From Piscinibacter sp. (GTDB lineage: Bacteria; Pseudomonadota; Gammaproteobacteria; Burkholderiales; Burkholderiaceae_C), in contig JAHBZL010000020.1 in assembly GCA_019635485.1 (NCBI GenBank), positions 18,278 through 82,277 of the forward strand: a DNA stretch of 64,000 nucleotides. Direction: 5' to 3'. Position numbers and translations under genes: made by a program. The stretch's first letter is position 1; each line of letters opens with the position of its first letter. Shown piece by piece: positions 1-64,000 of the stretch. Under the pieces are notes generated by a model, which saw nothing but the letters and a program-made list of their open reading frames with translations, had not been told where the DNA came from and did no database searches.

Positions 1-68
1 ACTTCGTGTTCGGCCGCGCCAAGGTGTCCGACAAGGTCGTTCCCTTCGACGAACTGATGGTCGGCTGA
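1..68 (+). CDS. tig: Trigger factor, C-terminal end (partial)
   Basis: Only the last 22 codons are in the window, read from base 3 and ending with TGA at 66-68. The residues end in a Val-Val-Pro-Phe-Asp-Glu-Leu-Met pattern, like the C-terminus of beta- and gammaproteobacterial trigger factor. This ribosome-bound chaperone and prolyl isomerase is usually encoded just before clpP and clpX, as here. The call rests on the short tail plus gene order. A 41-bp gap follows before clpP, so read-through transcription is likely. Confidence 0.75.
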
Positions 69-109
69 GCGACATAATCGTCGCCATCCCATCTTCGTCG
101 GAAGCTTTC

Positions 110-721
110 ATGAGCGCGCTGGACACCACCAACCTGGGCATGGTCCCCATCGTCATCGAGACCTCGGGGCGCGGCGAACGCGCCTACGACATCTACAGCC
201 GGCTGCTGCGCGAGCGCATCATCTTCCTGGTCGGCCCGGTGACGGACCAGTCGGCCAACCTGGTGGTGGCGCAGATGCTGTTCCTGGAGAGCGAGAACCC
301 GGACAAGGACATCTACCTGTACATCAACTCGCCCGGCGGCTCGGTCAGCGCCGGCATGTCGATCTACGACACGATGAACTTCATCAAGCCGGACGTCTCG
401 ACGATGTGCCTCGGCCTGGCCGCCAGCATGGGCTCGTTCCTGCTGATGGCCGGCGCCAAGGGCAAGCGCATCGCGCTGCCGAATTCGCGCGTGATGATCC
501 ACCAGCCCTCCGGCGGCGCGCAGGGCCAGGCGACCGACATCGAGATCCACGCACGCGAGATCCTGAAGACCCGCGAGCAGCTCAACAGGATCTACGCCGA
601 GCGCACCGGCCAGCCGCTGGCCAAGATCCAGGCCGACATGGAGCGTGACTTCTTCCTCGATCCGGAAGAGGCCAAGGCCTACGGCCTGATCGACCAGGTG
701 CTCGACAAGCGGCCCGCCTGA
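110..721 (+). CDS. clpP: ATP-dependent Clp protease proteolytic subunit
   Basis: Serine peptidase subunit that forms two stacked heptameric rings and degrades proteins fed by ClpX or ClpA in the cytosol. At 203 residues it has normal length. The catalytic triad is visible as Ser106 in the GLAASMGS motif, His131 in MIHQPSGG and Asp180 in the ERDFFL segment. The Gly-rich substrate-binding strand ([11 protein letters not shown], about 72-82) is intact. The first residues form the usual short propeptide-like region before the MVPIVIE strand. It lies between tig and clpX in the standard order; 92 bp separate it from clpX. No heat-shock promoter with both elements is visible in the short gap before it. 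Confidence 0.97.
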
Positions 722-813
722 CGGCCGGGACCGGAAAAAGGACCGAACTGGGGGCGTTTCCCGGCCAAACCCGCGGGGATGGCCGGGTCGCCTTTTCCAC
801 TATCATTGGCCCC

Positions 814-2082
<1,269 letters not shown>

Positions 2083-2117
2083 GTCCGGTTCGGCGCACCT
2101 GGAGGAGGGTGCAGCTC

Positions 2118-2145
2118 CTTGCAATCGCGAGCTCGGGCCTCAGAT
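2118..2145 (+). promoter_or_regulatory. Possible sigma-32 (heat-shock) promoter of lon
   Basis: CTTGCAA at 2118-2124, a 13-bp spacer, then CCTCAGAT at 2138-2145. The -35 differs from the sigma-32 consensus CTTGAAA at one position and the -10 matches CCCCATWT at six of eight. The site is 26 bp upstream of the lon ATG, and lon is a classic heat-shock gene. Single match judged by eye. Confidence 0.42.
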
Positions 2146-2170
2146 CGGCCTGAGAAAGAGAGGTTTCTCA

Positions 2171-4603
<2,433 letters not shown>

Positions 4604-4634
4604 GGCATTCGCCCGCCAGAATTCGGGGCCGCCG

Positions 4635-4653
4635 CGAGGAGGCCTCGTTTTTT
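4635..4653 (+). terminator. Rho-independent terminator after lon
   Basis: A CGAGG stem at 4635-4639, a three-base loop, CCTCG at 4643-4647, then six T residues. It lies 32 bp after the lon stop codon and just before the tRNA-Gly promoter. Confidence 0.7.
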
Positions 4654-4658
4654 GTGGC

Positions 4659-4664
4659 TATAAT
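4659..4664 (+). promoter_or_regulatory. -10 element of the tRNA-Gly promoter
   Basis: A perfect TATAAT, 12 bp before the mature 5' end of tRNA-Gly. The -35 region falls in the lon terminator hairpin and is not recognisable (GAGGAG at the 17-bp position). The strong -10 and the tRNA context make it credible. Confidence 0.6.
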
Positions 4665-4676
4665 GCAAGGCTCAAT

Positions 4677-4752
4677 GCGGGAATAGCTCAGTTGGTAGAG
4701 CGCAACCTTGCCAAGGTTGAGGTCGCGAGTTCGAGACTCGTTTCCCGCTCCA
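4677..4752 (+). tRNA. tRNA-Gly (anticodon GCC)
   Basis: A 76-nt cloverleaf with encoded CCA. The acceptor GCGGGAA pairs with TTCCCGC, the D-arm is GCTC/GAGC, and the anticodon arm AACCT/AGGTT holds a TGCCAAG-type loop with GCC. The T-arm has the standard TTCGAGA loop. Confidence 0.95.
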
Positions 4753-4762
4753 AATCGTGAAG

Positions 4763-4790
4763 AAAGGGAAGCTCAGGCTTCCCTTTTTTC
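4763..4790 (+). terminator. Terminator-like hairpin between two tRNA genes
   Basis: A ten-base stem (AAAGGGAAGC at 4763-4772 with GCTTCCCTTT at 4777-4786), a TCAG loop, and a T tract running to 4789. It looks like a genuine intrinsic terminator, yet tRNA-Cys starts only ten bases further on. Confidence 0.65.
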
Positions 4791-4799
4791 TCAGCCCAC

Positions 4800-4873
4800 G
4801 GCGCGGTAGCAAAGCGGTTATGCACCGGATTGCAAATCCGTTCAGCCCGGTTCGACTCCGGGCCGCGCCTCCA
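4800..4873 (+). tRNA. tRNA-Cys (anticodon GCA)
   Basis: A 74-nt cloverleaf with encoded CCA. GGCGCGG pairs with CCGCGCC. The anticodon loop has GCA within the CGGAT/ATCCG stem, and the T-loop TTCGACT follows. No promoter fits in the ten-base gap after the preceding hairpin, so it is probably read through from tRNA-Gly or from inside it. Confidence 0.94.
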
Positions 4874-4902
4874 GATGCGCGCGCCTGGGCGCCCCTGCGG
4901 CG

Positions 4903-5346
4903 TCAGTCCGACGCCTTCAGCGTGTTCCAGTGGATGCGCTCGACGCCCTGGGTGGGCACCTGCACCACGCGGCGCTCGGTGCGACCGTCGAAGCTGGCCT
5001 CGAGCGTGTAGCGACCCGGCGGCAGGTCCATCATGACCCACGGGCCGGCGTCCGCCACGGTGACGAGTTCGTCCGGGCCCCGCCGCAGCGTCAGGCTGTC
5101 GGCCACGCCGTATTCCCCGCCGCGGCCGCTGATGACGAGCTGCAGCGGGTAGTTCGGCGCCTGGGCCCTGAACCAGCGCACCTCTTCCTCGCCGACGCCG
5201 CCGTTCAGCACGCTCACCGCGCCCTGGTGCTGCACGGCCGGTGGATCGGTCGGGAGCATCGCGGCACTGGGCATCATCGGGTCCTGGACCTCGGCGAGCA
5301 CGGCGGCACTGGACAGCGACAGCAGAAGGGCAGCAAGCGTCTTCAT
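4903..5346 (-). CDS. Small secreted protein of unknown function
   Basis: 147 residues. The N-terminus is a clear Sec signal peptide (MKTLAALLLSLSSAAVLA, cleavage about residue 18). The rest is acidic and rich in beta-prone segments. The C-terminal half, with a PPGRYTLEASFDG turn, resembles an immunoglobulin-like or carboxypeptidase-regulatory-like beta sandwich, but I cannot assign a named family. It is convergent with tRNA-Cys and lies 120 bp downstream of egtD on the same strand, with no visible shared job. The signal peptide and codon usage support a real gene. Confidence 0.72.
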   Translation of the reverse strand: MKTLAALLLSLSSAAVLAEVQDPMMPSAAMLPTDPPAVQHQGAVSVLNGGVGEEEVRWFRAQAPNYPLQLVISGRGGEYGVADSLTLRRGPDELVTVADAGPWVMMDLPPGRYTLEASFDGRTERRVVQVPTQGVERIHWNTLKASD

Positions 5347-5466
5347 GGGGTCTCCTTCATCGGGTTGACGATGGGGAAACCTTAGCCCGCGGCCCTTCGG
5401 CGCGATGTCGGAGCCGGCAGCCCGGCGCCGTAGGACGAGACCGACATGCCGGGTTCCGCGCCCCTT

Positions 5467-6455
<989 letters not shown>

Positions 6456-6459
<4 letters not shown>

Positions 6460-7850
6460 GGCTTGTTCTCCTCCAGGGGTTTGAGCTGGGCCAGCAGCGT
6501 CGGGATCAGCTCGCTGACCGTCGGATGGATGTGGACCGCGTGGCGCAGGGTCGCGACCGGCACGTTGCCGTACATCGCGTCCAGCAGCGAGTGGACGATC
6601 TCGTCGCCCTCGATGCACAGCAGCGCGGCGCCGAGCAGGCGGTCGGTGCGGGCATCGACCAGCACCTTCATGAATCCCTGCGTCTCGCCGCGCTCGCGGG
6701 CGCGGCCCACGCGCGTCATCGGCAGCACGCCGACCAGCGCCGGGCGGCGCGACGCGCGCACTTCGGCTTCGCTCATGCCGATGCGCGCGAGCGGCGGGTC
6801 GGTGAACAGCGCGTAGGCGCTCAGCCGGTCGCTGACGCGGCGCTGGCCGCCTTCGAGCAGGTTCGCCGCGACGATCTCGTGGTCGTTGTACGAGGTGTGC
6901 GTGAAGGCGCCGCGGCCGTTGCAGTCGCCCAGCGCCCAGACGCCCTCGACGTTGGTGCGCAGCTGGTCGTCGACCGTGATGAAGCCGCGCGCGTCGGTGG
7001 CGATGCCGGCGGCGGCCAGGCCGAGGTCGTCGGTGTTCGGGCGCCGGCCGATCGCGGCCAGCAGATGGCTGCCTTCGATCTCGCGCGCCACGCCGCCCGA
7101 ATTCAGCGCGACGTGGATGCGGCCGCCGCCGGCCGGCGCGACCTTGGCGCCGCGCACGCCGAAGTGGAACGTCACGCCTTCGCGTTCGAGGATCGCCTGC
7201 ACCTCGCGCGAGACCTCCGCGTCCTCGCGGGCGATCGCACGCTCGGCCTGTTCCAGCACCGTCACCTGCGCGCCGAAGCGGCGCATCATCTGCGCGAACT
7301 CGAGCCCGATGTAGCTGGCGCCGACCACGACGAGGTGCTCCGGCAGCTCGTCCAGCGCCATCATCGAGGTGTTGTCGAGCACCGGCACCTGGTCGATGCC
7401 GGGCCAGTCGGGATGCACCGCGCGGCCACCGGTGTTGACGAAGATCTGCGGCGCGCGCAGCGTCTCGCCGCCGACCTTGACCTCGTGCGCGCTGGTGAAG
7501 CGGGCGTGGCCGCGGATCAGCCGCAGGTTCGGCAGGTTGCCGAGCCACTGGGTCAGGCTGTCGACGGACTGCGCGACGACGCGGTCCTTGCGTGCTTTCA
7601 CGGCCCGCATGTCGACCCTCACGGGTCCGTCCAGCACGACGCCGAAGTCGGCTGCACGCCGTGCGATGTGCGCCGCGCGCGCGCTGGCGACCATCGTCTT
7701 GGTCGGGATGCAGCCGTCGTTGACGCAGGTGCCGCCGAGATGCTCGCGTTCGATCAGCACCGTGTGCCGGCCCGCCGCGGCGAGCTTCGCCGCGAGGAAC
7801 GGGCCGGCCTGGCCGCTGCCGATGACGATCGCGTCGCAGTTGGTGGGCAT
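6456..7850 (-). CDS. FAD-dependent pyridine nucleotide-disulfide oxidoreductase
   Basis: 464-residue member of the class I disulfide reductase family (glutathione, dihydrolipoamide and mercuric reductases). The FAD Rossmann motif GSGQAG is at about 11-16. The redox-active disulfide is Cys42/Cys47 in GGTCVNDGCIPTK. An NAD(P)-binding GASYIGLEFA segment follows near 178, and the C-terminus has the HIHPTVSE signature that supplies the catalytic His-Glu pair. It lacks an N-terminal metal-binding domain and the C-terminal Cys pair of mercuric reductase, so that common annotation is not supported. A CAGGAG Shine-Dalgarno precedes the ATG. Coupling to egtD suggests a low-molecular-weight thiol substrate (inference). 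Confidence 0.88.
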
Positions 7851-7892
7851 GTTGTCTCCTGGTTGTGGTTGTGGACCTGCCCGATCCTGCGC

Positions 7893-8378
7893 CTACTGAG
7901 CGCGGACTGTCGACGTGATGGACTCGACCACCTTCGATGCCATGGCGAACTGCGGGACGCGGTCGGTGATGCCGTGCCGCTGCGCGATCCAGGCGAAGTC
8001 GGTGTAGCTGGCCCACACGTTGCCGGCCTCGTCCTGCGAGACGAGCAGCCGCACCGGCCAGTCCAGCCCCGAGTAGGGGTTGGAGGTCAGGAACTGCGCG
8101 CCCAGCGGCGGGTTGCCGAAGGTCAGCAGCGTCGAGGGACGCAGCGTGACACCCGCCTGCGCGGCGAGCTGCTGCTGGTCGACGGCCGAGAAGAACATGA
8201 TGCCCTTGGCGGCGATGTCGGCACGGATGCGCCGGATCGTCTCGTCCACGGGATAGGCGCTGCGCACCTTGATGAGGCCATCGCCGGCCGGCGGAGTCTG
8301 CGCCTGGGCGCCCGCGCTCGTGAAGAGCGCGAGCACGACGCCGAAGCTCGCCAGCAGGCGGCGGAACAGTCGGTTCAT
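7893..8378 (-). CDS. DUF302 family secreted protein
   Basis: 161 residues starting at ATG 8378. The signal peptide ends after about residue 26 (TSAGAQAQ). The mature part matches the DUF302 fold: a strand-helix start (IKVRSAYPVDETIRRI), a central LLTFGNPPLGAQFL segment and a conserved YTD motif. DUF302 proteins are small alpha/beta proteins without an established activity, sometimes encoded near redox or metal-handling genes. It lies 14 bp after the cupin gene on the same strand, so the two are probably co-transcribed. It is separated from the flavoprotein downstream by 42 bp. Confidence 0.82.
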   Translation of the reverse strand: MNRLFRRLLASFGVVLALFTSAGAQAQTPPAGDGLIKVRSAYPVDETIRRIRADIAAKGIMFFSAVDQQQLAAQAGVTLRPSTLLTFGNPPLGAQFLTSNPYSGLDWPVRLLVSQDEAGNVWASYTDFAWIAQRHGITDRVPQFAMASKVVESITSTVRAQ

Positions 8379-8392
8379 CGTGCCGCTCCCGT

Positions 8393-8905
8393 TTACATCA
8401 TGTGCTCGTCGGCCTTCGCTTCCCCGGGGAACAGGTCCACGGAGATCAGCACGGCCGGCGTGCTGCCGGTGTTCTTCCACCAGTGCGAGGTGCCGTTCTT
8501 CTCCGGCGCGACGTCGCCGGCCCGGTGCACGATCGGCACCGCGCAGCTGCTGGCGTACTCGACGACCTCGCCGGAGACGATGTAGATCATCGCCGGGCGC
8601 TCGTTGTGGCTGTGCCAGGGCACGATGGCGCCGGGCTGCATGTCGAGCTGGCGCAGGCGGAACTGGCGGCCCTTGATGTTGGCCGGTTCCTTGGCCAGGT
8701 CGGTGCTGGCGCGCACCTTGTCGGTCACGCCGACGGGCGCCGTCGGGCCGGGCTTCTGGCCCTGGCCGTCGGCGACACGCTTGTCGGCCGGGCACTCGCC
8801 GGCGAAGGCGACGCTGGCGGCGAAGGCCATCGCGGCGAACGCGGCGATGCCGACGGCGACGCGCGGCCATACGGGGGGGCGGTACAGGGGGATGATGGTG
8901 TTCAT
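8393..8905 (-). CDS. Secreted cupin-domain protein
   Basis: 170 residues. The ATG at 8905 is chosen because a CAGGAG Shine-Dalgarno lies just before it; an upstream in-frame ATG at 8992 lacks one. A signal peptide or anchor covers about 15-36 and ends at AFAGEC. The single cupin domain shows motif 1 with the metal ligands His-x-His and a following Glu (PWHSHNERPAMIYIVSGEV) and motif 2 with the last His (GTSHWWKN). Likely a periplasmic metal-binding cupin; the substrate is unknown. It is first in an apparent unit with the DUF302 gene and diverges from the large histidine kinase. Confidence 0.82.
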   Translation of the reverse strand: MNTIIPLYRPPVWPRVAVGIAAFAAMAFAASVAFAGECPADKRVADGQGQKPGPTAPVGVTDKVRASTDLAKEPANIKGRQFRLRQLDMQPGAIVPWHSHNERPAMIYIVSGEVVEYASSCAVPIVHRAGDVAPEKNGTSHWWKNTGSTPAVLISVDLFPGEAKADEHMM

Positions 8906-9076
8906 GCGGGTCTGCTCCTGATGAGAGTGGGTGGATCCGAGAGGGGCGACGAATGCGCCGCGCCGGTAGGGACTTTCGGCAGACGGCTTCACGCGGGCGT
9001 CCGGCAGAAGTCACGTGTTGATCACGAATCGCGTGGCATCGGTCACAGGGGCTAGAGTTCGCTTCCGGGAGGGGGC

Positions 9077-12000
9077 ATGAAGCCGAACCGACGCGAACCG
9101 CTCTCGAATCGTCTCGCCGCCGGACCCCTGTCGATCGCCGATGTCCTGTCGATCGGCACGCAGCTCGCGGCCGCGCTCGCCGATCGGCATGGCCGGGGCC
9201 TGCTGCACCTGCGGCTGAGCCCGCAGACGGCCGGCTGGGAGCCGGCGACCCGGCAGGCCACGCTGGCCGGCCCGGCGCTGGCCGACGCCGCGCCGGCGCT
9301 CGCCTACATGGCGCCCGAGCAGAGCGGCCGCATCGAGCAGCAGCCCGATGCGCGCAGCGACCTGTACGCGCTGGGCGTGCTGCTGTACGAGCTGCTCACC
9401 GGCGCGCCGCCGTTCCAGTCCGACGATCCGCTGGCGCAGATCCACTGGCACCTGGCCGGCGTCGCCGAACCCCCGCTGCAGCGACGGCGCGACGTGCCGC
9501 CGACCCTGTCCGACCTGGTGCTCAAGCTGCTGGCCAAGTCGCCGGAGGAGCGCTACCCGAGCGCGTCGTCGCTGCGCCATGACCTCGAGGCTTGCGCGCG
9601 GGCCTGGGCGGCGAGCGGGCGCATCGAGCCCTTCGTGCTCGGCCAGCGCGGGCAGGGGGCCATGCTGGTGGCGCCGGCGCGGCTGGTCGGTCGCGAGCGT
9701 GAACTGCACTGCCTGCTGCAGAGCTTCGGGCGTGCCTGCGCCGGGCAGCGCACGCTGGTGCTGGTGGAAGGCTGGTCGGGCATCGGCAAGACGGCACTGA
9801 TCCGCCAGCTGGCCGGGCCGATCGCGCGGCACCAGGGCCACTTCATCGCCGGCAAGTTCGACCAGGTCGTGCGCGGCGTGCCGTTCGGCGGGCTGATCCA
9901 GGCCTTCCGCGCACTGGTGCGCCAGCTGCTCGGCCACAGCGAAGCGCAGCTGGCGGCGTGGCGCGAGGCGCTGGCGCGCGCGCTGGGCGAGAACGGCGGC
10001 GTGCTCGCCGAGGTGATTCCCGAGATCGAGTTCATCGTCGGTGCCCAGCCGGCGCCGGTGGCGCTGGCGGGCATCGAGGCGCAGAACCGCTTCCAGCGCG
10101 TGCTGCAGAACTTCGTCGCGGCGCTCGCCCAGCCAGCCCACCCGCTGGTGCTGTTCCTGGACGACCTGCAGTGGGCCGATGCGGCGACCCTGTCGCTGCT
10201 GGAGCCGCTGCTGGCCGACGACGCGGTCGGCAGCCTGATGCTGCTGGGCGCCTACCGCGACAACGAGCTCGACGCCTCGCCGCGGCTGGCGCACACGCTG
10301 GCCGCGCTGGCGGCCGCCAGCGTGCCGATGCAGCGCCTCGCACTGGGCCCGCTCACGCCGGAGGATCTGGTCGGCCTGGTGGCCGACACGCTGTACCTGG
10401 ACGCCGCAGCGGCCGCCCCGCTCGCGCAGCTCGTGCACCAGAAGACCGGCGGCAACCCGTTCTTCGCCGGGCGCTTCCTGCACATGCTGGTGCGCGACGG
10501 GCTGCTGCGCTTCGACGAGGACGCCGGCGCCTGGCGCTGGCAGCTCGACGCCATCGCCGCGGCGCCGCTGGCCGAGAACGTCGTCGAGCTGATGGCGCGC
10601 AGCATCGGCCGGCTCGGCCCGCGCGGCCAGGGCGCGCTGACGCTCGCGGCCTGCATCGGCAACCGCTTCGACGTGCCGACGCTGGCGCTGGTCAGCGAGC
10701 AGCCGCGCGCGGAGATCGAGGAGGCGCTGCACGAAGCCGCCGCCGAGGGGCTGATCGTCGCCTCGCGCGGCGCCACCGGCGATCCGGTCTATGCCTTCCT
10801 GCACGACCGCGTGCAGCAGGCCGCGTATGCGCTGATCCCGGAGGAGCGCCGCGAGACCGTGCACCTGAGCGTCGGCCGGCTGCTGCGCGCGCGCGGCGCG
10901 GACGTGGCGGACGCCGCGGGCCTGTTCGACATCCTGCACCACCTGAACCTCGGCCGCGCGCGCATCGAGGCACCGGCCGAGCGGCATGCGGTGGCGGCGC
11001 TGAACCTGGCCGGTGGCCGGCGCGCCAAGTCCTCCGCCGCGCACGAATCGGCCCTGGAGCTGTTCCGCTGCGGCCTGGACCTGCTGGACGGCAGCGCCTG
11101 GTCGGACGACTACCCGCTGGCGTTCGCGCTGCACCTGGAGGCGGCCGACAGCCTGATGGTCTGCGGCCGCCTCGATGCGGCGCAGGCCGCGCTGGCCGAG
11201 CTGCTGCCGCACGCACGCGACGCGGTCGACCGCGCGCAGGTCGTGCGCCTGCGCAGCCTCGCGCACGAGGCCGCGGAGCACTACGCCGACGCGCTGGCCA
11301 GCGCGCGCGAGGGCCTGCGCCCGCTGGGCGTCGACCTGCCCGAGGCTGTGGCCGCGCAGGAGAGCGCGCTGGGGCAGGAGACCACCGCGATCGAGACGCT
11401 GCGGGCCGGCCGCCCGATCGCCACCCTGGTCGACCTGCCGGCGACGCAGGATCCCGCGGTACGCGTGGTGATGGCGATGCTGACCGACGTCTGGTCGGCC
11501 GCCTACATCGTCGGCGAGGCGACGCTCGCCCGGCTGATCTCGGCGACGCTGGTGCGCCTGTCGCTGCAGCACGGCAATGCGGAGGAGTCGGCCTACGGCT
11601 ACGTGACGCATGCGATCACCGTCGGGGCGCTGCGCGGGCAGTACCGCGAGGCGCACGAGTTCGGGCGCCTCGCGCTGGCCGTCAACGCCCGCTTCGACGA
11701 CCGCCGCCGCCGGGCCAAGATCTACCAGCAGTTCCACGCGCACGTGAACTTCTGGTGCGAGCCGCTGCGCAGCTGCATGGCGTATGCGCGCGAGGCCTGC
11801 CGTGCCGGCCTGGATGGCGGCGACTTCATCTACGCCGCCTATGCGGCGGGCACCGAGGCCTGGTCCGGGGTGTTCGCGGCGCAGGACCTCGCGCAGTTCG
11901 TGCGCGAGACCGAGCCGGCCGTGGCGCTGATCGAGCGGCTGAAGAACCACGCCTTCGCCGACGGCGTGCGGGTGCTGCTGGCCTGGGCGCGGGCCCTGCA

Positions 12001-13894
12001 GGGCCGCACCGAGGCGCCGCTGTCGATGACCGACGCCGGCTTCGACGAGGCCGCCTGGCTCGAGCGCTACGGCGGGGTGGGGTTCTTCACCGCGATCCAC
12101 GCGGTGGGACGACTGCAGCTCGGCGTGCTGCTGGGCACGCCCGCGCAGGCCCTGCAGGCGGCACAGCAGTCGGCGCGGCTGATCGGCCACCTGCCTGGCA
12201 CGGTCTGGCCGATCGCGCACGAGTTCTGGCATGCCATGGCACTCGTGCGGGCCTGCGACGAGGCCACGCTGACCGAGCGTGGGATGTGGCTCGGCGAAGT
12301 GCAGCAGGCGCAACGGACCTTCGCACAGCGCTCGCTGCACTGCGCGGAGAACTTCCGCGCCCAGGCGCTGCTGCTGGCTGCCGAGGTGGCTCGGCTGGAC
12401 GGCCACGGCGCCGAGGCGGCCGAACTGGGAGAGCAGGCGCTGGAGTTCGCTGCGGCGCACCCGCTGGTGGCTTTCGAGGCGCTTGCGCACGAACGCCTTG
12501 CCTTGCTGCAGGGCGGGCGCGATCGGCCGCGCACGGCGCGGCTGCACCTTGAGGCGGCGCGCGAGGCCTACGGCCGCTGGGGGGCGGCCTCGAAGGTCCA
12601 GGCGCTCGAGCGGCAGTTCCCGGTGCTCGCGGAGCTGGCACCGCCGGCTGCATCGCGCCCGGCCGACCCGGCGCACGCGCCGGCCGGGACCGGCGACGAG
12701 CTCGATTTCGTCAGCGTGCTGAAGGCGGCGCAGGCGATCGCGGCGCAGACCGAGGTCGATGCGCTGCTCGGCCGGCTGATGGAGATCGCCCTCGAGAACG
12801 CCGGGGCCGACCGCGGCGTGCTCGTGCTGGAAAGCGAGGCCGGTCCGCAGGCCCACGTGGCCGGCCTGTCGGTGGCCGCGGGCCCGGGCGGGCGGCCGCT
12901 GCAGGCCTGCGAGGACGTGCCGGCGGCACTGGTGCACTTCGTGCGGCGCACGCGCGAGGCCGTCGTGCTGGCCGACGCGGCCGGCGACGAACTGCACGGC
13001 ACCGACCCGTACGTGCGCGCGCACCGGCCGCGCTCCCTGCTGGCGCTGCCCCTGCAGCAGCAGGGCCGCCTGCTCGGTGTGCTGGTGCTGGAGAACCGGC
13101 TGGTCGCCGGAGCCTTCAGCCCGGCGCGCGTGCGCACCGTCGGCGTGCTGGCGGCGCAGGCGGCGATCGCGCTGGAGAACGCGCGCCTGCTGGCGCGCAT
13201 CGAGGCCGAGAACTCCGCGCTGCGGCGCGACCTGATCGCCAACGTGTCGCACGACCTGCGCACGCCGCTGGTGTCGCTGCGCGGCTACCTGGAACTGCTG
13301 TCCGCGAAGGAGGGCACGCTGCCGGACGACCAGCGCGCCCAGTACCTGGGCATCGCCGTGCGCCAGAGCGAGCGGCTGGGCACGCTGATCGACGAGCTGT
13401 TCGAGCTGGCCAAGCTCGATTTCAAGGGCATGGCGCTGCAGCGCGAGCGCTTCGCGCTGGCCGAACTGGCGGCGGACGTGGCGCAGAAGTTCCAGCTCGA
13501 AGCGCAGACACGCGAGGTCGAACTGCGCGTCTGCGCGGGCACGCGGCTGGCGTTCGTCGAGGCGGACGTGGGGCTGATGGAGCGCGTGTTCGAGAACCTG
13601 GTCGGCAACGCGCTGCGCCATACGCCGGCCGGCGGCCGCATCGAGCTGCGCATCGTGCAGGACGCGCAGGGCCTGATGGTCGAGGTCGCCGACACCGGCC
13701 GCGGCATCGATGCGAGCGAGCTGCCGTTCATCTTCGACCGCTTCTGGCGCGGAGGCGGCGGCCGGCGCGGCGACGGCGCCGGGCTGGGCCTGGCGATCAC
13801 GCGGCGTATCCTCGAGTTGCACGGGAGTTCGATCCGGGCCGACAGCGACGGGCACAGCGGCAGCTGCTTCAGCTTCCGATTGCGCGAGGTCTAG
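9077..13894 (+). CDS. Large hybrid: degenerate Ser/Thr kinase, AAA ATPase, GAF, histidine kinase
   Basis: 1605 residues. Residues about 10-185 match only the C-lobe of a eukaryotic-like kinase: the APE region (YMAPEQSGR), the DLYALGVLLYELLTG helix and the final helices. The Gly-rich loop and Lys are absent, and the catalytic-loop segment reads HGRGLLHLRLSPQTA, without the catalytic Asp. An AAA ATPase follows with Walker A GWSGIGKT at 232-239 and a FLDDLQWAD Walker B. A long TPR-like helical region runs to about 1190 and a GAF domain over about 1215-1370. The C-terminus is a histidine kinase with His1392 in NVSHDLRTPL and a complete ATP site (ADTGRGI, GAGLGLAI). A GGGAGGGGG Shine-Dalgarno precedes the ATG. 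It has no membrane segment and no partner regulator nearby. Confidence 0.92.
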   Translation: MKPNRREPLSNRLAAGPLSIADVLSIGTQLAAALADRHGRGLLHLRLSPQTAGWEPATRQATLAGPALADAAPALAYMAPEQSGRIEQQPDARSDLYALGVLLYELLTGAPPFQSDDPLAQIHWHLAGVAEPPLQRRRDVPPTLSDLVLKLLAKSPEERYPSASSLRHDLEACARAWAASGRIEPFVLGQRGQGAMLVAPARLVGRERELHCLLQSFGRACAGQRTLVLVEGWSGIGKTALIRQLAGPIARHQGHFIAGKFDQVVRGVPFGGLIQAFRALVRQLLGHSEAQLAAWREALARALGENGGVLAEVIPEIEFIVGAQPAPVALAGIEAQNRFQRVLQNFVAALAQPAHPLVLFLDDLQWADAATLSLLEPLLADDAVGSLMLLGAYRDNELDASPRLAHTLAALAAASVPMQRLALGPLTPEDLVGLVADTLYLDAAAAAPLAQLVHQKTGGNPFFAGRFLHMLVRDGLLRFDEDAGAWRWQLDAIAAAPLAENVVELMARSIGRLGPRGQGALTLAACIGNRFDVPTLALVSEQPRAEIEEALHEAAAEGLIVASRGATGDPVYAFLHDRVQQAAYALIPEERRETVHLSVGRLLRARGADVADAAGLFDILHHLNLGRARIEAPAERHAVAALNLAGGRRAKSSAAHESALELFRCGLDLLDGSAWSDDYPLAFALHLEAADSLMVCGRLDAAQAALAELLPHARDAVDRAQVVRLRSLAHEAAEHYADALASAREGLRPLGVDLPEAVAAQESALGQETTAIETLRAGRPIATLVDLPATQDPAVRVVMAMLTDVWSAAYIVGEATLARLISATLVRLSLQHGNAEESAYGYVTHAITVGALRGQYREAHEFGRLALAVNARFDDRRRRAKIYQQFHAHVNFWCEPLRSCMAYAREACRAGLDGGDFIYAAYAAGTEAWSGVFAAQDLAQFVRETEPAVALIERLKNHAFADGVRVLLAWARALQGRTEAPLSMTDAGFDEAAWLERYGGVGFFTAIHAVGRLQLGVLLGTPAQALQAAQQSARLIGHLPGTVWPIAHEFWHAMALVRACDEATLTERGMWLGEVQQAQRTFAQRSLHCAENFRAQALLLAAEVARLDGHGAEAAELGEQALEFAAAHPLVAFEALAHERLALLQGGRDRPRTARLHLEAAREAYGRWGAASKVQALERQFPVLAELAPPAASRPADPAHAPAGTGDELDFVSVLKAAQAIAAQTEVDALLGRLMEIALENAGADRGVLVLESEAGPQAHVAGLSVAAGPGGRPLQACEDVPAALVHFVRRTREAVVLADAAGDELHGTDPYVRAHRPRSLLALPLQQQGRLLGVLVLENRLVAGAFSPARVRTVGVLAAQAAIALENARLLARIEAENSALRRDLIANVSHDLRTPLVSLRGYLELLSAKEGTLPDDQRAQYLGIAVRQSERLGTLIDELFELAKLDFKGMALQRERFALAELAADVAQKFQLEAQTREVELRVCAGTRLAFVEADVGLMERVFENLVGNALRHTPAGGRIELRIVQDAQGLMVEVADTGRGIDASELPFIFDRFWRGGGGRRGDGAGLGLAITRRILELHGSSIRADSDGHSGSCFSFRLREV

Positions 13895-13919
13895 TCCGCG
13901 CCGGCGCCGGGTCGCTACG

Positions 13920-13941
13920 ATACCTGTACACGTACAGGTAT
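13920..13941. promoter_or_regulatory. Perfect palindrome resembling a lux box
   Basis: Ten-base arms (ATACCTGTAC at 13920-13929 and GTACAGGTAT at 13932-13941) around AC. The core ACCTGTACACGTACAGGT has the half-sites of the LuxR-type box, ACCTGT and ACAGGT, but is 18 rather than 20 bp long. It lies 22 bp before the Rieske ATG. There is no T tract, so an operator is more likely than a terminator. Confidence 0.55.
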
Positions 13942-13962
13942 ATAAGTGACGAAAGGCTGCCG

Positions 13963-14580
13963 ATGAGCGATTCCATTCTTCCCCCGCCCGGCCCCGGCAT
14001 CGTCGATGACGAACGCCGGCTCTGGCTGCTGGCGACCGGCGTGGCCGGGACCGTCGCGACGGTCGGTACTGCCGTGCCGTTCGTCGCGAGCCTCGCGCCG
14101 AGCGAACGCGCGCGTGCGCTCGGCGCGCCGGTCGAGGTCGACCTCGGCGACATCGCGCCCGGCGCGATGAAGACGGTCGAGTGGCGCGGCAAGCCGGTCT
14201 GGATCGTGCGGCGCACGCCGGCGATGATCGCGGCGCTGCAGGGCCACGACGACGCGCTGGCGGATCCGGCCTCCGAGCGGAACCAGCAGCCCGACTACGC
14301 GCGCAACGCGACCCGCTCGCGCGTGCCGGAGCTCTTCGTCGCGGTCGGCATCTGCACGCACCTGGGCTGCTCGCCGACCCGGGTACCCGCCGGCACGTCG
14401 AACCCGAGCGTCGGTCCGGACTGGCCCGGCGGCTTCTTCTGCCCCTGCCACGGTTCCACCTTCGACGGTGCCGGCCGCGTGTACCGCAACAAACCCGCGC
14501 CGACCAACCTCGAAGTGCCGCCGCACCATTTCGTCGGAGCGACCGGGTTGCTGATCGGCGCGGACGAGGACGCGGGCTGA
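13963..14580 (+). CDS. Rieske [2Fe-2S] protein, cytochrome bc1 iron-sulfur subunit type
   Basis: 205 residues. A single N-terminal membrane anchor (about 20-45), preceded by a twin Arg, has the layout of ubiquinol-cytochrome c reductase Rieske subunits. The cluster ligands are Cys131 and His133 in CTHLGCSP and Cys160 and His163 in CPCHGS, and Cys136 and Cys162 supply the structural disulfide. The family donates quinol electrons to cytochrome c1. Unlike a normal petA, it is not followed by cytochrome b and c1 genes; the next gene is convergent. It may be an extra copy serving a bc1 complex encoded elsewhere. Confidence 0.88.
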   Translation: MSDSILPPPGPGIVDDERRLWLLATGVAGTVATVGTAVPFVASLAPSERARALGAPVEVDLGDIAPGAMKTVEWRGKPVWIVRRTPAMIAALQGHDDALADPASERNQQPDYARNATRSRVPELFVAVGICTHLGCSPTRVPAGTSNPSVGPDWPGGFFCPCHGSTFDGAGRVYRNKPAPTNLEVPPHHFVGATGLLIGADEDAG

Positions 14581-14588
14581 GGCAGCAG

Positions 14589-14607
14589 GGCGCGCGCGCC
14601 GCGCGCC
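14589..14607. terminator. GC hairpin between convergent genes
   Basis: GGCGCGCG pairs with CGCGCGCC around a CGC loop in the 40-bp space between the convergent Rieske gene and the kinase-like gene. There is no T tract, so a bidirectional terminator role is only plausible. Confidence 0.35.
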
Positions 14608-14620
14608 TCGGTTCAACGTG

Positions 14621-16141
14621 TCAGCGCGCCGGCCAGCGGCGGGCCAGTGACTCCGGGTCCCAGGGACGGTCGGTCCGCAGCGTCAGGGCCACGCGCAGTT
14701 CGTCCTCGGCGAGCGGCTCGTCGAAGTCGCGCTGGGCCTCGAGCACCGCGAGGTCCGCCTCCGAGGCGTCGTCGCCGCGGCGCAGCCGGGCCGCCACGCG
14801 CTCGCGCAGCACTGGCAGCGGCGCCTGGCAGTCGAGCAGCGCGAACGGCACGCGCAGGTCGAGCGCCAGCGCGTGGAAGCGGTCACGCTCGCAGCGGCGC
14901 AGGAAGGCGGCGTCGACGATCACGTTCCAGCCTGCCTGCAGCGCCGTACGTGCGGCCTGCAGCAGCTGGTCGTAGGTGCGCGCGGTCGCGCAGGGGCCGT
15001 AGACGCCACCGGGCACCCGGTCCTCCGAACGTTCCCGCGCGGCCAGACCGAACAGGCGCTTGCGTTCGACGTCCGAGCGCAGCCGCACCGCGCCGACCGT
15101 GCCGGCCAGCCGGGCCGCGGCATGGCTCTTGCCGCTGCCGGACAGGCCGTGCGTCAGCAGCAGGCGTGGGGTGTCCGGCCGTGTCAGGCGCTGCGCCAGC
15201 GCCAGGTAGTCGTCCGCGCCGGGGGCGGCCGGGGCATGGCGCAGCCGGGCCACCAGCGCGCGCACGAGGGCGCGGTGCACGAGGTAGCCGCGCAGCACGC
15301 CCAGGCCGGCGTGGTCGCCGGTCGCGTCCAGCCAGCCGTTCATGAAGCGCCAGGCCAGGTCCTGCCGGCCGTGCGCGAGCAGGTCCATCATCATGAAGGC
15401 GGCATCGTCGATCACGTCGATCCAGCGCAGGGCGGGGTCGAACTCGAGGCAGTCGAAGGCGGTGACCTCGCCGTCCGGCAGGCACAAGGCGTTGGCCAGG
15501 TGCAGGTCGCCATGGCCTTCGCGGATGCGGCCGGAGCGCAGGCGCTGGCGCCATTGCGGGGCGAGGCGGAAACGCTCGGTGTCGAACCATTCGGCCAGCG
15601 CGGCGGGCACCGGCTCTTCGTCGGCGAGCCGCCCGAGCACGCCGCGGGTCGCGGCCAGCACCGCCTCCGGCGTGCCCCAGGGGCCTTCCGGCGCAGCCAC
15701 CGGGGCGGCGTCGTGGAAGGCCGCGATGCGGTCGGCGAGCCGGTCGATCTCGACGTCCTGCAGCGTCCCCGCCGCCAGGCGTTCGGACAGCAGCGAGCCG
15801 GGCGGGAAGCGGCGCATGTGCAGCACGTGATCCAGCACCGGGCCACGGCCGCCGATCTGCGGCGCGCCCGGCGTGCCGCGCACCGGCAGGACGTCGAGGT
15901 ACAGCGCCGGCGCCAGCCGGCGGTTCAGGCGCAGTTCCTCCTCGCAGAAGCGCTGGCGCGCCGCGGCGCCGGTGAAGTCGAGAAAACCCATGCGCACGGG
16001 CTTCTTCAGCTTGTAGGCGTCGTCGCCGGCCAGCAGCACCCACGAGATGTGCGTCTCGATCAGCTCGATCGGCCCGCCACGGGCCGCGAGGTGACGGCGC
16101 AGCCCGTCCAGCAGGGTCCGGTCCGGTGCCGCGTCGCTCAT
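14621..16141 (-). CDS. Fused aminoglycoside phosphotransferase-like and P-loop kinase protein
   Basis: 506 residues from ATG 16141; a TTG at 16177 would add 12 residues. The N-terminal half (about 20-320) is APH-like with the catalytic-loop motif GHGDLHLAN and the metal-binding segment FDCLEFDP. The C-terminal half is an AAA_33-type P-loop kinase with GLSGSGKS at 332-339. Such fusions are widespread in proteobacteria and are poorly characterised; the name does not imply antibiotic resistance. It is last in the minus-strand run phaC, small ORF, Pat-like gene, with 63 bp to the Pat-like stop. No strong Shine-Dalgarno precedes either start. Confidence 0.85.
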   Translation of the reverse strand: MSDAAPDRTLLDGLRRHLAARGGPIELIETHISWVLLAGDDAYKLKKPVRMGFLDFTGAAARQRFCEEELRLNRRLAPALYLDVLPVRGTPGAPQIGGRGPVLDHVLHMRRFPPGSLLSERLAAGTLQDVEIDRLADRIAAFHDAAPVAAPEGPWGTPEAVLAATRGVLGRLADEEPVPAALAEWFDTERFRLAPQWRQRLRSGRIREGHGDLHLANALCLPDGEVTAFDCLEFDPALRWIDVIDDAAFMMMDLLAHGRQDLAWRFMNGWLDATGDHAGLGVLRGYLVHRALVRALVARLRHAPAAPGADDYLALAQRLTRPDTPRLLLTHGLSGSGKSHAAARLAGTVGAVRLRSDVERKRLFGLAARERSEDRVPGGVYGPCATARTYDQLLQAARTALQAGWNVIVDAAFLRRCERDRFHALALDLRVPFALLDCQAPLPVLRERVAARLRRGDDASEADLAVLEAQRDFDEPLAEDELRVALTLRTDRPWDPESLARRWPAR

Positions 16142-16204
16142 GCAGGACACTTTAGGCGGGGGGTGGCGGCGGGACAATGAGCGCGCGCAAACGCCTCCCC
16201 GCGC

Positions 16205-18868
16205 TCATGGCAGCTCGCGGTGCAGGCCGATCAGGCCGCCGCGTGCCGGCTCGAAGGTGAAGCCGGCGCGGCGCGCGAGCGCGGCCATGCCCGGGTTCTC
16301 GGGCAGGCATTCGCCGTGCACCTCCTGCACGCCGCGCTCGCGGAGGTAGCGCATCAGCTTGTCCATCAGCGTGCGGCCGAGTCCGCGCCGCTGCCACCCG
16401 GTGCGCACCTGGACCGCGAACTCGGCACGCCGGTTGTCCGGGTCGCAGACGGCCCGCGCCTCGCCGAGCAGGCCGTCGTCGCCGGCGTCCGGCAGCACGG
16501 CGACGAAGGTCATCTCGCGGTCGTAGTCGATCTGGCTGTAGCGCGCGAGCTCGGAGTGCGGCACCTCGCGGCGCGCGAAGAAGAAGCGCAGCCGCATGTC
16601 GCTCGGCGTCGCATGGGCGTAGAAGGACTGCAGGCGCGCCTCGTCGTCCGGCCGGATCGGGCGCAGCAGCACCGCGTGCCCGTCGACCTCGATCGACTCC
16701 TCGTGCTGCCCCGGGTACGGCAGGATCGCGAGCCGTTCGCCGGGCTGCGCGATCGTCGCGCGCACACGCACACGCGCGTCCAGCGCGACCACACCGCGCT
16801 CGTCGGCCAGCAGCGGGTTTATGTCGAGTTCGACCAGTTCGGGCAGCTCGCACACCAGCTGCGAGACCTTCAGCAGGCTGCCGGCCAGCGCCTCGCGGTC
16901 GACCGCGGCGCGGTCGCGGTAGCCGGCCAGCAGCGCGGCGACGCGCGTGCGGCCGATCAGGTCGTTGGCGAGCACGCTGTTCAGCGGCGGCAGCGCCATC
17001 GCGCGGTCCTTCAGCACCTCGACCGCAGTGCCGCCCTGGCCGAACAGGATCACCGGGCCGAACACCGGATCGCTTGCGACGCCGACGATCAGCTCGTGCG
17101 CGTGCGGACGCCGCACCATCGCCTGCACCGTGAAGCCGGTGAGCCGGGCGTCCGGCCGCAGCGACTGCACGCGGGCGGCCATCGCCGCAGCCGCGACGCG
17201 CACGGCGTCGGCATCGGGCAGGTCGAGCGCGACGCCGCCGACGTCGGACTTGTGCGAGATCTGCGGTGACACGACCTTCAGCGCGACCGGGAAGCCGATG
17301 TCCGCCGCGGCCTGCGCGGCCGCTTCCCCGTCCGCCACGCGGCGTGTCTCGACCACCGGGATGCCGTAGGCCGCGAGCAGCGCCTTGGCCTCGAACTCGT
17401 CGAGCATCTCGCGGCCGTCGTCGAGCGCGCGGCGCACCACCGCGCGGGCGGCTTCCGGGTCGTGCGCGAAGTCCGGAGCCGCGCGCGGCGTCTGCAGCAA
17501 TGCCTCGCGGTTGCGCCGGTACTGCACCATGTGCGTGAAGGCCGCGACGGCGCGCTCCGGCGTCGCGTAGGTCGGCACGCCGGCGCGCGCGCAGGCATCG
17601 GCCGCGGCGCGCACCACGTCGGCACCCATCCAGCAGGCCAGCACCGGCTTGCCGGGTGCGGCCAGCAGCGGCACCACGGCGCGGGCGATGTCCTGGCTCG
17701 GCACGACGGCGGTGGGCGCGTGCATGAACAGCACCGCGTCCACCTCCCGCGCGGCCAGCAGCACCTGCAGCGCGGCGGTGTAGCGCTCGGTGGGCGCATC
17801 GCCGATCAGGTCGACCGGGTTGCCGTGCGACCACGTGGCCGGCAGCACCGCGTCCAGCGCGGCGAGCGTGGCCGGTTCCAGCGCCGCCAGCCGCCCGCCG
17901 GACAGCGCCAGCGCATCGGCCGCCAGCACGCCGGCGCCGCCGCCGTTGGTGACGATCGCCAGCCGGTCGCCGTACAGCGGCCGGGCGCGCGCCAGCGTCT
18001 CCGCGGCGTCGAACAGGTGGTCCAGCGTCTCGACGCGCAGCATGCCGGCGCGTCGGATCGCGGCATCGAACACCGCGTCGGAGCCGGCCAGCGCGCCGGT
18101 GTGGGAGGCCGCGGCCCTGGCGCCTTCCGGTGCCCGGCCGGACTTCACGACGATGACCGGCTTGTTGCGCGCGGCCGCCCGTGCCGCCGACATGAACTTG
18201 CGCGCCGCCTTGACGGACTCGAGATAGAGCAGCACCGCGCTCGTGCCGCCGTCCGAGGCGAGGTAGTCGAGCAGGTCGCCGACGTCGACGTCGGCGCTGT
18301 CGCCCAGCGAGACGAAGTGCGAGAAGCCGATCGCGTTCGAGTTGGCCCAGTCCAGCAGCGCGGTGGCCAGTGCGCCGGACTGCGAGACGAAGGCGAGCCG
18401 CCCCGGCGTGGCCGAGGTGTGCGCGAAGCTGGCGTTCAGGCGCGCGCCCGGCACCAGTTCGCCAAGGCAGTTCGGCCCGAGCACGCGCAGCAGCCAGGGC
18501 CGCGCCGCATCGAGCATCGCCTGTTCCAGGCTGCGCCCGTCGCCGGCCGGCGCCTTCAACCCGGCGCCGAGCACGATCGCGGCGCGGCAGCCCTTGCGTC
18601 CGAGCTGCTCGATCAGGCCCGGGATGGTCGACGCCGGCGTGCACAGCACGGCGAGGTCCGGCGCCTCGGGCAGGGCGTCGACGTCGCGCCAGGCCGGCTC
18701 GCCGCCGACCCGATCGTGCCGCAGGTTGACCGGCCAGACCGGACCCGCGAACCCGGCGTCGCGCAGGTTGTGCATCACCAGCGCGCCGAGGCTGTGCGGG
18801 CGGTCGGAGGCGCCGACCACGGCGACGGAGCGCGGCCGGAACAGCCGCTCGAGGTTGCGGACGCTCAT
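16205..18868 (-). CDS. Pat-like protein: ADP-forming acyl-CoA synthetase fused to GNAT acetyltransferase
   Basis: 887 residues. Domains in order: a CoA-binding Rossmann domain (about 8-130, starting RSVAVVGASDRP), succinyl-CoA ligase-like flavodoxin domains (about 150-460, with SHTGALAG), an ATP-grasp domain (about 480-700) and a C-terminal GNAT domain (about 725-887, with QRRGLGRTLMDKL as the acetyl-CoA loop). This is the layout of Salmonella Pat/YfiQ, the protein lysine acetyltransferase that controls acetyl-CoA synthetase and other enzymes. Its ATG overlaps the stop of a 38-codon ORF (ATGA), which overlaps phaC in the same way. Acyl-CoA-linked regulation beside a polyester synthase is an attractive but unproven link. 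Confidence 0.9.
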   Translation of the reverse strand: MSVRNLERLFRPRSVAVVGASDRPHSLGALVMHNLRDAGFAGPVWPVNLRHDRVGGEPAWRDVDALPEAPDLAVLCTPASTIPGLIEQLGRKGCRAAIVLGAGLKAPAGDGRSLEQAMLDAARPWLLRVLGPNCLGELVPGARLNASFAHTSATPGRLAFVSQSGALATALLDWANSNAIGFSHFVSLGDSADVDVGDLLDYLASDGGTSAVLLYLESVKAARKFMSAARAAARNKPVIVVKSGRAPEGARAAASHTGALAGSDAVFDAAIRRAGMLRVETLDHLFDAAETLARARPLYGDRLAIVTNGGGAGVLAADALALSGGRLAALEPATLAALDAVLPATWSHGNPVDLIGDAPTERYTAALQVLLAAREVDAVLFMHAPTAVVPSQDIARAVVPLLAAPGKPVLACWMGADVVRAAADACARAGVPTYATPERAVAAFTHMVQYRRNREALLQTPRAAPDFAHDPEAARAVVRRALDDGREMLDEFEAKALLAAYGIPVVETRRVADGEAAAQAAADIGFPVALKVVSPQISHKSDVGGVALDLPDADAVRVAAAAMAARVQSLRPDARLTGFTVQAMVRRPHAHELIVGVASDPVFGPVILFGQGGTAVEVLKDRAMALPPLNSVLANDLIGRTRVAALLAGYRDRAAVDREALAGSLLKVSQLVCELPELVELDINPLLADERGVVALDARVRVRATIAQPGERLAILPYPGQHEESIEVDGHAVLLRPIRPDDEARLQSFYAHATPSDMRLRFFFARREVPHSELARYSQIDYDREMTFVAVLPDAGDDGLLGEARAVCDPDNRRAEFAVQVRTGWQRRGLGRTLMDKLMRYLRERGVQEVHGECLPENPGMAALARRAGFTFEPARGGLIGLHRELP

Positions 18869-18981
18869 GACTGCCCCTCGTCGAACGGGTACGTTCGACG
18901 ATCCCCCAGGGGGATGCGGGCCGGCTTGGGAGCGGCCCGGCGCTCGGCCCGCCGAAGACGGGTGAATTCAGGTGGCGTCAT
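18865..18981 (-). CDS. 38-codon ORF bridging phaC and the Pat-like gene (copy 1)
   Basis: The ORF starts at ATG 18981-18979 inside the phaC stop and ends with TGA 18867-18865 inside the Pat-like start, so both junctions are ATGA overlaps. The product is very basic, with a RAERRAAPKPARIP core at residues 11-24 and an acidic FDEG near the end. A second copy with the same layout is at 61901-62017. The four differences in the shared 79-bp block all change amino acids, so the DNA or RNA may be what is conserved. Translation is possible but unproven; it may be a by-product of a repeat or a leader that couples translation. Confidence 0.45.
   Translation of the reverse strand: MTPPEFTRLRRAERRAAPKPARIPLGDRRTYPFDEGQS
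18874..18952 (-). repeat. 79-bp dispersed intergenic element, copy 1
   Basis: Matches 61910-61988 at 75 of 79 positions. In minus-strand RNA it has three potential hairpins: GCGGGCCG with CGGCCCGC around 21 nt, a near-palindrome ATCCCCC-T-GGGGGAT, and a ten-base-pair stem TCGTCGAACG/CGTTCGACGA (18878-18887 with 18892-18901). The last is followed at once by the GGGG Shine-Dalgarno of the Pat-like gene. A ten-base direct repeat, TCATGACTGC, flanks the unit at 18865-18874 and 18978-18987. Confidence 0.8.
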
Positions 18982-20723
18982 GACTGCAGCACGTAGCGTC
19001 CCGGCGCGTCGTCCAGCGGCGTCAGCACCCCGCCGCCCAGCGCCGGCGGGGTCACCGGCCGGCCGGAGCGCTGCGCGAGCCAGCGCTGCCAGGGCACCCA
19101 CCAGGAGCCCGGGTGCACCGCGGCGGCGTCGAACCATTGCTGCGGATCCACGTACGGCGCATCCGCCGCGCGGTGCGCATGCCGGTAGTGCGCGCCAGCG
19201 AATGCGCCGGGGCCGGTGGGCGGGTTCACGATCCCGACGTTGTGGCCACCCCCGGTGAGCACGAAGTCCATGTCGGTGTCGGTGAGCAGGTGGATCTTGT
19301 AGACCGAGCGCCAGGGCGACACGTGGTCGCGCTCGGTGGCGACGCAGAACACCGGCAGGCGGATGTCCTGCACGGCGACCGGCCGGCCGCGCACGCGGTA
19401 GCGGCCCTCGGCGAGGTCGTTGTGCAGGTACAGGCCGCGCAGGTATTCGCCGTGCATGCGCGCCGGCATGCGCGTCGCATCGGCGTTCCAGGCGCGCAGG
19501 TCGGTCAGTGGCGTCTGCGCGCCCATCAGGTACTCGTGCACGAGCTTGGACCAGACCAGGTCCTTCGAGTTGATCAGCGCGAAGGCGCCGGCCATCTGGC
19601 GCCCGTCGAGGCAACCACGCTCGGCCATGATGTCCTCCAGGAAGGCGATCTGGCTCTCGTCGATGAACAGGCCCAGTTCGCCCGGCTCCTGGAAGTCGAT
19701 CTGCGCGGCCAGCAGCGAGAGCGACTTCAGCGCGCTGCCGTCGTCACGGGCCAGGGCCGCCGCCGCGATGGCCAGCAACGTGCCGCCGAGGCAGTAGCCG
19801 ACCGCGTGGATGCCGCGCCGGGGCAGGGCACGCTGCACGGCGTCGAGCGCGGCCAGCACGCCCAGTTCCACGTAGTCCTCCATCGCCAGCTCGCGCTCCT
19901 CCGGGCCCGGATTGCGCCACGAGATCATGAACACGGTGTGACCCTGCTCGACGAGGTGGCGCACCATCGAGTTGTGCGGCGAGAGGTCGAGGATGTAGTA
20001 CTTCATGATCCACGACGGCACGATCAGCACCGGCTCGGGATGAACCTTCGGCGTGGCCGGCGCGTACTGGATCAGCTCGATCAGCCGGTTGCGGAACACC
20101 ACCTTGCCCGGGGTCAGCGCGACCGTGCGACCGGGCACGAACTTCTCGGCGTCCTTCGGCTTGCCGTCGGACAGCACCGCCATCGCGTCGCGCCACCAGT
20201 TGGCCGCGCCTTCGACGAGGTTGGCGCCGCCGCGGCGCAGCGTCTCCTCGAGCACCTCGGGGTTGAGCGCGACCGAGTTGGACGGCGACAGCGTGTCCAG
20301 CACCTGGCGTGCGACGAAGGCCGCCACCTCCTCGTGGTGGGCCGAGACGCCGCGCACGCCGCGCGTGGCCTCCTGCCACCACTGCTCCCAGAGCAGAAAG
20401 CCCTGCGCCATCGCCTGATGCGGCGCGTGCCGCCAGGCCGGCCGCGTGAAGCGGTGGTCCTGCGGCGCCGGCTCGATGCAGGGGTCGTCCTCGCCGAGCG
20501 CCGCGCTGTTCAGCCAGAGCCACCAGCGCATCGTCTTGCGCAACGCGCTCTCGCCCAGTTCGAGCTGCTTGCCCGGCGAGACGGCGAGGTGCGACCACCA
20601 GTCGAACAGCGCACTGCCGACCGCAATCGGCGAGATCCCGTGGGTCAGGCGCCCGACTGCGGCCTTGAGCGGGAGGTCCAGCGGTTGCGGGGTCGCGGCA
20701 GCGGGCAGTGTGGGTTCGGGCAT
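18978..20723 (-). CDS. phaC: Poly(3-hydroxyalkanoate) synthase, PhaC
   Basis: 581 residues, typical of class I synthases, which polymerise (R)-3-hydroxyacyl-CoA into storage polyester granules. The alpha/beta hydrolase core has the lipase-like box GYCLGG with nucleophile Cys311. The other triad members are visible as Asp in ATERDHVSPW and His in GGGHNVGI. The N-terminal PhaC domain (about 90-260) ends with the conserved PSWIMKYYILDL segment. No phaA, phaB or phasin gene is nearby. It heads a minus-strand run, with the next ORF overlapping its stop codon. The 321 bp before its start are shared with the divergent apbE operon. Confidence 0.93.
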   Translation of the reverse strand: MPEPTLPAAATPQPLDLPLKAAVGRLTHGISPIAVGSALFDWWSHLAVSPGKQLELGESALRKTMRWWLWLNSAALGEDDPCIEPAPQDHRFTRPAWRHAPHQAMAQGFLLWEQWWQEATRGVRGVSAHHEEVAAFVARQVLDTLSPSNSVALNPEVLEETLRRGGANLVEGAANWWRDAMAVLSDGKPKDAEKFVPGRTVALTPGKVVFRNRLIELIQYAPATPKVHPEPVLIVPSWIMKYYILDLSPHNSMVRHLVEQGHTVFMISWRNPGPEERELAMEDYVELGVLAALDAVQRALPRRGIHAVGYCLGGTLLAIAAAALARDDGSALKSLSLLAAQIDFQEPGELGLFIDESQIAFLEDIMAERGCLDGRQMAGAFALINSKDLVWSKLVHEYLMGAQTPLTDLRAWNADATRMPARMHGEYLRGLYLHNDLAEGRYRVRGRPVAVQDIRLPVFCVATERDHVSPWRSVYKIHLLTDTDMDFVLTGGGHNVGIVNPPTGPGAFAGAHYRHAHRAADAPYVDPQQWFDAAAVHPGSWWVPWQRWLAQRSGRPVTPPALGGGVLTPLDDAPGRYVLQS

Positions 20724-21044
20724 GAGAGGGGAGTTCGGCAGGGCAACGGCAATGCTCGCCCGGACCTGCCGCGCGCCGCTTGCGCGTTGTCAAGACGCCA
20801 CGTCTGTAGCGTTTGAACACATCTGAAGCAGTTGCGGCGCGCCTGCCGCGACTCGACACGGTTTCTTCTGCGACGGGGTGTAAGTAGTTCTTCGCCCGCC
20901 AACTTTTGACGCATTTTCAGGACATCAAGGCTTGAAGATGCGCCGCCAGTGAGCTTGGAACCTGTCGCGACGCGAGTCCGACCGGTCCGAAGCCCCGAGA
21001 GTTCCGAGCCGTCCGAATTTCCCGTCAAGAGGGAGCGAGGGTCC
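20724..21044. other. Divergent promoter region between phaC and the apbE operon
   Basis: 321 bp, somewhat richer in A+T than its surroundings around 20860-20930. It holds a TTGACG at 20906-20911 that could be a -35, but no good -10 follows at 16-18 bp. An in-frame GTG at 20949 would extend ApbE by 32 residues but has no Shine-Dalgarno. I see no RNA gene or repeat here. Confidence 0.5.
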
Positions 21045-22064
21045 ATGTTCTTCGGTCTGTCCAGCGCGCTCAAGCGCAGCGTCCACCGCCCGGCGGTGGT
21101 GATCGAGCCCGTCCGCGAGGCGGGCGGCTGGATGGCGCGCGACGAAGCCATCATGGGCACGGCGATCCGGGTCGAATTGTGGTGCGACGACCGCGAGGCC
21201 GGCGAAGCCGCGATCGAGGCGGTGATGCAGGAGATGCACCGCATCGACTGGGCGATGAGCCCGCACAAGCCGCAGTCCGAACTGTCGCGCATCAACCGCG
21301 AGGCGGGCAGCGCGCCGGTGCGGCTGAGCGAAGAAATGTTCGGCCTGCTGCAGCAGGCGATCGCCTTCTCGCGCCTGTCCGACGGTGCGTTCGACATCAG
21401 CTACGCGAGTGTCGGCCAGTACTACGACTACCGGGCCGGTGTCGGCCCGGACGATCGGCAGCGCGAGCAGGGTCGGGCGCTGATCGGGTGGCAGCACCTG
21501 CAACTGGACCCGCGCACGCGCAGCCTGCGCTTCGGGCGCCCCGGCATGCGCATCGACCTGGGCGGCTTCGCGAAGGGCCATGCGGTGGACAACGGCGTCG
21601 CGATCCTGCGCCGGCACGGCATCCGCCACGCGATGGTCAGCGCCGGCGGCGACAGCCATGTGCTGGGCGACCGCCGAGGCCGGCCCTGGACGGTGGCGAT
21701 CCGCGACCCGCGCGACGCCAACGGCATCGTCGCCGTGCTGCCGCTGGAGGACGTCGCGATCTCCACCTCCGGCGACTACGAGCGCTACTTCGAGCGTGAT
21801 GGCGTGCGCCATCACCACCTCATCGATCCGCGCAGCGGCCGCAGTCCCGACCGCGTGCGCAGCGTGACCATCCTGGCGGCCGACGGCCTGACCAGCGAGG
21901 GTCTGTCCAAGAGCGTTTTCGTGCTGGGTGTCGAGGACGGACTGCGACTGGTCGAGTCGCAGCCCGGCGTCGACGCGGTCGTGATCGACGCGGCCGGCAC
22001 CCTGCACTACTCGTCCGGCCTGCTGGGGGCGCACGCGCGCCCCAGCGCGGATGCCCGGCAGTGA
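21045..22064 (+). CDS. apbE: FAD:protein FMN transferase
   Basis: Transfers FMN from FAD to a Thr in exported proteins, usually in an S/T-G-A-T context, making covalent flavoproteins outside the cytoplasm. The ATG at 21045 is preferred because GGGAGCGAGGG precedes it; the product has 339 residues. Family features: the MGTAIRVELW entry strand, the FD(I)SYAS segment, the KGHAVD and SAGGDSHVLG motifs, and the LIDPRSGR metal/FAD site. No clear signal peptide is visible, although ApbE normally acts in the periplasm as a lipoprotein or secreted enzyme. It heads a tight 17-gene run; the next gene starts 26 bp later and encodes a protein with an SGAT motif. Confidence 0.92.
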   Translation: MFFGLSSALKRSVHRPAVVIEPVREAGGWMARDEAIMGTAIRVELWCDDREAGEAAIEAVMQEMHRIDWAMSPHKPQSELSRINREAGSAPVRLSEEMFGLLQQAIAFSRLSDGAFDISYASVGQYYDYRAGVGPDDRQREQGRALIGWQHLQLDPRTRSLRFGRPGMRIDLGGFAKGHAVDNGVAILRRHGIRHAMVSAGGDSHVLGDRRGRPWTVAIRDPRDANGIVAVLPLEDVAISTSGDYERYFERDGVRHHHLIDPRSGRSPDRVRSVTILAADGLTSEGLSKSVFVLGVEDGLRLVESQPGVDAVVIDAAGTLHYSSGLLGAHARPSADARQ

Positions 22065-22090
22065 ACGGTACGGAATCAGAGGAGGCTCAC

Positions 22091-25075
22091 ATGAAGAACC
22101 AGTCAACGTGGCGACAACGGACCCCGGCACTGGCTTTGATCGCGCTCGCCGCGATCATCGCCGGCTGCTCGGGCAGCGGCAGCGGCGAGACGACCGTGAC
22201 GGTCAACGGCGATGTCCCGATCGCCTACGTCAAGCGCTCGACCGCGATGAGCATCAACCCGACCGACGGCACGCCCAGCGCGCCGGGCGGCGACCTGATG
22301 ATCCGCGAGAAGTCCTCGCCCAGCGCGCCCGAGCACAACATCACCTCGGCGATCACGCAGGGCACCGGTGACGCGTCCGACCCCGAGGTCTCGTACGACG
22401 GCAAGAAGATCGTCTTCGCGCTGCGCTGCCCGACCAGCAACACCTCGACGATCGAGGGGGCGCCGGCCTGCACCGGGCGCTGGAACGTCTGGGAATACGA
22501 CATGACGACCGGCGGTTTCGCCGGCGGCACGCTGCGGCGCATCACGTCCTCCACGCAGTTCGACGACGTCGACCCGGCCTACATGCCGTCCGGCCGCGGC
22601 TTCGTGTTCGCGTCCAACCGCCAGACCACCACCCGCACGGTGCAGGGCGGCCGCACGATCCTCGCGCTCGACGAATACGAGCGCGAGCAGGTGCTGAACC
22701 TGCACACGATGGACAAGGACGGCGGCGCGATCACGCAGATCTCCGCCAACCAGAGCCATGACCGCAATCCGGTGGTGCGGCCGAACGGCGACATCATGTT
22801 CTCGCGCTGGGAACACGTCGGCATGCGCAACCGCTTCGCGATCTTCCGCGTCAAGCCCGACGGCACCGACATGTTCGTGCTGTACGGCGCGCACAGCCCG
22901 GGCAACAGCTTCCTGCACCCGCGCGACATGGACCCGAAGGGCAAGTACGCCGGCTTCGTGGCCTCCGACCTGATGGCGCTGTCGCGCACGCAGGAAGGCG
23001 GCTCGCTGATGTTCATCGACGCGGAGAACTACTCCGAGCAGAACACCCCGGCCAACAAGTCGGTGGCCGCCGTCGGCGGGCAGACCGAGGTCACGCCCGA
23101 GCCGCTGAACCAGAACCGCGGCCTGTCGACCTTCGGCCGCGTGACCACGCCGTATCCGCTGTGGGACGGCACCGACCGCGTGCTGGTCGCCTACCGGCCC
23201 TGCCAGGTGACGCGCGACGGCGTCGTGATCCCCTGCGCGAACCTGACCGACGAGGAGCGTGCGCGCCTGGCTGACGGCACCCGCACTCGCGCGGAGGTCG
23301 CCGCCGACACCGTGCAGGACAACGCACCGGCCGCCTACGGCATCTACATGTACAACCCGGTCAACCAGACCTGGCTGAACGTGGCCGCGCCGCCCCCGGG
23401 CTTCATGTTCACCGACCCGATCGCGCTGCAGGCGCGTGACGAGCCGAACGCGACCGAGCCGACCAGCGTCGACAGCATGCTGGCCGCGCAGAACCTCGGC
23501 CTGCTCGAGGTGCGCAGCATCTACGACACCGACGGCCTGCAGCGCATGGGCGAGCCGGTCATCGCCGCCGCCGACCTGCCGGCCGGCTGCACGACCGCGA
23601 TCGCGCAGCGTTCGCCGACCGAGGCGGCCGACACGCGCACCTCCGTCGCGGACCTGGTGCGCATGAAGGACCCGGCCGACGCGGCCTACCACTGCTCGCC
23701 GGCGCGCTTCGTCCGGGCGATCCGTGCCGTCGCGCCGCAGGCCGGCATGAGCGGCATGCGCGAGGCGATCGGCGAGACCGACTTCGAGCCGCAGCAGATC
23801 CTCGGCTACGCGCCGATCGAGCCGGACGGTTCGTTCCGCCTGAAGGTGCCGGCCGACACGCCGCTCGCGCTCGTCATCACCGACGACCAGGGCCGCGGCC
23901 TGCAGACCCACCTGAACTGGATCCAGGTCCGCCCGGGCGAGCGTCGCACCTGCGACGGCTGCCACAGCCCGCGCCGTGGCGCGTCGCTGAACTCCGGCGC
24001 GACGGTGAATGCCCTGCCGGCGGCGCTCAACCCGGCCCTGGCCAGCCTGCACCAGTCCGGCCAGACCATGGCGAACCTGCGCACGAACCAGGACCAGACC
24101 CTGATGAACCTGAAGCCGGACATGGTCTTCAGCGACGTCTGGGCCAACACGGCCATGGCCGGCGTGACGGCTCGCGCGTCGATCGAGCTGAAGTACACCG
24201 GCAATACGAATCCGGCGGACGACCTGCAGACGCTGGTGCCGACCAACGGCCTGATCAACTATCCGATGCACATCCAGCCGATCTGGTCGCGTGCCCGCGG
24301 TACGGGCGGCAGCCAGACCTGCACGAACTGCCACACCGACACGGCCGCACTGAGCCTGCTCGGCACCACTTCGGGCACCGGGCGCATCGTGTCGTACGAG
24401 GAACTCGTGCTGGGCGACCCGCTGATCGACGACGCCACCGGCCTGCCGGTGACGCGCCTGGAGGAGGGCGTCCCGATGATCGTGCGCGGCGCCGCGCTGG
24501 TCGAGACCGATGCCGGCAACGCGCAGGGCCTGGCCCGCGCCAGCCGGCTGATCGAGATCCTGTTCGGCCAGACGCTGAAGTCAGGTGCCGAGGCGCGCGA
24601 GACGCACCCGACGCCGACCACGCTGGACCACTCGACGCTGCTGAACAAGGCCGAGAAGCGCCTCGTCACGGAGTGGGTGGACCTGGGTGGCCAGTACTAC
24701 AACGACCTCACTGCCGGCGGCAGCGGCGTGCAGCTCAACACGCTGAGCGAACAGGCCTTCCTGACCAACGTCTACCCGATCCTGCAGGCGGATTGCGCGG
24801 GTTGCCACCAGCCGGTCGGCAGCTCGGGTGCGGCGCAGACGGCCAGTTCGTTCCAGCGCAACCGCTTCGTGCTGACCGGCAGCGAGAAGGGTGACTTCAA
24901 CGTCACGCTGTCGATGATCTCCGACACGTGCAACGCCCCGTCGAACGCGCTGCTGATGCGGCCGTCGACGGCGCCGCACCCGGCCGGCGCCACGGGTCAG
25001 ACGACCCCGCCGCTGCCGGCCGGCAGCGCGAACTACAACACCATCCAGAGCTGGATCGCCAGCGGCTGCCCATGA
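22091..25075 (+). CDS. Three-heme-motif lipoprotein with PD40/TolB-like propeller and SGAT motif
   Basis: 994 residues from ATG 22091, with a GGAGG Shine-Dalgarno. The signal peptide ends in a lipobox (AAIIAGC, Cys about 27). Residues about 90-330 contain PD40/TolB-like beta-propeller repeats (SYDGKKIVFA, MPSGRGFVFASNR, RPNGDIMFSRW). The C-terminal part carries three heme c-binding motifs: CDGCH at 621-625, CTNCH at 744-748 and CAGCH at 902-906. An S-G-A-T at 635-638, right after the first heme motif, fits the ApbE flavinylation signal. It resembles large HzsA-like or PD40 cytochrome proteins; the substrate is unknown. Probably anchored in a membrane facing the periplasm or outside. Confidence 0.85.
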   Translation: MKNQSTWRQRTPALALIALAAIIAGCSGSGSGETTVTVNGDVPIAYVKRSTAMSINPTDGTPSAPGGDLMIREKSSPSAPEHNITSAITQGTGDASDPEVSYDGKKIVFALRCPTSNTSTIEGAPACTGRWNVWEYDMTTGGFAGGTLRRITSSTQFDDVDPAYMPSGRGFVFASNRQTTTRTVQGGRTILALDEYEREQVLNLHTMDKDGGAITQISANQSHDRNPVVRPNGDIMFSRWEHVGMRNRFAIFRVKPDGTDMFVLYGAHSPGNSFLHPRDMDPKGKYAGFVASDLMALSRTQEGGSLMFIDAENYSEQNTPANKSVAAVGGQTEVTPEPLNQNRGLSTFGRVTTPYPLWDGTDRVLVAYRPCQVTRDGVVIPCANLTDEERARLADGTRTRAEVAADTVQDNAPAAYGIYMYNPVNQTWLNVAAPPPGFMFTDPIALQARDEPNATEPTSVDSMLAAQNLGLLEVRSIYDTDGLQRMGEPVIAAADLPAGCTTAIAQRSPTEAADTRTSVADLVRMKDPADAAYHCSPARFVRAIRAVAPQAGMSGMREAIGETDFEPQQILGYAPIEPDGSFRLKVPADTPLALVITDDQGRGLQTHLNWIQVRPGERRTCDGCHSPRRGASLNSGATVNALPAALNPALASLHQSGQTMANLRTNQDQTLMNLKPDMVFSDVWANTAMAGVTARASIELKYTGNTNPADDLQTLVPTNGLINYPMHIQPIWSRARGTGGSQTCTNCHTDTAALSLLGTTSGTGRIVSYEELVLGDPLIDDATGLPVTRLEEGVPMIVRGAALVETDAGNAQGLARASRLIEILFGQTLKSGAEARETHPTPTTLDHSTLLNKAEKRLVTEWVDLGGQYYNDLTAGGSGVQLNTLSEQAFLTNVYPILQADCAGCHQPVGSSGAAQTASSFQRNRFVLTGSEKGDFNVTLSMISDTCNAPSNALLMRPSTAPHPAGATGQTTPPLPAGSANYNTIQSWIASGCP

Positions 25076-25695
25076 CCCTGTCCTCGCGTCTTCTTCGCGC
25101 GCGGCAAACCGCGGCGGCTTCGGCCGCCGCGGTTTTGCTCGTCGGCTGCGGTGGCGGCAGCCCGCTCGGGAACCCGCCGACGATCGAGAACCCGACCGGC
25201 ACCACCGGCCAGAAGCTCTCGTTCGCGTACTTCCAGCGCTGCATCAACCCGATCCTGCTGGCCCAGCTGACGATCCACCAGAACGGCCAGACCTCGGTCA
25301 ACACCTGCGCCAGCGCCGGCTGCCACGACAACAGCAGCGGCACCGGCGGGGCGCTGCGCGTGATCGGCGGCGCACCCGACGTGGACCTGAGCGGCGACCT
25401 GACGAGCCGCGCCGACGAGATCCGTGCGGAGCCGATCTACGTCAGCTTCTACTCGTCGCAGGGCTCGACCGTGATCGGCTCGCCTGACTCGAGCCGGCTG
25501 CTGAACAAGCCGCTGGTGCGCGGCACGCTGCACGGCGGCGGCCTGATCTTCGAGAGCCCCGACGACCCGAACGCGAAGCTGCTGGAGTACTGGATCACCC
25601 ATCCGATGCCCGCCGGCCAGGACGAGTTCGGGGCCTCGGCGTCCAACCTGTTCGAACCCGCGGACGTCCAGACCGGCGCATGCAAGACCCAATGA
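25072..25695 (+). CDS. Lipoprotein with an unusual CX4CH motif
   Basis: 207 residues; the ATG overlaps the previous stop codon (ATGA). The signal peptide ends in the lipobox LLVGC. The mature part has Cys in YFQRCINP and a CASAGCH sequence, i.e. CX4CH, a spacing accepted as a heme c site in some tetraheme cytochromes. Given the heme lipoprotein just upstream, a single heme or a second partner cytochrome is possible. The rest (RADEIRAEP, a LNKPL segment, PDDPNAKLLEYWI) resembles the C-terminal sections of planctomycete-type cytochrome proteins in which a final c-type domain ends in a W-I motif. No named family recognised with certainty. Confidence 0.8.
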   Translation: MTLSSRLLRARQTAAASAAAVLLVGCGGGSPLGNPPTIENPTGTTGQKLSFAYFQRCINPILLAQLTIHQNGQTSVNTCASAGCHDNSSGTGGALRVIGGAPDVDLSGDLTSRADEIRAEPIYVSFYSSQGSTVIGSPDSSRLLNKPLVRGTLHGGGLIFESPDDPNAKLLEYWITHPMPAGQDEFGASASNLFEPADVQTGACKTQ

Positions 25696-26468
25696 ACCAC
25701 CACCCGACCCGTGTGGTTCGTGGGCTGCTCGCGACCGGCGCGCTGGCCCTCGGCCTGTGCGCGGCCTGGCCCGCGCTCGCGGCCGACGAGGCCGCGCGCA
25801 CCGAACGTGTCCAGATCACCGACCCGTACATCGAGATGCGCACCGGGCCGGGGCGCGGCTACCCGATCCACCACGTCGCGGCCCGCGAGGAGTGGATCGT
25901 CATCGAACTGCGCTTCACCGACTGGTACAAGGTGCGCACCGAGAACGGCAAGGAGGGCTGGGTGCAGCGCCGCCAGCTCGAGACCACGCTGACCGAGGCC
26001 GGCGGCAAGAAGGCCTTCCGCGACGTGCTGCTGGACGACTACCTCCAGCGCAAGGTCGAACTCGGCGCCGGCTGGGGCCGCTTCAAGTCCGAGCCGATGC
26101 TGAAGTTCTGGCTCGGCTACCGACTGTCGGACACGCTCGGCGCCGAGCTCACGGTGGGCCAGGTGCAGGGCCTCTTCTCGGGCACCGACTTCTGGCACGT
26201 CAACCTGCAGTCCGAGCCCTGGTCCGACCAGCGCATCTCGCCGTTCTTCGCGGTGGGCTTCGGCAACTTCAAGAACATTCCGAACTCGAGCCTCGTCGAC
26301 GCGACACCGACCGACGCGAAGCTCGCCAATGCGTCCCTCGGTGTGCGCTATTACCTCACCGAACGCTTCATGCTGCGTGCAGACTATTCGATCTACACCG
26401 CGTTCGTCGCCGACACGCGTTCGATCGAGTACCGCGCGATCACGGCCGGACTGTCCTTCTTCTTCTAG
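25692..26468 (+). CDS. SH3-domain outer-membrane barrel protein
   Basis: 258 residues; the ATG overlaps the previous stop. A signal peptide (cleavage after about AALAA, residue 31) is followed by a bacterial SH3 domain (about 37-95: YIEMRTGPGRGYPIHHV, WYKVRTENGKEGWV). A predicted eight-stranded-type barrel follows and ends in the C-terminal Phe signature (LSFFF) recognised by the BAM machinery. Alternating patterns such as LGAGWGRF, VGFGNF and LGVRYYLTERF support strands. SH3 domains of this kind bind peptidoglycan or protein partners, so it may tie the outer membrane to the wall. It is the first of two barrel genes in a row. Confidence 0.85.
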   Translation: MNHHPTRVVRGLLATGALALGLCAAWPALAADEAARTERVQITDPYIEMRTGPGRGYPIHHVAAREEWIVIELRFTDWYKVRTENGKEGWVQRRQLETTLTEAGGKKAFRDVLLDDYLQRKVELGAGWGRFKSEPMLKFWLGYRLSDTLGAELTVGQVQGLFSGTDFWHVNLQSEPWSDQRISPFFAVGFGNFKNIPNSSLVDATPTDAKLANASLGVRYYLTERFMLRADYSIYTAFVADTRSIEYRAITAGLSFFF

Positions 26469-26478
26469 ACCCGCGACC

Positions 26479-27132
26479 ATGCGACAACAACAACATCTCG
26501 CCGCCTTGTTCGCCGCCGCCGCCACCCTGCTGGCCGGCACCGCCTGGGCCCAGGGGCAACCGCAGCAGCCGGGCAACGAGCAGGTGATCCAGCCGGAGGT
26601 CGAGCGCCGCGAACTGCGCCTGCCGAAGTTCCCGTCCAAGGACTTCGAGGTCGGCCTGTATGCCGGCACCTACGGAACCGAGAACTTCGGCGCCAGTGGT
26701 GTCGCGGGCCTGCGCCTGGGCTACCACATCACCGAGGACTTCTTCGTGCAGGGCGTGTTCGCGGCCACCAAGGTCAGCGACGAGGCGTTCCGGCAGATCT
26801 TCCCCGGCGGGGGCGTGTTCCCGCAGGAGAAGGAGAAGCTCACCTACTACAACCTGTCGGCCGGCTACAACGTGCTGCCCGGCGAGGTCTTCCTGGGCCG
26901 CAACCGCGCGTTCGCGTCGCAGGTCTACGTGATCGGCGGCGTCGGCAGCACCAAGTTCCTGGAGCAGAAGAAGCAGACCTTCAACCTCGGCTTCGGCCTG
27001 CGGGTGCTGTTCCACGACCGTTTCGCCTGGCAGGTCGACCTGCGCGACCACGTCTACTCGCTCGACCTGCTGGGCAAGCGCACCAGCACGCAGAACCTCG
27101 AGCTGACCACCGGCTTCTCCTACTTCTTCTGA
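26479..27132 (+). CDS. Outer-membrane beta-barrel protein
   Basis: 217 residues. The signal peptide ends at about residue 25 (GTAWAQ). The mature protein has repeated amphipathic strands (FEVGLYAGTYG, AGLRLGYHI, YNLSAGYNVL, VYVIGGVGSTKF, LGFGLRVLF) and ends in a C-terminal Phe (GFSYFF). It resembles the outer-membrane barrel family common in myxobacteria and sporadic elsewhere, which includes proteins linked to gliding-type machinery. It starts ten bases after the previous gene and has the same terminal signature, so the two may be paralogs or partners. Confidence 0.83.
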   Translation: MRQQQHLAALFAAAATLLAGTAWAQGQPQQPGNEQVIQPEVERRELRLPKFPSKDFEVGLYAGTYGTENFGASGVAGLRLGYHITEDFFVQGVFAATKVSDEAFRQIFPGGGVFPQEKEKLTYYNLSAGYNVLPGEVFLGRNRAFASQVYVIGGVGSTKFLEQKKQTFNLGFGLRVLFHDRFAWQVDLRDHVYSLDLLGKRTSTQNLELTTGFSYFF

Positions 27133-27148
27133 CCACCACGGGATCTCC

Positions 27149-27658
<510 letters not shown>

Positions 27659-27660
27659 GC

Positions 27661-27888
27661 GTGGCACGCCCCGCCGTCACCGGGCTGCTGGCCGCCTGCG
27701 CCGTGCTGGGCGGCTGCGCTGCGCCACAGCCGTGGGTCAAGCCCTACGAGCGCGAGCGCCTGGCCGACCCGATCATGAAGTTCTCGCGCAGCGCGCTGCC
27801 CGACAAGCACCGCGAGCACGTGTTCGTCGTGCGCGAGGGTTCGCGCGGCGCCACCGGCACGCAGGGAGGCGGCTGTGGCTGCAACTGA
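27661..27888 (+). CDS. DUF4266 lipoprotein
   Basis: 75 residues from a GTG with AAGGAG placed six bases upstream. The lipobox LGGC gives a lipidated Cys at about residue 19, followed by the family signature WVKPYERERLADPIM. The C-terminus is Gly/Cys rich (GGGCGCN), an unusual feature that could bind metal or form a disulfide. DUF4266 genes commonly sit beside DUF3570 and ApbE genes; the function is unknown. The last 14 bases overlap the next gene. Confidence 0.88.
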   Translation: MARPAVTGLLAACAVLGGCAAPQPWVKPYERERLADPIMKFSRSALPDKHREHVFVVREGSRGATGTQGGGCGCN

Positions 27889-29002
27889 ACGCGCGACGCC
27901 GATCGCGGTCGGGCGCTGGTCCTCCGTCCTGAGGCGCCTGGCCGGCCTGCTCGGCAGCCTGCTGGCCACCGGCGGGGCCAAGGCCGTCGACCTGCCGGAG
28001 GACCGCGGCGAGGCGATGTACCACCTCTACACGGGCGGCGGCGTCACGGCGCAGGGCCCGGCGCTGCTGGTGCGCAAGAGCATCGCCGACCGGGTGTCGC
28101 TGTCGGCCTCCTACTACGTCGACGCGGTGTCCAACGCGTCGATCGACGTCGTCACCACGGCGAGCAAGTTCAAGGAGACGCGCCACGCCTGGGACCTGGG
28201 CGTCGACTACGTGGTGCGCGACTCGACCATCTCGCTGTCGACCTACCAGAGCGACGAGCCCGACTACAAGGCCAACGCGGTCAGCCTGGATGTGTCGCAA
28301 GAGGTGTTCGGCAACATGACCACGGTCGCGCTCGGCTACACCCGCGCCAGCGACGACGTCGGGCAGAAGGGCATCGGCTTCTTCGACACGGCGCGCCACT
28401 GGCAGTACCGGCTGGGGGTCACGCAGATCCTGAGCCCGACCTGGCTGGCCAGCGTGAACCTGGAAGCGGTGTCCGACGACGGCTACCTGGGCTCCCCGTA
28501 CCGCGCGGCACGCGTGTTCGGCGCCACCGTGCCGGAGCGGCACCCGCGCACGCGCTCCAGCCGGGCGGTCAAGCTGCGTTCGCTGAAGGAGATCGGCGGC
28601 CGCCAGTCGGTGCGCGTCGAGTACCGCTACTTCTGGGACAACTGGGACATCCGTGCCCACACCGTCGAAGGCGGCTACAGCCGCTACTTCGGCGACGCCT
28701 GGCTTGCAGACGGTTTCCTGCGTTACTACTCGCAAAGCAAGGCCAACTTCTACAGCGACAATGCCCAGACGGAAACCCTGTACGTCTCGCGCAACCGCCA
28801 GCTGGGCACGTTCAACAGCATCGGCCTGGGCGCGAAACTGACCTATTCAGCGGGTCGCTACCAGGGCAAGTACGACATCAAGCTGAACGGCACGCTGGAG
28901 GCGTACCAGTTCCGCTACAAGGACTTCACCGACCTGCGCGACGGCAGCCTGTACTCGTTCATCGGCACCGTCTTCCAGGTGTACGTGACGGCAACCTACT
29001 GA
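27875..29002 (+). CDS. DUF3570 outer-membrane protein
   Basis: 375 residues from GTG 27875, overlapping the DUF4266 gene by 14 bases. After a hydrophobic leader (about 17-37) come regular beta-strand patterns and aromatic girdles (SLSASYYVDAVS, WDLGVDYVVRD, VALGYTRASDD, YRLGVTQIL), ending in VTATY. The DUF3570 family is predicted to form an outer-membrane barrel. The pairing DUF4266-DUF3570 with ApbE and TlpA is recurrent in predicted extracytoplasmic redox clusters, to my knowledge. The barrel could let electrons or flavoprotein segments reach the surface (inference). Confidence 0.88.
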   Translation: MAATERATPIAVGRWSSVLRRLAGLLGSLLATGGAKAVDLPEDRGEAMYHLYTGGGVTAQGPALLVRKSIADRVSLSASYYVDAVSNASIDVVTTASKFKETRHAWDLGVDYVVRDSTISLSTYQSDEPDYKANAVSLDVSQEVFGNMTTVALGYTRASDDVGQKGIGFFDTARHWQYRLGVTQILSPTWLASVNLEAVSDDGYLGSPYRAARVFGATVPERHPRTRSSRAVKLRSLKEIGGRQSVRVEYRYFWDNWDIRAHTVEGGYSRYFGDAWLADGFLRYYSQSKANFYSDNAQTETLYVSRNRQLGTFNSIGLGAKLTYSAGRYQGKYDIKLNGTLEAYQFRYKDFTDLRDGSLYSFIGTVFQVYVTATY

Positions 29003-29010
29003 GGCCCCTC

Positions 29011-29610
29011 ATGCTCCGCAACCTGCTTCAACGATGGCCGGCCGCCGTCGTCCTGGCCCTGCTGATCGCGCCGGTCGCGGCGCAGACCGCGGCTCCCGCG
29101 GCCGCACCGGCGGCAGCCGCTGCCCCGGCCGAGGCGGCCAGCGCTGCACCGGCGACCGCCGTGGCGGCGGTGACCCTGGACGGCCGCATCCAGGACGTGA
29201 AGGGTGACGTGATCCGCCTGAACCGCGACCTGCTCGTGCTGGAGGAGGAACTGCTGTTCCCGGCCAACACGCAGGTGGCGCTGTTCGTGTCGATGGACGT
29301 GGGCAAGCTCTTCTCGCTCGAGTCGGTGCAGATCAAGCTGGACGACAAGCTGATCAGCAACTACCTCTACACGCCGGCCGAGGTGGCCGCGCTGCACCGC
29401 GGCGGCGTGCAGCGGGTGCACGTGGGCAACCTGCGCACCGGCACGCACGAGATCGTGGCCTTCTTCACTGGCCAGGGCCCGCACGTGCGCGACTACAAGC
29501 GCGGCGCGACGATCAAGTTCGACAAGGGCACCGAGCCCAAGTACATCGAGCTGCGCATCAAGGATTCCACCGGCAAGCTGCAGCCCGAGTTCGACGTCAA
29601 GGTCTGGTAG
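29011..29610 (+). CDS. Periplasmic protein of unknown function in the Glt-like operon
   Basis: 199 residues. A signal peptide (cleavage about 25) is followed by a 30-residue Ala/Pro linker and a compact beta-rich domain (about 55-199) with DGRIQDVKGDVIRLN, LLFPANTQVALFVSMD and RRGATIKFD-like segments. I see no helix-turn-helix, so an AraC-type annotation for this kind of protein would be unsupported. A very similar fold may bind a partner in the periplasm. Its stop codon TAG shares one base with the GTG start of the following TPR gene. Position suggests a structural component. Confidence 0.78.
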   Translation: MLRNLLQRWPAAVVLALLIAPVAAQTAAPAAAPAAAAAPAEAASAAPATAVAAVTLDGRIQDVKGDVIRLNRDLLVLEEELLFPANTQVALFVSMDVGKLFSLESVQIKLDDKLISNYLYTPAEVAALHRGGVQRVHVGNLRTGTHEIVAFFTGQGPHVRDYKRGATIKFDKGTEPKYIELRIKDSTGKLQPEFDVKVW

Positions 29611-31505
29611 TGCCGCAACGTTCCCGTCCGTCGACCCTCTGGTGCCGCGCGGCCGCCGCGGCCGCGCTGGCCTGCGCCTGCGCGTCCGGCGGCGCGGCCG
29701 AGCCGGTCAAGAAGCCCGGCCCGGTGCTGGCGCCGCATTACGGCGACACGCTGTTCCACTTCTTCCAGGACCGCTACTTCACCGCCATCACCACGCTGAT
29801 GGCCTCGCAGCAGATCGGCCGCATCGCGCCGCACGACGACGAGGCGGAGATCCTGCGCGGCGGCATGCTGCTGTCCTACGGGCTGCACCGCGAGGCCGGC
29901 GAGATCTTCGCCCAGCTGATCGAGCGCGGCGCCTCGCCGGCGGTGCAGGATCGGGCCTGGTTCTTCCTCGCCAAGATCCGCTACCAGCGCGGCCTGATCG
30001 ACGAGGCCGAGGCTGCCATCGGCCGCATCGGCAAGAACCTGCCGCCGGCGCTCGAGGAAGAGCGCGTGCTGCTGCAGGCCAACCTGATGATGGCGCGCGG
30101 CGACTATGCCGGGGCGGCGGGCGTGCTGGGTGCGCTGGCCGGCGCCAGCAGCGCCAGCCTGTACGCACGCTTCAACCTCGGTGTGGCGCTGGTGCGCAGC
30201 GGCGACGCGGAGCAGGGCGCCAGGCTGCTCGACGAGGTCGGCCGCACGCCGGAGCTGCCGACCGAGGAACTGCGCAGCCTGCGCGACAAGGCCAACGTCG
30301 CGCTAGGCTACAGCGCGCTGCAGGACAAGAAGCCCGAGGCCGCGCGGGTTGCGCTCGAACGCGTGCGCCTGACGAGCCTGCACTCGAACAAGGCGCTGCT
30401 CGGCTTCGGCTGGGCGGCCGCCGAGATGAAGGAACCGCGCAAGGCGCTGGTGCCCTGGACCGAACTCGCGCAGCGTGACTTCAGCGACGCCGCCGTGCTC
30501 GAGGCCCGCATCGCGGTCCCGTATGCGTACGCCGAGCTGGGTGCCTTCGGCCAGTCGCTGGCCCGCTACGAGGAGGCGATCGCCGCCTTCGACGAGGAGG
30601 GCCGCCACCTCGACGAATCGATCGCCGCGATCCGCGCCGGCAAGCTGCTCGACGGCCTGATCGAGCGCAACCCCGGCGACGAGATGGGCTGGTTCTGGAA
30701 CATCCGCGAACTGCCCGAGATGCCGCACGCGAACCACCTGACGCAGGTGCTGGCCCAGCACGAGTTCCAGGAGGCGTTCAAGAACTTCCGCGACTTGCGT
30801 TTCCTCGCCAACAACCTGAAGGACTGGCAGGACAACCTGGGCGCCTTCGACGACATGCTGGCGAACCGCCGTCAGGCCTACACGGAACGGCTGCCCAAGG
30901 TGCGCGAACGTTCCAGCGCGAAGGACATCGCCGCGCTCGCCCAGCGCCGCGACGCGGTGACCGCCGAGACGCAGCGCGCGGAGACCGAGGCCGACGGCGT
31001 GGCCTTCGCCGACGAGCGCGAGCAGGCGCTGATGGCGCGACTGAAGGAGGTCCAGGCCAACCTGCAGGCCCTCGGCGATGCCGCCGAGCCGGCGGCGCGC
31101 GAGCGGGCGCGCCTGGCCGCCGGCGCGCTGACCTGGCAGCTGGCGCAGGAATACCCGGCGCGGCTCTGGGAAGCGAAGAAGGGGCTGCAGGCGATCGACG
31201 CGGGCCTCGCAGACGCGCAGCGGCTCGACGCGGCGATCAGTCAGGCGGAGCGTGACGAGCCGGTCCGCTTCGACCGGTTTGCCGCCCGCATCAAGGATCT
31301 GGGGGGGCGCATCCAGGCCCTGGTGCCGCGGGTTGCGGCCCTCTCCAACGAACAGCAGGGGCAGGTGCAGGAACTCGCCGTCGCCGAACTCACGCGCCAG
31401 AAGGAACGCCTCGCGGTCTACGCCACGCAGGCCCGCTTCGCCGTGGCGCAGCTCTACGACCGCGCCACCGCGGCCAGGAAGGACGACCGTGCGCCGGCCC
31501 AGTGA
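29610..31505 (+). CDS. Large periplasmic TPR protein, GltD/AgmU-like role
   Basis: 631 residues from a GTG that shares a base with the previous stop. The leader ends near residue 30 (SGGAAEP). Residues about 45-330 hold TPR-like helical pairs (AGEIFAQLIERG, RAWFFLAKIRYQRGLIDEAEAAI, ASLYARFNLGVALVRSG). The C-terminal third (about 420-630) is strongly helical and charged, with coiled-coil character (QRAETEADGVAFADEREQAL). Comparable periplasmic TPR proteins flank TolQR-like motors in the Myxococcus Glt system; homology to a given Glt protein is inferred from context only. It overlaps the next gene by 17 bases. Confidence 0.8.
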   Translation: MPQRSRPSTLWCRAAAAAALACACASGGAAEPVKKPGPVLAPHYGDTLFHFFQDRYFTAITTLMASQQIGRIAPHDDEAEILRGGMLLSYGLHREAGEIFAQLIERGASPAVQDRAWFFLAKIRYQRGLIDEAEAAIGRIGKNLPPALEEERVLLQANLMMARGDYAGAAGVLGALAGASSASLYARFNLGVALVRSGDAEQGARLLDEVGRTPELPTEELRSLRDKANVALGYSALQDKKPEAARVALERVRLTSLHSNKALLGFGWAAAEMKEPRKALVPWTELAQRDFSDAAVLEARIAVPYAYAELGAFGQSLARYEEAIAAFDEEGRHLDESIAAIRAGKLLDGLIERNPGDEMGWFWNIRELPEMPHANHLTQVLAQHEFQEAFKNFRDLRFLANNLKDWQDNLGAFDDMLANRRQAYTERLPKVRERSSAKDIAALAQRRDAVTAETQRAETEADGVAFADEREQALMARLKEVQANLQALGDAAEPAARERARLAAGALTWQLAQEYPARLWEAKKGLQAIDAGLADAQRLDAAISQAERDEPVRFDRFAARIKDLGGRIQALVPRVAALSNEQQGQVQELAVAELTRQKERLAVYATQARFAVAQLYDRATAARKDDRAPAQ

Positions 31506-34317
31506 CCTCGCGCTGCGGCCGCTCGCGCTGGCGCTGCTGTCGCTCGGGCTGCTGTCCGCCTGCGGCAGCAAGAAGCTGGCGGTGCCGGACGACGAGCCGA
31601 CGCTGAAGACGCTGGCCGGCCGCGAGGTCGAGGTGGCGGCCGACAGCGGCATCGAGGTCACGCCCGAGAAGTCGATCGCGGCCTACCGCAAGTTCCTCGA
31701 GGTGGCGCCGCAGGCGAAGCAGCGCTCGGAGGCGATGCGCCGCATCGGCGACCTCGAGATGGACATCGCCGACGACAAGCTGGCCGCGGGCCAGGCCGGG
31801 CCGAACGGCGCGGCCGACTACCGCGCGGCGATCGAGCGCTACCAGGAATACCTGAAGGCCTACCCGAACGACCCGAACAACGACCGCGTGCTGTACCAGC
31901 TGGCCCGCGCGCAGGAGCAGAACGGCGAGCTCGAGGTGTCGCTGAAGACGCTCGACCGGCTGACCGCGAACTACCCGAAGACAGCCTATCGCGACGAGGC
32001 GCAGTTCCGCCGCGGAGAGCTGCTGTTCAGCACGCGCGAGTACGCCAAGGCCGAGGCGGCCTACGGCACCGTGCTCGCCGGCGGCACCGACACGCCGTTC
32101 CGCGAGCGGGCGCTGTACATGCAGGGCTGGGCGCAGTTCAAGCAGGCCCGGCTCGAGGAGGCGCTGCACTCCTTCTTCGGCGTGCTCGACGCCAAGGTGG
32201 CCGGCCGTGCCGGCGACGGCGGGCTGGACTCGCTGGAAGGCCTGAGCCGCGCCGATCGGGAGCTGGTCGAGGACACCTTCCGTGTCACCAGCCTGGCGCT
32301 GAACAGCCTGCAGGGCGCGGAGAGCATCCCGCCCTACATCACGGACGACAAGCGGCGCTCCTACGAATACCTGGTCTACGAGCAGCTCGGCGACCTGTAC
32401 CTGAAGCAGGAGCGGGTCAAGGACGCGGCCGACACCTGGAGCGCCTTCGCACGCCGCCAGCCGCTGCATGCGCAGGCGCCGCAGCTGCAGGCACGCGTGA
32501 TCGACATCTACCAGCGCAACGGCTTCGCGAGCCTCGCGCTGGACGCGAAGAAGGACTACGTCTCCCGCTACGGCGCGGACTCGGAGTTCCGCCGCGCCAA
32601 CCCGGCCGGCTGGGAGAAGGCGCAGCCGCTGGTCAAGACGCACCTGACCGAGCTGGCGCGCCACTACCACGCGAGCGCGCAGAAGAGCAAGGCGAGCAGC
32701 GACTACCAGGAGGCGGTGCGCTGGTACCGCGCCTACATCGCCTCGTTCCCGGACGATCCGGAGACGGCGCAGAACAACTTCCTGCTCGCCGAACTGCTGT
32801 ACGAGGACAGCCGCTATCCCGAGGCGGCGGTCGAGTACGAGAAGGTCGCCTACCAGTACCCGAACCACGCCAAGGCGGCCGATGCCGGCTATGCCGCGCT
32901 GCTCGCCTACGCGGCGCAGGAGAAGCGCAGCCCGCCCGCCGAGGCGCCTGCGCTGCAGAAGGCCGGGGTCGAGAGTTCGCTGCGTTTCGCGCAGGCGTTT
33001 CCGTCCGACCCGCGCGCCGGCTCCGTGCTGACCAACGCGGCCGAGAAGCTGTTCGCGCTGCGCGACGGCGCGCGCGCCAGCGAGGTGGCGCAGAAGGTGC
33101 TCGCGCTGCAGCCGCCGGCCAAGCCGGAGCAGCGGCGGGTCGCCTGGACGGTGATCGCGCACACCGCGTTCGAAACGAACGACTACCTGAAGGCCGAGCA
33201 GGCCTACGGCGAGGTGATCGCGCTGACGCCGGAGAAGGATCCGGCCCGCGGCGACCTGGTCGAACGGCTCGCGGCCTCCGTCTACAAGCAGGGCGAGCAG
33301 GCGCGTGCGGCCGGCGACAGCAAGGCGGCCGTCGAGCACTTCTCGCGCGTCGCGGCCGTCGCGCCGGGGTCGAGCGTGCGCGCCAACGCGCAGTTCGACG
33401 CCGCCGCGGCGCAGATCGCGCTGAAGGACTGGGACGGCGCCGCCCGCACGCTGGAAGACTTCCGCCAGCGCTACCCGAACCATCCGCTGCAGGGCGAGGT
33501 GGGTGGCAAGCTGGCGGTGGCCTACCTCGAACGCGAGCAGTGGGCCCAGGCCGCCGGCGAGTTCGACCGGCTGTCGGCGTCGAGCAAGGACCCGAAGGTC
33601 GCGCGCGACGCGCTCTGGCAGTCCGCCGAGCTGTACGAGAAGGGCAACGCGAAGCCGCTGGCGGCGAAGAGCTACGAGCGCTACGTGAAGCAGTACCCGC
33701 AGCCGCTCGAGCCGGCGATGGAGGCCCGGTCGCGCCTGCTGACGATCGCGAAGGCGGACGGCAACAAGGCCCGCGAGCTGGCGCTGACGAAGGAGATCTA
33801 CGAGGCCGACCGCAGCGGCGGCGCGGCGCGCACGCCGCGCACGCGCACGCTCGGCGGGCTTGCCGCGCTGGCGCTGACCGAGCCGGCCTACGAGGCCTAC
33901 CGCAAGGTGCCGCTGGTCGAGCCGCTGGCCCGGCAGCTGAAGCTCAAGAAGGCCAAGATGGAAGAGGTGCTGAAGGCCTACGGGGCCGCGACCGACTACG
34001 GCGTGGCCGAGGTCACCACCGCCGCCACCTACCGCACGGCCAACCTGTACCAGGACTTCGGCCAGGCGCTGCTGAACTCGCAGCGCCCGCGCAAGCTCTC
34101 CAAGGCCGAGCTGGAACAGTACAACGTGCTGCTCGAGGAGCAGGCCTTCCCGTTCGAGGAGAAGGCGATCGAGCTGCACGAGACGAACGCGCGCCGCACC
34201 AGCGTCGGCATCTACGACGAGTGGGTCAAGAGCAGCTTCGCCGCGCTGGCCAAGCTGCGTCCGGTGCGTTACGGCAAGGCCGAGCGCAGCGAGGGGGTCG
34301 TCGATGCGATCCGCTGA
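31489..34317 (+). CDS. TPR lipoprotein, GltE/AglT-like role
   Basis: 942 residues. The start is GTG 31489: it has an AGGAAGG Shine-Dalgarno and gives a lipoprotein signal peptide with lipobox LLSAC (Cys about 25). The whole mature protein is built of TPR units (YRKFLEVAP, YQEYLKAYPNDP, AEAAYGTVLAGG, YRAYIASFPDDPETAQNNFLLAELL, KSYERYVKQYPQP). Length and arrangement fit an outer-membrane-attached scaffold. In the Myxococcus Agl/Glt system the TPR lipoprotein AglT/GltE plays such a part; the correspondence here is by architecture and neighbours. It overlaps both neighbouring genes (17 and 14 bases). Confidence 0.83.
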   Translation: MRRPSDLALRPLALALLSLGLLSACGSKKLAVPDDEPTLKTLAGREVEVAADSGIEVTPEKSIAAYRKFLEVAPQAKQRSEAMRRIGDLEMDIADDKLAAGQAGPNGAADYRAAIERYQEYLKAYPNDPNNDRVLYQLARAQEQNGELEVSLKTLDRLTANYPKTAYRDEAQFRRGELLFSTREYAKAEAAYGTVLAGGTDTPFRERALYMQGWAQFKQARLEEALHSFFGVLDAKVAGRAGDGGLDSLEGLSRADRELVEDTFRVTSLALNSLQGAESIPPYITDDKRRSYEYLVYEQLGDLYLKQERVKDAADTWSAFARRQPLHAQAPQLQARVIDIYQRNGFASLALDAKKDYVSRYGADSEFRRANPAGWEKAQPLVKTHLTELARHYHASAQKSKASSDYQEAVRWYRAYIASFPDDPETAQNNFLLAELLYEDSRYPEAAVEYEKVAYQYPNHAKAADAGYAALLAYAAQEKRSPPAEAPALQKAGVESSLRFAQAFPSDPRAGSVLTNAAEKLFALRDGARASEVAQKVLALQPPAKPEQRRVAWTVIAHTAFETNDYLKAEQAYGEVIALTPEKDPARGDLVERLAASVYKQGEQARAAGDSKAAVEHFSRVAAVAPGSSVRANAQFDAAAAQIALKDWDGAARTLEDFRQRYPNHPLQGEVGGKLAVAYLEREQWAQAAGEFDRLSASSKDPKVARDALWQSAELYEKGNAKPLAAKSYERYVKQYPQPLEPAMEARSRLLTIAKADGNKARELALTKEIYEADRSGGAARTPRTRTLGGLAALALTEPAYEAYRKVPLVEPLARQLKLKKAKMEEVLKAYGAATDYGVAEVTTAATYRTANLYQDFGQALLNSQRPRKLSKAELEQYNVLLEEQAFPFEEKAIELHETNARRTSVGIYDEWVKSSFAALAKLRPVRYGKAERSEGVVDAIR

Positions 34318-35026
34318 ACGGCTGCTCGCCGCCCTGCTCGCGAGCGCCGCGCTCGCCGGCTGCTCGACCCTGAGCAGCACGGTGCAGGCGGTCAAGGACA
34401 GCGTCGTCACGCCGGTGGCCAACGCGATCGCGCCGGCCGCGCCGGCCTCGGCACCCGCCAAGACGGTGGCGGCTGCACCGGCGGACGTCGCGGCGAAGAA
34501 GCCGGAACCGGTCCGTCCGCCGGTCGACCCGGCTGCGCAGCGCGCCTTCGACAACGCCTTGCGCGCGCTGCGCGCCGGCCGCACCGACGACGCGGAACGG
34601 GGGTTCCGCGCGCTGACGCAATCGCATCCCGACCTCGGCGGCCCGCATGCCAACCTCGGCGTGCTGTACCGGCAGGCGGGCAAGCTGGACCAGTCGGTCG
34701 CCGCGCTCGAGAAGGCCGTGGCGGCGAGCCCGGACCAGCCGGTGTTCCAGAACCAGCTCGGCATCAGCTACCGGCTGGCGGGCCAGTTCGCGAAGGCGCG
34801 CGCGGCCTACGAACGCGCGATCGAGCTCGACCCGACCTATGCCTCGCCGGTGCTCAACCTGGGCATCCTGAACGATCTCTACCTCGGTGACAACGCGCGG
34901 GCGCTCGAGCTGTACGTCCGCTATATCGCACTGTCAGGCGGCAAGGACGCGACGGTCGCCAAGTGGGCGACCGAACTGAAGAACCGCAAGCCCGAGAAAC
35001 TGCTGACGAAGAAGGAGCAGCCATGA
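34304..35026 (+). CDS. Small TPR lipoprotein
   Basis: 240 residues. The signal peptide ends in the lipobox ALAGC (Cys about 20). A flexible Ala/Pro/Lys linker (about 40-78) leads to three TPR units (PHANLGVLYRQAGKLDQSVAALEKAV, FQNQLGISYRLAGQFAKARAAYERAIEL, LNLGILNDLYLGDNARALELY). The linker length would let the TPR part reach through the periplasm. It overlaps the preceding gene by 14 bases and the following one by four. Likely an adaptor in the same machine. Confidence 0.83.
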   Translation: MRSAERLLAALLASAALAGCSTLSSTVQAVKDSVVTPVANAIAPAAPASAPAKTVAAAPADVAAKKPEPVRPPVDPAAQRAFDNALRALRAGRTDDAERGFRALTQSHPDLGGPHANLGVLYRQAGKLDQSVAALEKAVAASPDQPVFQNQLGISYRLAGQFAKARAAYERAIELDPTYASPVLNLGILNDLYLGDNARALELYVRYIALSGGKDATVAKWATELKNRKPEKLLTKKEQP

Positions 35027-35328
35027 CGCGACGCCTTTTCGCCTGCCTGCCCGGCGCGCTGATCCTGGTGGCCGGTTCGGCCTTCGCGCAGGACCGCGCG
35101 GACATCGACCGCACGCAGATCATCGGCAACCGCGAACTGCCCAAGGTGCTGTACATCGTGCCGTGGAAGAAGCCGCTGCCCGGCGACCTCGCCGGCCGCC
35201 CGGTGGCCAGCGTGCTCGACGAGGCGCTCGCGCCGGTCGATCGCGACGTCTTCCGGCGCCAGGTGCAGTACGACGCCAAGACCCAAGCCCAATCCAAGAG
35301 CGCCGCGCCGGCCGCCCCGGCACGTTAG
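35023..35328 (+). CDS. Small secreted protein of the Glt-like operon
   Basis: 101 residues; the ATG overlaps the previous stop. The signal peptide ends at SAFAQ (about 23). The mature part has one short conserved-looking segment, RTQIIGNRELPKVLYIVPWKKP, and a polar Ala/Pro/Gln tail. No family recognised. The wording of the central strand-turn segment suggests a partner-binding peptide rather than an enzyme. It precedes the motor genes by 60 bp, the largest gap inside the operon. Confidence 0.7.
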   Translation: MTRRLFACLPGALILVAGSAFAQDRADIDRTQIIGNRELPKVLYIVPWKKPLPGDLAGRPVASVLDEALAPVDRDVFRRQVQYDAKTQAQSKSAAPAAPAR

Positions 35329-35388
35329 GAAGCCAGTCTTCCAGCGCCGCCCGCAAAACTCATCGCCTCGCCTTTCCAGGAGCCAGCC

Positions 35389-36042
35389 ATGTCCCTCATC
35401 GATTTCGCCGTCAAGTTCTTCCAGGACAGCGGCGTTGCCATCTACTTCTCCATCGCGATCATGGCCGTGGGCCTGTCGATCGCGATCGAGCGCTTCATCT
35501 TCCTGAACCGGGCGCGGGCGCAGAACCGCCAGCTGTGGGCGCAGGTGCTGCCGATGCTGCAGGGCGGGCGCTTCAAGGAGGTGCTGGGCCTGGCGCAGAA
35601 GTCCGACGCCGCGATCGGCAAGATCGTCACGCACGGCCTGGAGCGCATGCAGAGCCCGGGCCGCCGCGAGGACATCGACGCGGCGATGGAGGAGGGCATG
35701 ATGGAGATCGTGCCGCGCCTGGAGAAGCGCACGCACTACATCGCGACCTTCGCCAACGTCATCACGCTGGTCGGCCTGCTGGGCACCATCATCGGCCTGA
35801 TCAAGGGCTTCACGGCGGTGGCGGCGGTCAATCCGGCGGAGAAGGCCGAGCTGCTCTCCGCCTCGATCTCGATCGCGATGAACAACACGGCGTTCGCGCT
35901 GTCGGTCGCGATCCCGTTCCTGCTGATCCACGCCTTCCTGCAGGCGCGCACCAGCGAGATCGTCGACGGGCTGGAAGCCGCCAAGATCAGCTTCCTGAAC
36001 CTGGTGCAGCGCATCAAGGCCGAGACGGCCGCGACGAGGTAA
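35389..36042 (+). CDS. MotA/TolQ/ExbB-family proton channel subunit (AglR-like)
   Basis: 217 residues with the three-helix TolQ/ExbB layout: TM1 about 14-36, a cytoplasmic loop containing the conserved GLERM segment, TM2 about 118-140 (FANVITLVGLLGTIIGLIKGF) and TM3 about 158-182. The LLGTIIGLI(K)GF motif is the family hallmark. Together with two ExbD-like subunits it should form an inner-membrane stator that uses proton flow to do work in the envelope, as TolQR, ExbBD and Agl motors do. An AGGAG Shine-Dalgarno precedes the ATG. The next gene is four bases downstream. Confidence 0.9.
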   Translation: MSLIDFAVKFFQDSGVAIYFSIAIMAVGLSIAIERFIFLNRARAQNRQLWAQVLPMLQGGRFKEVLGLAQKSDAAIGKIVTHGLERMQSPGRREDIDAAMEEGMMEIVPRLEKRTHYIATFANVITLVGLLGTIIGLIKGFTAVAAVNPAEKAELLSASISIAMNNTAFALSVAIPFLLIHAFLQARTSEIVDGLEAAKISFLNLVQRIKAETAATR

Positions 36043-36046
36043 GAAC

Positions 36047-36565
36047 ATGCCCGTGCGACGCCTCCGTAAACGCACGGCGGAGCTGGAGGTCACGGCGTTC
36101 ATCAACGTGATCGTCGTGCTGGTGCCGTTCCTGCTTTCGACGGCCGTGTTCACGCGGCTGTCGGTGCTGGAACTGTCGCTGCCGGCGCAGTCCTCCGCGG
36201 TCGAGCAGCTGAAGGTCGACGACCTGAAGCTCGAAATCGTGATCCGCCCCGACGCGCTGGAAGTCGGCGACCGCATCGGCGGCCTGATCCAGCGCATTCC
36301 CGCGACGAGCCCGACCGAGCACGACCTCGCGGCGCTGTCGACGCTGATGCAGATGATCAAGGGCAAGTTCCCGGACACCACCACCGCGACGGTGCTGGCG
36401 CAGCCGGACACGCCCTACGAGATGCTCGTGCAGGTGATGGACGCGGTGCGCGAGACGCTGCCGCCGCCGCGCGTGAAGGGTCAGCATGTGCCGGACGTGC
36501 CGCGCACCGTGCTGTTCCCCGACATCTCGATCGGCGACGCGCCGGTGAGCGTGGCCAGGAAGTGA
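36047..36565 (+). CDS. ExbD/TolR-family subunit lacking the usual TM aspartate
   Basis: 172 residues: a short basic N-tail, a single TM helix at about 14-36, and a periplasmic domain. In ExbD, TolR and AglQ the TM helix has an essential Asp (pattern FIDV or LIDI). Here the same place reads AFINVIVVLVPF, with Asn20. The periplasmic part includes an extra insert (RIPATSPTEHDLAAL) not usual for TolR. The following gene encodes a second family member that keeps the Asp, so a mixed stator is likely. The change looks genuine because the flanking residues align well. Confidence 0.87.
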   Translation: MPVRRLRKRTAELEVTAFINVIVVLVPFLLSTAVFTRLSVLELSLPAQSSAVEQLKVDDLKLEIVIRPDALEVGDRIGGLIQRIPATSPTEHDLAALSTLMQMIKGKFPDTTTATVLAQPDTPYEMLVQVMDAVRETLPPPRVKGQHVPDVPRTVLFPDISIGDAPVSVARK

Positions 36566-36575
36566 GGGGCCCGCG

Positions 36576-37067
36576 ATGAAGCTGACCCCGATCCAGAAGC
36601 GCGCCGAGCGCAAGGCGCGCAACCAGCACGGGCTGGACATGAACCTGGTGGCGCTGATCGACATCTTCACGATCCTGATCTTCTTCCTGATGTCCTCGAC
36701 CGGCATCGAGGTGCTGTCGACCGCCCGGGCCGTCAAGCTGCCCGAATCGACCGCGCTGAAGGACCCGAAGGAGACGATCGTGATCACCGTCAGCGCGACG
36801 GAGATCGTCGTCGACGGCCGCAAGGTCGCGAACGTGGCCGACGCGATGGCCAGCACCGAGGACCTGATCGCGCCGCTGAAGGCCGAGCTGGACGTGCTGT
36901 CCAACCGCCAGACGATCCGCAAGGAGAACGAGGCGCAGGCCAAGCAGGTCACCATCATGGGTGACAAGGGCATCCCGTACACGTTGCTGCGCAAGGTCAT
37001 GTACACCGCCGCGCGCGCCAACTACAGCGACGTGGCGTTCGCGGTGACCAAGAAGGCCAACACATGA
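36576..37067 (+). CDS. ExbD/TolR-family subunit with intact TM aspartate
   Basis: 163 residues. The TM helix (about 23-42) reads LVALIDIFTILIFFLM with Asp29 in the position of the proton-carrying Asp of ExbD, TolR and AglQ. The periplasmic domain shows the family strand pattern (ETIVITVSATEIVVDGRKV) and the final helix-strand unit (YTLLRKVMYTAARANYSDVAFAV). It should be the protonatable partner in the stator formed with the TolQ-like protein and the Asn-bearing paralog. Its stop overlaps the start of the next gene (ATGA). Confidence 0.9.
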   Translation: MKLTPIQKRAERKARNQHGLDMNLVALIDIFTILIFFLMSSTGIEVLSTARAVKLPESTALKDPKETIVITVSATEIVVDGRKVANVADAMASTEDLIAPLKAELDVLSNRQTIRKENEAQAKQVTIMGDKGIPYTLLRKVMYTAARANYSDVAFAVTKKANT

Positions 37068-38164
37068 GCGCCACGGCCGTCACCTTCCGCCCGGTGGTGC
37101 TGCCGTGGGCGCTCGTGCTGGAGGACGAGGCGCGTTTCAGGCGCATCCTGCGCGCGGTGCTGATCGTCTCGGCGCTGATCTGCCTGGTACTGCTGCTGCT
37201 GCCCCGGCCGGTGGAGAACCGCGCCGCGCCGGCCGAGCTGCCGCCGCGTCTGGCCAAGCTGGTGCTCGAGCGCCAGCCGACGCCGACGCCCAAGCCGCCG
37301 GCCGTGAAGGCCGAGACGCTGGCCAAGGCCGAGCCGGTGCCGAGCAAGCCGCAGCCCGCCCGGCCCGAGGCCAAGAAGCCCGAGCCCCCGAAGGCTTCCG
37401 CAGTGCCCGAGGCACGCAATCCGGTGCCGGGCAAGAAGCCGGGCGAGGCGCTCGAGGCCGCCAAGCGCAAGGCCGCGGGTGTCGGCCTGATGGCGATGAA
37501 GCAGGAACTGGCGCAGCTCGCGCTGGCGCCCACCGCGGTGCAGCTGAACCAGAACATCAAGCCGGGGCCGGGCATCGGCGCCGGGGTGGGGGTCGGCGTC
37601 GGCGCCGGCACCGACCCGGGCATTCCGACGCGCGCGCTGATCACCTCCAACGCGACCAACGGCAGCGGCGGCATCAACACGGCCGGCTACAGCCGCAACA
37701 CCGGCGGCGGCGGCCTGGCCGGCCGCGGCACGACGCTCGTCGAGGGCACGATCGGCGGCGGTGGCGGCGGCGGGCCGGGTGGCGGCCTGGGTGTCGGCGG
37801 GCGCGGCGACGGGGCCGGCAACGGCACCGGAGGCGGCAAGGGCGGCACGCTCACCAAGGGCGGCAGCGGCAAGGCCTCGCGCTCGCTGGAGGACATCAAG
37901 CTGGTCTTCGAGCGCAACAAGGGCGCGATCTACGCGATCTACAACCGGGCGCTGCGCGAGGATCCCTCGCTGCAGGGCAAGGTGGTGGTCAAGCTGACCA
38001 TCGCCCCGGCCGGCCATGTGGTGGACGTGCGGGTCGAGTCCAGCGAACTGCACGCCAGCGAGCTCGAGCAGAAGCTGCTCGCGCGCATCCGCAGCTTCGA
38101 CTTCGGCGCCAAGGACGTCGACCAGATGGTGGTGACCTGGCCGGTCGATTTCCTGCCGTCCTGA
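37064..38164 (+). CDS. AgmX/PglI C-terminal domain protein (TonB-like, GltG/GltJ-like)
   Basis: 366 residues. A cytoplasmic N-tail is followed by one TM helix (about 28-47, RAVLIVSALICLVLLLLP). Then comes a Pro/Lys/Ala-rich stretch (about 70-130), a Gly-rich low-complexity region (about 165-265) and a C-terminal AgmX/PglI or TonB-like domain (about 275-366: FERNKGAIYAIYNRALREDP, KVVVKLTIAPAGHVVDVRVESSEL, IRSFDFGA). It is the likely force-transmitting arm that links the proton channel to outer-membrane parts. It closes the 17-gene run. Confidence 0.9.
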   Translation: MSATAVTFRPVVLPWALVLEDEARFRRILRAVLIVSALICLVLLLLPRPVENRAAPAELPPRLAKLVLERQPTPTPKPPAVKAETLAKAEPVPSKPQPARPEAKKPEPPKASAVPEARNPVPGKKPGEALEAAKRKAAGVGLMAMKQELAQLALAPTAVQLNQNIKPGPGIGAGVGVGVGAGTDPGIPTRALITSNATNGSGGINTAGYSRNTGGGGLAGRGTTLVEGTIGGGGGGGPGGGLGVGGRGDGAGNGTGGGKGGTLTKGGSGKASRSLEDIKLVFERNKGAIYAIYNRALREDPSLQGKVVVKLTIAPAGHVVDVRVESSELHASELEQKLLARIRSFDFGAKDVDQMVVTWPVDFLPS

Positions 38165-38187
38165 TCACGGCACGAAGCCTGCTTCGG

Positions 38188-38216
38188 CGGGTGACGACAA
38201 CCAAAAGCGTCACCCG
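38188..38216. terminator. Inverted repeat at the end of the 17-gene operon
   Basis: CGGGTGACG at 38188-38196 pairs perfectly with CGTCACCCG at 38208-38216 around an 11-base A/C-rich loop. It lies between the operon end and the next gene start. With no T tract it may be a factor-dependent terminator or an operator for the glutamine amidotransferase gene 16 bp downstream. Confidence 0.45.
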
Positions 38217-38231
38217 TCCGTTGCAGCGTCC

Positions 38232-39062
38232 ATGTGCCAGCTGTTTGCGCTGAACAGCCGCGAGCCCGCGGCGGTCACGTTCGCCTTCACCGGTTTCTCC
38301 GCCCGCGGCGGGGCGACCGATGCCCATTCGGACGGATTCGGCCTCGCCTTCCACGAAGGCAATGCCTGCCGCCGCTTCGTCGACCATGGCCGGGCCAGCG
38401 ATTCGGTGTTGGCCGAGTTCCTGCGCACGCACCCGATCCGGGCCCGCACGGCCGTCGCGCACATCCGCAAGGCCACGCAGGGGGCCGTCAACCCGGCCAA
38501 CTGCCACCCGTTCGTGCGCGAGTGGCAGGGACGCGAATGGTCGTTCTGCCACAACGGCGACCTGAAGGACTTCCACCCGCGCCTGGACGGCAGCCACCTG
38601 CCGGTCGGTCAGACCGACAGCGAGCGGGCGTTCTGCTGGATGCTGCAGCGGCTGCGGCGCCAGTTCCGCCGCGGCCTGCCGGACTGGCCTCAGCTGGCAC
38701 CGGCGATCGCCGAGCTGGCCGAACGCATCGGCGCGCACGGCAAGTTCAACTTCCTGCTCTCCGACGGGCACGCGCTGTACGCCCATGGCCACACGCGGCT
38801 GTGCTGGCTGCAGCGCCGGCCGCCGTTCGGCACCGCGCACCTGGTCGACCACGACCTGGAGCTCGACCTCGCGACGGCCAACGGGCCGGACGACTGCATG
38901 GTGCTCGTGGCCACCGAGCCACTGACGCGCAACGAGGCCTGGCAGTTCTTTGCGCCGGGCGAACTGCGCGTGTTCGCCGAGGGTGAAGAGGTCTGGCGTC
39001 AGGTGCCGTCGCCGGCGGCGGCGGGCGCGGCGCTGCCGGCGCTCGCGCTGCGGCCGGCCTGA
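38232..39062 (+). CDS. Class II glutamine amidotransferase (YafJ-like)
   Basis: 276 residues beginning Met-Cys-Gln-Leu-Phe, so Met removal exposes the N-terminal nucleophile Cys of Ntn-type glutaminases. The SDGFGLAFHEG, HIRKATQG and FCHNGDL segments are the family's glutamine-binding and oxyanion elements. Stand-alone proteins of this group (YafJ, EgtC-type) hydrolyse gamma-glutamyl amides. EgtC is a step in ergothioneine synthesis in actinobacteria, but this gene is 32 kb from egtD and more like YafJ. No strong Shine-Dalgarno is visible. Followed by a small convergent ORF. Confidence 0.88.
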   Translation: MCQLFALNSREPAAVTFAFTGFSARGGATDAHSDGFGLAFHEGNACRRFVDHGRASDSVLAEFLRTHPIRARTAVAHIRKATQGAVNPANCHPFVREWQGREWSFCHNGDLKDFHPRLDGSHLPVGQTDSERAFCWMLQRLRRQFRRGLPDWPQLAPAIAELAERIGAHGKFNFLLSDGHALYAHGHTRLCWLQRRPPFGTAHLVDHDLELDLATANGPDDCMVLVATEPLTRNEAWQFFAPGELRVFAEGEEVWRQVPSPAAAGAALPALALRPA

Positions 39063-39093
39063 CGCAACCGGGGCTCAGGCCCGGCGGATCACT

Positions 39094-39261
39094 TCAGCCG
39101 CCGAAGCAGGCGAGCACCAGGGCCGCCGCCGCGGCCACCAGCGCGACGGCCAGGGCCAGGTCGCGTTCGAGGGCCTGGCCGCCGCCCGACGGCACCGGTG
39201 CGGCATCGGCCAGCACCTGGAACTGATCGGCGGGGAAGTTGACGAGCAGGCTGGCGGACAT
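39094..39261 (-). CDS. 55-residue tail-anchored membrane ORF
   Basis: The ATG at 39261 has GGGAG nine bases upstream, and the TGA is at 39096-39094. The first 35 residues are mixed polar; the last 18 or so are an Ala/Leu/Val helix ending in ACFGG, a probable C-terminal membrane anchor. No family recognised. It fills the gap between the amidotransferase and tag. Shine-Dalgarno, length and hydrophobic end support it, but with this G+C content a chance ORF is possible. Confidence 0.45.
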   Translation of the reverse strand: MSASLLVNFPADQFQVLADAAPVPSGGGQALERDLALAVALVAAAAALVLACFGG

Positions 39262-39370
39262 GGCGGGCTCCCGGCGGTGGCGTTGGGTCTACCTACGCAT
39301 CGTCCGCGCCGGCGGTTGCACGCGCATGTCGCGCGGGCCGGGCACCGTGTTTCGTTTGTAGCGCCCGCGT

Positions 39371-39985
39371 TCAGCCGGGGACCCGGAACGCCTTCCGGGC
39401 GCGGGCCACCTCCGCCGCGACGACACAGTCCGGGACATGGTCGTTCACCAGCCCCATGGCCTGCATGAAGGCATAGACGGTGGTCGGTCCGACGAACTTC
39501 CAGCCGCGCTTCTTCAGGTCCCGGGACAACGCATTCGATTCGGGCGAGACGGAGACGGTCCGCGGTTGGGCCGCCGTGGCGGGATCGGCCTCGAACTGCC
39601 AGAAATAGGCCGCCAGCGATCCGCGTTCCGTCTGCAGCTGAACGGCGCAGCGGGCGTTGTTGATGACGGCCTCGATCTTGCCGCGGTGGCGCACGATGCC
39701 GGCGTCCTGCAGCAGGCGGGCGACCTGCTTCTCGCCGTAGCGCGCGACCCGGTGGAAGTCGAAGCCGTCGAAGCCGCGCCGGAAGGCCTCGCGCTTGGCC
39801 AGGATGGTCCGCCAGCTCAGTCCGGACTGGAAGCCCTCTAGGCAGATCTTCTCGAACAGCCGGATGTCGTCGGCGACCGGGAACCCCCACTCGCGGTCGT
39901 GATAGGCCTCGAACTCCGGCGCCGCGCCGCACCAGCGGCAACGCGGCCGGCCATCCGTTCCGGGGATCGTGGGGGGCGTGTTCAT
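39371..39985 (-). CDS. tag: DNA-3-methyladenine glycosylase I
   Basis: Base-excision repair enzyme that removes 3-methyladenine from alkylated DNA. 204 residues from ATG 39985. The N-terminal RCRWCG and YHDREWGFP segments and the later zinc ligands are typical of Tag, as are the LFEKICLEGFQSGLSW helix and the KFVGPTTVYAFMQAMGLVNDH segment; His and Cys near the C-terminus (VNDHVPDC) complete the zinc site. Upstream lies the C-terminal end of the SARP-type regulator gene on the same strand, 28 bp away, so co-transcription is possible. Confidence 0.93.
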   Translation of the reverse strand: MNTPPTIPGTDGRPRCRWCGAAPEFEAYHDREWGFPVADDIRLFEKICLEGFQSGLSWRTILAKREAFRRGFDGFDFHRVARYGEKQVARLLQDAGIVRHRGKIEAVINNARCAVQLQTERGSLAAYFWQFEADPATAAQPRTVSVSPESNALSRDLKKRGWKFVGPTTVYAFMQAMGLVNDHVPDCVVAAEVARARKAFRVPG

Positions 39986-40013
39986 GGCAGTGCGTCGATT
40001 CTCGTCCAGGGCG

Positions 40014-43000
40014 TCAACGGCCCGCGTCGCGCAGCGCGGCATGCACGGGCTGGCGATGCAGGAAGCTGTCGCGGAACGCCTCCGGCACCTCGGTGGAGGC
40101 CGTGGCCTGCAACCAGGCGGCGCCTTCGCGCAGCACCGCATCCCCCTGGGCATCGCCCGCGGCGCGCAGCGCCAGGCCGGCGTGCAGCCAGCGTTCAGCG
40201 GGCAGCAGCGCGGTGCTCGCCACGCCGCCGGCGGCGAGGTTGAGCGCCGCGCGCGCCTCGTCGGCGGCCGCCGCGGGGTCCGTCTCCCGCAGCAGTCTGG
40301 CGGCGCTCAGGTGCGCGGCCAGCACCGTGCCGCGGTGGCCGAGGCGTTGCGCCTCGGCACGGACTGCGCGCAGTTCGCGCCAGGCTTCGTTCGGCGGCAG
40401 CAGCCCCGCCGCCTCGAGGCGCAGGGGCAGCGCCAGGTCGGGCCGGCCGGCGCCCTCGAGCTCGTCCCGTGCCGCGAGGAGCCGCCGTTCCGCCGCCTCG
40501 CGCGAGGCCGCGGAACCCACCGCCGCGGTGGCGTGCCAGCGCAGCTGGGTGCGTTGCACGCGCAGCGCCAGGGCCAGTTCCTCGTCGGGCGGCATGCCCT
40601 CCAGCAGGCGTCCGAGCCGCGCCCATTGCCCCAGGTGCCGCCACAGCTGCGCCTGCCGCATGCGTGCGCGCCAGACGAAGCCGGGCTGCTGCCGCTCCGT
40701 GTGGGCCACCGCCAGCTCGGACTGCGCGAGCGCATCGCCGTAGCGCCCGAGGTGGGCCAGGACCAGGGCGCGCAGGATCTGCAGGTGCGCATGGTGGGAC
40801 ACCGCCCCGTCGAGCGCCGCCGCGAGCTGCTGGCCGCGCTGCAGTGCCTCGTCGGCCGCTGCCAGGTCGCCGGCGTCGATGCGGTTGCAGGCCAGGTTGC
40901 CGCAGGCCACCGACGCATCGGCGGTGCGCCCGGCGCGCAGGCACAGCTGCTGCGCCAGCCGGTGCTGCACCAGGCCCTCCTCGAGCCGGCCGAGGTTGTC
41001 GTGGATCACCGCCAGGTCGCCATGGGCCTCGCCGCGCTCGCCGTCGCCGGCGTGCTCGTCGATCCATACCAGCGCGGCTTCGAGGTGGCGCGCGGCGTCG
41101 GCCGGGCGGTCCACCAGTCCCAGGCAGCCCCCGAGCAGCCGCCGCACGCGTGCGAGCAGCGCCGCGTCGGCCGCCGCGGTGGCGATGGCCAGGGCCGCTT
41201 CCGCCGGCGCCACCGCCTGCGCGACCTCGCCACGCATCTGCAGCGCGGTGGCGCGTGCCAGCAGCGCTTCGGCGCGCGCCGTGTCGCCGTCGGCGAGGCG
41301 GTCGAGGCGATCGAGCCGCGCCGAAACCGCCCCGGCCTCGTTGTCGCTCTGCACGAGGCTGTGCACGGCGTCGAGCTGCGCGACGAAGGCCGCCGCGCGG
41401 TCGCCCCGCGCCTCCTCGATGCAGCTGATCGCCTCGCGGAAGGCCACCGCCTCGAGCGGCCGCAGCGCGCGCGTGGCCGCCTCCGCCGCCTTGGCGAGCC
41501 AGGGCAGCGCCTGCACGTCGCGGCCCGCCTCGCGCCAGTGCTGCGCGATGCGGGCCGGCTCGCCGCCGCGTGGCTCGAGCCAGGCGGCCACCCGCGTGTG
41601 CAGGAGCTGCGCGATCGCACGGGGCACGCTGCCGCGCACCGCGTCGTGCACCAGGTCGTGCGCGAACGCGGTGTCGCGCAGCACCTGCGCGGCCGAGAGT
41701 TCGTTCAGCGCATCGGCGAACTGCAACGCCCCCGCCTGCAGCACGCTCTCGGCCAGCTCGATCGAGAAGTCGACGCCGGCGATGCTGGCGACTCGGGCCA
41801 GCGCGAGTGCACCCGGTGAAAGCTGCGCGATGCGCCGCTCGATGAGCCGCCCGACCGACAGCGGCCGCGGCAGTTGCGGTTCACCCGCCAGTGCACCAGG
41901 CCCGCCTTCGATCCAGGCCTGCTTGAGCGTCTCGAGTGCGAACAGCGGGTTGCCGCCGGTGCGCTGGCGCAGCACGGGCGCCAGTGCCGGGCCCCGCACA
42001 CCGGGCAGGCCGAGCGAGTCCACCAGCTCCGCCAGTGCCGGCTCGTCCAGGGGTTCCAGCGGCAGCACCACCAGCCGCACCTGCTCCACCAGCTGGTCGT
42101 GCAGGGCCTGCAGCGGCGAGCCGGCCTCGGCCGGTCGCCAGGCCAGCAGCCAGCGCAGCGTCGACGGCCCGGGCGCGGCATCGGTACCGTCGATCAGACC
42201 GGCGAGCAGTTCCAGGCTGGCTGCGTCGGCGAAGTGCAGGTCGTCGACGACCAGGGTCGCGTGCGGCGCGCACCCGGTGATCAGCGCATGCACCGCACGC
42301 AGCAGCTGCACACGCTGGCCGTCGCCGGTGCGGACCGCGGCATCCGATGCGAGCTCCGGCAGCACGCGTGCGACTTCGCCACGCAGCGGCCCGGGCAGGA
42401 CAGCCGCCACCGCCGTCCGGTCCGACTCGCCGAGCACGCCGCGCAGCAAGCGCGCCAGCGTGGCCAGCGGCACGCCGCTGTCGCCGGGGCGGCCGGCCAC
42501 GAGCAGCACCTGCGTGCGCGACGCGGCGAACTCCTGCAGCAGGCGCGACTTGCCGAGGCCGGCTTCGCCGACCAGGGCCGCCACCTGGCCGGCCTGCCAG
42601 GCCGCGCCGAGGGAGTTCAGCTCGCGGGTGCGGCCGACCAGCCGGGGCGGCCGCAGCACGCTTGCCGGCACCGCCGTGCGCGCCGGCAGAGGGGGCTCCG
42701 GCTGCGCGGACGAGACGGTGCGCAGGAGGGCCAGGGTCTCCTCCGACGGCACCGTGCCGACCTCGTCCTTCAGCAGCTGTGCGCAGCGGTCGAAGGCCAG
42801 CATCGCCGCCGCACGGTCGCCGGCCAGGTAGTGCAGCCGGATGAGACGGCGGTGCGCCTCCTCCGACAGCGGCTCGAGCGCCAGCAACTCGCCTGCGTGC
42901 GCGAGCGCGTCGGCCCAGTCGCCGGCCGCCTCGGCCATGCCGGCCAGGTCGGCGAGCGCATCGCGGACCCGCGCGCGGCGGCGGCTGCGCTGCAGCGCGA

Positions 43001-43340
43001 GCCACTGGCCGAACTCGCCGCCGATCTCGAGCGCGACGCCGTCCAGCAGCGAGTCGGCCTCGTGCAGATCGTGGCCGATGCCCGCCGCCAGCGCGATCAC
43101 CGCGCCGCCTGCGACCAGCTCGGCACCGACCTGGCGGCGCAGCTGGAACAGGCGCTGGCGCAGCGAATTGCGCGCCGCCTCGTTCGCCTTCTCGGGCCAC
43201 AGCAGCTCGGCCAGTCGATTGCGCGGCGTCGGCCCTTCGAGTGCCAGCCAGGCCAGCAGCGCGGCGTCCAGCGGGGCGAGCGCGAGCCGCGCGCCCGGCC
43301 CTGCGAGCACGCCGGGTTGTCGGGCCAGTTGGAGTTGCAC
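40014..43340 (-). CDS. SARP-type transcriptional activator with AAA and TPR domains
   Basis: 1108 residues from GTG 43340. The N-terminal winged-helix (about 5-85: LLAWLALEGPTPRNRLAELLWPE, RNSLRQRLFQLRRQVG) is that of SARP/OmpR-like activators. A BTAD domain follows (about 95-220). An AAA/NB-ARC-like ATPase spans about 240-560 with Walker A GEAGLGKS and Walker B LVVDDLHFAD. The remainder is TPR-like helices to the end; there is no C-terminal LuxR HTH. Such large regulators bind heptamer direct repeats and sense an unknown signal. It lies 43 bp after the Ig/RCC1 lipoprotein gene, whose promoter has two such repeats. Confidence 0.87.
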   Translation of the reverse strand: MQLQLARQPGVLAGPGARLALAPLDAALLAWLALEGPTPRNRLAELLWPEKANEAARNSLRQRLFQLRRQVGAELVAGGAVIALAAGIGHDLHEADSLLDGVALEIGGEFGQWLALQRSRRRARVRDALADLAGMAEAAGDWADALAHAGELLALEPLSEEAHRRLIRLHYLAGDRAAAMLAFDRCAQLLKDEVGTVPSEETLALLRTVSSAQPEPPLPARTAVPASVLRPPRLVGRTRELNSLGAAWQAGQVAALVGEAGLGKSRLLQEFAASRTQVLLVAGRPGDSGVPLATLARLLRGVLGESDRTAVAAVLPGPLRGEVARVLPELASDAAVRTGDGQRVQLLRAVHALITGCAPHATLVVDDLHFADAASLELLAGLIDGTDAAPGPSTLRWLLAWRPAEAGSPLQALHDQLVEQVRLVVLPLEPLDEPALAELVDSLGLPGVRGPALAPVLRQRTGGNPLFALETLKQAWIEGGPGALAGEPQLPRPLSVGRLIERRIAQLSPGALALARVASIAGVDFSIELAESVLQAGALQFADALNELSAAQVLRDTAFAHDLVHDAVRGSVPRAIAQLLHTRVAAWLEPRGGEPARIAQHWREAGRDVQALPWLAKAAEAATRALRPLEAVAFREAISCIEEARGDRAAAFVAQLDAVHSLVQSDNEAGAVSARLDRLDRLADGDTARAEALLARATALQMRGEVAQAVAPAEAALAIATAAADAALLARVRRLLGGCLGLVDRPADAARHLEAALVWIDEHAGDGERGEAHGDLAVIHDNLGRLEEGLVQHRLAQQLCLRAGRTADASVACGNLACNRIDAGDLAAADEALQRGQQLAAALDGAVSHHAHLQILRALVLAHLGRYGDALAQSELAVAHTERQQPGFVWRARMRQAQLWRHLGQWARLGRLLEGMPPDEELALALRVQRTQLRWHATAAVGSAASREAAERRLLAARDELEGAGRPDLALPLRLEAAGLLPPNEAWRELRAVRAEAQRLGHRGTVLAAHLSAARLLRETDPAAAADEARAALNLAAGGVASTALLPAERWLHAGLALRAAGDAQGDAVLREGAAWLQATASTEVPEAFRDSFLHRQPVHAALRDAGR

Positions 43341-43383
43341 GGCGATCGAGGCGAGCGGCGCGTGATGGTAGCGGGCGCCGCCC

Positions 43384-46300
43384 TCAGGGCGCCCAGAACA
43401 GGGCGCCGGCGGCGTGCGCGGTGGGCACGAGGCGCTCGTCGGTGTCGCCGGTGCCGAGCTGGGCCGAGCCGTTGCCGCCCCAGCAGGACAGGTTGCCGCC
43501 CGGTCGCAGCACGCAGGTGTGCACGTCGCCGGCGTCGACGGTGAGCACGTCGCCGAGACCGCTCACCGCCACCGGCAGCGTGGCCGTCTCGCTGCCGCTG
43601 GCGTTGCCCATGTAGCCGGTGCCCCAGCAGCGCAGGGAGTCATCCGCCAGTCGCGCGCAGGTGTGCCGGATGCCGGCAGCGATCTGCGCCACGCTGCCCA
43701 GGTTCTGCACGGCCGTCGGCGCGGTGATCGGCTGCGCGGCGGAGCTGACGATTCCCTGGCCGATCTGCCCGAGGTTGTTGTCGCCCCAGCACTGCACCGA
43801 GCCGCCGACGATCAGCGCGCAGCTGTGTGCCGCGCCGGCGCTCACCTGCGTCGCGCCGCTCAGCCCGGGCACCTCGCGGGCGTAGCCCGGATCGCCGCCA
43901 CCGAAGGGGTTGTAGCCGAGCTGGTGCGCGCTGTTCTGCCCCCAGCAGCGCACGGTGCCGCCGGCCATCAGCGCACAGCTGTGGCGGTTGGTCGAGTCGA
44001 TCGCCAGTGCGCCGGTCAGCGACACGCCCACGTCGGCAAGCACGCGCACCGGTGTGAAGCTGCCGGTGGTGGTGGCGGTGCCGAGTTCGTACTGGCCGTT
44101 GCTACCCCAGCACCACACCGCGTCGTCGCTGGCGATCAGGCAGGCGTGCTGGGCCCCCATCGCGACGCCCTTCACGCCGCTGAAGCCGGCCAGCTCGGTC
44201 GGTGCGTAGGCATTGGCGACGAAGCCGCTGCAGAAGACGCGACCGCTGGTGGCGGTCAGCGCGCAGCTGCCGGTGGCGCCGGCGGCCACCTGCTTCACCG
44301 GCTCCGCCAGGTTCCACACGACCGGCGTAGCGACCGGCGTGGCCCCGAAGCTGCCGTTGCCGAGCTGCCCGTTGACGTTGCTGCCCCAGCAGGCCACGCG
44401 GCCGTCGGCGCGCAGCGCGCAGCTGTGGTTGTTGCCGGCGGCCAGCGTGCCGGCGGCACTGATCGACACGGGCGGCGGTGCTGCCGTCACGGTGAGCACG
44501 GCACCGCCGCTGGTGACCAGGCCGGCGCCGTTGTAGACGATCACCGTGTAGACCGCACCGTTGTCCGCGAGCGCCAGGGAAGGCGTCGTGAGGCTCGACG
44601 CGGTGGCGCCGTCGATCGCGACGCCGTTGCGCGTCCACTGGTAGCGCAATTGCTCGCCGCTGGCCTGCACGACGAACGTCGCGCTCGCTCCTTCGACCGC
44701 GCTGGCCGCCTGCGGCTGCGCAGTGATCTGCGGCGCGCCGACGACGAGCAGTTGCGCCGGCGCCGAGGTGACGCTGCCCGCGGTGTTGCCGACCGTGACG
44801 GTGTACAGGCCGCTGGTTGCCGGGTCGAGCGAGCCGAAGGTGAGCGTCGGGCCGGTCGCGCCGGCCACCGGCGCGCCATCCCGGAACCACTGGTAGCTCA
44901 GCGGCGCAGAGCCGCTGGCGGCCACGGCCAGCGTCGTCGTCGACAGCGGCAGCGCCACCACCGAGGCGGGTTGTGCGGTGATCGTCGGCGCGACGGTGCC
45001 GCCGCTCGCCGGCGTGACGGACAGGGCGGCTGCCGCGCTGGTCGCGCTGCCGGCGGCATTGTCGACCACCACGCTGTAGCTGGCGGCATCGGCCGACGCG
45101 ACGGCGGCGATCGTGTAGACCGCGGTGTTCGCTCCGGCGATCGTCGTGCCGTTGCGAAGCCATTGGAAGCTCAACGGGCCGCTGCCGGTCACGCCCACGG
45201 CGAAGGTGGCTGTGTGGCCCTCGTTCACCGCCACCGCCGCCGGCTGGGTGACGATGCTCGGGGCGGCGTCGACCGGCACGGTGCTCAACGTCAACGGTGC
45301 GGCGGCGCTGAGCGCGCTGCCGGCCGCGTTGCTGACGCGCACCGCATAGGTCGCCGCATCGCCGACGCCGACCGTGGGCAACTTCAGCTGCGGCGCATTG
45401 GCGCCCGCGATCGCCACGCCGTTGCGCAGCCACTGGTAGGACAGGGCCGCGGTCCCCTGCGCGGTGACGGCAAACAGCGCTTCGCTGCCCAGCACCACGG
45501 TGAGCGAAGTCGGTTGGGTGACGATGCTCGGCGCCACCACGGCGTCGTTCACGGACAGCATGGCCGCGGCGCTGGTCACCGAGCCCGCCGCATTGCTGGC
45601 GACGGCGCGGTACTGGCGGCCGTTGTCGGCCAGGGTGGCTGCGGCGGTGGTCAGCGTGGACGACGTGGCGCCGGCGACGTCGGTCCAGGCGGAGGCGCCA
45701 GGCGCGCGCGTCTGCCACTGCAGCGCGGGCGGCGGCGCGCCGGTGGCGAACACGTCGAAGCTGGCCGTCTGGCCGGTCTGCACGAGCAGGGAGGCCGGCT
45801 GGCTGCCGAACGCAGGCGCGCCGGCCTGCTGCACCACGGTCAGCGTCGCCTCGGGGCCGGTGGCGCACACGGCGGCCTTGCTGTTGGCGTAGCTGTTGTT
45901 CTCGCTCAGACAGGCCCGCAGCCGGTAGCGCGTGCCGTTGGCGGACTCGGTCACCGCACCGAGGTCGTAGTCGAAGGCCCAGTAGGCCCAGTCGAGCGCG
46001 CCGGTCGGATGGGGCAGCGCGGCCAGCTGCTGCCGCTCGTCGAGCACGCGCCACGCGGTCTCGCCGGGGGCCAGCACCTCCAGGTAGACGGGGACCCAGT
46101 CGAGGGCCGACGGAGGCTCGAATCGATCGGTCGCGACCAGGTACGAACTCCCCCCGGTCAGGATGGCGCGAAACGCCAGCGACTCGCCCGGTGCCTTGAT
46201 GAACCGCGCCGGGAACTGGCGCACAGCGGGTGCGCCCTTGGCACGGCCGAACTCGTCCACATTCAGCGCGTCCCGCCGCAAGACCAGAGTGCTGTGGCGA

Positions 46301-47106
46301 TCGTTCGCGTCGGTGCAGCGCAGCCGGACCTCCAGCCGGATGCGACCCAGGGCGAAGAGGAGCTGCTCCTGGGCGATTTGCACGGGGCCTGTCAACGTCA
46401 TGGCCGGCGTGGCGGGCTGCGTTGCCAGATCGACGTAGCGGTCGCTGTTGCGGGTCAGCAGCATCTGCGGATCGCGGCAACCGTCCGGGAAGGCGCCGCC
46501 GTTGCCCGTGCTCGAGGCCGTGACCACCACGTCGCTGCCGATCAGCAGCGGGTAGCGGCAGGGTGTGCCATTGCAGTCGAACGCCAGCGGACTCATCGCC
46601 AGCGGCGGCACGATCTGCTCGAGGGTCGGCGCCGGGAAGCGCACGATCACCGGCACGAAGTACGAGAAGGAGGTGACCTGCACCTCGAGCATGTCGCCCT
46701 GCTGCGTGGTCTCCATCAGGATCTCCCAGTCACCGCCGGGCTGGGCCTTGGCGATCACGAGGCGCTCGTCGGCGGCCAGCGTGACGTTGGGAGCCCGCAG
46801 GCTGACGGTGACCGGTTCGTTGAAGGTGCTGCCGTGCGGCGTGATCTGCAGCATGTCGCCCGCGCCGCTGGCCCAGGCCGGCAGCGCCGGCGCGCCGGTC
46901 GCGTCCGCGGCGATGCGGATCGTGGCGGGCGTGGTCATGGCGCCAGCGGGCACCAGCACCTCGGCCGAGCCCGTGACGAGCTGCCCGCCCTCCGTACCGA
47001 TCGTGGCCGCGCCGCTGGGCGTCGGTGCCGGATCGCTGCCGCCGCCGCAGGCCGCCAACACCATCGCCAGGACCACGGCCCCGAGCCCACGCCAGACCCT
47101 CTTCAT
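43384..47106 (-). CDS. Large lipoprotein with five Ig-like domains and an RCC1 propeller
   Basis: 1240 residues. The signal peptide ends in the lipobox VLAAC (Cys about 20). A ZU5-like start (about 34-110, GGQLVTGSAEVLVPAGAM) is followed by a region of unknown fold, then five Ig-like domains (about 430-880) with the repeated pattern QP, YQW and A-x-Y-x-V. The C-terminal 360 residues hold about seven RCC1 repeats, each with H/S-CAL and a CWG motif (HSCALRADGRVACWGSN and variants), enough for one seven-bladed propeller. Each blade keeps two Cys, suggesting a disulfide per blade. Probably exposed at the cell surface; ligand unknown. Likely first gene of a unit with the SARP-type regulator. Confidence 0.88.
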   Translation of the reverse strand: MKRVWRGLGAVVLAMVLAACGGGSDPAPTPSGAATIGTEGGQLVTGSAEVLVPAGAMTTPATIRIAADATGAPALPAWASGAGDMLQITPHGSTFNEPVTVSLRAPNVTLAADERLVIAKAQPGGDWEILMETTQQGDMLEVQVTSFSYFVPVIVRFPAPTLEQIVPPLAMSPLAFDCNGTPCRYPLLIGSDVVVTASSTGNGGAFPDGCRDPQMLLTRNSDRYVDLATQPATPAMTLTGPVQIAQEQLLFALGRIRLEVRLRCTDANDRHSTLVLRRDALNVDEFGRAKGAPAVRQFPARFIKAPGESLAFRAILTGGSSYLVATDRFEPPSALDWVPVYLEVLAPGETAWRVLDERQQLAALPHPTGALDWAYWAFDYDLGAVTESANGTRYRLRACLSENNSYANSKAAVCATGPEATLTVVQQAGAPAFGSQPASLLVQTGQTASFDVFATGAPPPALQWQTRAPGASAWTDVAGATSSTLTTAAATLADNGRQYRAVASNAAGSVTSAAAMLSVNDAVVAPSIVTQPTSLTVVLGSEALFAVTAQGTAALSYQWLRNGVAIAGANAPQLKLPTVGVGDAATYAVRVSNAAGSALSAAAPLTLSTVPVDAAPSIVTQPAAVAVNEGHTATFAVGVTGSGPLSFQWLRNGTTIAGANTAVYTIAAVASADAASYSVVVDNAAGSATSAAAALSVTPASGGTVAPTITAQPASVVALPLSTTTLAVAASGSAPLSYQWFRDGAPVAGATGPTLTFGSLDPATSGLYTVTVGNTAGSVTSAPAQLLVVGAPQITAQPQAASAVEGASATFVVQASGEQLRYQWTRNGVAIDGATASSLTTPSLALADNGAVYTVIVYNGAGLVTSGGAVLTVTAAPPPVSISAAGTLAAGNNHSCALRADGRVACWGSNVNGQLGNGSFGATPVATPVVWNLAEPVKQVAAGATGSCALTATSGRVFCSGFVANAYAPTELAGFSGVKGVAMGAQHACLIASDDAVWCWGSNGQYELGTATTTGSFTPVRVLADVGVSLTGALAIDSTNRHSCALMAGGTVRCWGQNSAHQLGYNPFGGGDPGYAREVPGLSGATQVSAGAAHSCALIVGGSVQCWGDNNLGQIGQGIVSSAAQPITAPTAVQNLGSVAQIAAGIRHTCARLADDSLRCWGTGYMGNASGSETATLPVAVSGLGDVLTVDAGDVHTCVLRPGGNLSCWGGNGSAQLGTGDTDERLVPTAHAAGALFWAP

Positions 47107-47159
47107 GCTCCGCTCCCCGGCCCGGATCGTGGGCCGCGACCGGTTTGTAGGGGGCGACC

Positions 47160-47177
47160 CGTTAGCGAAGCGTTAGC
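47160..47177 (-). promoter_or_regulatory. Direct heptamer repeats, SARP-like operator
   Basis: CGTTAGC occurs at 47160-47166 and again at 47171-47177 with a four-base spacer (11-bp period). On the minus strand they lie ten bases upstream of TACAAA (47149-47144), a fair -10 for the Ig/RCC1 gene. Heptamer repeats with four-base spacing next to the -10 are the known SARP binding arrangement. Confidence 0.5.
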
Positions 47178-47309
47178 GGCGCGGCGCGTTGGAGCGGCGG
47201 AGGCTCGTTCTCATCACCATTCCGGATCGGCAGCGAGCGGGAGGCTTCCGCATGAATTGACGGGCCATGCGGCACCGGTGTTGAATTCAGGCCGACGGGA
47301 GGAACCGCG

Positions 47310-49973
47310 ATGTCTAGGTCGTGCCAGCAATGGTCTCCTGTGGCTTGGAGAATGGCGCTTTGCGCCACGCTGGTCGCGCCGTTCATGGCCGGCCTCGCGC
47401 AAACGGCCGTGGCGCAGGAGCGCTTTCGCTTCGATGCCACGCCCGGACGCCTCAGCAAGGACGTCATGCCGGTGCGCTATCGGCTCGCGTTCGAGGTCGA
47501 TCCCGAACGCGACACCTTCGACGGCCATGCCGAGATCGAGCTGCGCGTGCGCCGACCCGCCGATGCGATCGAGCTGCATGCGCACGAGCTGCAGGCAGCC
47601 TCCGCGCGCCTGATGAGCGGCCCGCGCCGGCGCGAGCTGACGGTCACACCGGATGCCGATGCGCAGACCTGGCGCCTGACGCCGAACGACGGCGCGCCGA
47701 TCGCGGCCGGCACACATCGCGTCGCGATCGACTACGCGGGCAAGGTCCAGCGGCAGGGCGAAGGGCTGTACCGCGCCGTCGCCACGATCGACGGCCAGCA
47801 GCAGGCGAGCCTGGCGACCCAGCTCGAGCCGATCCACGCGCGTCGGCTGTTTCCCGCCTTCGACGAACCGGCGTTCCGCGCGCGCTTCGATGTCACGGTG
47901 CGCGCGCCGGCCCGGTACGCCGTGCTGGCCAACATGCCGCGCATGCGCCACCAGACGCGCGATGCCATCACCGAGCATGCCTTCGCGTCGACGCCGCCGA
48001 TGCCGAGCTATCTGCTGGCACTGGCTGTCGGGCACTTCGACACGCTCGACGGCCGCGCCGCCGGGGTGCCGCTGCGCATCGTCACCGCACCGGGCAAGCG
48101 CGAGCAGGGGCGTTACGCGCTGGACGTGACCCGGCAGCTGCTGCCGTTCTATCGTGACTACTTCGGCACGCCCTATGCGCTGCCGCGGCTGGACCAGCTC
48201 GCGGTGCCGTCGACGCGTTGGGGGGCGATGGAAGACTGGGGCCTGATCTCCTACGCGGAAGACACCCTGCTGATCGACCCGGCGCACACCAACCCGACCC
48301 AGCAGCGCAGCGTGTACTGGGTGATCGCCCACGAGGTGTCCCACCAGTGGTTCGGCAACCTCGTCACCGCGGCATCGTGGAACGAGATCTGGCTGAACGA
48401 GGCGTTCGCGACCTGGATGGCCAACAAGGCGATGGACCGTTTCAACCCGGCATGGCAGGTCAGGCTGAACCTGCACGAGTACGTCGACGAGACGATGGCC
48501 ACCGACGCCACCGATGCCACGCGTGCGATCCGCTCCGGTCCGGTGCGCGAGACGGCGGTGTCCGACGTCTTCGACGACATCACCTATGTCAAGGGTGGCG
48601 CTGTGCTCGGCATGATCGAGCAGTGGCTGGGCGAGGAGCGCTTTCGCCAGGGGCTCGCGGCCTACATGCACGAGCGCCGCCTGTCCAACGCGACGGCGGG
48701 CGATCTGTGGTTTCACATCGGCCGCGCAGCCGGCCGCGACGTGGCGTCCATGGCTGCGAGCTGGACCGATCAGCCGGGCTTTCCGATCGTCGCGGTGCGT
48801 TCGCGCTGCGACGGCGACGTCACGCGGGTGACGCTGACGCAGCAGCGCTTCCGTGCCGCGGCAATGCCCGCCGTGACGGGCGGCCCGTGGCAGATCCCGG
48901 TGCGGCTGGCGCGCGGTGAAGATTCGAAGACGGTGCTGCTCACCGGCGCCGAGACCTCCTCGACGTTGCCGGGTTGCAGCGACGTGCCGGTGCTCGCGAA
49001 CGCCGGTGGCAGGGGCTACTACCGCGTCGCCTATGCGCCGGACGTGCGCTCGGCGTTGCGGGCGCGCTTGGCGACCTTGCCGGCCGCGGATCGCGTCGTG
49101 CTGCTCTCGGACACGCTGGCACTCGCGCAGGCCGGCGAGTTGCCGCTGGCCGAGGCGCTGCGCTGGCTCGGCGACGCGGGCACTGTCCGTGACGCCGGGC
49201 GGGTGCCACTGTTCAAGCAGTCCGTCGAGGCTTACGAGTGGCTCGACACCGCACTGCGCGGCACGCCGCAGCAGGCGCCGCTGCGCGAGTCTGCCTACGC
49301 CTTGCTCAAGCCCGAGCTGGCACGGCTCGGCTGGGATCCGTCACCGGCCGACGATGCGGAGACGCTGGCCATGCGTGCACGGCTCGTGCGCGCGCTGGGC
49401 AGGCTCGAAGATCCCGATACGCGGGGCGAGGCGCTGCGGCGCGTCGAGCGCCATGACGCCGGCACGCAGCGACTGCATCCGTCCATGGTCGAAGCCGCGC
49501 AGATCGTTGCCGGCGCGGTGGCCGGTCGCGCCCGGTTCGATCGCATGCTGGCGCGCCTGGAGAAGGCGGAAGGCGAGCAGGAACGCCACACGGTGGCCAA
49601 GGCGCTGGCCAGCAGCAACGATCCCGCACGCGCGACCGAGCTGCTCGACCGCATGCTCAAGGGTGACCTGCCGGCCAACATCGCGATGTCGATGCCGGCG
49701 CGGGTGGCCGAACTGTCGCCGCTGGGCGATCTGGCGTACCGCCACCTGGTCGACCACTGGTCGGCGTGGTCGCAGCTTGCCGGTGCCGTTGGCGCGCGCT
49801 GGCTGCTGCCCGGGGCTGCGGGTTCGTCGAACGATCCTGCGCGTGCCGCGCAGTTGCGCGCCGACCAGCAGCGCCTGGTCGGTCCCGACGGCCAGGCGCT
49901 GGCCGAGCGTGCGGCCGCACGCATCGGCCAGCAGGCCGCCGTGAAGGAACGGGCGGCGACGATCGGGCCGTGA
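47310..49973 (+). CDS. M1-family aminopeptidase with a GAMED motif
   Basis: 887 residues with a signal peptide (cleavage about 36, TAVAQ). The zinc site is complete: HEVSH at 341-345 and Glu364 after the standard 18-residue spacing (HExxH-x18-E). The family's exopeptidase motif GxMEN instead reads GAMED at 305-309. The C-terminal half is the helical ERAP1_C-like domain (about 560-870). Export plus this fold indicate a periplasmic or secreted peptidase that trims peptides from the N-terminus. Shine-Dalgarno GGGAGGAA precedes the ATG. The 203-bp gap upstream, shared with the divergent Ig/RCC1 gene, holds the heptamer repeats and no other gene. Confidence 0.92.
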   Translation: MSRSCQQWSPVAWRMALCATLVAPFMAGLAQTAVAQERFRFDATPGRLSKDVMPVRYRLAFEVDPERDTFDGHAEIELRVRRPADAIELHAHELQAASARLMSGPRRRELTVTPDADAQTWRLTPNDGAPIAAGTHRVAIDYAGKVQRQGEGLYRAVATIDGQQQASLATQLEPIHARRLFPAFDEPAFRARFDVTVRAPARYAVLANMPRMRHQTRDAITEHAFASTPPMPSYLLALAVGHFDTLDGRAAGVPLRIVTAPGKREQGRYALDVTRQLLPFYRDYFGTPYALPRLDQLAVPSTRWGAMEDWGLISYAEDTLLIDPAHTNPTQQRSVYWVIAHEVSHQWFGNLVTAASWNEIWLNEAFATWMANKAMDRFNPAWQVRLNLHEYVDETMATDATDATRAIRSGPVRETAVSDVFDDITYVKGGAVLGMIEQWLGEERFRQGLAAYMHERRLSNATAGDLWFHIGRAAGRDVASMAASWTDQPGFPIVAVRSRCDGDVTRVTLTQQRFRAAAMPAVTGGPWQIPVRLARGEDSKTVLLTGAETSSTLPGCSDVPVLANAGGRGYYRVAYAPDVRSALRARLATLPAADRVVLLSDTLALAQAGELPLAEALRWLGDAGTVRDAGRVPLFKQSVEAYEWLDTALRGTPQQAPLRESAYALLKPELARLGWDPSPADDAETLAMRARLVRALGRLEDPDTRGEALRRVERHDAGTQRLHPSMVEAAQIVAGAVAGRARFDRMLARLEKAEGEQERHTVAKALASSNDPARATELLDRMLKGDLPANIAMSMPARVAELSPLGDLAYRHLVDHWSAWSQLAGAVGARWLLPGAAGSSNDPARAAQLRADQQRLVGPDGQALAERAAARIGQQAAVKERAATIGP

Positions 49974-50126
49974 CGTCCCGCGGAGAAGCCAGGCGCGTGA
50001 GAGCCGGCGTGTGAAAGACGACGCACCCCGATGCTTTGCTGAACGCCAGCCGCGCGGCGTCACTCCGGGAGTCGGGCCACGGAGCCGGACGTGCTCGAGT
50101 CGCGGATCGCCCCCGACCGCGGGCAA

Positions 50127-50157
50127 AGAAAAAGGGCTTGGCGTTCAGCCAAGCCCT
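50127..50157 (-). terminator. Rho-independent terminator of tRNA-Ala
   Basis: A perfect ten-base stem (AGGGCTTGGC with GCCAAGCCCT) around five bases, followed on the minus strand by a run of T residues (A tract at 50129-50133 on the plus strand). It lies 20 bases downstream of the tRNA 3' end. Confidence 0.85.
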
Positions 50158-50177
50158 CGTTCCCGCTCGAATTCTCG

Positions 50178-50253
<76 letters not shown>

Positions 50254-50336
50254 ACGAAGACTTGGAAGTTTAGCAAATTCCGCGCGCCCTCCGGCCGGGT
50301 TAAAAACGCGGCCTCGACGCGCCGGAGACCGCCCCG

Positions 50337-51203
50337 ATGAGCCGCCCCGATTCCGCCTGGTTCGATGCGCAGTACAACAACCGCGCCCGCATCCCCGATC
50401 ACGCGCAGATCTTCGAAGGCTGGAGCCGCGCGTCGGCGCTGGCGCGCGAGAAGAGCCTGTGCCTGCTGGACCTGCCGTATGGCCACGGCCCGAGCGAGAC
50501 GCTCGACGTGTTCCCCGCCGAGCGCAACGGCTCGCCGGTGTTCGTCTTCATCCACGGCGGCTACTGGCGTTCGCTGGACAAGCGCGACCACGCCTTCGTC
50601 GCGCCCGCCTTCGTGCAGGCCGGTGCGATGGTGGTGCTGCCCAACTACGCGCTGTGCCCGGCCGTCACGATCGAGCAGATCACGCTGCAGATGGTGCAGG
50701 CGCTGGCCTGGACATGGCGGCACGCAGCCGAGCACGGCGGCGACCCCCGGCGCATCGTGGTCGCCGGCCATTCCGCGGGCGGCCACCTCGCCGCGATGCT
50801 GCTGGAATGCGACTGGCCGAGTGTCGCCGCCGACCTGCCGGCGGATCTGGTGGCGTCGGCGCTGTCCATCTCCGGCCTGTTCGAACTCGAGCCGCTGCGC
50901 CACGCGCCCTTCCTTGCGCCGGACCTGCGACTGACGGCCGAATCGGCGCGCCGCCTGAGCCCGGCGCTGATGCCCGCGCCGCGCCGCCCGCTGTTCGCCG
51001 TGGTCGGCGGCGACGAGAGCGAGGAGTTCCTGCGCCAGAACACTCTCATCCGATCGGCCTGGGGCGAGGCCGTCGTGCCGGTGTGCGAATCGGTCGCGGA
51101 CCGGCACCACCTGAATGTCGTGCACGATGTGGCGGATGCGGACAGGCGGCTGCATCGACTCGCCCTCGGGCTGCTCGGACTGCCCGGCGGCGAGATGCGC
51201 TGA
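50337..51203 (+). CDS. Alpha/beta hydrolase, arylformamidase-like esterase
   Basis: 288 residues. The oxyanion-hole motif HGGYWR and nucleophile motif GHSAGG are those of the hormone-sensitive-lipase/arylformamidase branch. The triad Asp (GGDESEEF) and His (ADRHHLNVVHDV) follow in the expected order. Kynurenine formamidase is one possible activity, but no tryptophan-degradation genes are near, so a general ester or amide hydrolase call is safer. No signal peptide. It starts 83 bp after the tRNA-Ala 5' end on the opposite strand and ends just before a Fur-like palindrome. Confidence 0.87.
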   Translation: MSRPDSAWFDAQYNNRARIPDHAQIFEGWSRASALAREKSLCLLDLPYGHGPSETLDVFPAERNGSPVFVFIHGGYWRSLDKRDHAFVAPAFVQAGAMVVLPNYALCPAVTIEQITLQMVQALAWTWRHAAEHGGDPRRIVVAGHSAGGHLAAMLLECDWPSVAADLPADLVASALSISGLFELEPLRHAPFLAPDLRLTAESARRLSPALMPAPRRPLFAVVGGDESEEFLRQNTLIRSAWGEAVVPVCESVADRHHLNVVHDVADADRRLHRLALGLLGLPGGEMR

Positions 51204-51213
51204 GTTCGGCTGT

Positions 51214-51232
51214 GATGAGAACGATTCTCATC
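51214..51232. promoter_or_regulatory. Fur-like palindrome upstream of the rubrerythrin operon
   Basis: GATGAGAACGATTCTCATC is a perfect eight-base inverted repeat around CGA. Its core TGAGAACGATTCTCA matches the 7-1-7 Fur consensus TGATAATGATTATCA at 12 of 15 positions. A second small inverted repeat (ATCGCT/AGCGAT, 51243-51259) follows. The rubrerythrin ATG is about 160 bp downstream. Confidence 0.5.
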
Positions 51233-51393
51233 TATTGTTCTAATCGCTCCGATAGCGATACTCAATTCCCCGCATTGACCATTTGTATTTGCACCCGCGG
51301 AGGGGCCGGGGTAGCGTACCCGGGTGCCGCGCTTGTTGACGCGCCAGTGCGCGGGCGGCCGCTTCCCGAGCACCCTAACCACAGGAGAGCGAG

Positions 51394-51813
51394 ATGGGCT
51401 TGAAAGGATCGAAGACCGAGCAGAACCTGAAGGACGCCTTCGCGGGCGAGTCCCAGGCGAACCGCCGGTACCTGTATTTCGCGAACAAGGCCGACGTGGA
51501 AGGCCAGAACGACGTCGCTGCGCTGTTCCGCTCGACCGCCGAAGGCGAAACCGGCCACGCGCACGGCCACCTGGAGTTCCTCGAGGCGGTGGGCGACCCG
51601 GCCACCGGGCTGCCGATCGGCTCGAGCCGCCAGAACCTGGCGGCCGCCGTGGCCGGCGAGACGCACGAGTACACCGACATGTACCCGGGCATGGCCAAGA
51701 CGGCGCGCGACGAGGGCTTCGACGAGATCGCCGACTGGTTCGAGACGCTGGCCAAGGCCGAGCGCTCGCACGCGAACCGCTACCAGAAGGCGCTGGACGC
51801 GCTGGTGGACTGA
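51394..51813 (+). CDS. Rubrerythrin (erythrin-type, no rubredoxin domain)
   Basis: 139 residues forming only the four-helix diiron domain. Iron ligands are visible as the Glu of [11 protein letters not shown], the E..H pairs of [11 protein letters not shown], the Glu of VAGETHEY and E..H of [10 protein letters not shown]. Without the C-terminal Cys4 rubredoxin domain it needs another electron donor, perhaps the Fe-S protein encoded next. The family reduces peroxide in low-oxygen cytosol. First of three genes (rubrerythrin, Fe-S oxidoreductase, DUF3501), a recurrent set. Long 5' region with a Fur-like palindrome suggests iron or peroxide control. Confidence 0.93.
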
Positions 51814-51834
51814 ACCGGCGTCGACCTTCGCCGC

Positions 51835-51857
51835 ACAAGGGGCTTCGTGCCCCTTGT
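51835..51857 (+). terminator. Hairpin (possible attenuator) between rubrerythrin and the Fe-S gene
   Basis: ACAAGGGGC pairs perfectly with GCCCCTTGT around TTCGT, 21 bases after the rubrerythrin stop codon. There is only a weak T tract. It could partly terminate transcription or protect the upstream mRNA, giving more rubrerythrin than the downstream products. Confidence 0.5.
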
Positions 51858-51885
51858 TCGTTGCCGGACCGAGGAGAACGAGCAC

Positions 51886-53235
51886 ATGACGATCCGCGAA
51901 GGCAATCTGGAGGCGCCGACCCGGCACCCCGTCGACTGGAAGAACCCGGACTTCTACGACGAGGGCAAGGCGTTCGCCGAACTGGAGCGCATCTTCGACA
52001 TCTGCCATGGCTGCCGGCGCTGCGTCAGCCTGTGCCAGTCGTTCCCGAACCTGTTCGACCTCGTCGATGCGACCGAGGACGGCGAGGTGCACGGGGTCGG
52101 GAAGGAGGACTACTGGAAGGTCGTCGACCAGTGTTACCTCTGCGACCTGTGCTACATGACCAAGTGCCCCTACGTGCCGCCGCACCCGTGGAACCTGGAC
52201 TTCCCGCACACGATGCTGCGCGCCAAGGCGATCAAGTTCCGGCGCGGCGGCGTCAAGGGCAGCGAGAAGTTCCTCGCGTCGACCGACGTGCACGGGTCGT
52301 TCGCCGGCATCCCGGTGGTGGTGCAGGCCGTCAATGCGGTCAACCGCACCCGCACGGCGCGGCGTGTCATGGAAAGCGCGCTCGACGTGCACCCGCAGGC
52401 CTGGATGCCCGAGCTGGCCACGAGCCGCTTTCGCTGGAGCGCGGCCAAGCAGGGCCAGGCCCAGGCCGTCAGGGACGGCACGCGCAGCCCCGGCAAGGTG
52501 GCGATCTTCTCGACCTGCTACGTCAACTACAACGAGCCGGGCATCGGGCACGACCTGATCGCCTCGCTGGAGCACAACGAGATCCCGTACGTGATCGTCG
52601 AGAAGGAGGCCTGCTGTGGCATGCCCAAGCTCGAGCTGGGTGACCTCGAAGGCGTGCAGAAGCACAAGGAGAAGAACATCCCGGTGCTGGCGCGTTATGC
52701 GAAGGAGGGCTACGCGATCGTCAGCGCGATCCCCTCGTGCACGCTGATGTTCAAGCAGGAACTGCCGCTGCTGTTCCCGGACGATGCCGACGTGAAGCAG
52801 GTGCAGCAGGCGATGTTCGATCCGTTCGAGTACTTCATGGCGCGCCACAAGGACGGGCTGCTGAAGACCGATTTCAAGAACCCGCTCGGCAAGGTCAGCT
52901 ACCACGTGCCCTGCCACGGCCGGGTGCAGAAGATCGGCCGCAAGACCGAGGAACTGCTGAAGCTGATCGGCCAGACGGTGACGGTGCAGCTGAACACCGT
53001 CGAACGCTGTTCCGGCCACGCCGGGACCTACGGCGTCAAGAAGCCCTATCACGAGACGGCGATGAAGATCGGCAAGCCGGTCTTCAAGGCGATGGCCAAG
53101 GACGAGCCGGACTGGATCAGCTCCGACTGTGCGCTGGCCGGCCACCACATCGCGCAGGGCATGGGCAACAACGGGCTGCCGGCCGCCGCGCTCGCGCATC
53201 CGCTGAGCCTGCTGCGCCGGGCCTACGGAGTCTGA
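51886..53235 (+). CDS. Heterodisulfide reductase-related Fe-S protein (CCG domains)
   Basis: 449 residues from ATG 51886 with a GAGGAGAACG Shine-Dalgarno. Two [4Fe-4S] motifs lie at the N-terminus: CHGCRRCVSLC (about 43-53) and CYLCDLCYMTKCP (about 85-97). Two CCG-type segments follow (ACCGMPKLE near 245, and HVPCHG with ERCSGHAGTYG in the C-terminal part), as in GlpC, HdrB and GlcF. This layout passes electrons between a quinone or ferredoxin-type donor and a disulfide or diiron partner. Its fixed place between rubrerythrin and DUF3501 suggests it feeds electrons to rubrerythrin (inference). Confidence 0.9.
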   Translation: MTIREGNLEAPTRHPVDWKNPDFYDEGKAFAELERIFDICHGCRRCVSLCQSFPNLFDLVDATEDGEVHGVGKEDYWKVVDQCYLCDLCYMTKCPYVPPHPWNLDFPHTMLRAKAIKFRRGGVKGSEKFLASTDVHGSFAGIPVVVQAVNAVNRTRTARRVMESALDVHPQAWMPELATSRFRWSAAKQGQAQAVRDGTRSPGKVAIFSTCYVNYNEPGIGHDLIASLEHNEIPYVIVEKEACCGMPKLELGDLEGVQKHKEKNIPVLARYAKEGYAIVSAIPSCTLMFKQELPLLFPDDADVKQVQQAMFDPFEYFMARHKDGLLKTDFKNPLGKVSYHVPCHGRVQKIGRKTEELLKLIGQTVTVQLNTVERCSGHAGTYGVKKPYHETAMKIGKPVFKAMAKDEPDWISSDCALAGHHIAQGMGNNGLPAAALAHPLSLLRRAYGV

Positions 53236-53258
53236 ACGGGCCCCATCGGGAGAAGCAC

Positions 53259-53837
53259 ATGACCATCACCCGCGACAGCCTGCTGACGCTCGAGGCCTAT
53301 GCCAGGATCCGCCAGAGCAGCAAGCCGGAGGCCATCGCGCACCGCCGGCTTCGCACGGTCGCGATCGGCGAGCACATCACGGTCCAGTTCGAGGACGAGC
53401 GGACGATGCGCCGGCAGATCCAGGAGATGCTGCACATCGAGAAGATCTTCGACGAGGCGGGCATCCAGGGCGAGATCGATGCCTACGCACCGCTGGTGCC
53501 GGACGGCAGCAACTGGAAGGCGACCATGCTGCTCGAGTACCCCGACGTGCACGAGCGCCGGCGCGAACTGGCGCGGCTGATCGGCGTCGAGGACCGCATG
53601 TTCGTCGAGGTCGAGGGCCAGGCCCGCCTCTACGCGATCGCCGACGAGGACCTGGACCGCGAGAACGCCGAGAAGACCTCGTCGGTGCATTTCCTGCGCT
53701 TCGAGTTCCCGCCCGCGGCCCGCGAGGCCATCCGCGCCGGCGCGGCGGTGAAGCTCGGCTGCGACCACACCAACTACCCGGCGCACGTGACGATCGCCGC
53801 CGAGACGCTGGCCAGCCTGGCGGGGGACCTGCGCTAG
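53259..53837 (+). CDS. DUF3501 family protein
   Basis: 192 residues from ATG 53259, preceded by GGGAGAAGC. Matches DUF3501 over its full length: the MTITRDSLLTLEAYARIR start, the QFEDERTMRRQIQEMLHIEK helix, and the HFLRFEFP and LGCDHTNYPAHV segments near the end. The family has no proven activity but nearly always follows rubrerythrin and the CCG-type Fe-S protein, as here. The conserved Cys/His (GCDH) may bind metal. Third and last gene of the operon; four bases separate its stop from a convergent gene. Confidence 0.92.
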   Translation: MTITRDSLLTLEAYARIRQSSKPEAIAHRRLRTVAIGEHITVQFEDERTMRRQIQEMLHIEKIFDEAGIQGEIDAYAPLVPDGSNWKATMLLEYPDVHERRRELARLIGVEDRMFVEVEGQARLYAIADEDLDRENAEKTSSVHFLRFEFPPAAREAIRAGAAVKLGCDHTNYPAHVTIAAETLASLAGDLR

Positions 53838-53841
53838 GGCC

Positions 53842-55323
53842 TCAGCGGCCGGCGAGGCCGAAGGCGCGGGTCCACGACAGTTCGACCACCGGGGAGGTGG
53901 TCCCGTCGCGCCGCGCGCGTGCCGCCCCGAGGCCGACACGCCACTCGCTGTCCGGGCCGCCGGCGAGCTTGGCCCAGGCGACACCCTGGTAGAGGGCGCC
54001 GCCCCCGGTCTGCACGCCGCCCCCGCCCGCGGCCCCGGCCAGAAGTTCGACGCCGAACCGGCGGGGCCGGCCCGGCGTCGTCGCCAGGCCGACGCCGACC
54101 AGTCCGACCGAGTAGGCGCCGGCCCCGCCCCCGAACGCGCTGTGGGCCTGGCCGGTGACGTAGAGGTGCTCGCCCAGGGCGCGCGTCAGCTTGAGGCCGA
54201 TCGTGTCCAGCGAGCCGGTTGTTCTATCCCGGCGAGGTACGCGCGTGTGGTGCTGCAGCGCGGCCGTCCACTCGCTGCGCACGACCCGGCCGGTGGCGTT
54301 GGGGCGACCGTCCAGTCCGGGTTCCAGTTCGACGCCGAGCCAGACCTGCGCCGTGCGGGCGCGCAGCGGGCTGTTGGCGCCGCGCACGACACCGATCTCG
54401 CCGCCGAGGGACCAGCCGGGCCAAGGGCTGAACTCGGTGCCCAGCGCGGCCTTGCCGAGCAGGCCGCCCTCGGTGGGTACGGCCCCGCCGCCGCCCAGAC
54501 CCGCAGCGACGCGCAGGCCCACGCGCCAGCTGGGATCCGGCAGCAGTGCCACGCTGGCGCCGGCCGTGCCGAGGATCTCCATGTAGCCCGCCGCGTCCCC
54601 GGCAGCGGCGCCGGCCGCTTCGAGGCCCCAGACGAGGCCATCCAGTCCCGAGCGGCGCTCCAGTCGCGCACCGGCCAGGCCGATGCGACGGTCGCTGCCG
54701 TCGCTGAACCGGTAGCGCGTGGCGGTGGCCGAGATGCGGTCGAAACCGAGGCCGCTGGACTGGCTGGACTGCACCGGCGCCCCCGGGGCGCCGCCGACGT
54801 AGTGCCGGAACTCCTGCCGCCAGGCCAGCGTCAGGCCGAGCTGGCTGCTGCCGATGTCCCCGCTCGGGAAGCGCACGTGGGACCAGCTCAGCCCCGCCTG
54901 CAGGGACGGTCCCAGGTCGGTGAGCAGCGTGAGCGCCGGGCGCAGCATCAGTCCGTTCCCCACCGGCGCCCCGGCGCCGCCGCCGCCGCCGGCGAACAGG
55001 CCGGCGGCCAGCGACCAGCCGCGGCTGATCGCCCAGCGCCGCTGCAACTCGACGCCGCCGACGAACAGGCCGCCGCGCCGACCCGAGGCGGCACCGTAGA
55101 CCGCCGGGCCGAGGCCCCAGTCGGCGCCGATGTCGAACAACAGCGACCCGCCGACCAGGCCCATCCGCTCTCCTCCCGGCAGGCGCACGTTCTCGACGCC
55201 CAGCATGCCGGAGGTGGGCAGCAGTTCGGCGCGCAGCGGGGCGTCGCCGGGGGTATCGGCCTGCGCGAGGCAGGGGCCGGCGACGGCGGCATTCAGCAGC
55301 AGGAGGGCGAAGGTTCGATGCAT
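53842..55323 (-). CDS. Outer-membrane-like beta-rich protein of unknown function
   Basis: 493 residues. The signal peptide ends at CLAQA (about 21). The rest alternates short hydrophobic strands with Gly-rich turns over its whole length (GLFVGGVELQRRWAISRGWSLAAGLFAGG, LGLTLAWRQEFRHYVGG, GLVGVGLATTPG), typical of a large outer-membrane barrel. The final strand is VVELSWTRAFGLAGR, without a terminal aromatic residue, unlike most BAM substrates. No named family recognised. It lies 24 bp downstream of rarD on the same strand. Confidence 0.75.
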   Translation of the reverse strand: MHRTFALLLLNAAVAGPCLAQADTPGDAPLRAELLPTSGMLGVENVRLPGGERMGLVGGSLLFDIGADWGLGPAVYGAASGRRGGLFVGGVELQRRWAISRGWSLAAGLFAGGGGGAGAPVGNGLMLRPALTLLTDLGPSLQAGLSWSHVRFPSGDIGSSQLGLTLAWRQEFRHYVGGAPGAPVQSSQSSGLGFDRISATATRYRFSDGSDRRIGLAGARLERRSGLDGLVWGLEAAGAAAGDAAGYMEILGTAGASVALLPDPSWRVGLRVAAGLGGGGAVPTEGGLLGKAALGTEFSPWPGWSLGGEIGVVRGANSPLRARTAQVWLGVELEPGLDGRPNATGRVVRSEWTAALQHHTRVPRRDRTTGSLDTIGLKLTRALGEHLYVTGQAHSAFGGGAGAYSVGLVGVGLATTPGRPRRFGVELLAGAAGGGGVQTGGGALYQGVAWAKLAGGPDSEWRVGLGAARARRDGTTSPVVELSWTRAFGLAGR

Positions 55324-55347
55324 CGGATCAGTTCGTTCCAGTCATGC

Positions 55348-56229
55348 TCAGGCTGCGGCCAGCGCCCGCCGCGCGACGCGCCAGCCGTCCAGGCTGTAGA
55401 TCAGCAGCGCGGCCCAGATCAGCGCGAAGCCGGCCAGCCGGCCGGCGCCGAAGGGTTCGGCGAACAGCCAGACCCCGAGCACGAACTGGATCGACGGGCC
55501 GATGTACTGCAGCAGGCCGAGTGTCGTCAGCGAGATGCGCCGCGCGCCGGCGGCGAACAGCAGCAGCGGCACCGCGGTCAGCGGGCCGACGCCGATCAGC
55601 CACAGGTTGGTCGCGAGGTCGGCGGCCGGGAAGCTCGTCGGGCCGCGTCCCCACCACAGCGCCAATGCGACCAGTGCCGGGCCGGCCAGCAGCAGCGTCT
55701 CCAGCGCCAGGCCCTCGAGCGCGCCCAGCACGGCGATCTTGCGCAGCAGCCCGTAGGCACCGAAGCTGCACGCGAGCACCAGCGCGATCCACGGCAGCTG
55801 CCCGGTCTGCACGGTGAGCCACAGCACGCCCAGCGTCGCCAGGCTGAGCGCCAGCCACTGCGCCCGGCGCGGCCGCTCGTGCAGCACGGTGTAGCCGAGC
55901 GCGACGTTGACCAGCGGCGTGATGAAGTAACCCAGGCTCGAATCGATCACGTGGCCGTGGTTGACGGCCCAGATGTAGGTCAGCCAGTTGGTCGAGAGCA
56001 GCAGCGCGCTGGCGGCGAAGGCGGCCAGCACCTTGGGCTGGCGCAGCACCGCGCCCAGCCAGGCCCAGCGCCGCTGCCAGGCCAGCAGCAGCAGCACGAA
56101 CGCGAGCGACCAGACGACGCGGTGCACCAGCACCTCGGTGGCGGCCACCGCGGCGAGGTGCGAGAAGTACAGGGGGAACAGCCCCCAGAGCGTGTAGGCG
56201 AGGGCGGCGTAGGCGATTCCGGGGTGCAT
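55348..56229 (-). CDS. rarD: RarD-type EamA family transporter
   Basis: 293 residues with about ten transmembrane helices, the drug/metabolite transporter size. The N-terminal segment GIAYAALAYTLWGLFPLYF and the following HRVVWS are the RarD signature, and STNWLTYIWAVNHGHVIDSSLGYFITPLVNVALG is strongly conserved in that subfamily. RarD is an inner-membrane permease of uncertain substrate; the old chloramphenicol label is not established. Divergent from the oxoacid oxidoreductase operon, with a near-perfect palindrome in the shared gap. Confidence 0.9.
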   Translation of the reverse strand: MHPGIAYAALAYTLWGLFPLYFSHLAAVAATEVLVHRVVWSLAFVLLLLAWQRRWAWLGAVLRQPKVLAAFAASALLLSTNWLTYIWAVNHGHVIDSSLGYFITPLVNVALGYTVLHERPRRAQWLALSLATLGVLWLTVQTGQLPWIALVLACSFGAYGLLRKIAVLGALEGLALETLLLAGPALVALALWWGRGPTSFPAADLATNLWLIGVGPLTAVPLLLFAAGARRISLTTLGLLQYIGPSIQFVLGVWLFAEPFGAGRLAGFALIWAALLIYSLDGWRVARRALAAA

Positions 56230-56254
56230 CCGGCCGCATTGTGGCGCCTCCGGA

Positions 56255-56270
56255 ATTGACGTACGCCAAT
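56255..56270. promoter_or_regulatory. Near-perfect palindrome between rarD and the oxoacid oxidoreductase operon
   Basis: ATTGACGTACGCCAAT pairs with itself at all but one position per half. It lies in the 96-bp divergent gap, 55 bp before the gamma subunit ATG. It looks like a dimeric repressor site; the regulator is not known. Confidence 0.4.
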
Positions 56271-56325
56271 GCCTCGGGCGCTCCCCGGTCGAACAATGCG
56301 CAGGTCGGAATCGCGCGAGGGGCCC

Positions 56326-56916
56326 ATGTTCCAGATCCGCATCCATGGCCGCGGCGGCCAGGGCGTCGTGACCGGCGCCGAGATGCTCTCGATCGCCGCG
56401 TTCGAGCAGGGCCGCCATGCGCAGGCCTTTCCCAGCTTCGGGTCGGAGCGCACCGGCGCGCCGGTGGTGGCGTTCTGCCGCATCGACGACCGGGAGATCC
56501 GCCTGCGCGAGCCGATCATGGCGCCGGACGCGCTGATCATCCAGGACCCGACGCTCTTGCACCAGGTCGACGTGTTCCAGGGCCTGCGGCCGGACGGCTA
56601 CGTGCTGATCAACTCGACGCGCAGCTTCGATGCGCTGGGTGTCGGGGAGTTCGTGCGGCGCTTCCGCCGCGCACGGCTGTGCAACGTGCCGGCCAGCGAG
56701 ATCGCGCAACGCCATCTGGGCCGGCCGCTGCCGAACGCGGCGCTGCTGGGCGGCTTCGCGGCGATCAGCGGCCTGATCACGCTCGACGCGGTGGCGCACG
56801 CGATCCGCGACAAGTTCGCCGGCAAGGTGGCGGAAGGCAATGTGGCAGCGGCCACCGAAGCCTTCGAGTACGTGCGCCGCGAGATGGAGGAACTGTCCGA
56901 TGCTGCAGCAGATTGA
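56326..56916 (+). CDS. 2-oxoacid:acceptor oxidoreductase, gamma subunit
   Basis: 196 residues from ATG 56326 (GCGAGGGG upstream). It has the PorG/VorC signature at its N-terminus (RIHGRGGQGVVTGAEMLSIAAF) and the FGSERTGAPV segment, which bind CoA-side structures in pyruvate-type ferredoxin oxidoreductases. It is the first of four genes (gamma, alpha, beta, flavoprotein), overlapping the alpha gene by 17 bases. The complex oxidatively decarboxylates a 2-oxoacid to its acyl-CoA; the substrate cannot be read from sequence. Confidence 0.92.
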   Translation: MFQIRIHGRGGQGVVTGAEMLSIAAFEQGRHAQAFPSFGSERTGAPVVAFCRIDDREIRLREPIMAPDALIIQDPTLLHQVDVFQGLRPDGYVLINSTRSFDALGVGEFVRRFRRARLCNVPASEIAQRHLGRPLPNAALLGGFAAISGLITLDAVAHAIRDKFAGKVAEGNVAAATEAFEYVRREMEELSDAAAD

Positions 56917-58153
56917 AGGCTCGCGGGCTGTCGCGGAGGCGGTGGCGCTGGCCCGGCCGGAGGTGATCTGCGCCTACCCGATCTCGCCGCAGACGCACAT
57001 CGTCGAGGCGCTCGGCGAGTTGGTGAAGGCCGGCCGGCTGAGCCCCTGCGAGTTCATCAACGTCGAGAGCGAGTTCGCGGCGATGAGCGTGGCGATCGGC
57101 GCGTCGGCGGCCGGCGCGCGCGCCTACACCGCCACGGCCAGCCAGGGCCTGCTGTTCATGGCCGAGGCGGTCTACAACGCCGCCGGCCTGGGCCTGCCGA
57201 TCGTGATGACGGTGGCCAACCGCGCGATCGGCGCGCCGATCAACATCTGGAACGACCACAGCGACGCGATGAGTCAGCGCGACTGCGGCTGGATCCAGCT
57301 GTTCGCCGAGAACAACCAGGAGGCCGCCGACCTGCACGTCCAGGCCTTCCGGCTGGCCGAGGAGATGAGCCTGCCGGTGATGGTGTGCATGGACGGCTTC
57401 ATCCTGACGCACGCCTACGAACGGGTCGACCTGCCGACCCAGGCGCAGGTCGATGCCTTCCTGCCGCCCTACGAGCCGCGCCAGGTGCTGGACCCGGCCG
57501 AGCCGGTGACGATCGGCGCGATGGTCGGCCCGGAAGCCTTCGCCGAGGTGCGCTACCTCGCGCACGCGCGCCAGATGCGCGCACTCGAGCGCATTCCGCA
57601 GATCGCGACCGAGTTCGAGCGCGTGTTCGGGCGCACCAGCGGCGGGCTGCTGCGCGCCTACCGCTGCGAGGACGCGCAGACCATCGTCGTCGCGCTGGGC
57701 TCGGTGCTCGGCACGATCAAGGACACGGTCGACGCGCTGCGCGACGACGGCGTGCCGATCGGCGTGCTCGGCATCACCTCGTTCCGGCCGTTCCCGCTGT
57801 CTGCGGTTCGCGAGGCCCTGCAGCACGCGCAGCGGGTCGTGGTGCTGGAGAAGAGCTTCTCGGTCGGTCTCGGCGGCATCCTGGCCAACGACGTGCGCAG
57901 CGCGCTGTCCGGCATCCGGCTGCATGGCTACACCGTGATCGCCGGGCTGGGCGGCCGGGCCATCACGCAGGCCTCGCTGCACCGGCTGTTCCTGGAGGCG
58001 GCCGCCGATCGGCTGGAACCGCTGACCTTCCTCGACATGGACTGGGCCGTCGTGGCGCGCCAGCTGGACCGCGAGCGCAGCGGCCAGCGCAGCGGCCCGG
58101 CTGCCGAGGCGATGCTGCGCGACGTCGGCACGGTCGCGTCGCGCGTGCGCTGA
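56900..58153 (+). CDS. 2-oxoacid:acceptor oxidoreductase, alpha subunit
   Basis: 417 residues. The N-terminal pyrimidine-binding domain begins with VICAYPISPQTHIVEAL, a hallmark of PorA/VorB/PadG-type subunits, and includes the EFAAMSVAIGASAAGARAYTATASQGL segment around the conserved Glu. The C-terminal transketolase-like domain (about 250-380) has ITSFRPFPLSAVREAL and SVGLGGIL. It pairs with the beta subunit encoded next to bind thiamine diphosphate. The reading frame starts inside the end of the gamma gene. Confidence 0.92.
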   Translation: MLQQIEGSRAVAEAVALARPEVICAYPISPQTHIVEALGELVKAGRLSPCEFINVESEFAAMSVAIGASAAGARAYTATASQGLLFMAEAVYNAAGLGLPIVMTVANRAIGAPINIWNDHSDAMSQRDCGWIQLFAENNQEAADLHVQAFRLAEEMSLPVMVCMDGFILTHAYERVDLPTQAQVDAFLPPYEPRQVLDPAEPVTIGAMVGPEAFAEVRYLAHARQMRALERIPQIATEFERVFGRTSGGLLRAYRCEDAQTIVVALGSVLGTIKDTVDALRDDGVPIGVLGITSFRPFPLSAVREALQHAQRVVVLEKSFSVGLGGILANDVRSALSGIRLHGYTVIAGLGGRAITQASLHRLFLEAAADRLEPLTFLDMDWAVVARQLDRERSGQRSGPAAEAMLRDVGTVASRVR

Positions 58154-58168
58154 CCGGAGGCCGACACG

Positions 58169-59170
58169 ATGGAACACATCCGCTTCTACCAGACCGGCAC
58201 CTTCACGGTCGGCAACCGGCTGCTCGCGCCCGGGCAGCGCAGCGTGCAGGCCAGCGCCGAGCGCAGCAACGCGATCAATTCCGGCCACCGCGCCTGCCAG
58301 GGCTGCGGCGAGGCGCTCGGCGCGCGCTTCGCGGTCGACGCCGCGCTGCGCGCCACGCAGGGCCGCCTGGTCGCCGCCAACGCCACCGGCTGCCTGGAGG
58401 TGTTCTCCACGCCATACCCCGAGACCTCGTGGCAGCTGCCGTGGATCCACTCGCTGTTCGGCAACACCGCCGCGGTCGCGACCGGCATCGCCGCGGCGCT
58501 GAAGGTCAAGGGCCGGCACGACGTGCGCGTGCTCGCGCAGGGCGGGGACGGCGGCACCACCGACATCGGCTTCGGCTGCCTGTCCGGCATGTTCGAGCGC
58601 AACGACGACGTGCTGTACGTCTGCTACGACAACGAGGCCTACATGAACACCGGCGTGCAGCGCTCGTCGGCCACGCCGGCTGCGGCACGCACGGCGACGA
58701 CGCCGGCCGTCGGCGCGGCGCCGGGCAACGTGTTCGGTCAGGGCAAGGACCTGCCGCGCATCGCGATGGCGCACGGCATCCCGTACGTGGCCACGGCAAC
58801 GGTGGCCGACCTGCGCGACCTGGAGGCCAAGGTCGAACGCGCGATGGCGCTGCACGGCGCGCGCTACCTGCACGTGCTGGTGCCGTGCCCGCTCGGCTGG
58901 GGCGCGGCGTCGCACGACACCATCCGGCTCGCGCGGCTGGCGCAGGAGTCGGGCCTGTTCCCGGTGTTCGAGGCCGTCGACGGCGAGGTCACCGCGGTCG
59001 CGCCGATCCGCCGCCGCGTGCCGGTGGAGGAGTACCTGAAGCCGCAGAAACGCTTCGCGCACCTGTTCGCGCCGCAGCGGCGCGACGACGTGCTGGACCG
59101 CCTGCAGGCCCGGGCGGACGCCAACATCCGGCGCTACGGCCTGCTGAGCGCCCAGGGAGAGCCGGCATGA
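58169..59170 (+). CDS. 2-oxoacid:acceptor oxidoreductase, beta subunit (TPP-binding)
   Basis: 333 residues. The thiamine diphosphate/Mg motif is GDGGTTDIGFGCLSGMFERNDD followed by DNEAYMNTG (about 129-165). Cysteines in ACQGCGEALG (about 43-52), NATGCLE and VPCPLGW can ligate the proximal [4Fe-4S] cluster, as in PorB. The fit to PorB/PadI-type subunits is clear. Its stop codon overlaps the start of the flavoprotein gene (ATGA), so the electron-output subunit is made with it. Confidence 0.92.
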   Translation: MEHIRFYQTGTFTVGNRLLAPGQRSVQASAERSNAINSGHRACQGCGEALGARFAVDAALRATQGRLVAANATGCLEVFSTPYPETSWQLPWIHSLFGNTAAVATGIAAALKVKGRHDVRVLAQGGDGGTTDIGFGCLSGMFERNDDVLYVCYDNEAYMNTGVQRSSATPAAARTATTPAVGAAPGNVFGQGKDLPRIAMAHGIPYVATATVADLRDLEAKVERAMALHGARYLHVLVPCPLGWGAASHDTIRLARLAQESGLFPVFEAVDGEVTAVAPIRRRVPVEEYLKPQKRFAHLFAPQRRDDVLDRLQARADANIRRYGLLSAQGEPA

Positions 59171-60798
59171 GCATGCGCAAGCCGTTCGCGATCACGCTGG
59201 ACGTCGGCTCCTCGCTGGCCAACCACACGGGCTCCTGGCGTTCGCAGCGCCCGGTCTACGTCGACCGCCTGCCGCCGTGCAATGCGCAATGCCCGGCCGG
59301 CGAGGACATCCAGGGCTGGCTGTTCCATGCCGAGAGCGGCGACTACGAGCGCGCCTGGCGCCACCTGGTGCGCGACAACCCGTTCCCGGCCATCATGGGC
59401 CGCGTCTGCTATCACACCTGCCAGAGTGTCTGCAACCGCGGCCGGCTCGACGCGCCCGTCGGCATCAACGCGGTCGAGCGCTTCCTCGGCGACGAGGCGC
59501 TGAAGCAGCGCTGGGCCTTCGATCCGCCCGCGGCGGAGAGCGGCCGGCACGTGCTCGTGGTCGGCGCCGGGCCGTCCGGGCTGTCGGCGGCGTATCACCT
59601 GCGCCGCCTCGGCCACCGGGTCACGGTGCTGGAGGCCGGGCCGTTGCCGGGCGGCATGATGCGCTTCGGCATCCCGCGCTACCGGCTGCCGCGCGACGTG
59701 CTCGACGCCGAGGTGGCGCGCATCGTCGCGCTGGGCGTGACGATCCGCTATGGCACCAAGGTCGCCGACCTGGCCGAGGCGATGGCGGCAGAGCGGGCCG
59801 ATGCGGCCTTCCTCGCTGTCGGCGCGCACATCGCCAAGCGGGCCTTCATCCCGGCCGGCGACTCGGCGCGCGTGCTCGATGCGGTCGCGGTGCTGCGCAG
59901 CATGGAAGGCGAGGAGCGGCCCATGCTCGGGCGGCGGGTCGTCGTCTACGGCGGCGGCAACACGGCGATCGACGTGGCGCGCACGGCCAAGCGGCTCGGC
60001 GCCACCGACGCGGTGATCGTCTACCGGCGCACGCGCGAGCGCATGCCGGCGCACGAGGCCGAGGTCGAGGAGGCGCTGCAGGAAGGCGTGCTGATCAAGT
60101 GGCTGACCACGATCCGGCAGGCCGACGCCGGCGAACTGGTGGTCGAGAAGATGGTGCTGGACGCGCAGGGCCAGCCGCAGCCGACTGGCGAGTTCGAACG
60201 GCTGGAGGCCGACTCGCTGGTGCTCGCGCTCGGCCAGGACGTGGACCTGTCGTTGCTGCAGAACCTGCCCGGGCTGGTGGTGCGCGACGGCGTCGTGCAG
60301 GTCGACGAGCGGCTGATGACCGGCCATCCGGGAGTCTTCGCCGGCGGCGACATGGTGCCGGCCGAGCGCAACGTGACGGTGGCGATCGGCCACGGCAAGA
60401 AGGCCGCCCGCCACATCGACGCCTGGCTGCGCGGCACGACCTGGGACGCGCCGCCGAAGCACGAGGGCGCGGCCTTCGAGAACCTGAACCCCTGGTACTA
60501 CAGCGATGCGCCGGCGACGGTGCGGCCGGTGCTGGACCTCGCGCGCCGCACCACCAGCTTCGACGAGGTGCAGGGCGGCCTGGACGAGGGCAACGCGCTG
60601 TTCGAGGCGCGCCGCTGCCTGTCCTGCGGCAACTGCTTCGAGTGCGACAACTGCTACGGCATGTGCCCGGACAACGCGGTGATCAAGCTCGGCCCGGGCC
60701 GGCGCTTCGCGTTCAACCTGGACTACTGCAAGGGCTGCGGCATCTGCGCCGCCGAATGCCCGTGCGGTGCGATCCGCATGGACCCGGAAGTGGTCTGA
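59167..60798 (+). CDS. GltD-like FAD/NAD(P) flavoprotein fused to a 2[4Fe-4S] ferredoxin
   Basis: 543 residues. The N-terminal Fe-S domain (CNAQCPAGEDIQGW, CYHTCQSVCNRG) is that of glutamate synthase small subunits. The FAD site is VVGAGPSGLSAAYHL (about 127-141) and the NAD(P) site VVYGGGNTAIDVA (about 259-271). The C-terminus (about 475-543) adds a bacterial ferredoxin with CLSCGNCFECDNCYGMCP and CKGCGICAAECPCGAI, equal to the delta subunit of PorABDG enzymes. It would pass electrons from the TPP subunits straight to NAD(P). A related flavoprotein subunit is known from phenylglyoxylate:NAD oxidoreductase (PadH). Confidence 0.93.
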   Translation: MSMRKPFAITLDVGSSLANHTGSWRSQRPVYVDRLPPCNAQCPAGEDIQGWLFHAESGDYERAWRHLVRDNPFPAIMGRVCYHTCQSVCNRGRLDAPVGINAVERFLGDEALKQRWAFDPPAAESGRHVLVVGAGPSGLSAAYHLRRLGHRVTVLEAGPLPGGMMRFGIPRYRLPRDVLDAEVARIVALGVTIRYGTKVADLAEAMAAERADAAFLAVGAHIAKRAFIPAGDSARVLDAVAVLRSMEGEERPMLGRRVVVYGGGNTAIDVARTAKRLGATDAVIVYRRTRERMPAHEAEVEEALQEGVLIKWLTTIRQADAGELVVEKMVLDAQGQPQPTGEFERLEADSLVLALGQDVDLSLLQNLPGLVVRDGVVQVDERLMTGHPGVFAGGDMVPAERNVTVAIGHGKKAARHIDAWLRGTTWDAPPKHEGAAFENLNPWYYSDAPATVRPVLDLARRTTSFDEVQGGLDEGNALFEARRCLSCGNCFECDNCYGMCPDNAVIKLGPGRRFAFNLDYCKGCGICAAECPCGAIRMDPEVV

Positions 60799-60809
60799 AC
60801 CGGCAGCGC

Positions 60810-60837
60810 GGCGCTGTGGTGCGGATCGCACAGCGCC
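60810..60837 (+). terminator. Hairpin after the oxoacid oxidoreductase operon
   Basis: GGCGCTGTG pairs perfectly with CACAGCGCC around ten bases, 12 bases after the flavoprotein stop. No T tract follows, so factor-dependent termination or 3'-end protection is the likely role. Confidence 0.5.
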
Positions 60838-60943
60838 ATCCCGAAGTCGAGGGGGGAGTGCCGGGGCAAGGGATGTCCTGTCACGCAGGCATTCCCACAA
60901 TGGGCTCGTCACCCATCGCGCACACCCCCGCACGAGAGCCGCC

Positions 60944-61486
60944 ATGCCGCAGACCTTCAACGTCGGAGCCCGTTCTCTGTTCGTCACGCTGACGGCCTGG
61001 GTGTTCATCGTGCTGGCGGCCTTCGCGAGTGCGTCGGCGCTGGTGCAGAACGCGATGGTCGCGTCGCTGCTGCCGGGCTGGCAGCTCTCCGGCGTGCAGC
61101 AGCCGCTGCCGCTGCTGACCGGGCTGCTGATCGCCTACCTGCCGTGGTTCGTCGGTGCCGGGCTGGTGCTGTCGCTGGCCACGCTGGCTTCGGCGGTCGG
61201 TCTGCTGCTGCGCCTGGAGTGGGCCCGGCGCGTCTTCATCGGGCTGCTGGTGCTGGCGATCGTCGCCAACCTGCTCGGCCTGTGGTTCCAGCACGAGGTG
61301 GTGCAGTCGGTGGTCGACGCGACGCTGCGCAGCAGCCCGCTGCCGCAGCAGGCGCTGGGCGTGTTCGGCGGCTTCGTCACCGCGGCGCGCCTGATGGCCG
61401 TCGTGATGACGCTGGGCGCCTGCGGCATGCTGGTCTGGATCATCCGCCGGCTGATGTCGACGCCGATCCGGCAGGAATTCGCCTGA
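60944..61486 (+). CDS. Four-helix inner-membrane protein of unknown function
   Basis: 180 residues from ATG 60944. Predicted TM helices at about 10-33, 60-85, 90-113 and 140-165. It has no conserved charged residues within the helices that would suggest transport. No family recognised. Downstream of the oxidoreductase operon by 145 bp and convergent with the YchJ-like gene. Hydrophobic pattern and codon use support a real gene; an earlier start in frame at 60767 would overlap the flavoprotein gene and is unlikely. Confidence 0.75.
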   Translation: MPQTFNVGARSLFVTLTAWVFIVLAAFASASALVQNAMVASLLPGWQLSGVQQPLPLLTGLLIAYLPWFVGAGLVLSLATLASAVGLLLRLEWARRVFIGLLVLAIVANLLGLWFQHEVVQSVVDATLRSSPLPQQALGVFGGFVTAARLMAVVMTLGACGMLVWIIRRLMSTPIRQEFA

Positions 61487-61511
61487 TCCGGGCCCCGGCG
61501 GCTCGCCGGGG

Positions 61512-61904
61512 CTACGCCGCCTCGCCGTCCAGGTAGTACCAGCGGCCGCCCTCGCGCACGAAGCGGCTGGTTTCCTCGAGCCGCTGGCCGCGCCCGTGCA
61601 GCCGCGTGCGGGCGACGAAGTGGACCGTGGCGTGGTCCGCGTCCTGTGCGATGTGCCGGCGTACCTCCAGGCCCAGCCACTTCAGCCCGGGCGGATCCGG
61701 GTCGAGGGCCGCCGGCCGGCGGCTCGGGTGCCAGGTCGCGAGCAGGTAGCCGTGCAGGCCGAGCACGAAGGCGCAGTAGCGCGAGCGCATCAGGCTTTCG
61801 GCGTCGGGCGCCTGCAGGTGCTGCGCGCCGGCGTGCCAGCGGCCGCAGCAATCGGCGTAGCGGGGGCCGCGCCCGCAGGGGCAGGGCGGTTCCGGTGCGG
61901 TCAT
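61512..61904 (-). CDS. ychJ: YchJ-like protein with SEC-C motif
   Basis: 130 residues from ATG 61904. The zinc-binding SEC-C motif is at the N-terminus: CPCGRGPRYADCCGRWH with Cys8, Cys10, Cys19 and Cys20. The rest is the NTF2-like UPF0225 domain (LMRSRYCAFVLGLHGYLLATWHPS, TVHFVARTRL, ETSRFVREGGRWYYLDG). Function unknown. The start codon overlaps the stop of the 38-codon ORF at 61901-62017, and the GGGG before it comes from the shared repeat block. A GTG at 61910 is an alternative start. Confidence 0.9.
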   Translation of the reverse strand: MTAPEPPCPCGRGPRYADCCGRWHAGAQHLQAPDAESLMRSRYCAFVLGLHGYLLATWHPSRRPAALDPDPPGLKWLGLEVRRHIAQDADHATVHFVARTRLHGRGQRLEETSRFVREGGRWYYLDGEAA

Positions 61905-62017
61905 GACCACCCCTCGTCGAAGGAGTACCTTCGACGATCCCCCGGGGGGATGCGGGCCGGCTTGGGAGCGGCCCGGCGCTCGGCCCGCGGCAGACTGGTT
62001 GACACAGGGTGTCTCAT
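61901..62017 (-). CDS. 38-codon ORF bridging the MarR-GNAT and YchJ-like genes (copy 2)
   Basis: ATG 62017-62015 lies in the stop of the MarR-GNAT gene and TGA 61903-61901 lies in the start of the YchJ-like gene: ATGA overlaps at both ends, and the same total length (117 bp) as the copy at 18865-18981. The first ten codons differ between copies; from codon 11 the RAERRAAPKPARIP core and the GDRR, Y, FDEG residues are the same. Whether a peptide is made is unknown. See the repeat entry for the RNA-structure evidence. Confidence 0.45.
   Translation of the reverse strand: MRHPVSTSLPRAERRAAPKPARIPPGDRRRYSFDEGWS
61910..61988 (-). repeat. 79-bp dispersed intergenic element, copy 2
   Basis: 75 of 79 bases match 18874-18952. 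The stem next to the Shine-Dalgarno is TCGTCGAAGG/CCTTCGACGA (61914-61923 with 61928-61937); relative to copy 1, one pair changed from C-G to G-C with both bases altered. The stretch from the block to the upstream stop codon is 25 bases in both copies but only about 56% identical. Confidence 0.8.
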
Positions 62018-62973
62018 GCCAGCAGCAGCTCCCAGGTCTCGCCGACCAGGTCGTGCCCGAAGCTGTGGTGCGGTTCGCTGTCGAGCAGCCGGTAGCCGGC
62101 CTTGGCGTAGATCGCGCGGGCGGCGTCCAGGTTGCGGTTGGTCCACAGCAGGATGCGCTTGTAGCGCTTCTCGCGGGCGAAGCGCTCGCATTCGGCCACC
62201 AGGCGCACGCCCAGGCCCTGGCCGCGGGCCGCCGGCTCGACCAGCAGCATGCGCAGCTGGGCGGCGCCGGCGATCACCTGCTGCGAACGTTCGTCGCGGG
62301 CCTGCACGAGGAACACGCAGCCGAGGTTGGCACCGTCGCGTTCCGCGATCCAGCAGGCTTCGCGGGCGGGTTCGAAGTGGTCGACGAAGTCCGCCGCGAT
62401 GCGCGCCACCAGGGCCTCGAAGGCCTCGCTCCAGCCGTATTCCTGCGCGTACAGCGCGCCGTGGCGGCCGATCACCCAGCCCAGGTCGCCAGGCCGCAGC
62501 GGGCGCAGCTGCACCGGCGCGGCCGCGCGCGGGGTGTCCGTCAGCGTGTGTTCGATGCAGTCCATGGCCGCCAGCAGCGACTGCTGGCGGCGTTCGTCCA
62601 GCGCGGTCAGCAGCGCCCCGACCTGTTCGCGCGAGCGCTGGTCCAGCGGCGCGAACGCGCGCTGTCCGGCCGCGCTCAGGCTGAGCAGCTGCACGCGCGC
62701 GTCGTCCTTCGACCGGGCGCTGCGCACCAGGCCGCGTTCCTTGAGCCCGCGCAGCAAGCGGCTCAGGTAGCCGGGGTCGAGGTCGAGCTCGCGGGCCAGA
62801 TGACTGGCGGTGAGGCGGCCGTCGGCATGGGCCAGCTCCCAGAGCAGGCGCGACTCGGCCAACGAGAACGGGGTGTCCAGCAGGCCTTCGCCGAGCACGC
62901 CGATGCGGCGCGTGTAGAAGCGGTTGAAGCGCCGGACCGCCTCGATGCGGGCGGAGTCGGGCGAGGCGGGCAT
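62014..62973 (-). CDS. MarR regulator fused to GNAT acetyltransferase
   Basis: 319 residues. The N-terminal MarR winged helix (about 10-140) has FSLAESRLLWELAHADGRLTASHLARELDLDPGYLSRLLRGLKERGLV. The C-terminal GNAT domain (about 155-319) has the acetyl-CoA loop VEPAARGQGLGVRLVAECERFA. Such fusions couple a ligand-sensing DNA-binding part to an acetyltransferase; targets are mostly unknown. A near-palindrome, TTGAC-TTT-GGCAA (62996-63008), lies 23 bp upstream and could be its own operator. Divergent from imuA with a 100-bp gap. Confidence 0.9.
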   Translation of the reverse strand: MPASPDSARIEAVRRFNRFYTRRIGVLGEGLLDTPFSLAESRLLWELAHADGRLTASHLARELDLDPGYLSRLLRGLKERGLVRSARSKDDARVQLLSLSAAGQRAFAPLDQRSREQVGALLTALDERRQQSLLAAMDCIEHTLTDTPRAAAPVQLRPLRPGDLGWVIGRHGALYAQEYGWSEAFEALVARIAADFVDHFEPAREACWIAERDGANLGCVFLVQARDERSQQVIAGAAQLRMLLVEPAARGQGLGVRLVAECERFAREKRYKRILLWTNRNLDAARAIYAKAGYRLLDSEPHHSFGHDLVGETWELLLA

Positions 62974-62995
62974 GGCCGGATTCTCGACCAGATAC

Positions 62996-63008
62996 TTGAC
63001 TTTGGCAA
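62996..63008. promoter_or_regulatory. Possible MarR-type operator
   Basis: TTGAC and GGCAA are inverted (four of five positions) around TTT, just before the MarR-GNAT start. On the minus strand TTGCCA here with GAGAAT 17 bases later would make a weak promoter overlapped by the site. Confidence 0.35.
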
Positions 63009-63045
63009 CATAGTGGCGCCCCGGGGATTCTGGCCGGCTTGCCGC

Positions 63046-63071
63046 GAATACTGTATGAAAGTACAGTATTC
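63046..63071. promoter_or_regulatory. LexA (SOS) box of imuA
   Basis: GAATACTGTA and TACAGTATTC form a perfect ten-base inverted repeat around six bases. The core CTG-N10-CAG is the proteobacterial LexA site, close to the ideal sequence. It ends two bases before the imuA ATG, so bound LexA would cover the start of the gene. Confidence 0.9.
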
Positions 63072-63073
63072 AG

Positions 63074-63838
63074 ATGGACCCTCTGCCCGCTGCTCCTGCT
63101 CCCCTGGCGCCGCCCCCGCGGCCGCCGCTCGTGCCCGAGGCGCTGCACCCGGCGCTGTGGTTCGGCCACCAGCTGGGGCACCAGCGCGGCGATGCGCAGC
63201 CCAGCGGCTTCCCGGCGCTCGATGCCGAATTGCCCGGCGGCGGCTGGCCGCGCCGCGTGCTCACCGAGCTGCTGCTGGCGCGTCCGGGGGTCGGCGAGAT
63301 CCGCCTGCTCGCCCCGGCGCTGGCGGCCGCCCAGCGCCGCGGCCGGCTGGTGATGCTGTTCGACCCGCCGGCCGCGCTGTCCGCCTGGGCGCTGCTGCAG
63401 CTCGGGCTGGACATCGACCAGCTGCTGGTGGTGCAGACCCGCGAGGGCGGCGGCGACTCCCTGTGGGCCTGCGAGCAGGCGCTGCGCAGCGGCCATGTCG
63501 GCGCACTGATCGCCTGGCTGCCGCCGCGGCTGCGCGCCGAGCGGCTGCGCCGGCTGCAGCTGGCGGCCCAGGCGCACGACGGCGCCGCCTTCGTGCTGCG
63601 CGAGACGGCCGCGGCGCAGCGGCCGAGCGCGGCACCGCTGCGGCTGGCGCTGCGCCCGGCCGGCGCGGACGTGCTGGCGCTGCACGTGCTCAAGCGCCGC
63701 GGCCCGCCGCTGGACCGGCCGCTGCTGCTGGAGCTGCCGCCGGTGCTGTCGGAGATCGCGCAGCAGCGCGCGCGTGCCGGGCGGGCGGCGCGCGAGACCG
63801 TGCCTCTGCCGGCGGCCACGTTCGTCGATCTGGGCTGA
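63074..63838 (+). CDS. imuA: Translesion mutagenesis protein ImuA (RecA/SulA-like)
   Basis: 254 residues. It matches ImuA by the ALHPALWFGHQLG start, the GFPALDAELPGGGWPRRVLTELLL segment, the GEIRLLAPAL strand and the DQLLVVQ helix, with no Walker A lysine, as in the proteobacterial ImuA/SulA-like group. It normally works with ImuB and DnaE2 in error-prone repair after DNA damage. The LexA box directly before the ATG confirms SOS control. No Shine-Dalgarno is visible between box and ATG, so a leaderless mRNA is possible. The next gene (imuB expected) is beyond the window; a long inverted repeat follows the stop codon. Confidence 0.92.
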   Translation: MDPLPAAPAPLAPPPRPPLVPEALHPALWFGHQLGHQRGDAQPSGFPALDAELPGGGWPRRVLTELLLARPGVGEIRLLAPALAAAQRRGRLVMLFDPPAALSAWALLQLGLDIDQLLVVQTREGGGDSLWACEQALRSGHVGALIAWLPPRLRAERLRRLQLAAQAHDGAAFVLRETAAAQRPSAAPLRLALRPAGADVLALHVLKRRGPPLDRPLLLELPPVLSEIAQQRARAGRAARETVPLPAATFVDLG

Positions 63839-64000
63839 GAAGCTGTGAACGAACCCGCCACGCCCGCTCGTCCCGCCAGAACGCGGCCACTCGTCGTTGC
63901 AAATGCTCGCCATAGCGCGAGCTATGGCTGTGCTTTGCGCCTGGATTGGCCGCGTTCTGTCGGCCCGCTCGGGCGCGCCGGGTTCATTCACAGCTTCTGA
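63836..64000. repeat. Long inverted-repeat (MITE-like) element after imuA
   Basis: The ends AGAAGCTGTGAA (63838-63849) and TTCACAGCTTCT (63987-63998) are perfect inverted repeats. After one mismatch pairing continues with GAACCCG/CGGGTTC, then CAGAACGCGGCCA (63877-63889) with TGGCCGCGTTCTG (63947-63959), and a central hairpin GCCATAGC-GCGA-GCTATGGC (63909-63928). The whole 160-base stretch could fold into one long cruciform or hairpin. It begins at the imuA stop codon; its right end coincides with the window end, so flanking duplications cannot be judged. Confidence 0.75.

Follow-up and report, generated by a model that had tools for sequence, protein, structure and literature searches.

A structured, probably once mobile repeat in Piscinibacter that appears to split start codons and to keep its host genes translated through a linking mini-ORF

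REP sequences are short palindromic repeats found many times in chromosomes, together with RAYT (Y1) transposases, and to our knowledge none carries a coupling frame. Mycobacterial interspersed repetitive units (MIRUs), whose original study is reportedly that of Supply and colleagues in 1997, have no palindromic structure that we know of. In the available text of a 2025 review (PMC12548453), MIRUs are short, dispersed, apparently mobile repeats inserting at start codons, with a repeat ORF coupled to the host gene at a spacing of -4 nt, and this coupling likely limits the effect of the insertion. The beta-proteobacterial repeat element (BRE) of Bordetella and Comamonadaceae, in the sections of PMC3110155 consulted, is GC-rich, about 90 bp long and possibly mobile; it forms tandem copies, and some copies overlap the ends of ORFs or sit inside them. 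Rickettsia palindromic elements (RPEs), according to PMC2229807, are mobile palindromes, 105-146 bp in length, and their open frames form in-frame fusions with host proteins. A candidate RNA, "Burkholderiales-1", is given without an Rfam accession in the portion of PMC2864571 available.

The repeat described here came to light in a window of 64,000 nt from Piscinibacter sp. (GCA_019635485.1, contig JAHBZL010000020.1, positions 18,278-82,277 of the forward strand), in which the original prediction had pointed out twin 117-bp spacers between unrelated genes. Both spacers were confirmed on the minus strand, each a 38-codon ATG...TGA frame with ATGA at both ends, starting inside the upstream stop codon and ending inside the downstream start codon. 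These overlaps fall at 18981-18978 (upstream stop) and 18868-18865 (downstream start) for copy 1, and at 62017-62014 and 61904-61901 for copy 2. Recomputation gave the same 75 identities in the best shared block of 79 bp, and 100 of 117 positions are identical over the full ungapped length. By Pfam, the flanking genes look unrelated. As for the chance level, in-frame twin-ATGA frames of 20-53 codons number one on the plus and two on the minus strand of the window. The features are as follows.

16205..18868, minus strand: gene downstream of copy 1, ATP-grasp / succinyl-CoA-ligase / GNAT (Pat-like; Pfam)
18865..18981, minus strand: copy 1, the complete unit separating phaC from the pat-like gene, with the 38-codon mini-ORF from ATG (18981) to TGA (18865)
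18868..18952, minus strand: structured core of copy 1, positions 1-85 of model R1 (107.6 bits)
18874..18878, minus strand: AGGGG of copy 1, Shine-Dalgarno-like, 5 nt 5' of the pat-like ATG
18879..18900, minus strand: helix P3 of copy 1, the most variable of the helices
18901..18915, minus strand: helix P2 of copy 1, AUCCCC...GGGGAU
18916..18952, minus strand: helix P1 of copy 1, arms 18952-18942 and 18925-18916
18978..20723, minus strand: gene upstream of copy 1, PhaC (Pfam)
61512..61904, minus strand: gene downstream of copy 2, YchJ (Pfam)
61901..62017, minus strand: copy 2, the complete unit separating the MarR-GNAT gene from ychJ, with its 38-codon mini-ORF
61904..61988, minus strand: structured core of copy 2 (R1, 108.1 bits)
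61910..61914, minus strand: AGGGG of copy 2, Shine-Dalgarno-like, 5 nt 5' of the ychJ ATG
62014..62973, minus strand: gene upstream of copy 2, MarR-GNAT fusion (Pfam)

We suggest, with a probability of about 0.78 and on the strength of sequence comparison, that these units belong to a family of small, non-autonomous, (formerly) mobile repeats, about 90 or 117 bp long, which split start codons (mostly CATGA) and keep translation going by means of a linking mini-ORF and a Shine-Dalgarno of their own. Further copies had been expected in this genome and its relatives and are indeed there, although about half of those examined lie away from start codons. Model R1 (from alignment A2, 27 rows, with divergent or interrupted own copies excluded) has 48 matches in the betaproteobacterial genome of origin, which is 84% complete, and the 79-bp block has 43 blastn matches there, itself included. 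Each of the eight genomes of the genus that were searched holds the repeat, at 8-52 copies. Beyond the genus, a scan with the exact core pattern found it, among the matches listed, in Methylibium, Rhizobacter, Aquabacterium and others. A search of 399 genomes across the wider order, with strict filters and E <=1e-6, gave matches in 2, each a member of this genus; its output itemises ten other genomes of the family and leaves out 377. We rejected the idea of plasmid or phage cargo: copy 2 found no match in plasmid and phage collections, and a copy from Methylibium rhizosphaerae found just one, weak, on a Mitsuaria plasmid. The pooled set comprises 199 non-redundant copies, that is, 207 R1 matches minus eight duplicates with identical flanks. 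Its own-genome part derives from the 48 matches, with 40 rows in retrieved loci, a few of them weak; from one set of 68 matches, 64 were used together with one weak extra, the four in genome G012 being left out.

Comparison with relatives shows that the repeat inserted into genes that had previously been joined. The insert at sdhB is absent from all seven congeners, as is that at moaC, where the genome of origin carries an in-frame N-terminal insert. The phaC-pat site is empty in both loci where the two genes adjoin. Five of six congeners have no such insert between hisG and hisD, and in the sixth the site is held by a sister repeat, an oppositely oriented relative. In three of the nine other genomes of the family that match MarR-GNAT, this gene and ychJ adjoin without an insert (ychJ was found by script in one of the three and by eye in two). 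Not counted in these comparisons are a pat locus and two sdhB-like loci, judged to be paralogues at a greater distance, and an sdhB locus with a truncated start; no hisD locus was retrieved for congener G005, and pat loci come from three congeners only. Copy number and empty sites thus agree with the original proposal of a mobile or amplified element fitting itself between genes, except that the target is the start codon itself and the overlap with a stop codon is optional, as sdhB illustrates. The CAT at the junction fits both a target duplication and an element with CAT as its own terminus.

A terminal ATG stands at the model end in 107 copies, and in 99 of these it reads ATGA, compared with 16 of 37 annotated ATG starts in one Methylibium plasmid stretch. 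The predicted ATGA junction is therefore found in 99 of 199 copies, while 92 of 199 have no terminal ATG at all. The downstream coding frame is in phase in 92 of the 99 ATGA copies, and AGGGG precedes the ATG by 5 nt in 95 of 98, a fixed spacing which supports the claim that the element supplies a ribosome-binding site. The counts of the mini-ORF frame exclude nine of the 99 ATGA copies, which are preceded by a tandem copy, and neighbour strand and frame were called by a GC3 rule, not from annotation. An upstream ATG lies within 40 nt in 77 of these 90 copies. In 69 of the 77 the nearest one shares the frame of the final TGA, across 19 spacer lengths, and in copies not preselected for being in frame it is in phase both with cores of 1 mod 3 (52 of 56) and with cores of 2 mod 3 (16 of 18). 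In the control, where the next gene is backward and no forward gene follows, the nearest ATG is in frame in only 6 of 14 copies (Fisher p 0.0003). An open in-frame ATG occurs within 40 nt in 71 of the 90, against 3 and 6 for the other two frames. An in-frame ATG within this distance is missing in 19 of the 90, nine of which have GTG or TTG; the mini-ORF frame is closed in 7 of the 90, and a further three lack any start codon over these 40 nt. Comparison of the copies shows that in most of those at start codons a putative mini-ORF opens close to the 5' end of the repeat, its stop overlapping the new start codon. This conservation of frame supports the earlier claim that the element keeps the junction translated. 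Coupling is not universal, because only two of six copies with an opposite-strand upstream gene keep the frame. Part of the frame agreement may have been inherited along with the repeat, the counts being per copy irrespective of kinship.

The copies away from start codons adjoin the stop codons of opposite genes, lie within tandem arrays or are fused to N-termini. Among non-ATG copies with a backward gene, 25 of 33 abut its stop codon. Of those followed by a forward gene but not by a tandem copy, 42 of 46 keep the frame of the gene open through the core, which says little because the other two frames are also open, in 25 and 39 of the same 46.

Across the copies, 22 of the 25 pairs of a predicted three-hairpin fold show changes on both sides, with 137 double-change cells against 26.3 after shuffling. 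This comparison shows strong compensatory change that has kept an RNA-type fold. Rfam covariance models matched only tRNAs in the 64-kb window; at five other loci, with E up to 1, they gave a single microRNA-family match far below cut-off and no credible family. We considered whether the fold masks the Shine-Dalgarno and rejected this: its predicted unpaired probability shifts little (mean 0.28 with the element versus 0.32 without; higher without it in 54 of 88). A cis-regulatory RNA, either a riboswitch or a protein-bound leader of a regulon with the frame incidental, would account for conserved hairpins immediately 5' of the Shine-Dalgarno, and in one predicted fold AGGGG could pair with the CCCC of P2. 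We regard it as very improbable, given that the genes downstream look unrelated, that credible Rfam matches and clear masking are absent, and that so many non-ATG copies abut the stop codon of a backward gene; moreover, a riboswitch would predict no mini-ORF frame.

The original prediction had offered a small conserved protein family as its other possibility. A protein of about 38 residues, acting as a leader or with a function of its own and spread by duplication, would explain why 35 of 47 listed frames read RAERRAAPKPARIP...DEG or small variants. Nine of the 47, however, translate this stretch in a different frame, helix P3 varies by paired substitutions that alter residues, the 19 ATGA copies mentioned above have no in-frame ATG nearby, and in MoaC the repeat stretch is fused to another protein. 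The nucleotides are conserved and the peptide is not; the family claim is not supported, such a protein seems to us highly unlikely, and the mini-ORF peptide itself is probably not used.

Another possibility is a REP-like palindrome that a resident Y1 transposase of the RAYT/IS200 type mobilises and that is no more than tolerated at the ends of genes, with an inherited frame agreement. The repeat is palindromic, its tandem copies have a period of mostly 90, and the elements tend toward CAT ends. Yet a search for Y1_Tnp (PF01797) gave no match in the genome of origin or in six of seven congeners, despite their 8-52 copies, and here the repeat differs from REP/RAYT systems; the single matches are in G003 (the one congener), G012 and G020, all three of which have the repeat. 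The loss of frame where no forward gene follows, and the wide range of spacer lengths, almost all of them in phase, also speak against this explanation, which we consider unlikely.

If the repeat does split start codons, the original start codon, with its ribosome-binding site, would now drive the mini-ORF; the ribosome would pass through the repeat, stop at the UGA within AUGA and restart on the host gene, aided by the AGGGG of the element. The host gene would still be translated and the insertion would be nearly silent, and copies could therefore persist within operons like sdhAB and hisGD. The sister repeat has an open in-frame ATG in 13 of 15 start-junction copies, and one annotated junction in Azoarcus shows twin ATGA in one frame. 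The junction signals are AGGGG and ATGA in the main repeat, and GGGAGG with TGACATG or ATGA in its sister. The 99 ATGA copies, in sdh, his and other pairs, could be used to test what stop and restart need in frame, spacing, Shine-Dalgarno and structure. At junctions of this type, gene finders may place starts wrongly or overlook mini-ORFs.

None of the texts found in our literature search, as far as their available parts go, was recognised as describing this structured repeat, its start-codon rule or its oppositely oriented sister. The BRE is similar in its size of about 90 bp and its tandem copies, a comparison by description only, and section 14 of PMC3110155 proposes no function, start-codon rule or mini-ORF for it; it could be identical with the sister repeat or represent a third family. 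The RPEs are likewise comparable by description, not sequence: they share the in-frame fusion to a host protein met at moaC, which concerns a minority of copies here, but RPEs are known within proteins and intergenic regions, whereas the largest class here is found at start codons, where translation would stop and restart. The closest likeness, again by description and not sequence, is to MIRUs as reviewed (PMC12548453): short repeats scattered through a genome in dozens of copies (48 in this one, 8-52 per genome in the genus), a repeat ORF overlapping the downstream start as AUGA at -4 nt (ATGA in 99 of 107 ATG copies), and insertion apparently at start codons, judging from empty sites in relatives. 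Mycobacteria belong to another phylum, and the conserved fold and the fixed AGGGG spacing are features of the present repeat. Because of its three hairpins, with double changes in 22 of 25 pairs, we do not file it as a MIRU. Since the 2025 review gives the same account of MIRUs, coupling repeats are already known as a kind; what we have not found described, within the parts of the sources covered, is this structured family and its oppositely oriented sister. The repeat would provide a second case of adaptation to pass through translational coupling, and one with many natural variants. More tentatively, and at somewhat less than even odds, start-codon-splitting repeats with a coupling mini-ORF could form a general class of bacterial mobile elements that arose more than once, comprising MIRUs and at least two sister repeats in Burkholderiales and relatives, with one fold read in opposite directions; host translation would let them persist in core operons, and the fold would be the signal for a mobilising enzyme.

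The original prediction described two 117-bp units, each forming a 38-codon ORF flanked at both ends by ATGA (the stop-start overlap). Both were recovered as described, and both lie on the minus strand:

18865-18981, minus strand: copy 1, between the genes for PhaC and a Pat-like protein
61901-62017, minus strand: copy 2, between the genes for MarR-GNAT and YchJ

The 79-bp block common to them again gave 75 identities when recomputed. In-frame twin-ATGA frames of 20-53 codons number three in the whole 64-kb window: one on the plus strand and two on the minus. Further copies had been anticipated in this genome and its relatives, and they are numerous. The 79-bp block yields 43 blastn matches in the own genome (5.0 Mb, 81 contigs), and R1, a covariance model of the repeat core built on 27 own copies, yields 48 (E up to 0.01). 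Across the 60 genomes searched, own included, R1 matches occur in 16 (E up to 0.001): 8-52 copies in each of eight genus genomes and, outside the genus, 33 in G012, 14 in G020, 6 in G018 and 1-5 in each of five more. At the same threshold, none of the 24 genomes from other families has a match. The listed pattern-scan matches in named genomes add Piscinibacter, Methylibium, Rhizobacter, Aquabacterium, Roseateles, Pelomonas, Rubrivivax, Leptothrix, Ideonella and Rivibacter. Tandem copies mostly have a period of 90; in Methylibium rhizosphaerae (L148, 235-679) five cores stand in tandem at this period, a multiple of three.

On the gene strand, the core consists of the helices P1 (GCGGGCC...GGCCCGC), P2 (AUCCCC...GGGGAU) and P3 (variable), followed by a Shine-Dalgarno-like AGGGG, five bases and AUG. 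Among 99 distinct named sequences, 95.2% of pairing cells are paired, 22 of 25 pairs show changes on both sides, and double-change cells number 137, versus 26.3 in shuffled and 10-27 in slid versions, in an alignment that was fitted to R1 and is therefore biased towards structure. When the 27 own copies were aligned with MAFFT, 9 of 25 pairs were double-changed (49 cells versus 14.0). Rfam returned no credible family match for the repeat. Within P3, which covaries otherwise, columns 67 and 89 of alignment A5 form a non-standard pair in 64 of the 99 sequences, mostly G opposite A by eye; this is perhaps a binding feature. Three own copies carry an extra hairpin of ~30 bases in the P2 loop (GGGCCACGAAGTGGGCCAC...GTGGCCC or near it), possibly a repeat nested within the repeat:

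L026, 2545-2659
L033, 2555-2669
L032, 1917-2030

Genome G012 has further long cores (112-115 nt). Another own copy (L022, 2592-2706) bears a different insert, GGGCCACGAAGAGGCCCATTTGGTGGGCCTT, inside P1, and its mini-ORF, the frame whose TGA overlaps the downstream ATG, stays in frame. A short remnant (L040, G000:C5:111446-111468) has ATGAGAACGCC fused straight to the P3 end, AGGGG and ATGA.

Pooling R1 matches from relatives (65), the own genome (40) and named records (102) gave 207, or 199 without duplicates. In 107 of the 199 an ATG coincides with the last base of the model; no other single offset collects more than 6. ATGA is present in 99 of these 107, compared with 16 of 37 annotated ATG starts in a small control, one Methylibium plasmid stretch; AGGGG lies five bases before the ATG in 95 of 98 copies. 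By a GC3 rule, coding to the right of the element runs forward in 155 copies, backward in 37 and is unclear in 7. Where the gene runs backward and ATG is absent, its stop codon lies -6 to +2 bases from the element end in 25 of 33. Among forward-gene copies lacking the ATG are in-frame fusions (e.g., MoaC) and cases in which the gene starts a few bases later; an open frame carries little weight here, other frames often being open as well.

The repeat is present in the own genome at four sites that we compared with relatives. The hisG-hisD junction lacks it in five of the six congeners having the locus, the genes overlapping by ATGA (four) or GTGA (one). The sixth, G003 (L227), has instead a related sister repeat in the other orientation; the two are independent insertions at one junction. 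The phaC-pat gap is four bases in both loci with adjoining genes, and the MoaC start has no insert in 7/7 congeners, the own repeat forming an in-frame N-terminal insert. Spacing of sdhA-sdhB is about 7-17 bases in six of seven congeners; the seventh, G002 (L206), has a spacer of ~55 bases with no R1-type repeat by eye. This spacer contains AGCTCACTTCG, a string also present in the sister repeat, and is perhaps a sister-repeat remnant. At the own sdhB, ATGA stands on both sides of the element, and relatives have no stop-start overlap there, which places the insertion site at the start codon itself. A C precedes the 5' ATGA in 44 of 58 copies versus 19 of 37 annotated plasmid starts (p 0.016). 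Nine other genomes of the family have a MarR-GNAT match. In three of these, ychJ lies directly beside MarR-GNAT with no repeat between them (ychJ by eye in two), joined by ATGA once and by GTGA once; ychJ was not seen beside MarR-GNAT in the remainder of the nine. Elements also appear fused in frame to protein N-termini at L027 (2693) and L028 (2648). We take the fusion partners to resemble tryptophan 2,3-dioxygenase and a cysteine desulfurase-like protein.

The mini-ORF had alternatively been attributed to a small conserved protein family, and this was not supported: the peptide is not conserved. Among the 47 frames tabulated, RAERRAAPKPARIP or a small variant of it appears in 35, and in 9 the same stretch is translated as GPSAGPLPSRPAIP or variants. 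What is kept is the frame. There are 90 ATGA copies that do not follow a tandem copy. In 71 of them an ATG no more than 40 bases upstream begins a frame that runs open to the TGA, versus 3 and 6 in the other two frames; the remainder start at GTG/TTG (9), are open far upstream with no start inside 40 bases (3), or are closed (7). The nearest upstream ATG (within 40 bases, openness not required) is in phase in 69 of 77, across 19 different spacer lengths (2-38 bases). The agreement is seen with core lengths that are 1 mod 3 (mostly 85 nt; 52/56) or 2 mod 3 (mostly 86 nt; 16/18), and is less clear with 0 mod 3, of which there are few (1/3). Among the 28 copies with a backward right-hand gene, 14 have such an ATG and the nearest one is in phase in 6 (Fisher p 0.0003, kinship of copies ignored), and all ATGs within 36 bases divide among the three frames as 9:5:4, versus 85:7:6. 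The frame is kept in 64 of 78 copies with a co-oriented upstream gene and 2 of 6 with an opposite one (p 0.018, kinship ignored). These counts, which ignore the copies' descent, point to selection on the frame where the downstream gene would need protecting. Overlapping gene pairs are usually coupled, as PMC6728339 reports for 13 of the 14 pairs it tested. Predicted folding does not reveal masking of the AGGGG site by the repeat (unpaired 0.28 versus 0.32, n=88); the role of the fold may therefore lie in mobility and not in control.

The sister repeat shares the P1-P2-P3 order. It is present in 22 of 60 genomes, representing 15 of 53 genera, and in plasmid records of Burkholderia, Paraburkholderia, Variovorax and Azoarcus. 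Its orientation is mostly opposite, with a backward gene on the left in 26 of 30 loci. A regular expression found 25 copies in the loci gathered. Fifteen of them have a start junction, either TGA-n-ATG or ATGA, and the other 10 have none; 14 of the 15 have an in-phase upstream ATG, one with an internal stop, leaving 13 open. Around the copy in Azoarcus sp. KH32C, the annotated flanking stop and start codons form exactly ATGA...ATGA in one frame; three further plasmid records carry no annotation at this place.

The prediction of a mobile or amplified element that keeps the junction linked is thus supported, as a structured repeat family with start codons as its target and the linking frame kept. 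No description of its start-codon rule was recognised in the literature searched. BRE, the beta-proteobacterial repeat element, is presented in PMC3110155 as a 90-bp repeat of unassigned function and, compared by description, may be related. In-frame fusion is common to our repeat and the Rickettsia palindromic elements. The kind is already known, because the mycobacterial interspersed repetitive units (MIRUs) are described with the same start-codon and coupling logic in PMC12548453. Judged from sequence, we consider the repeat a real structured family with start-codon targeting and a linking frame, a variant of the MIRU kind found in a different phylum and accompanied by a sister family.
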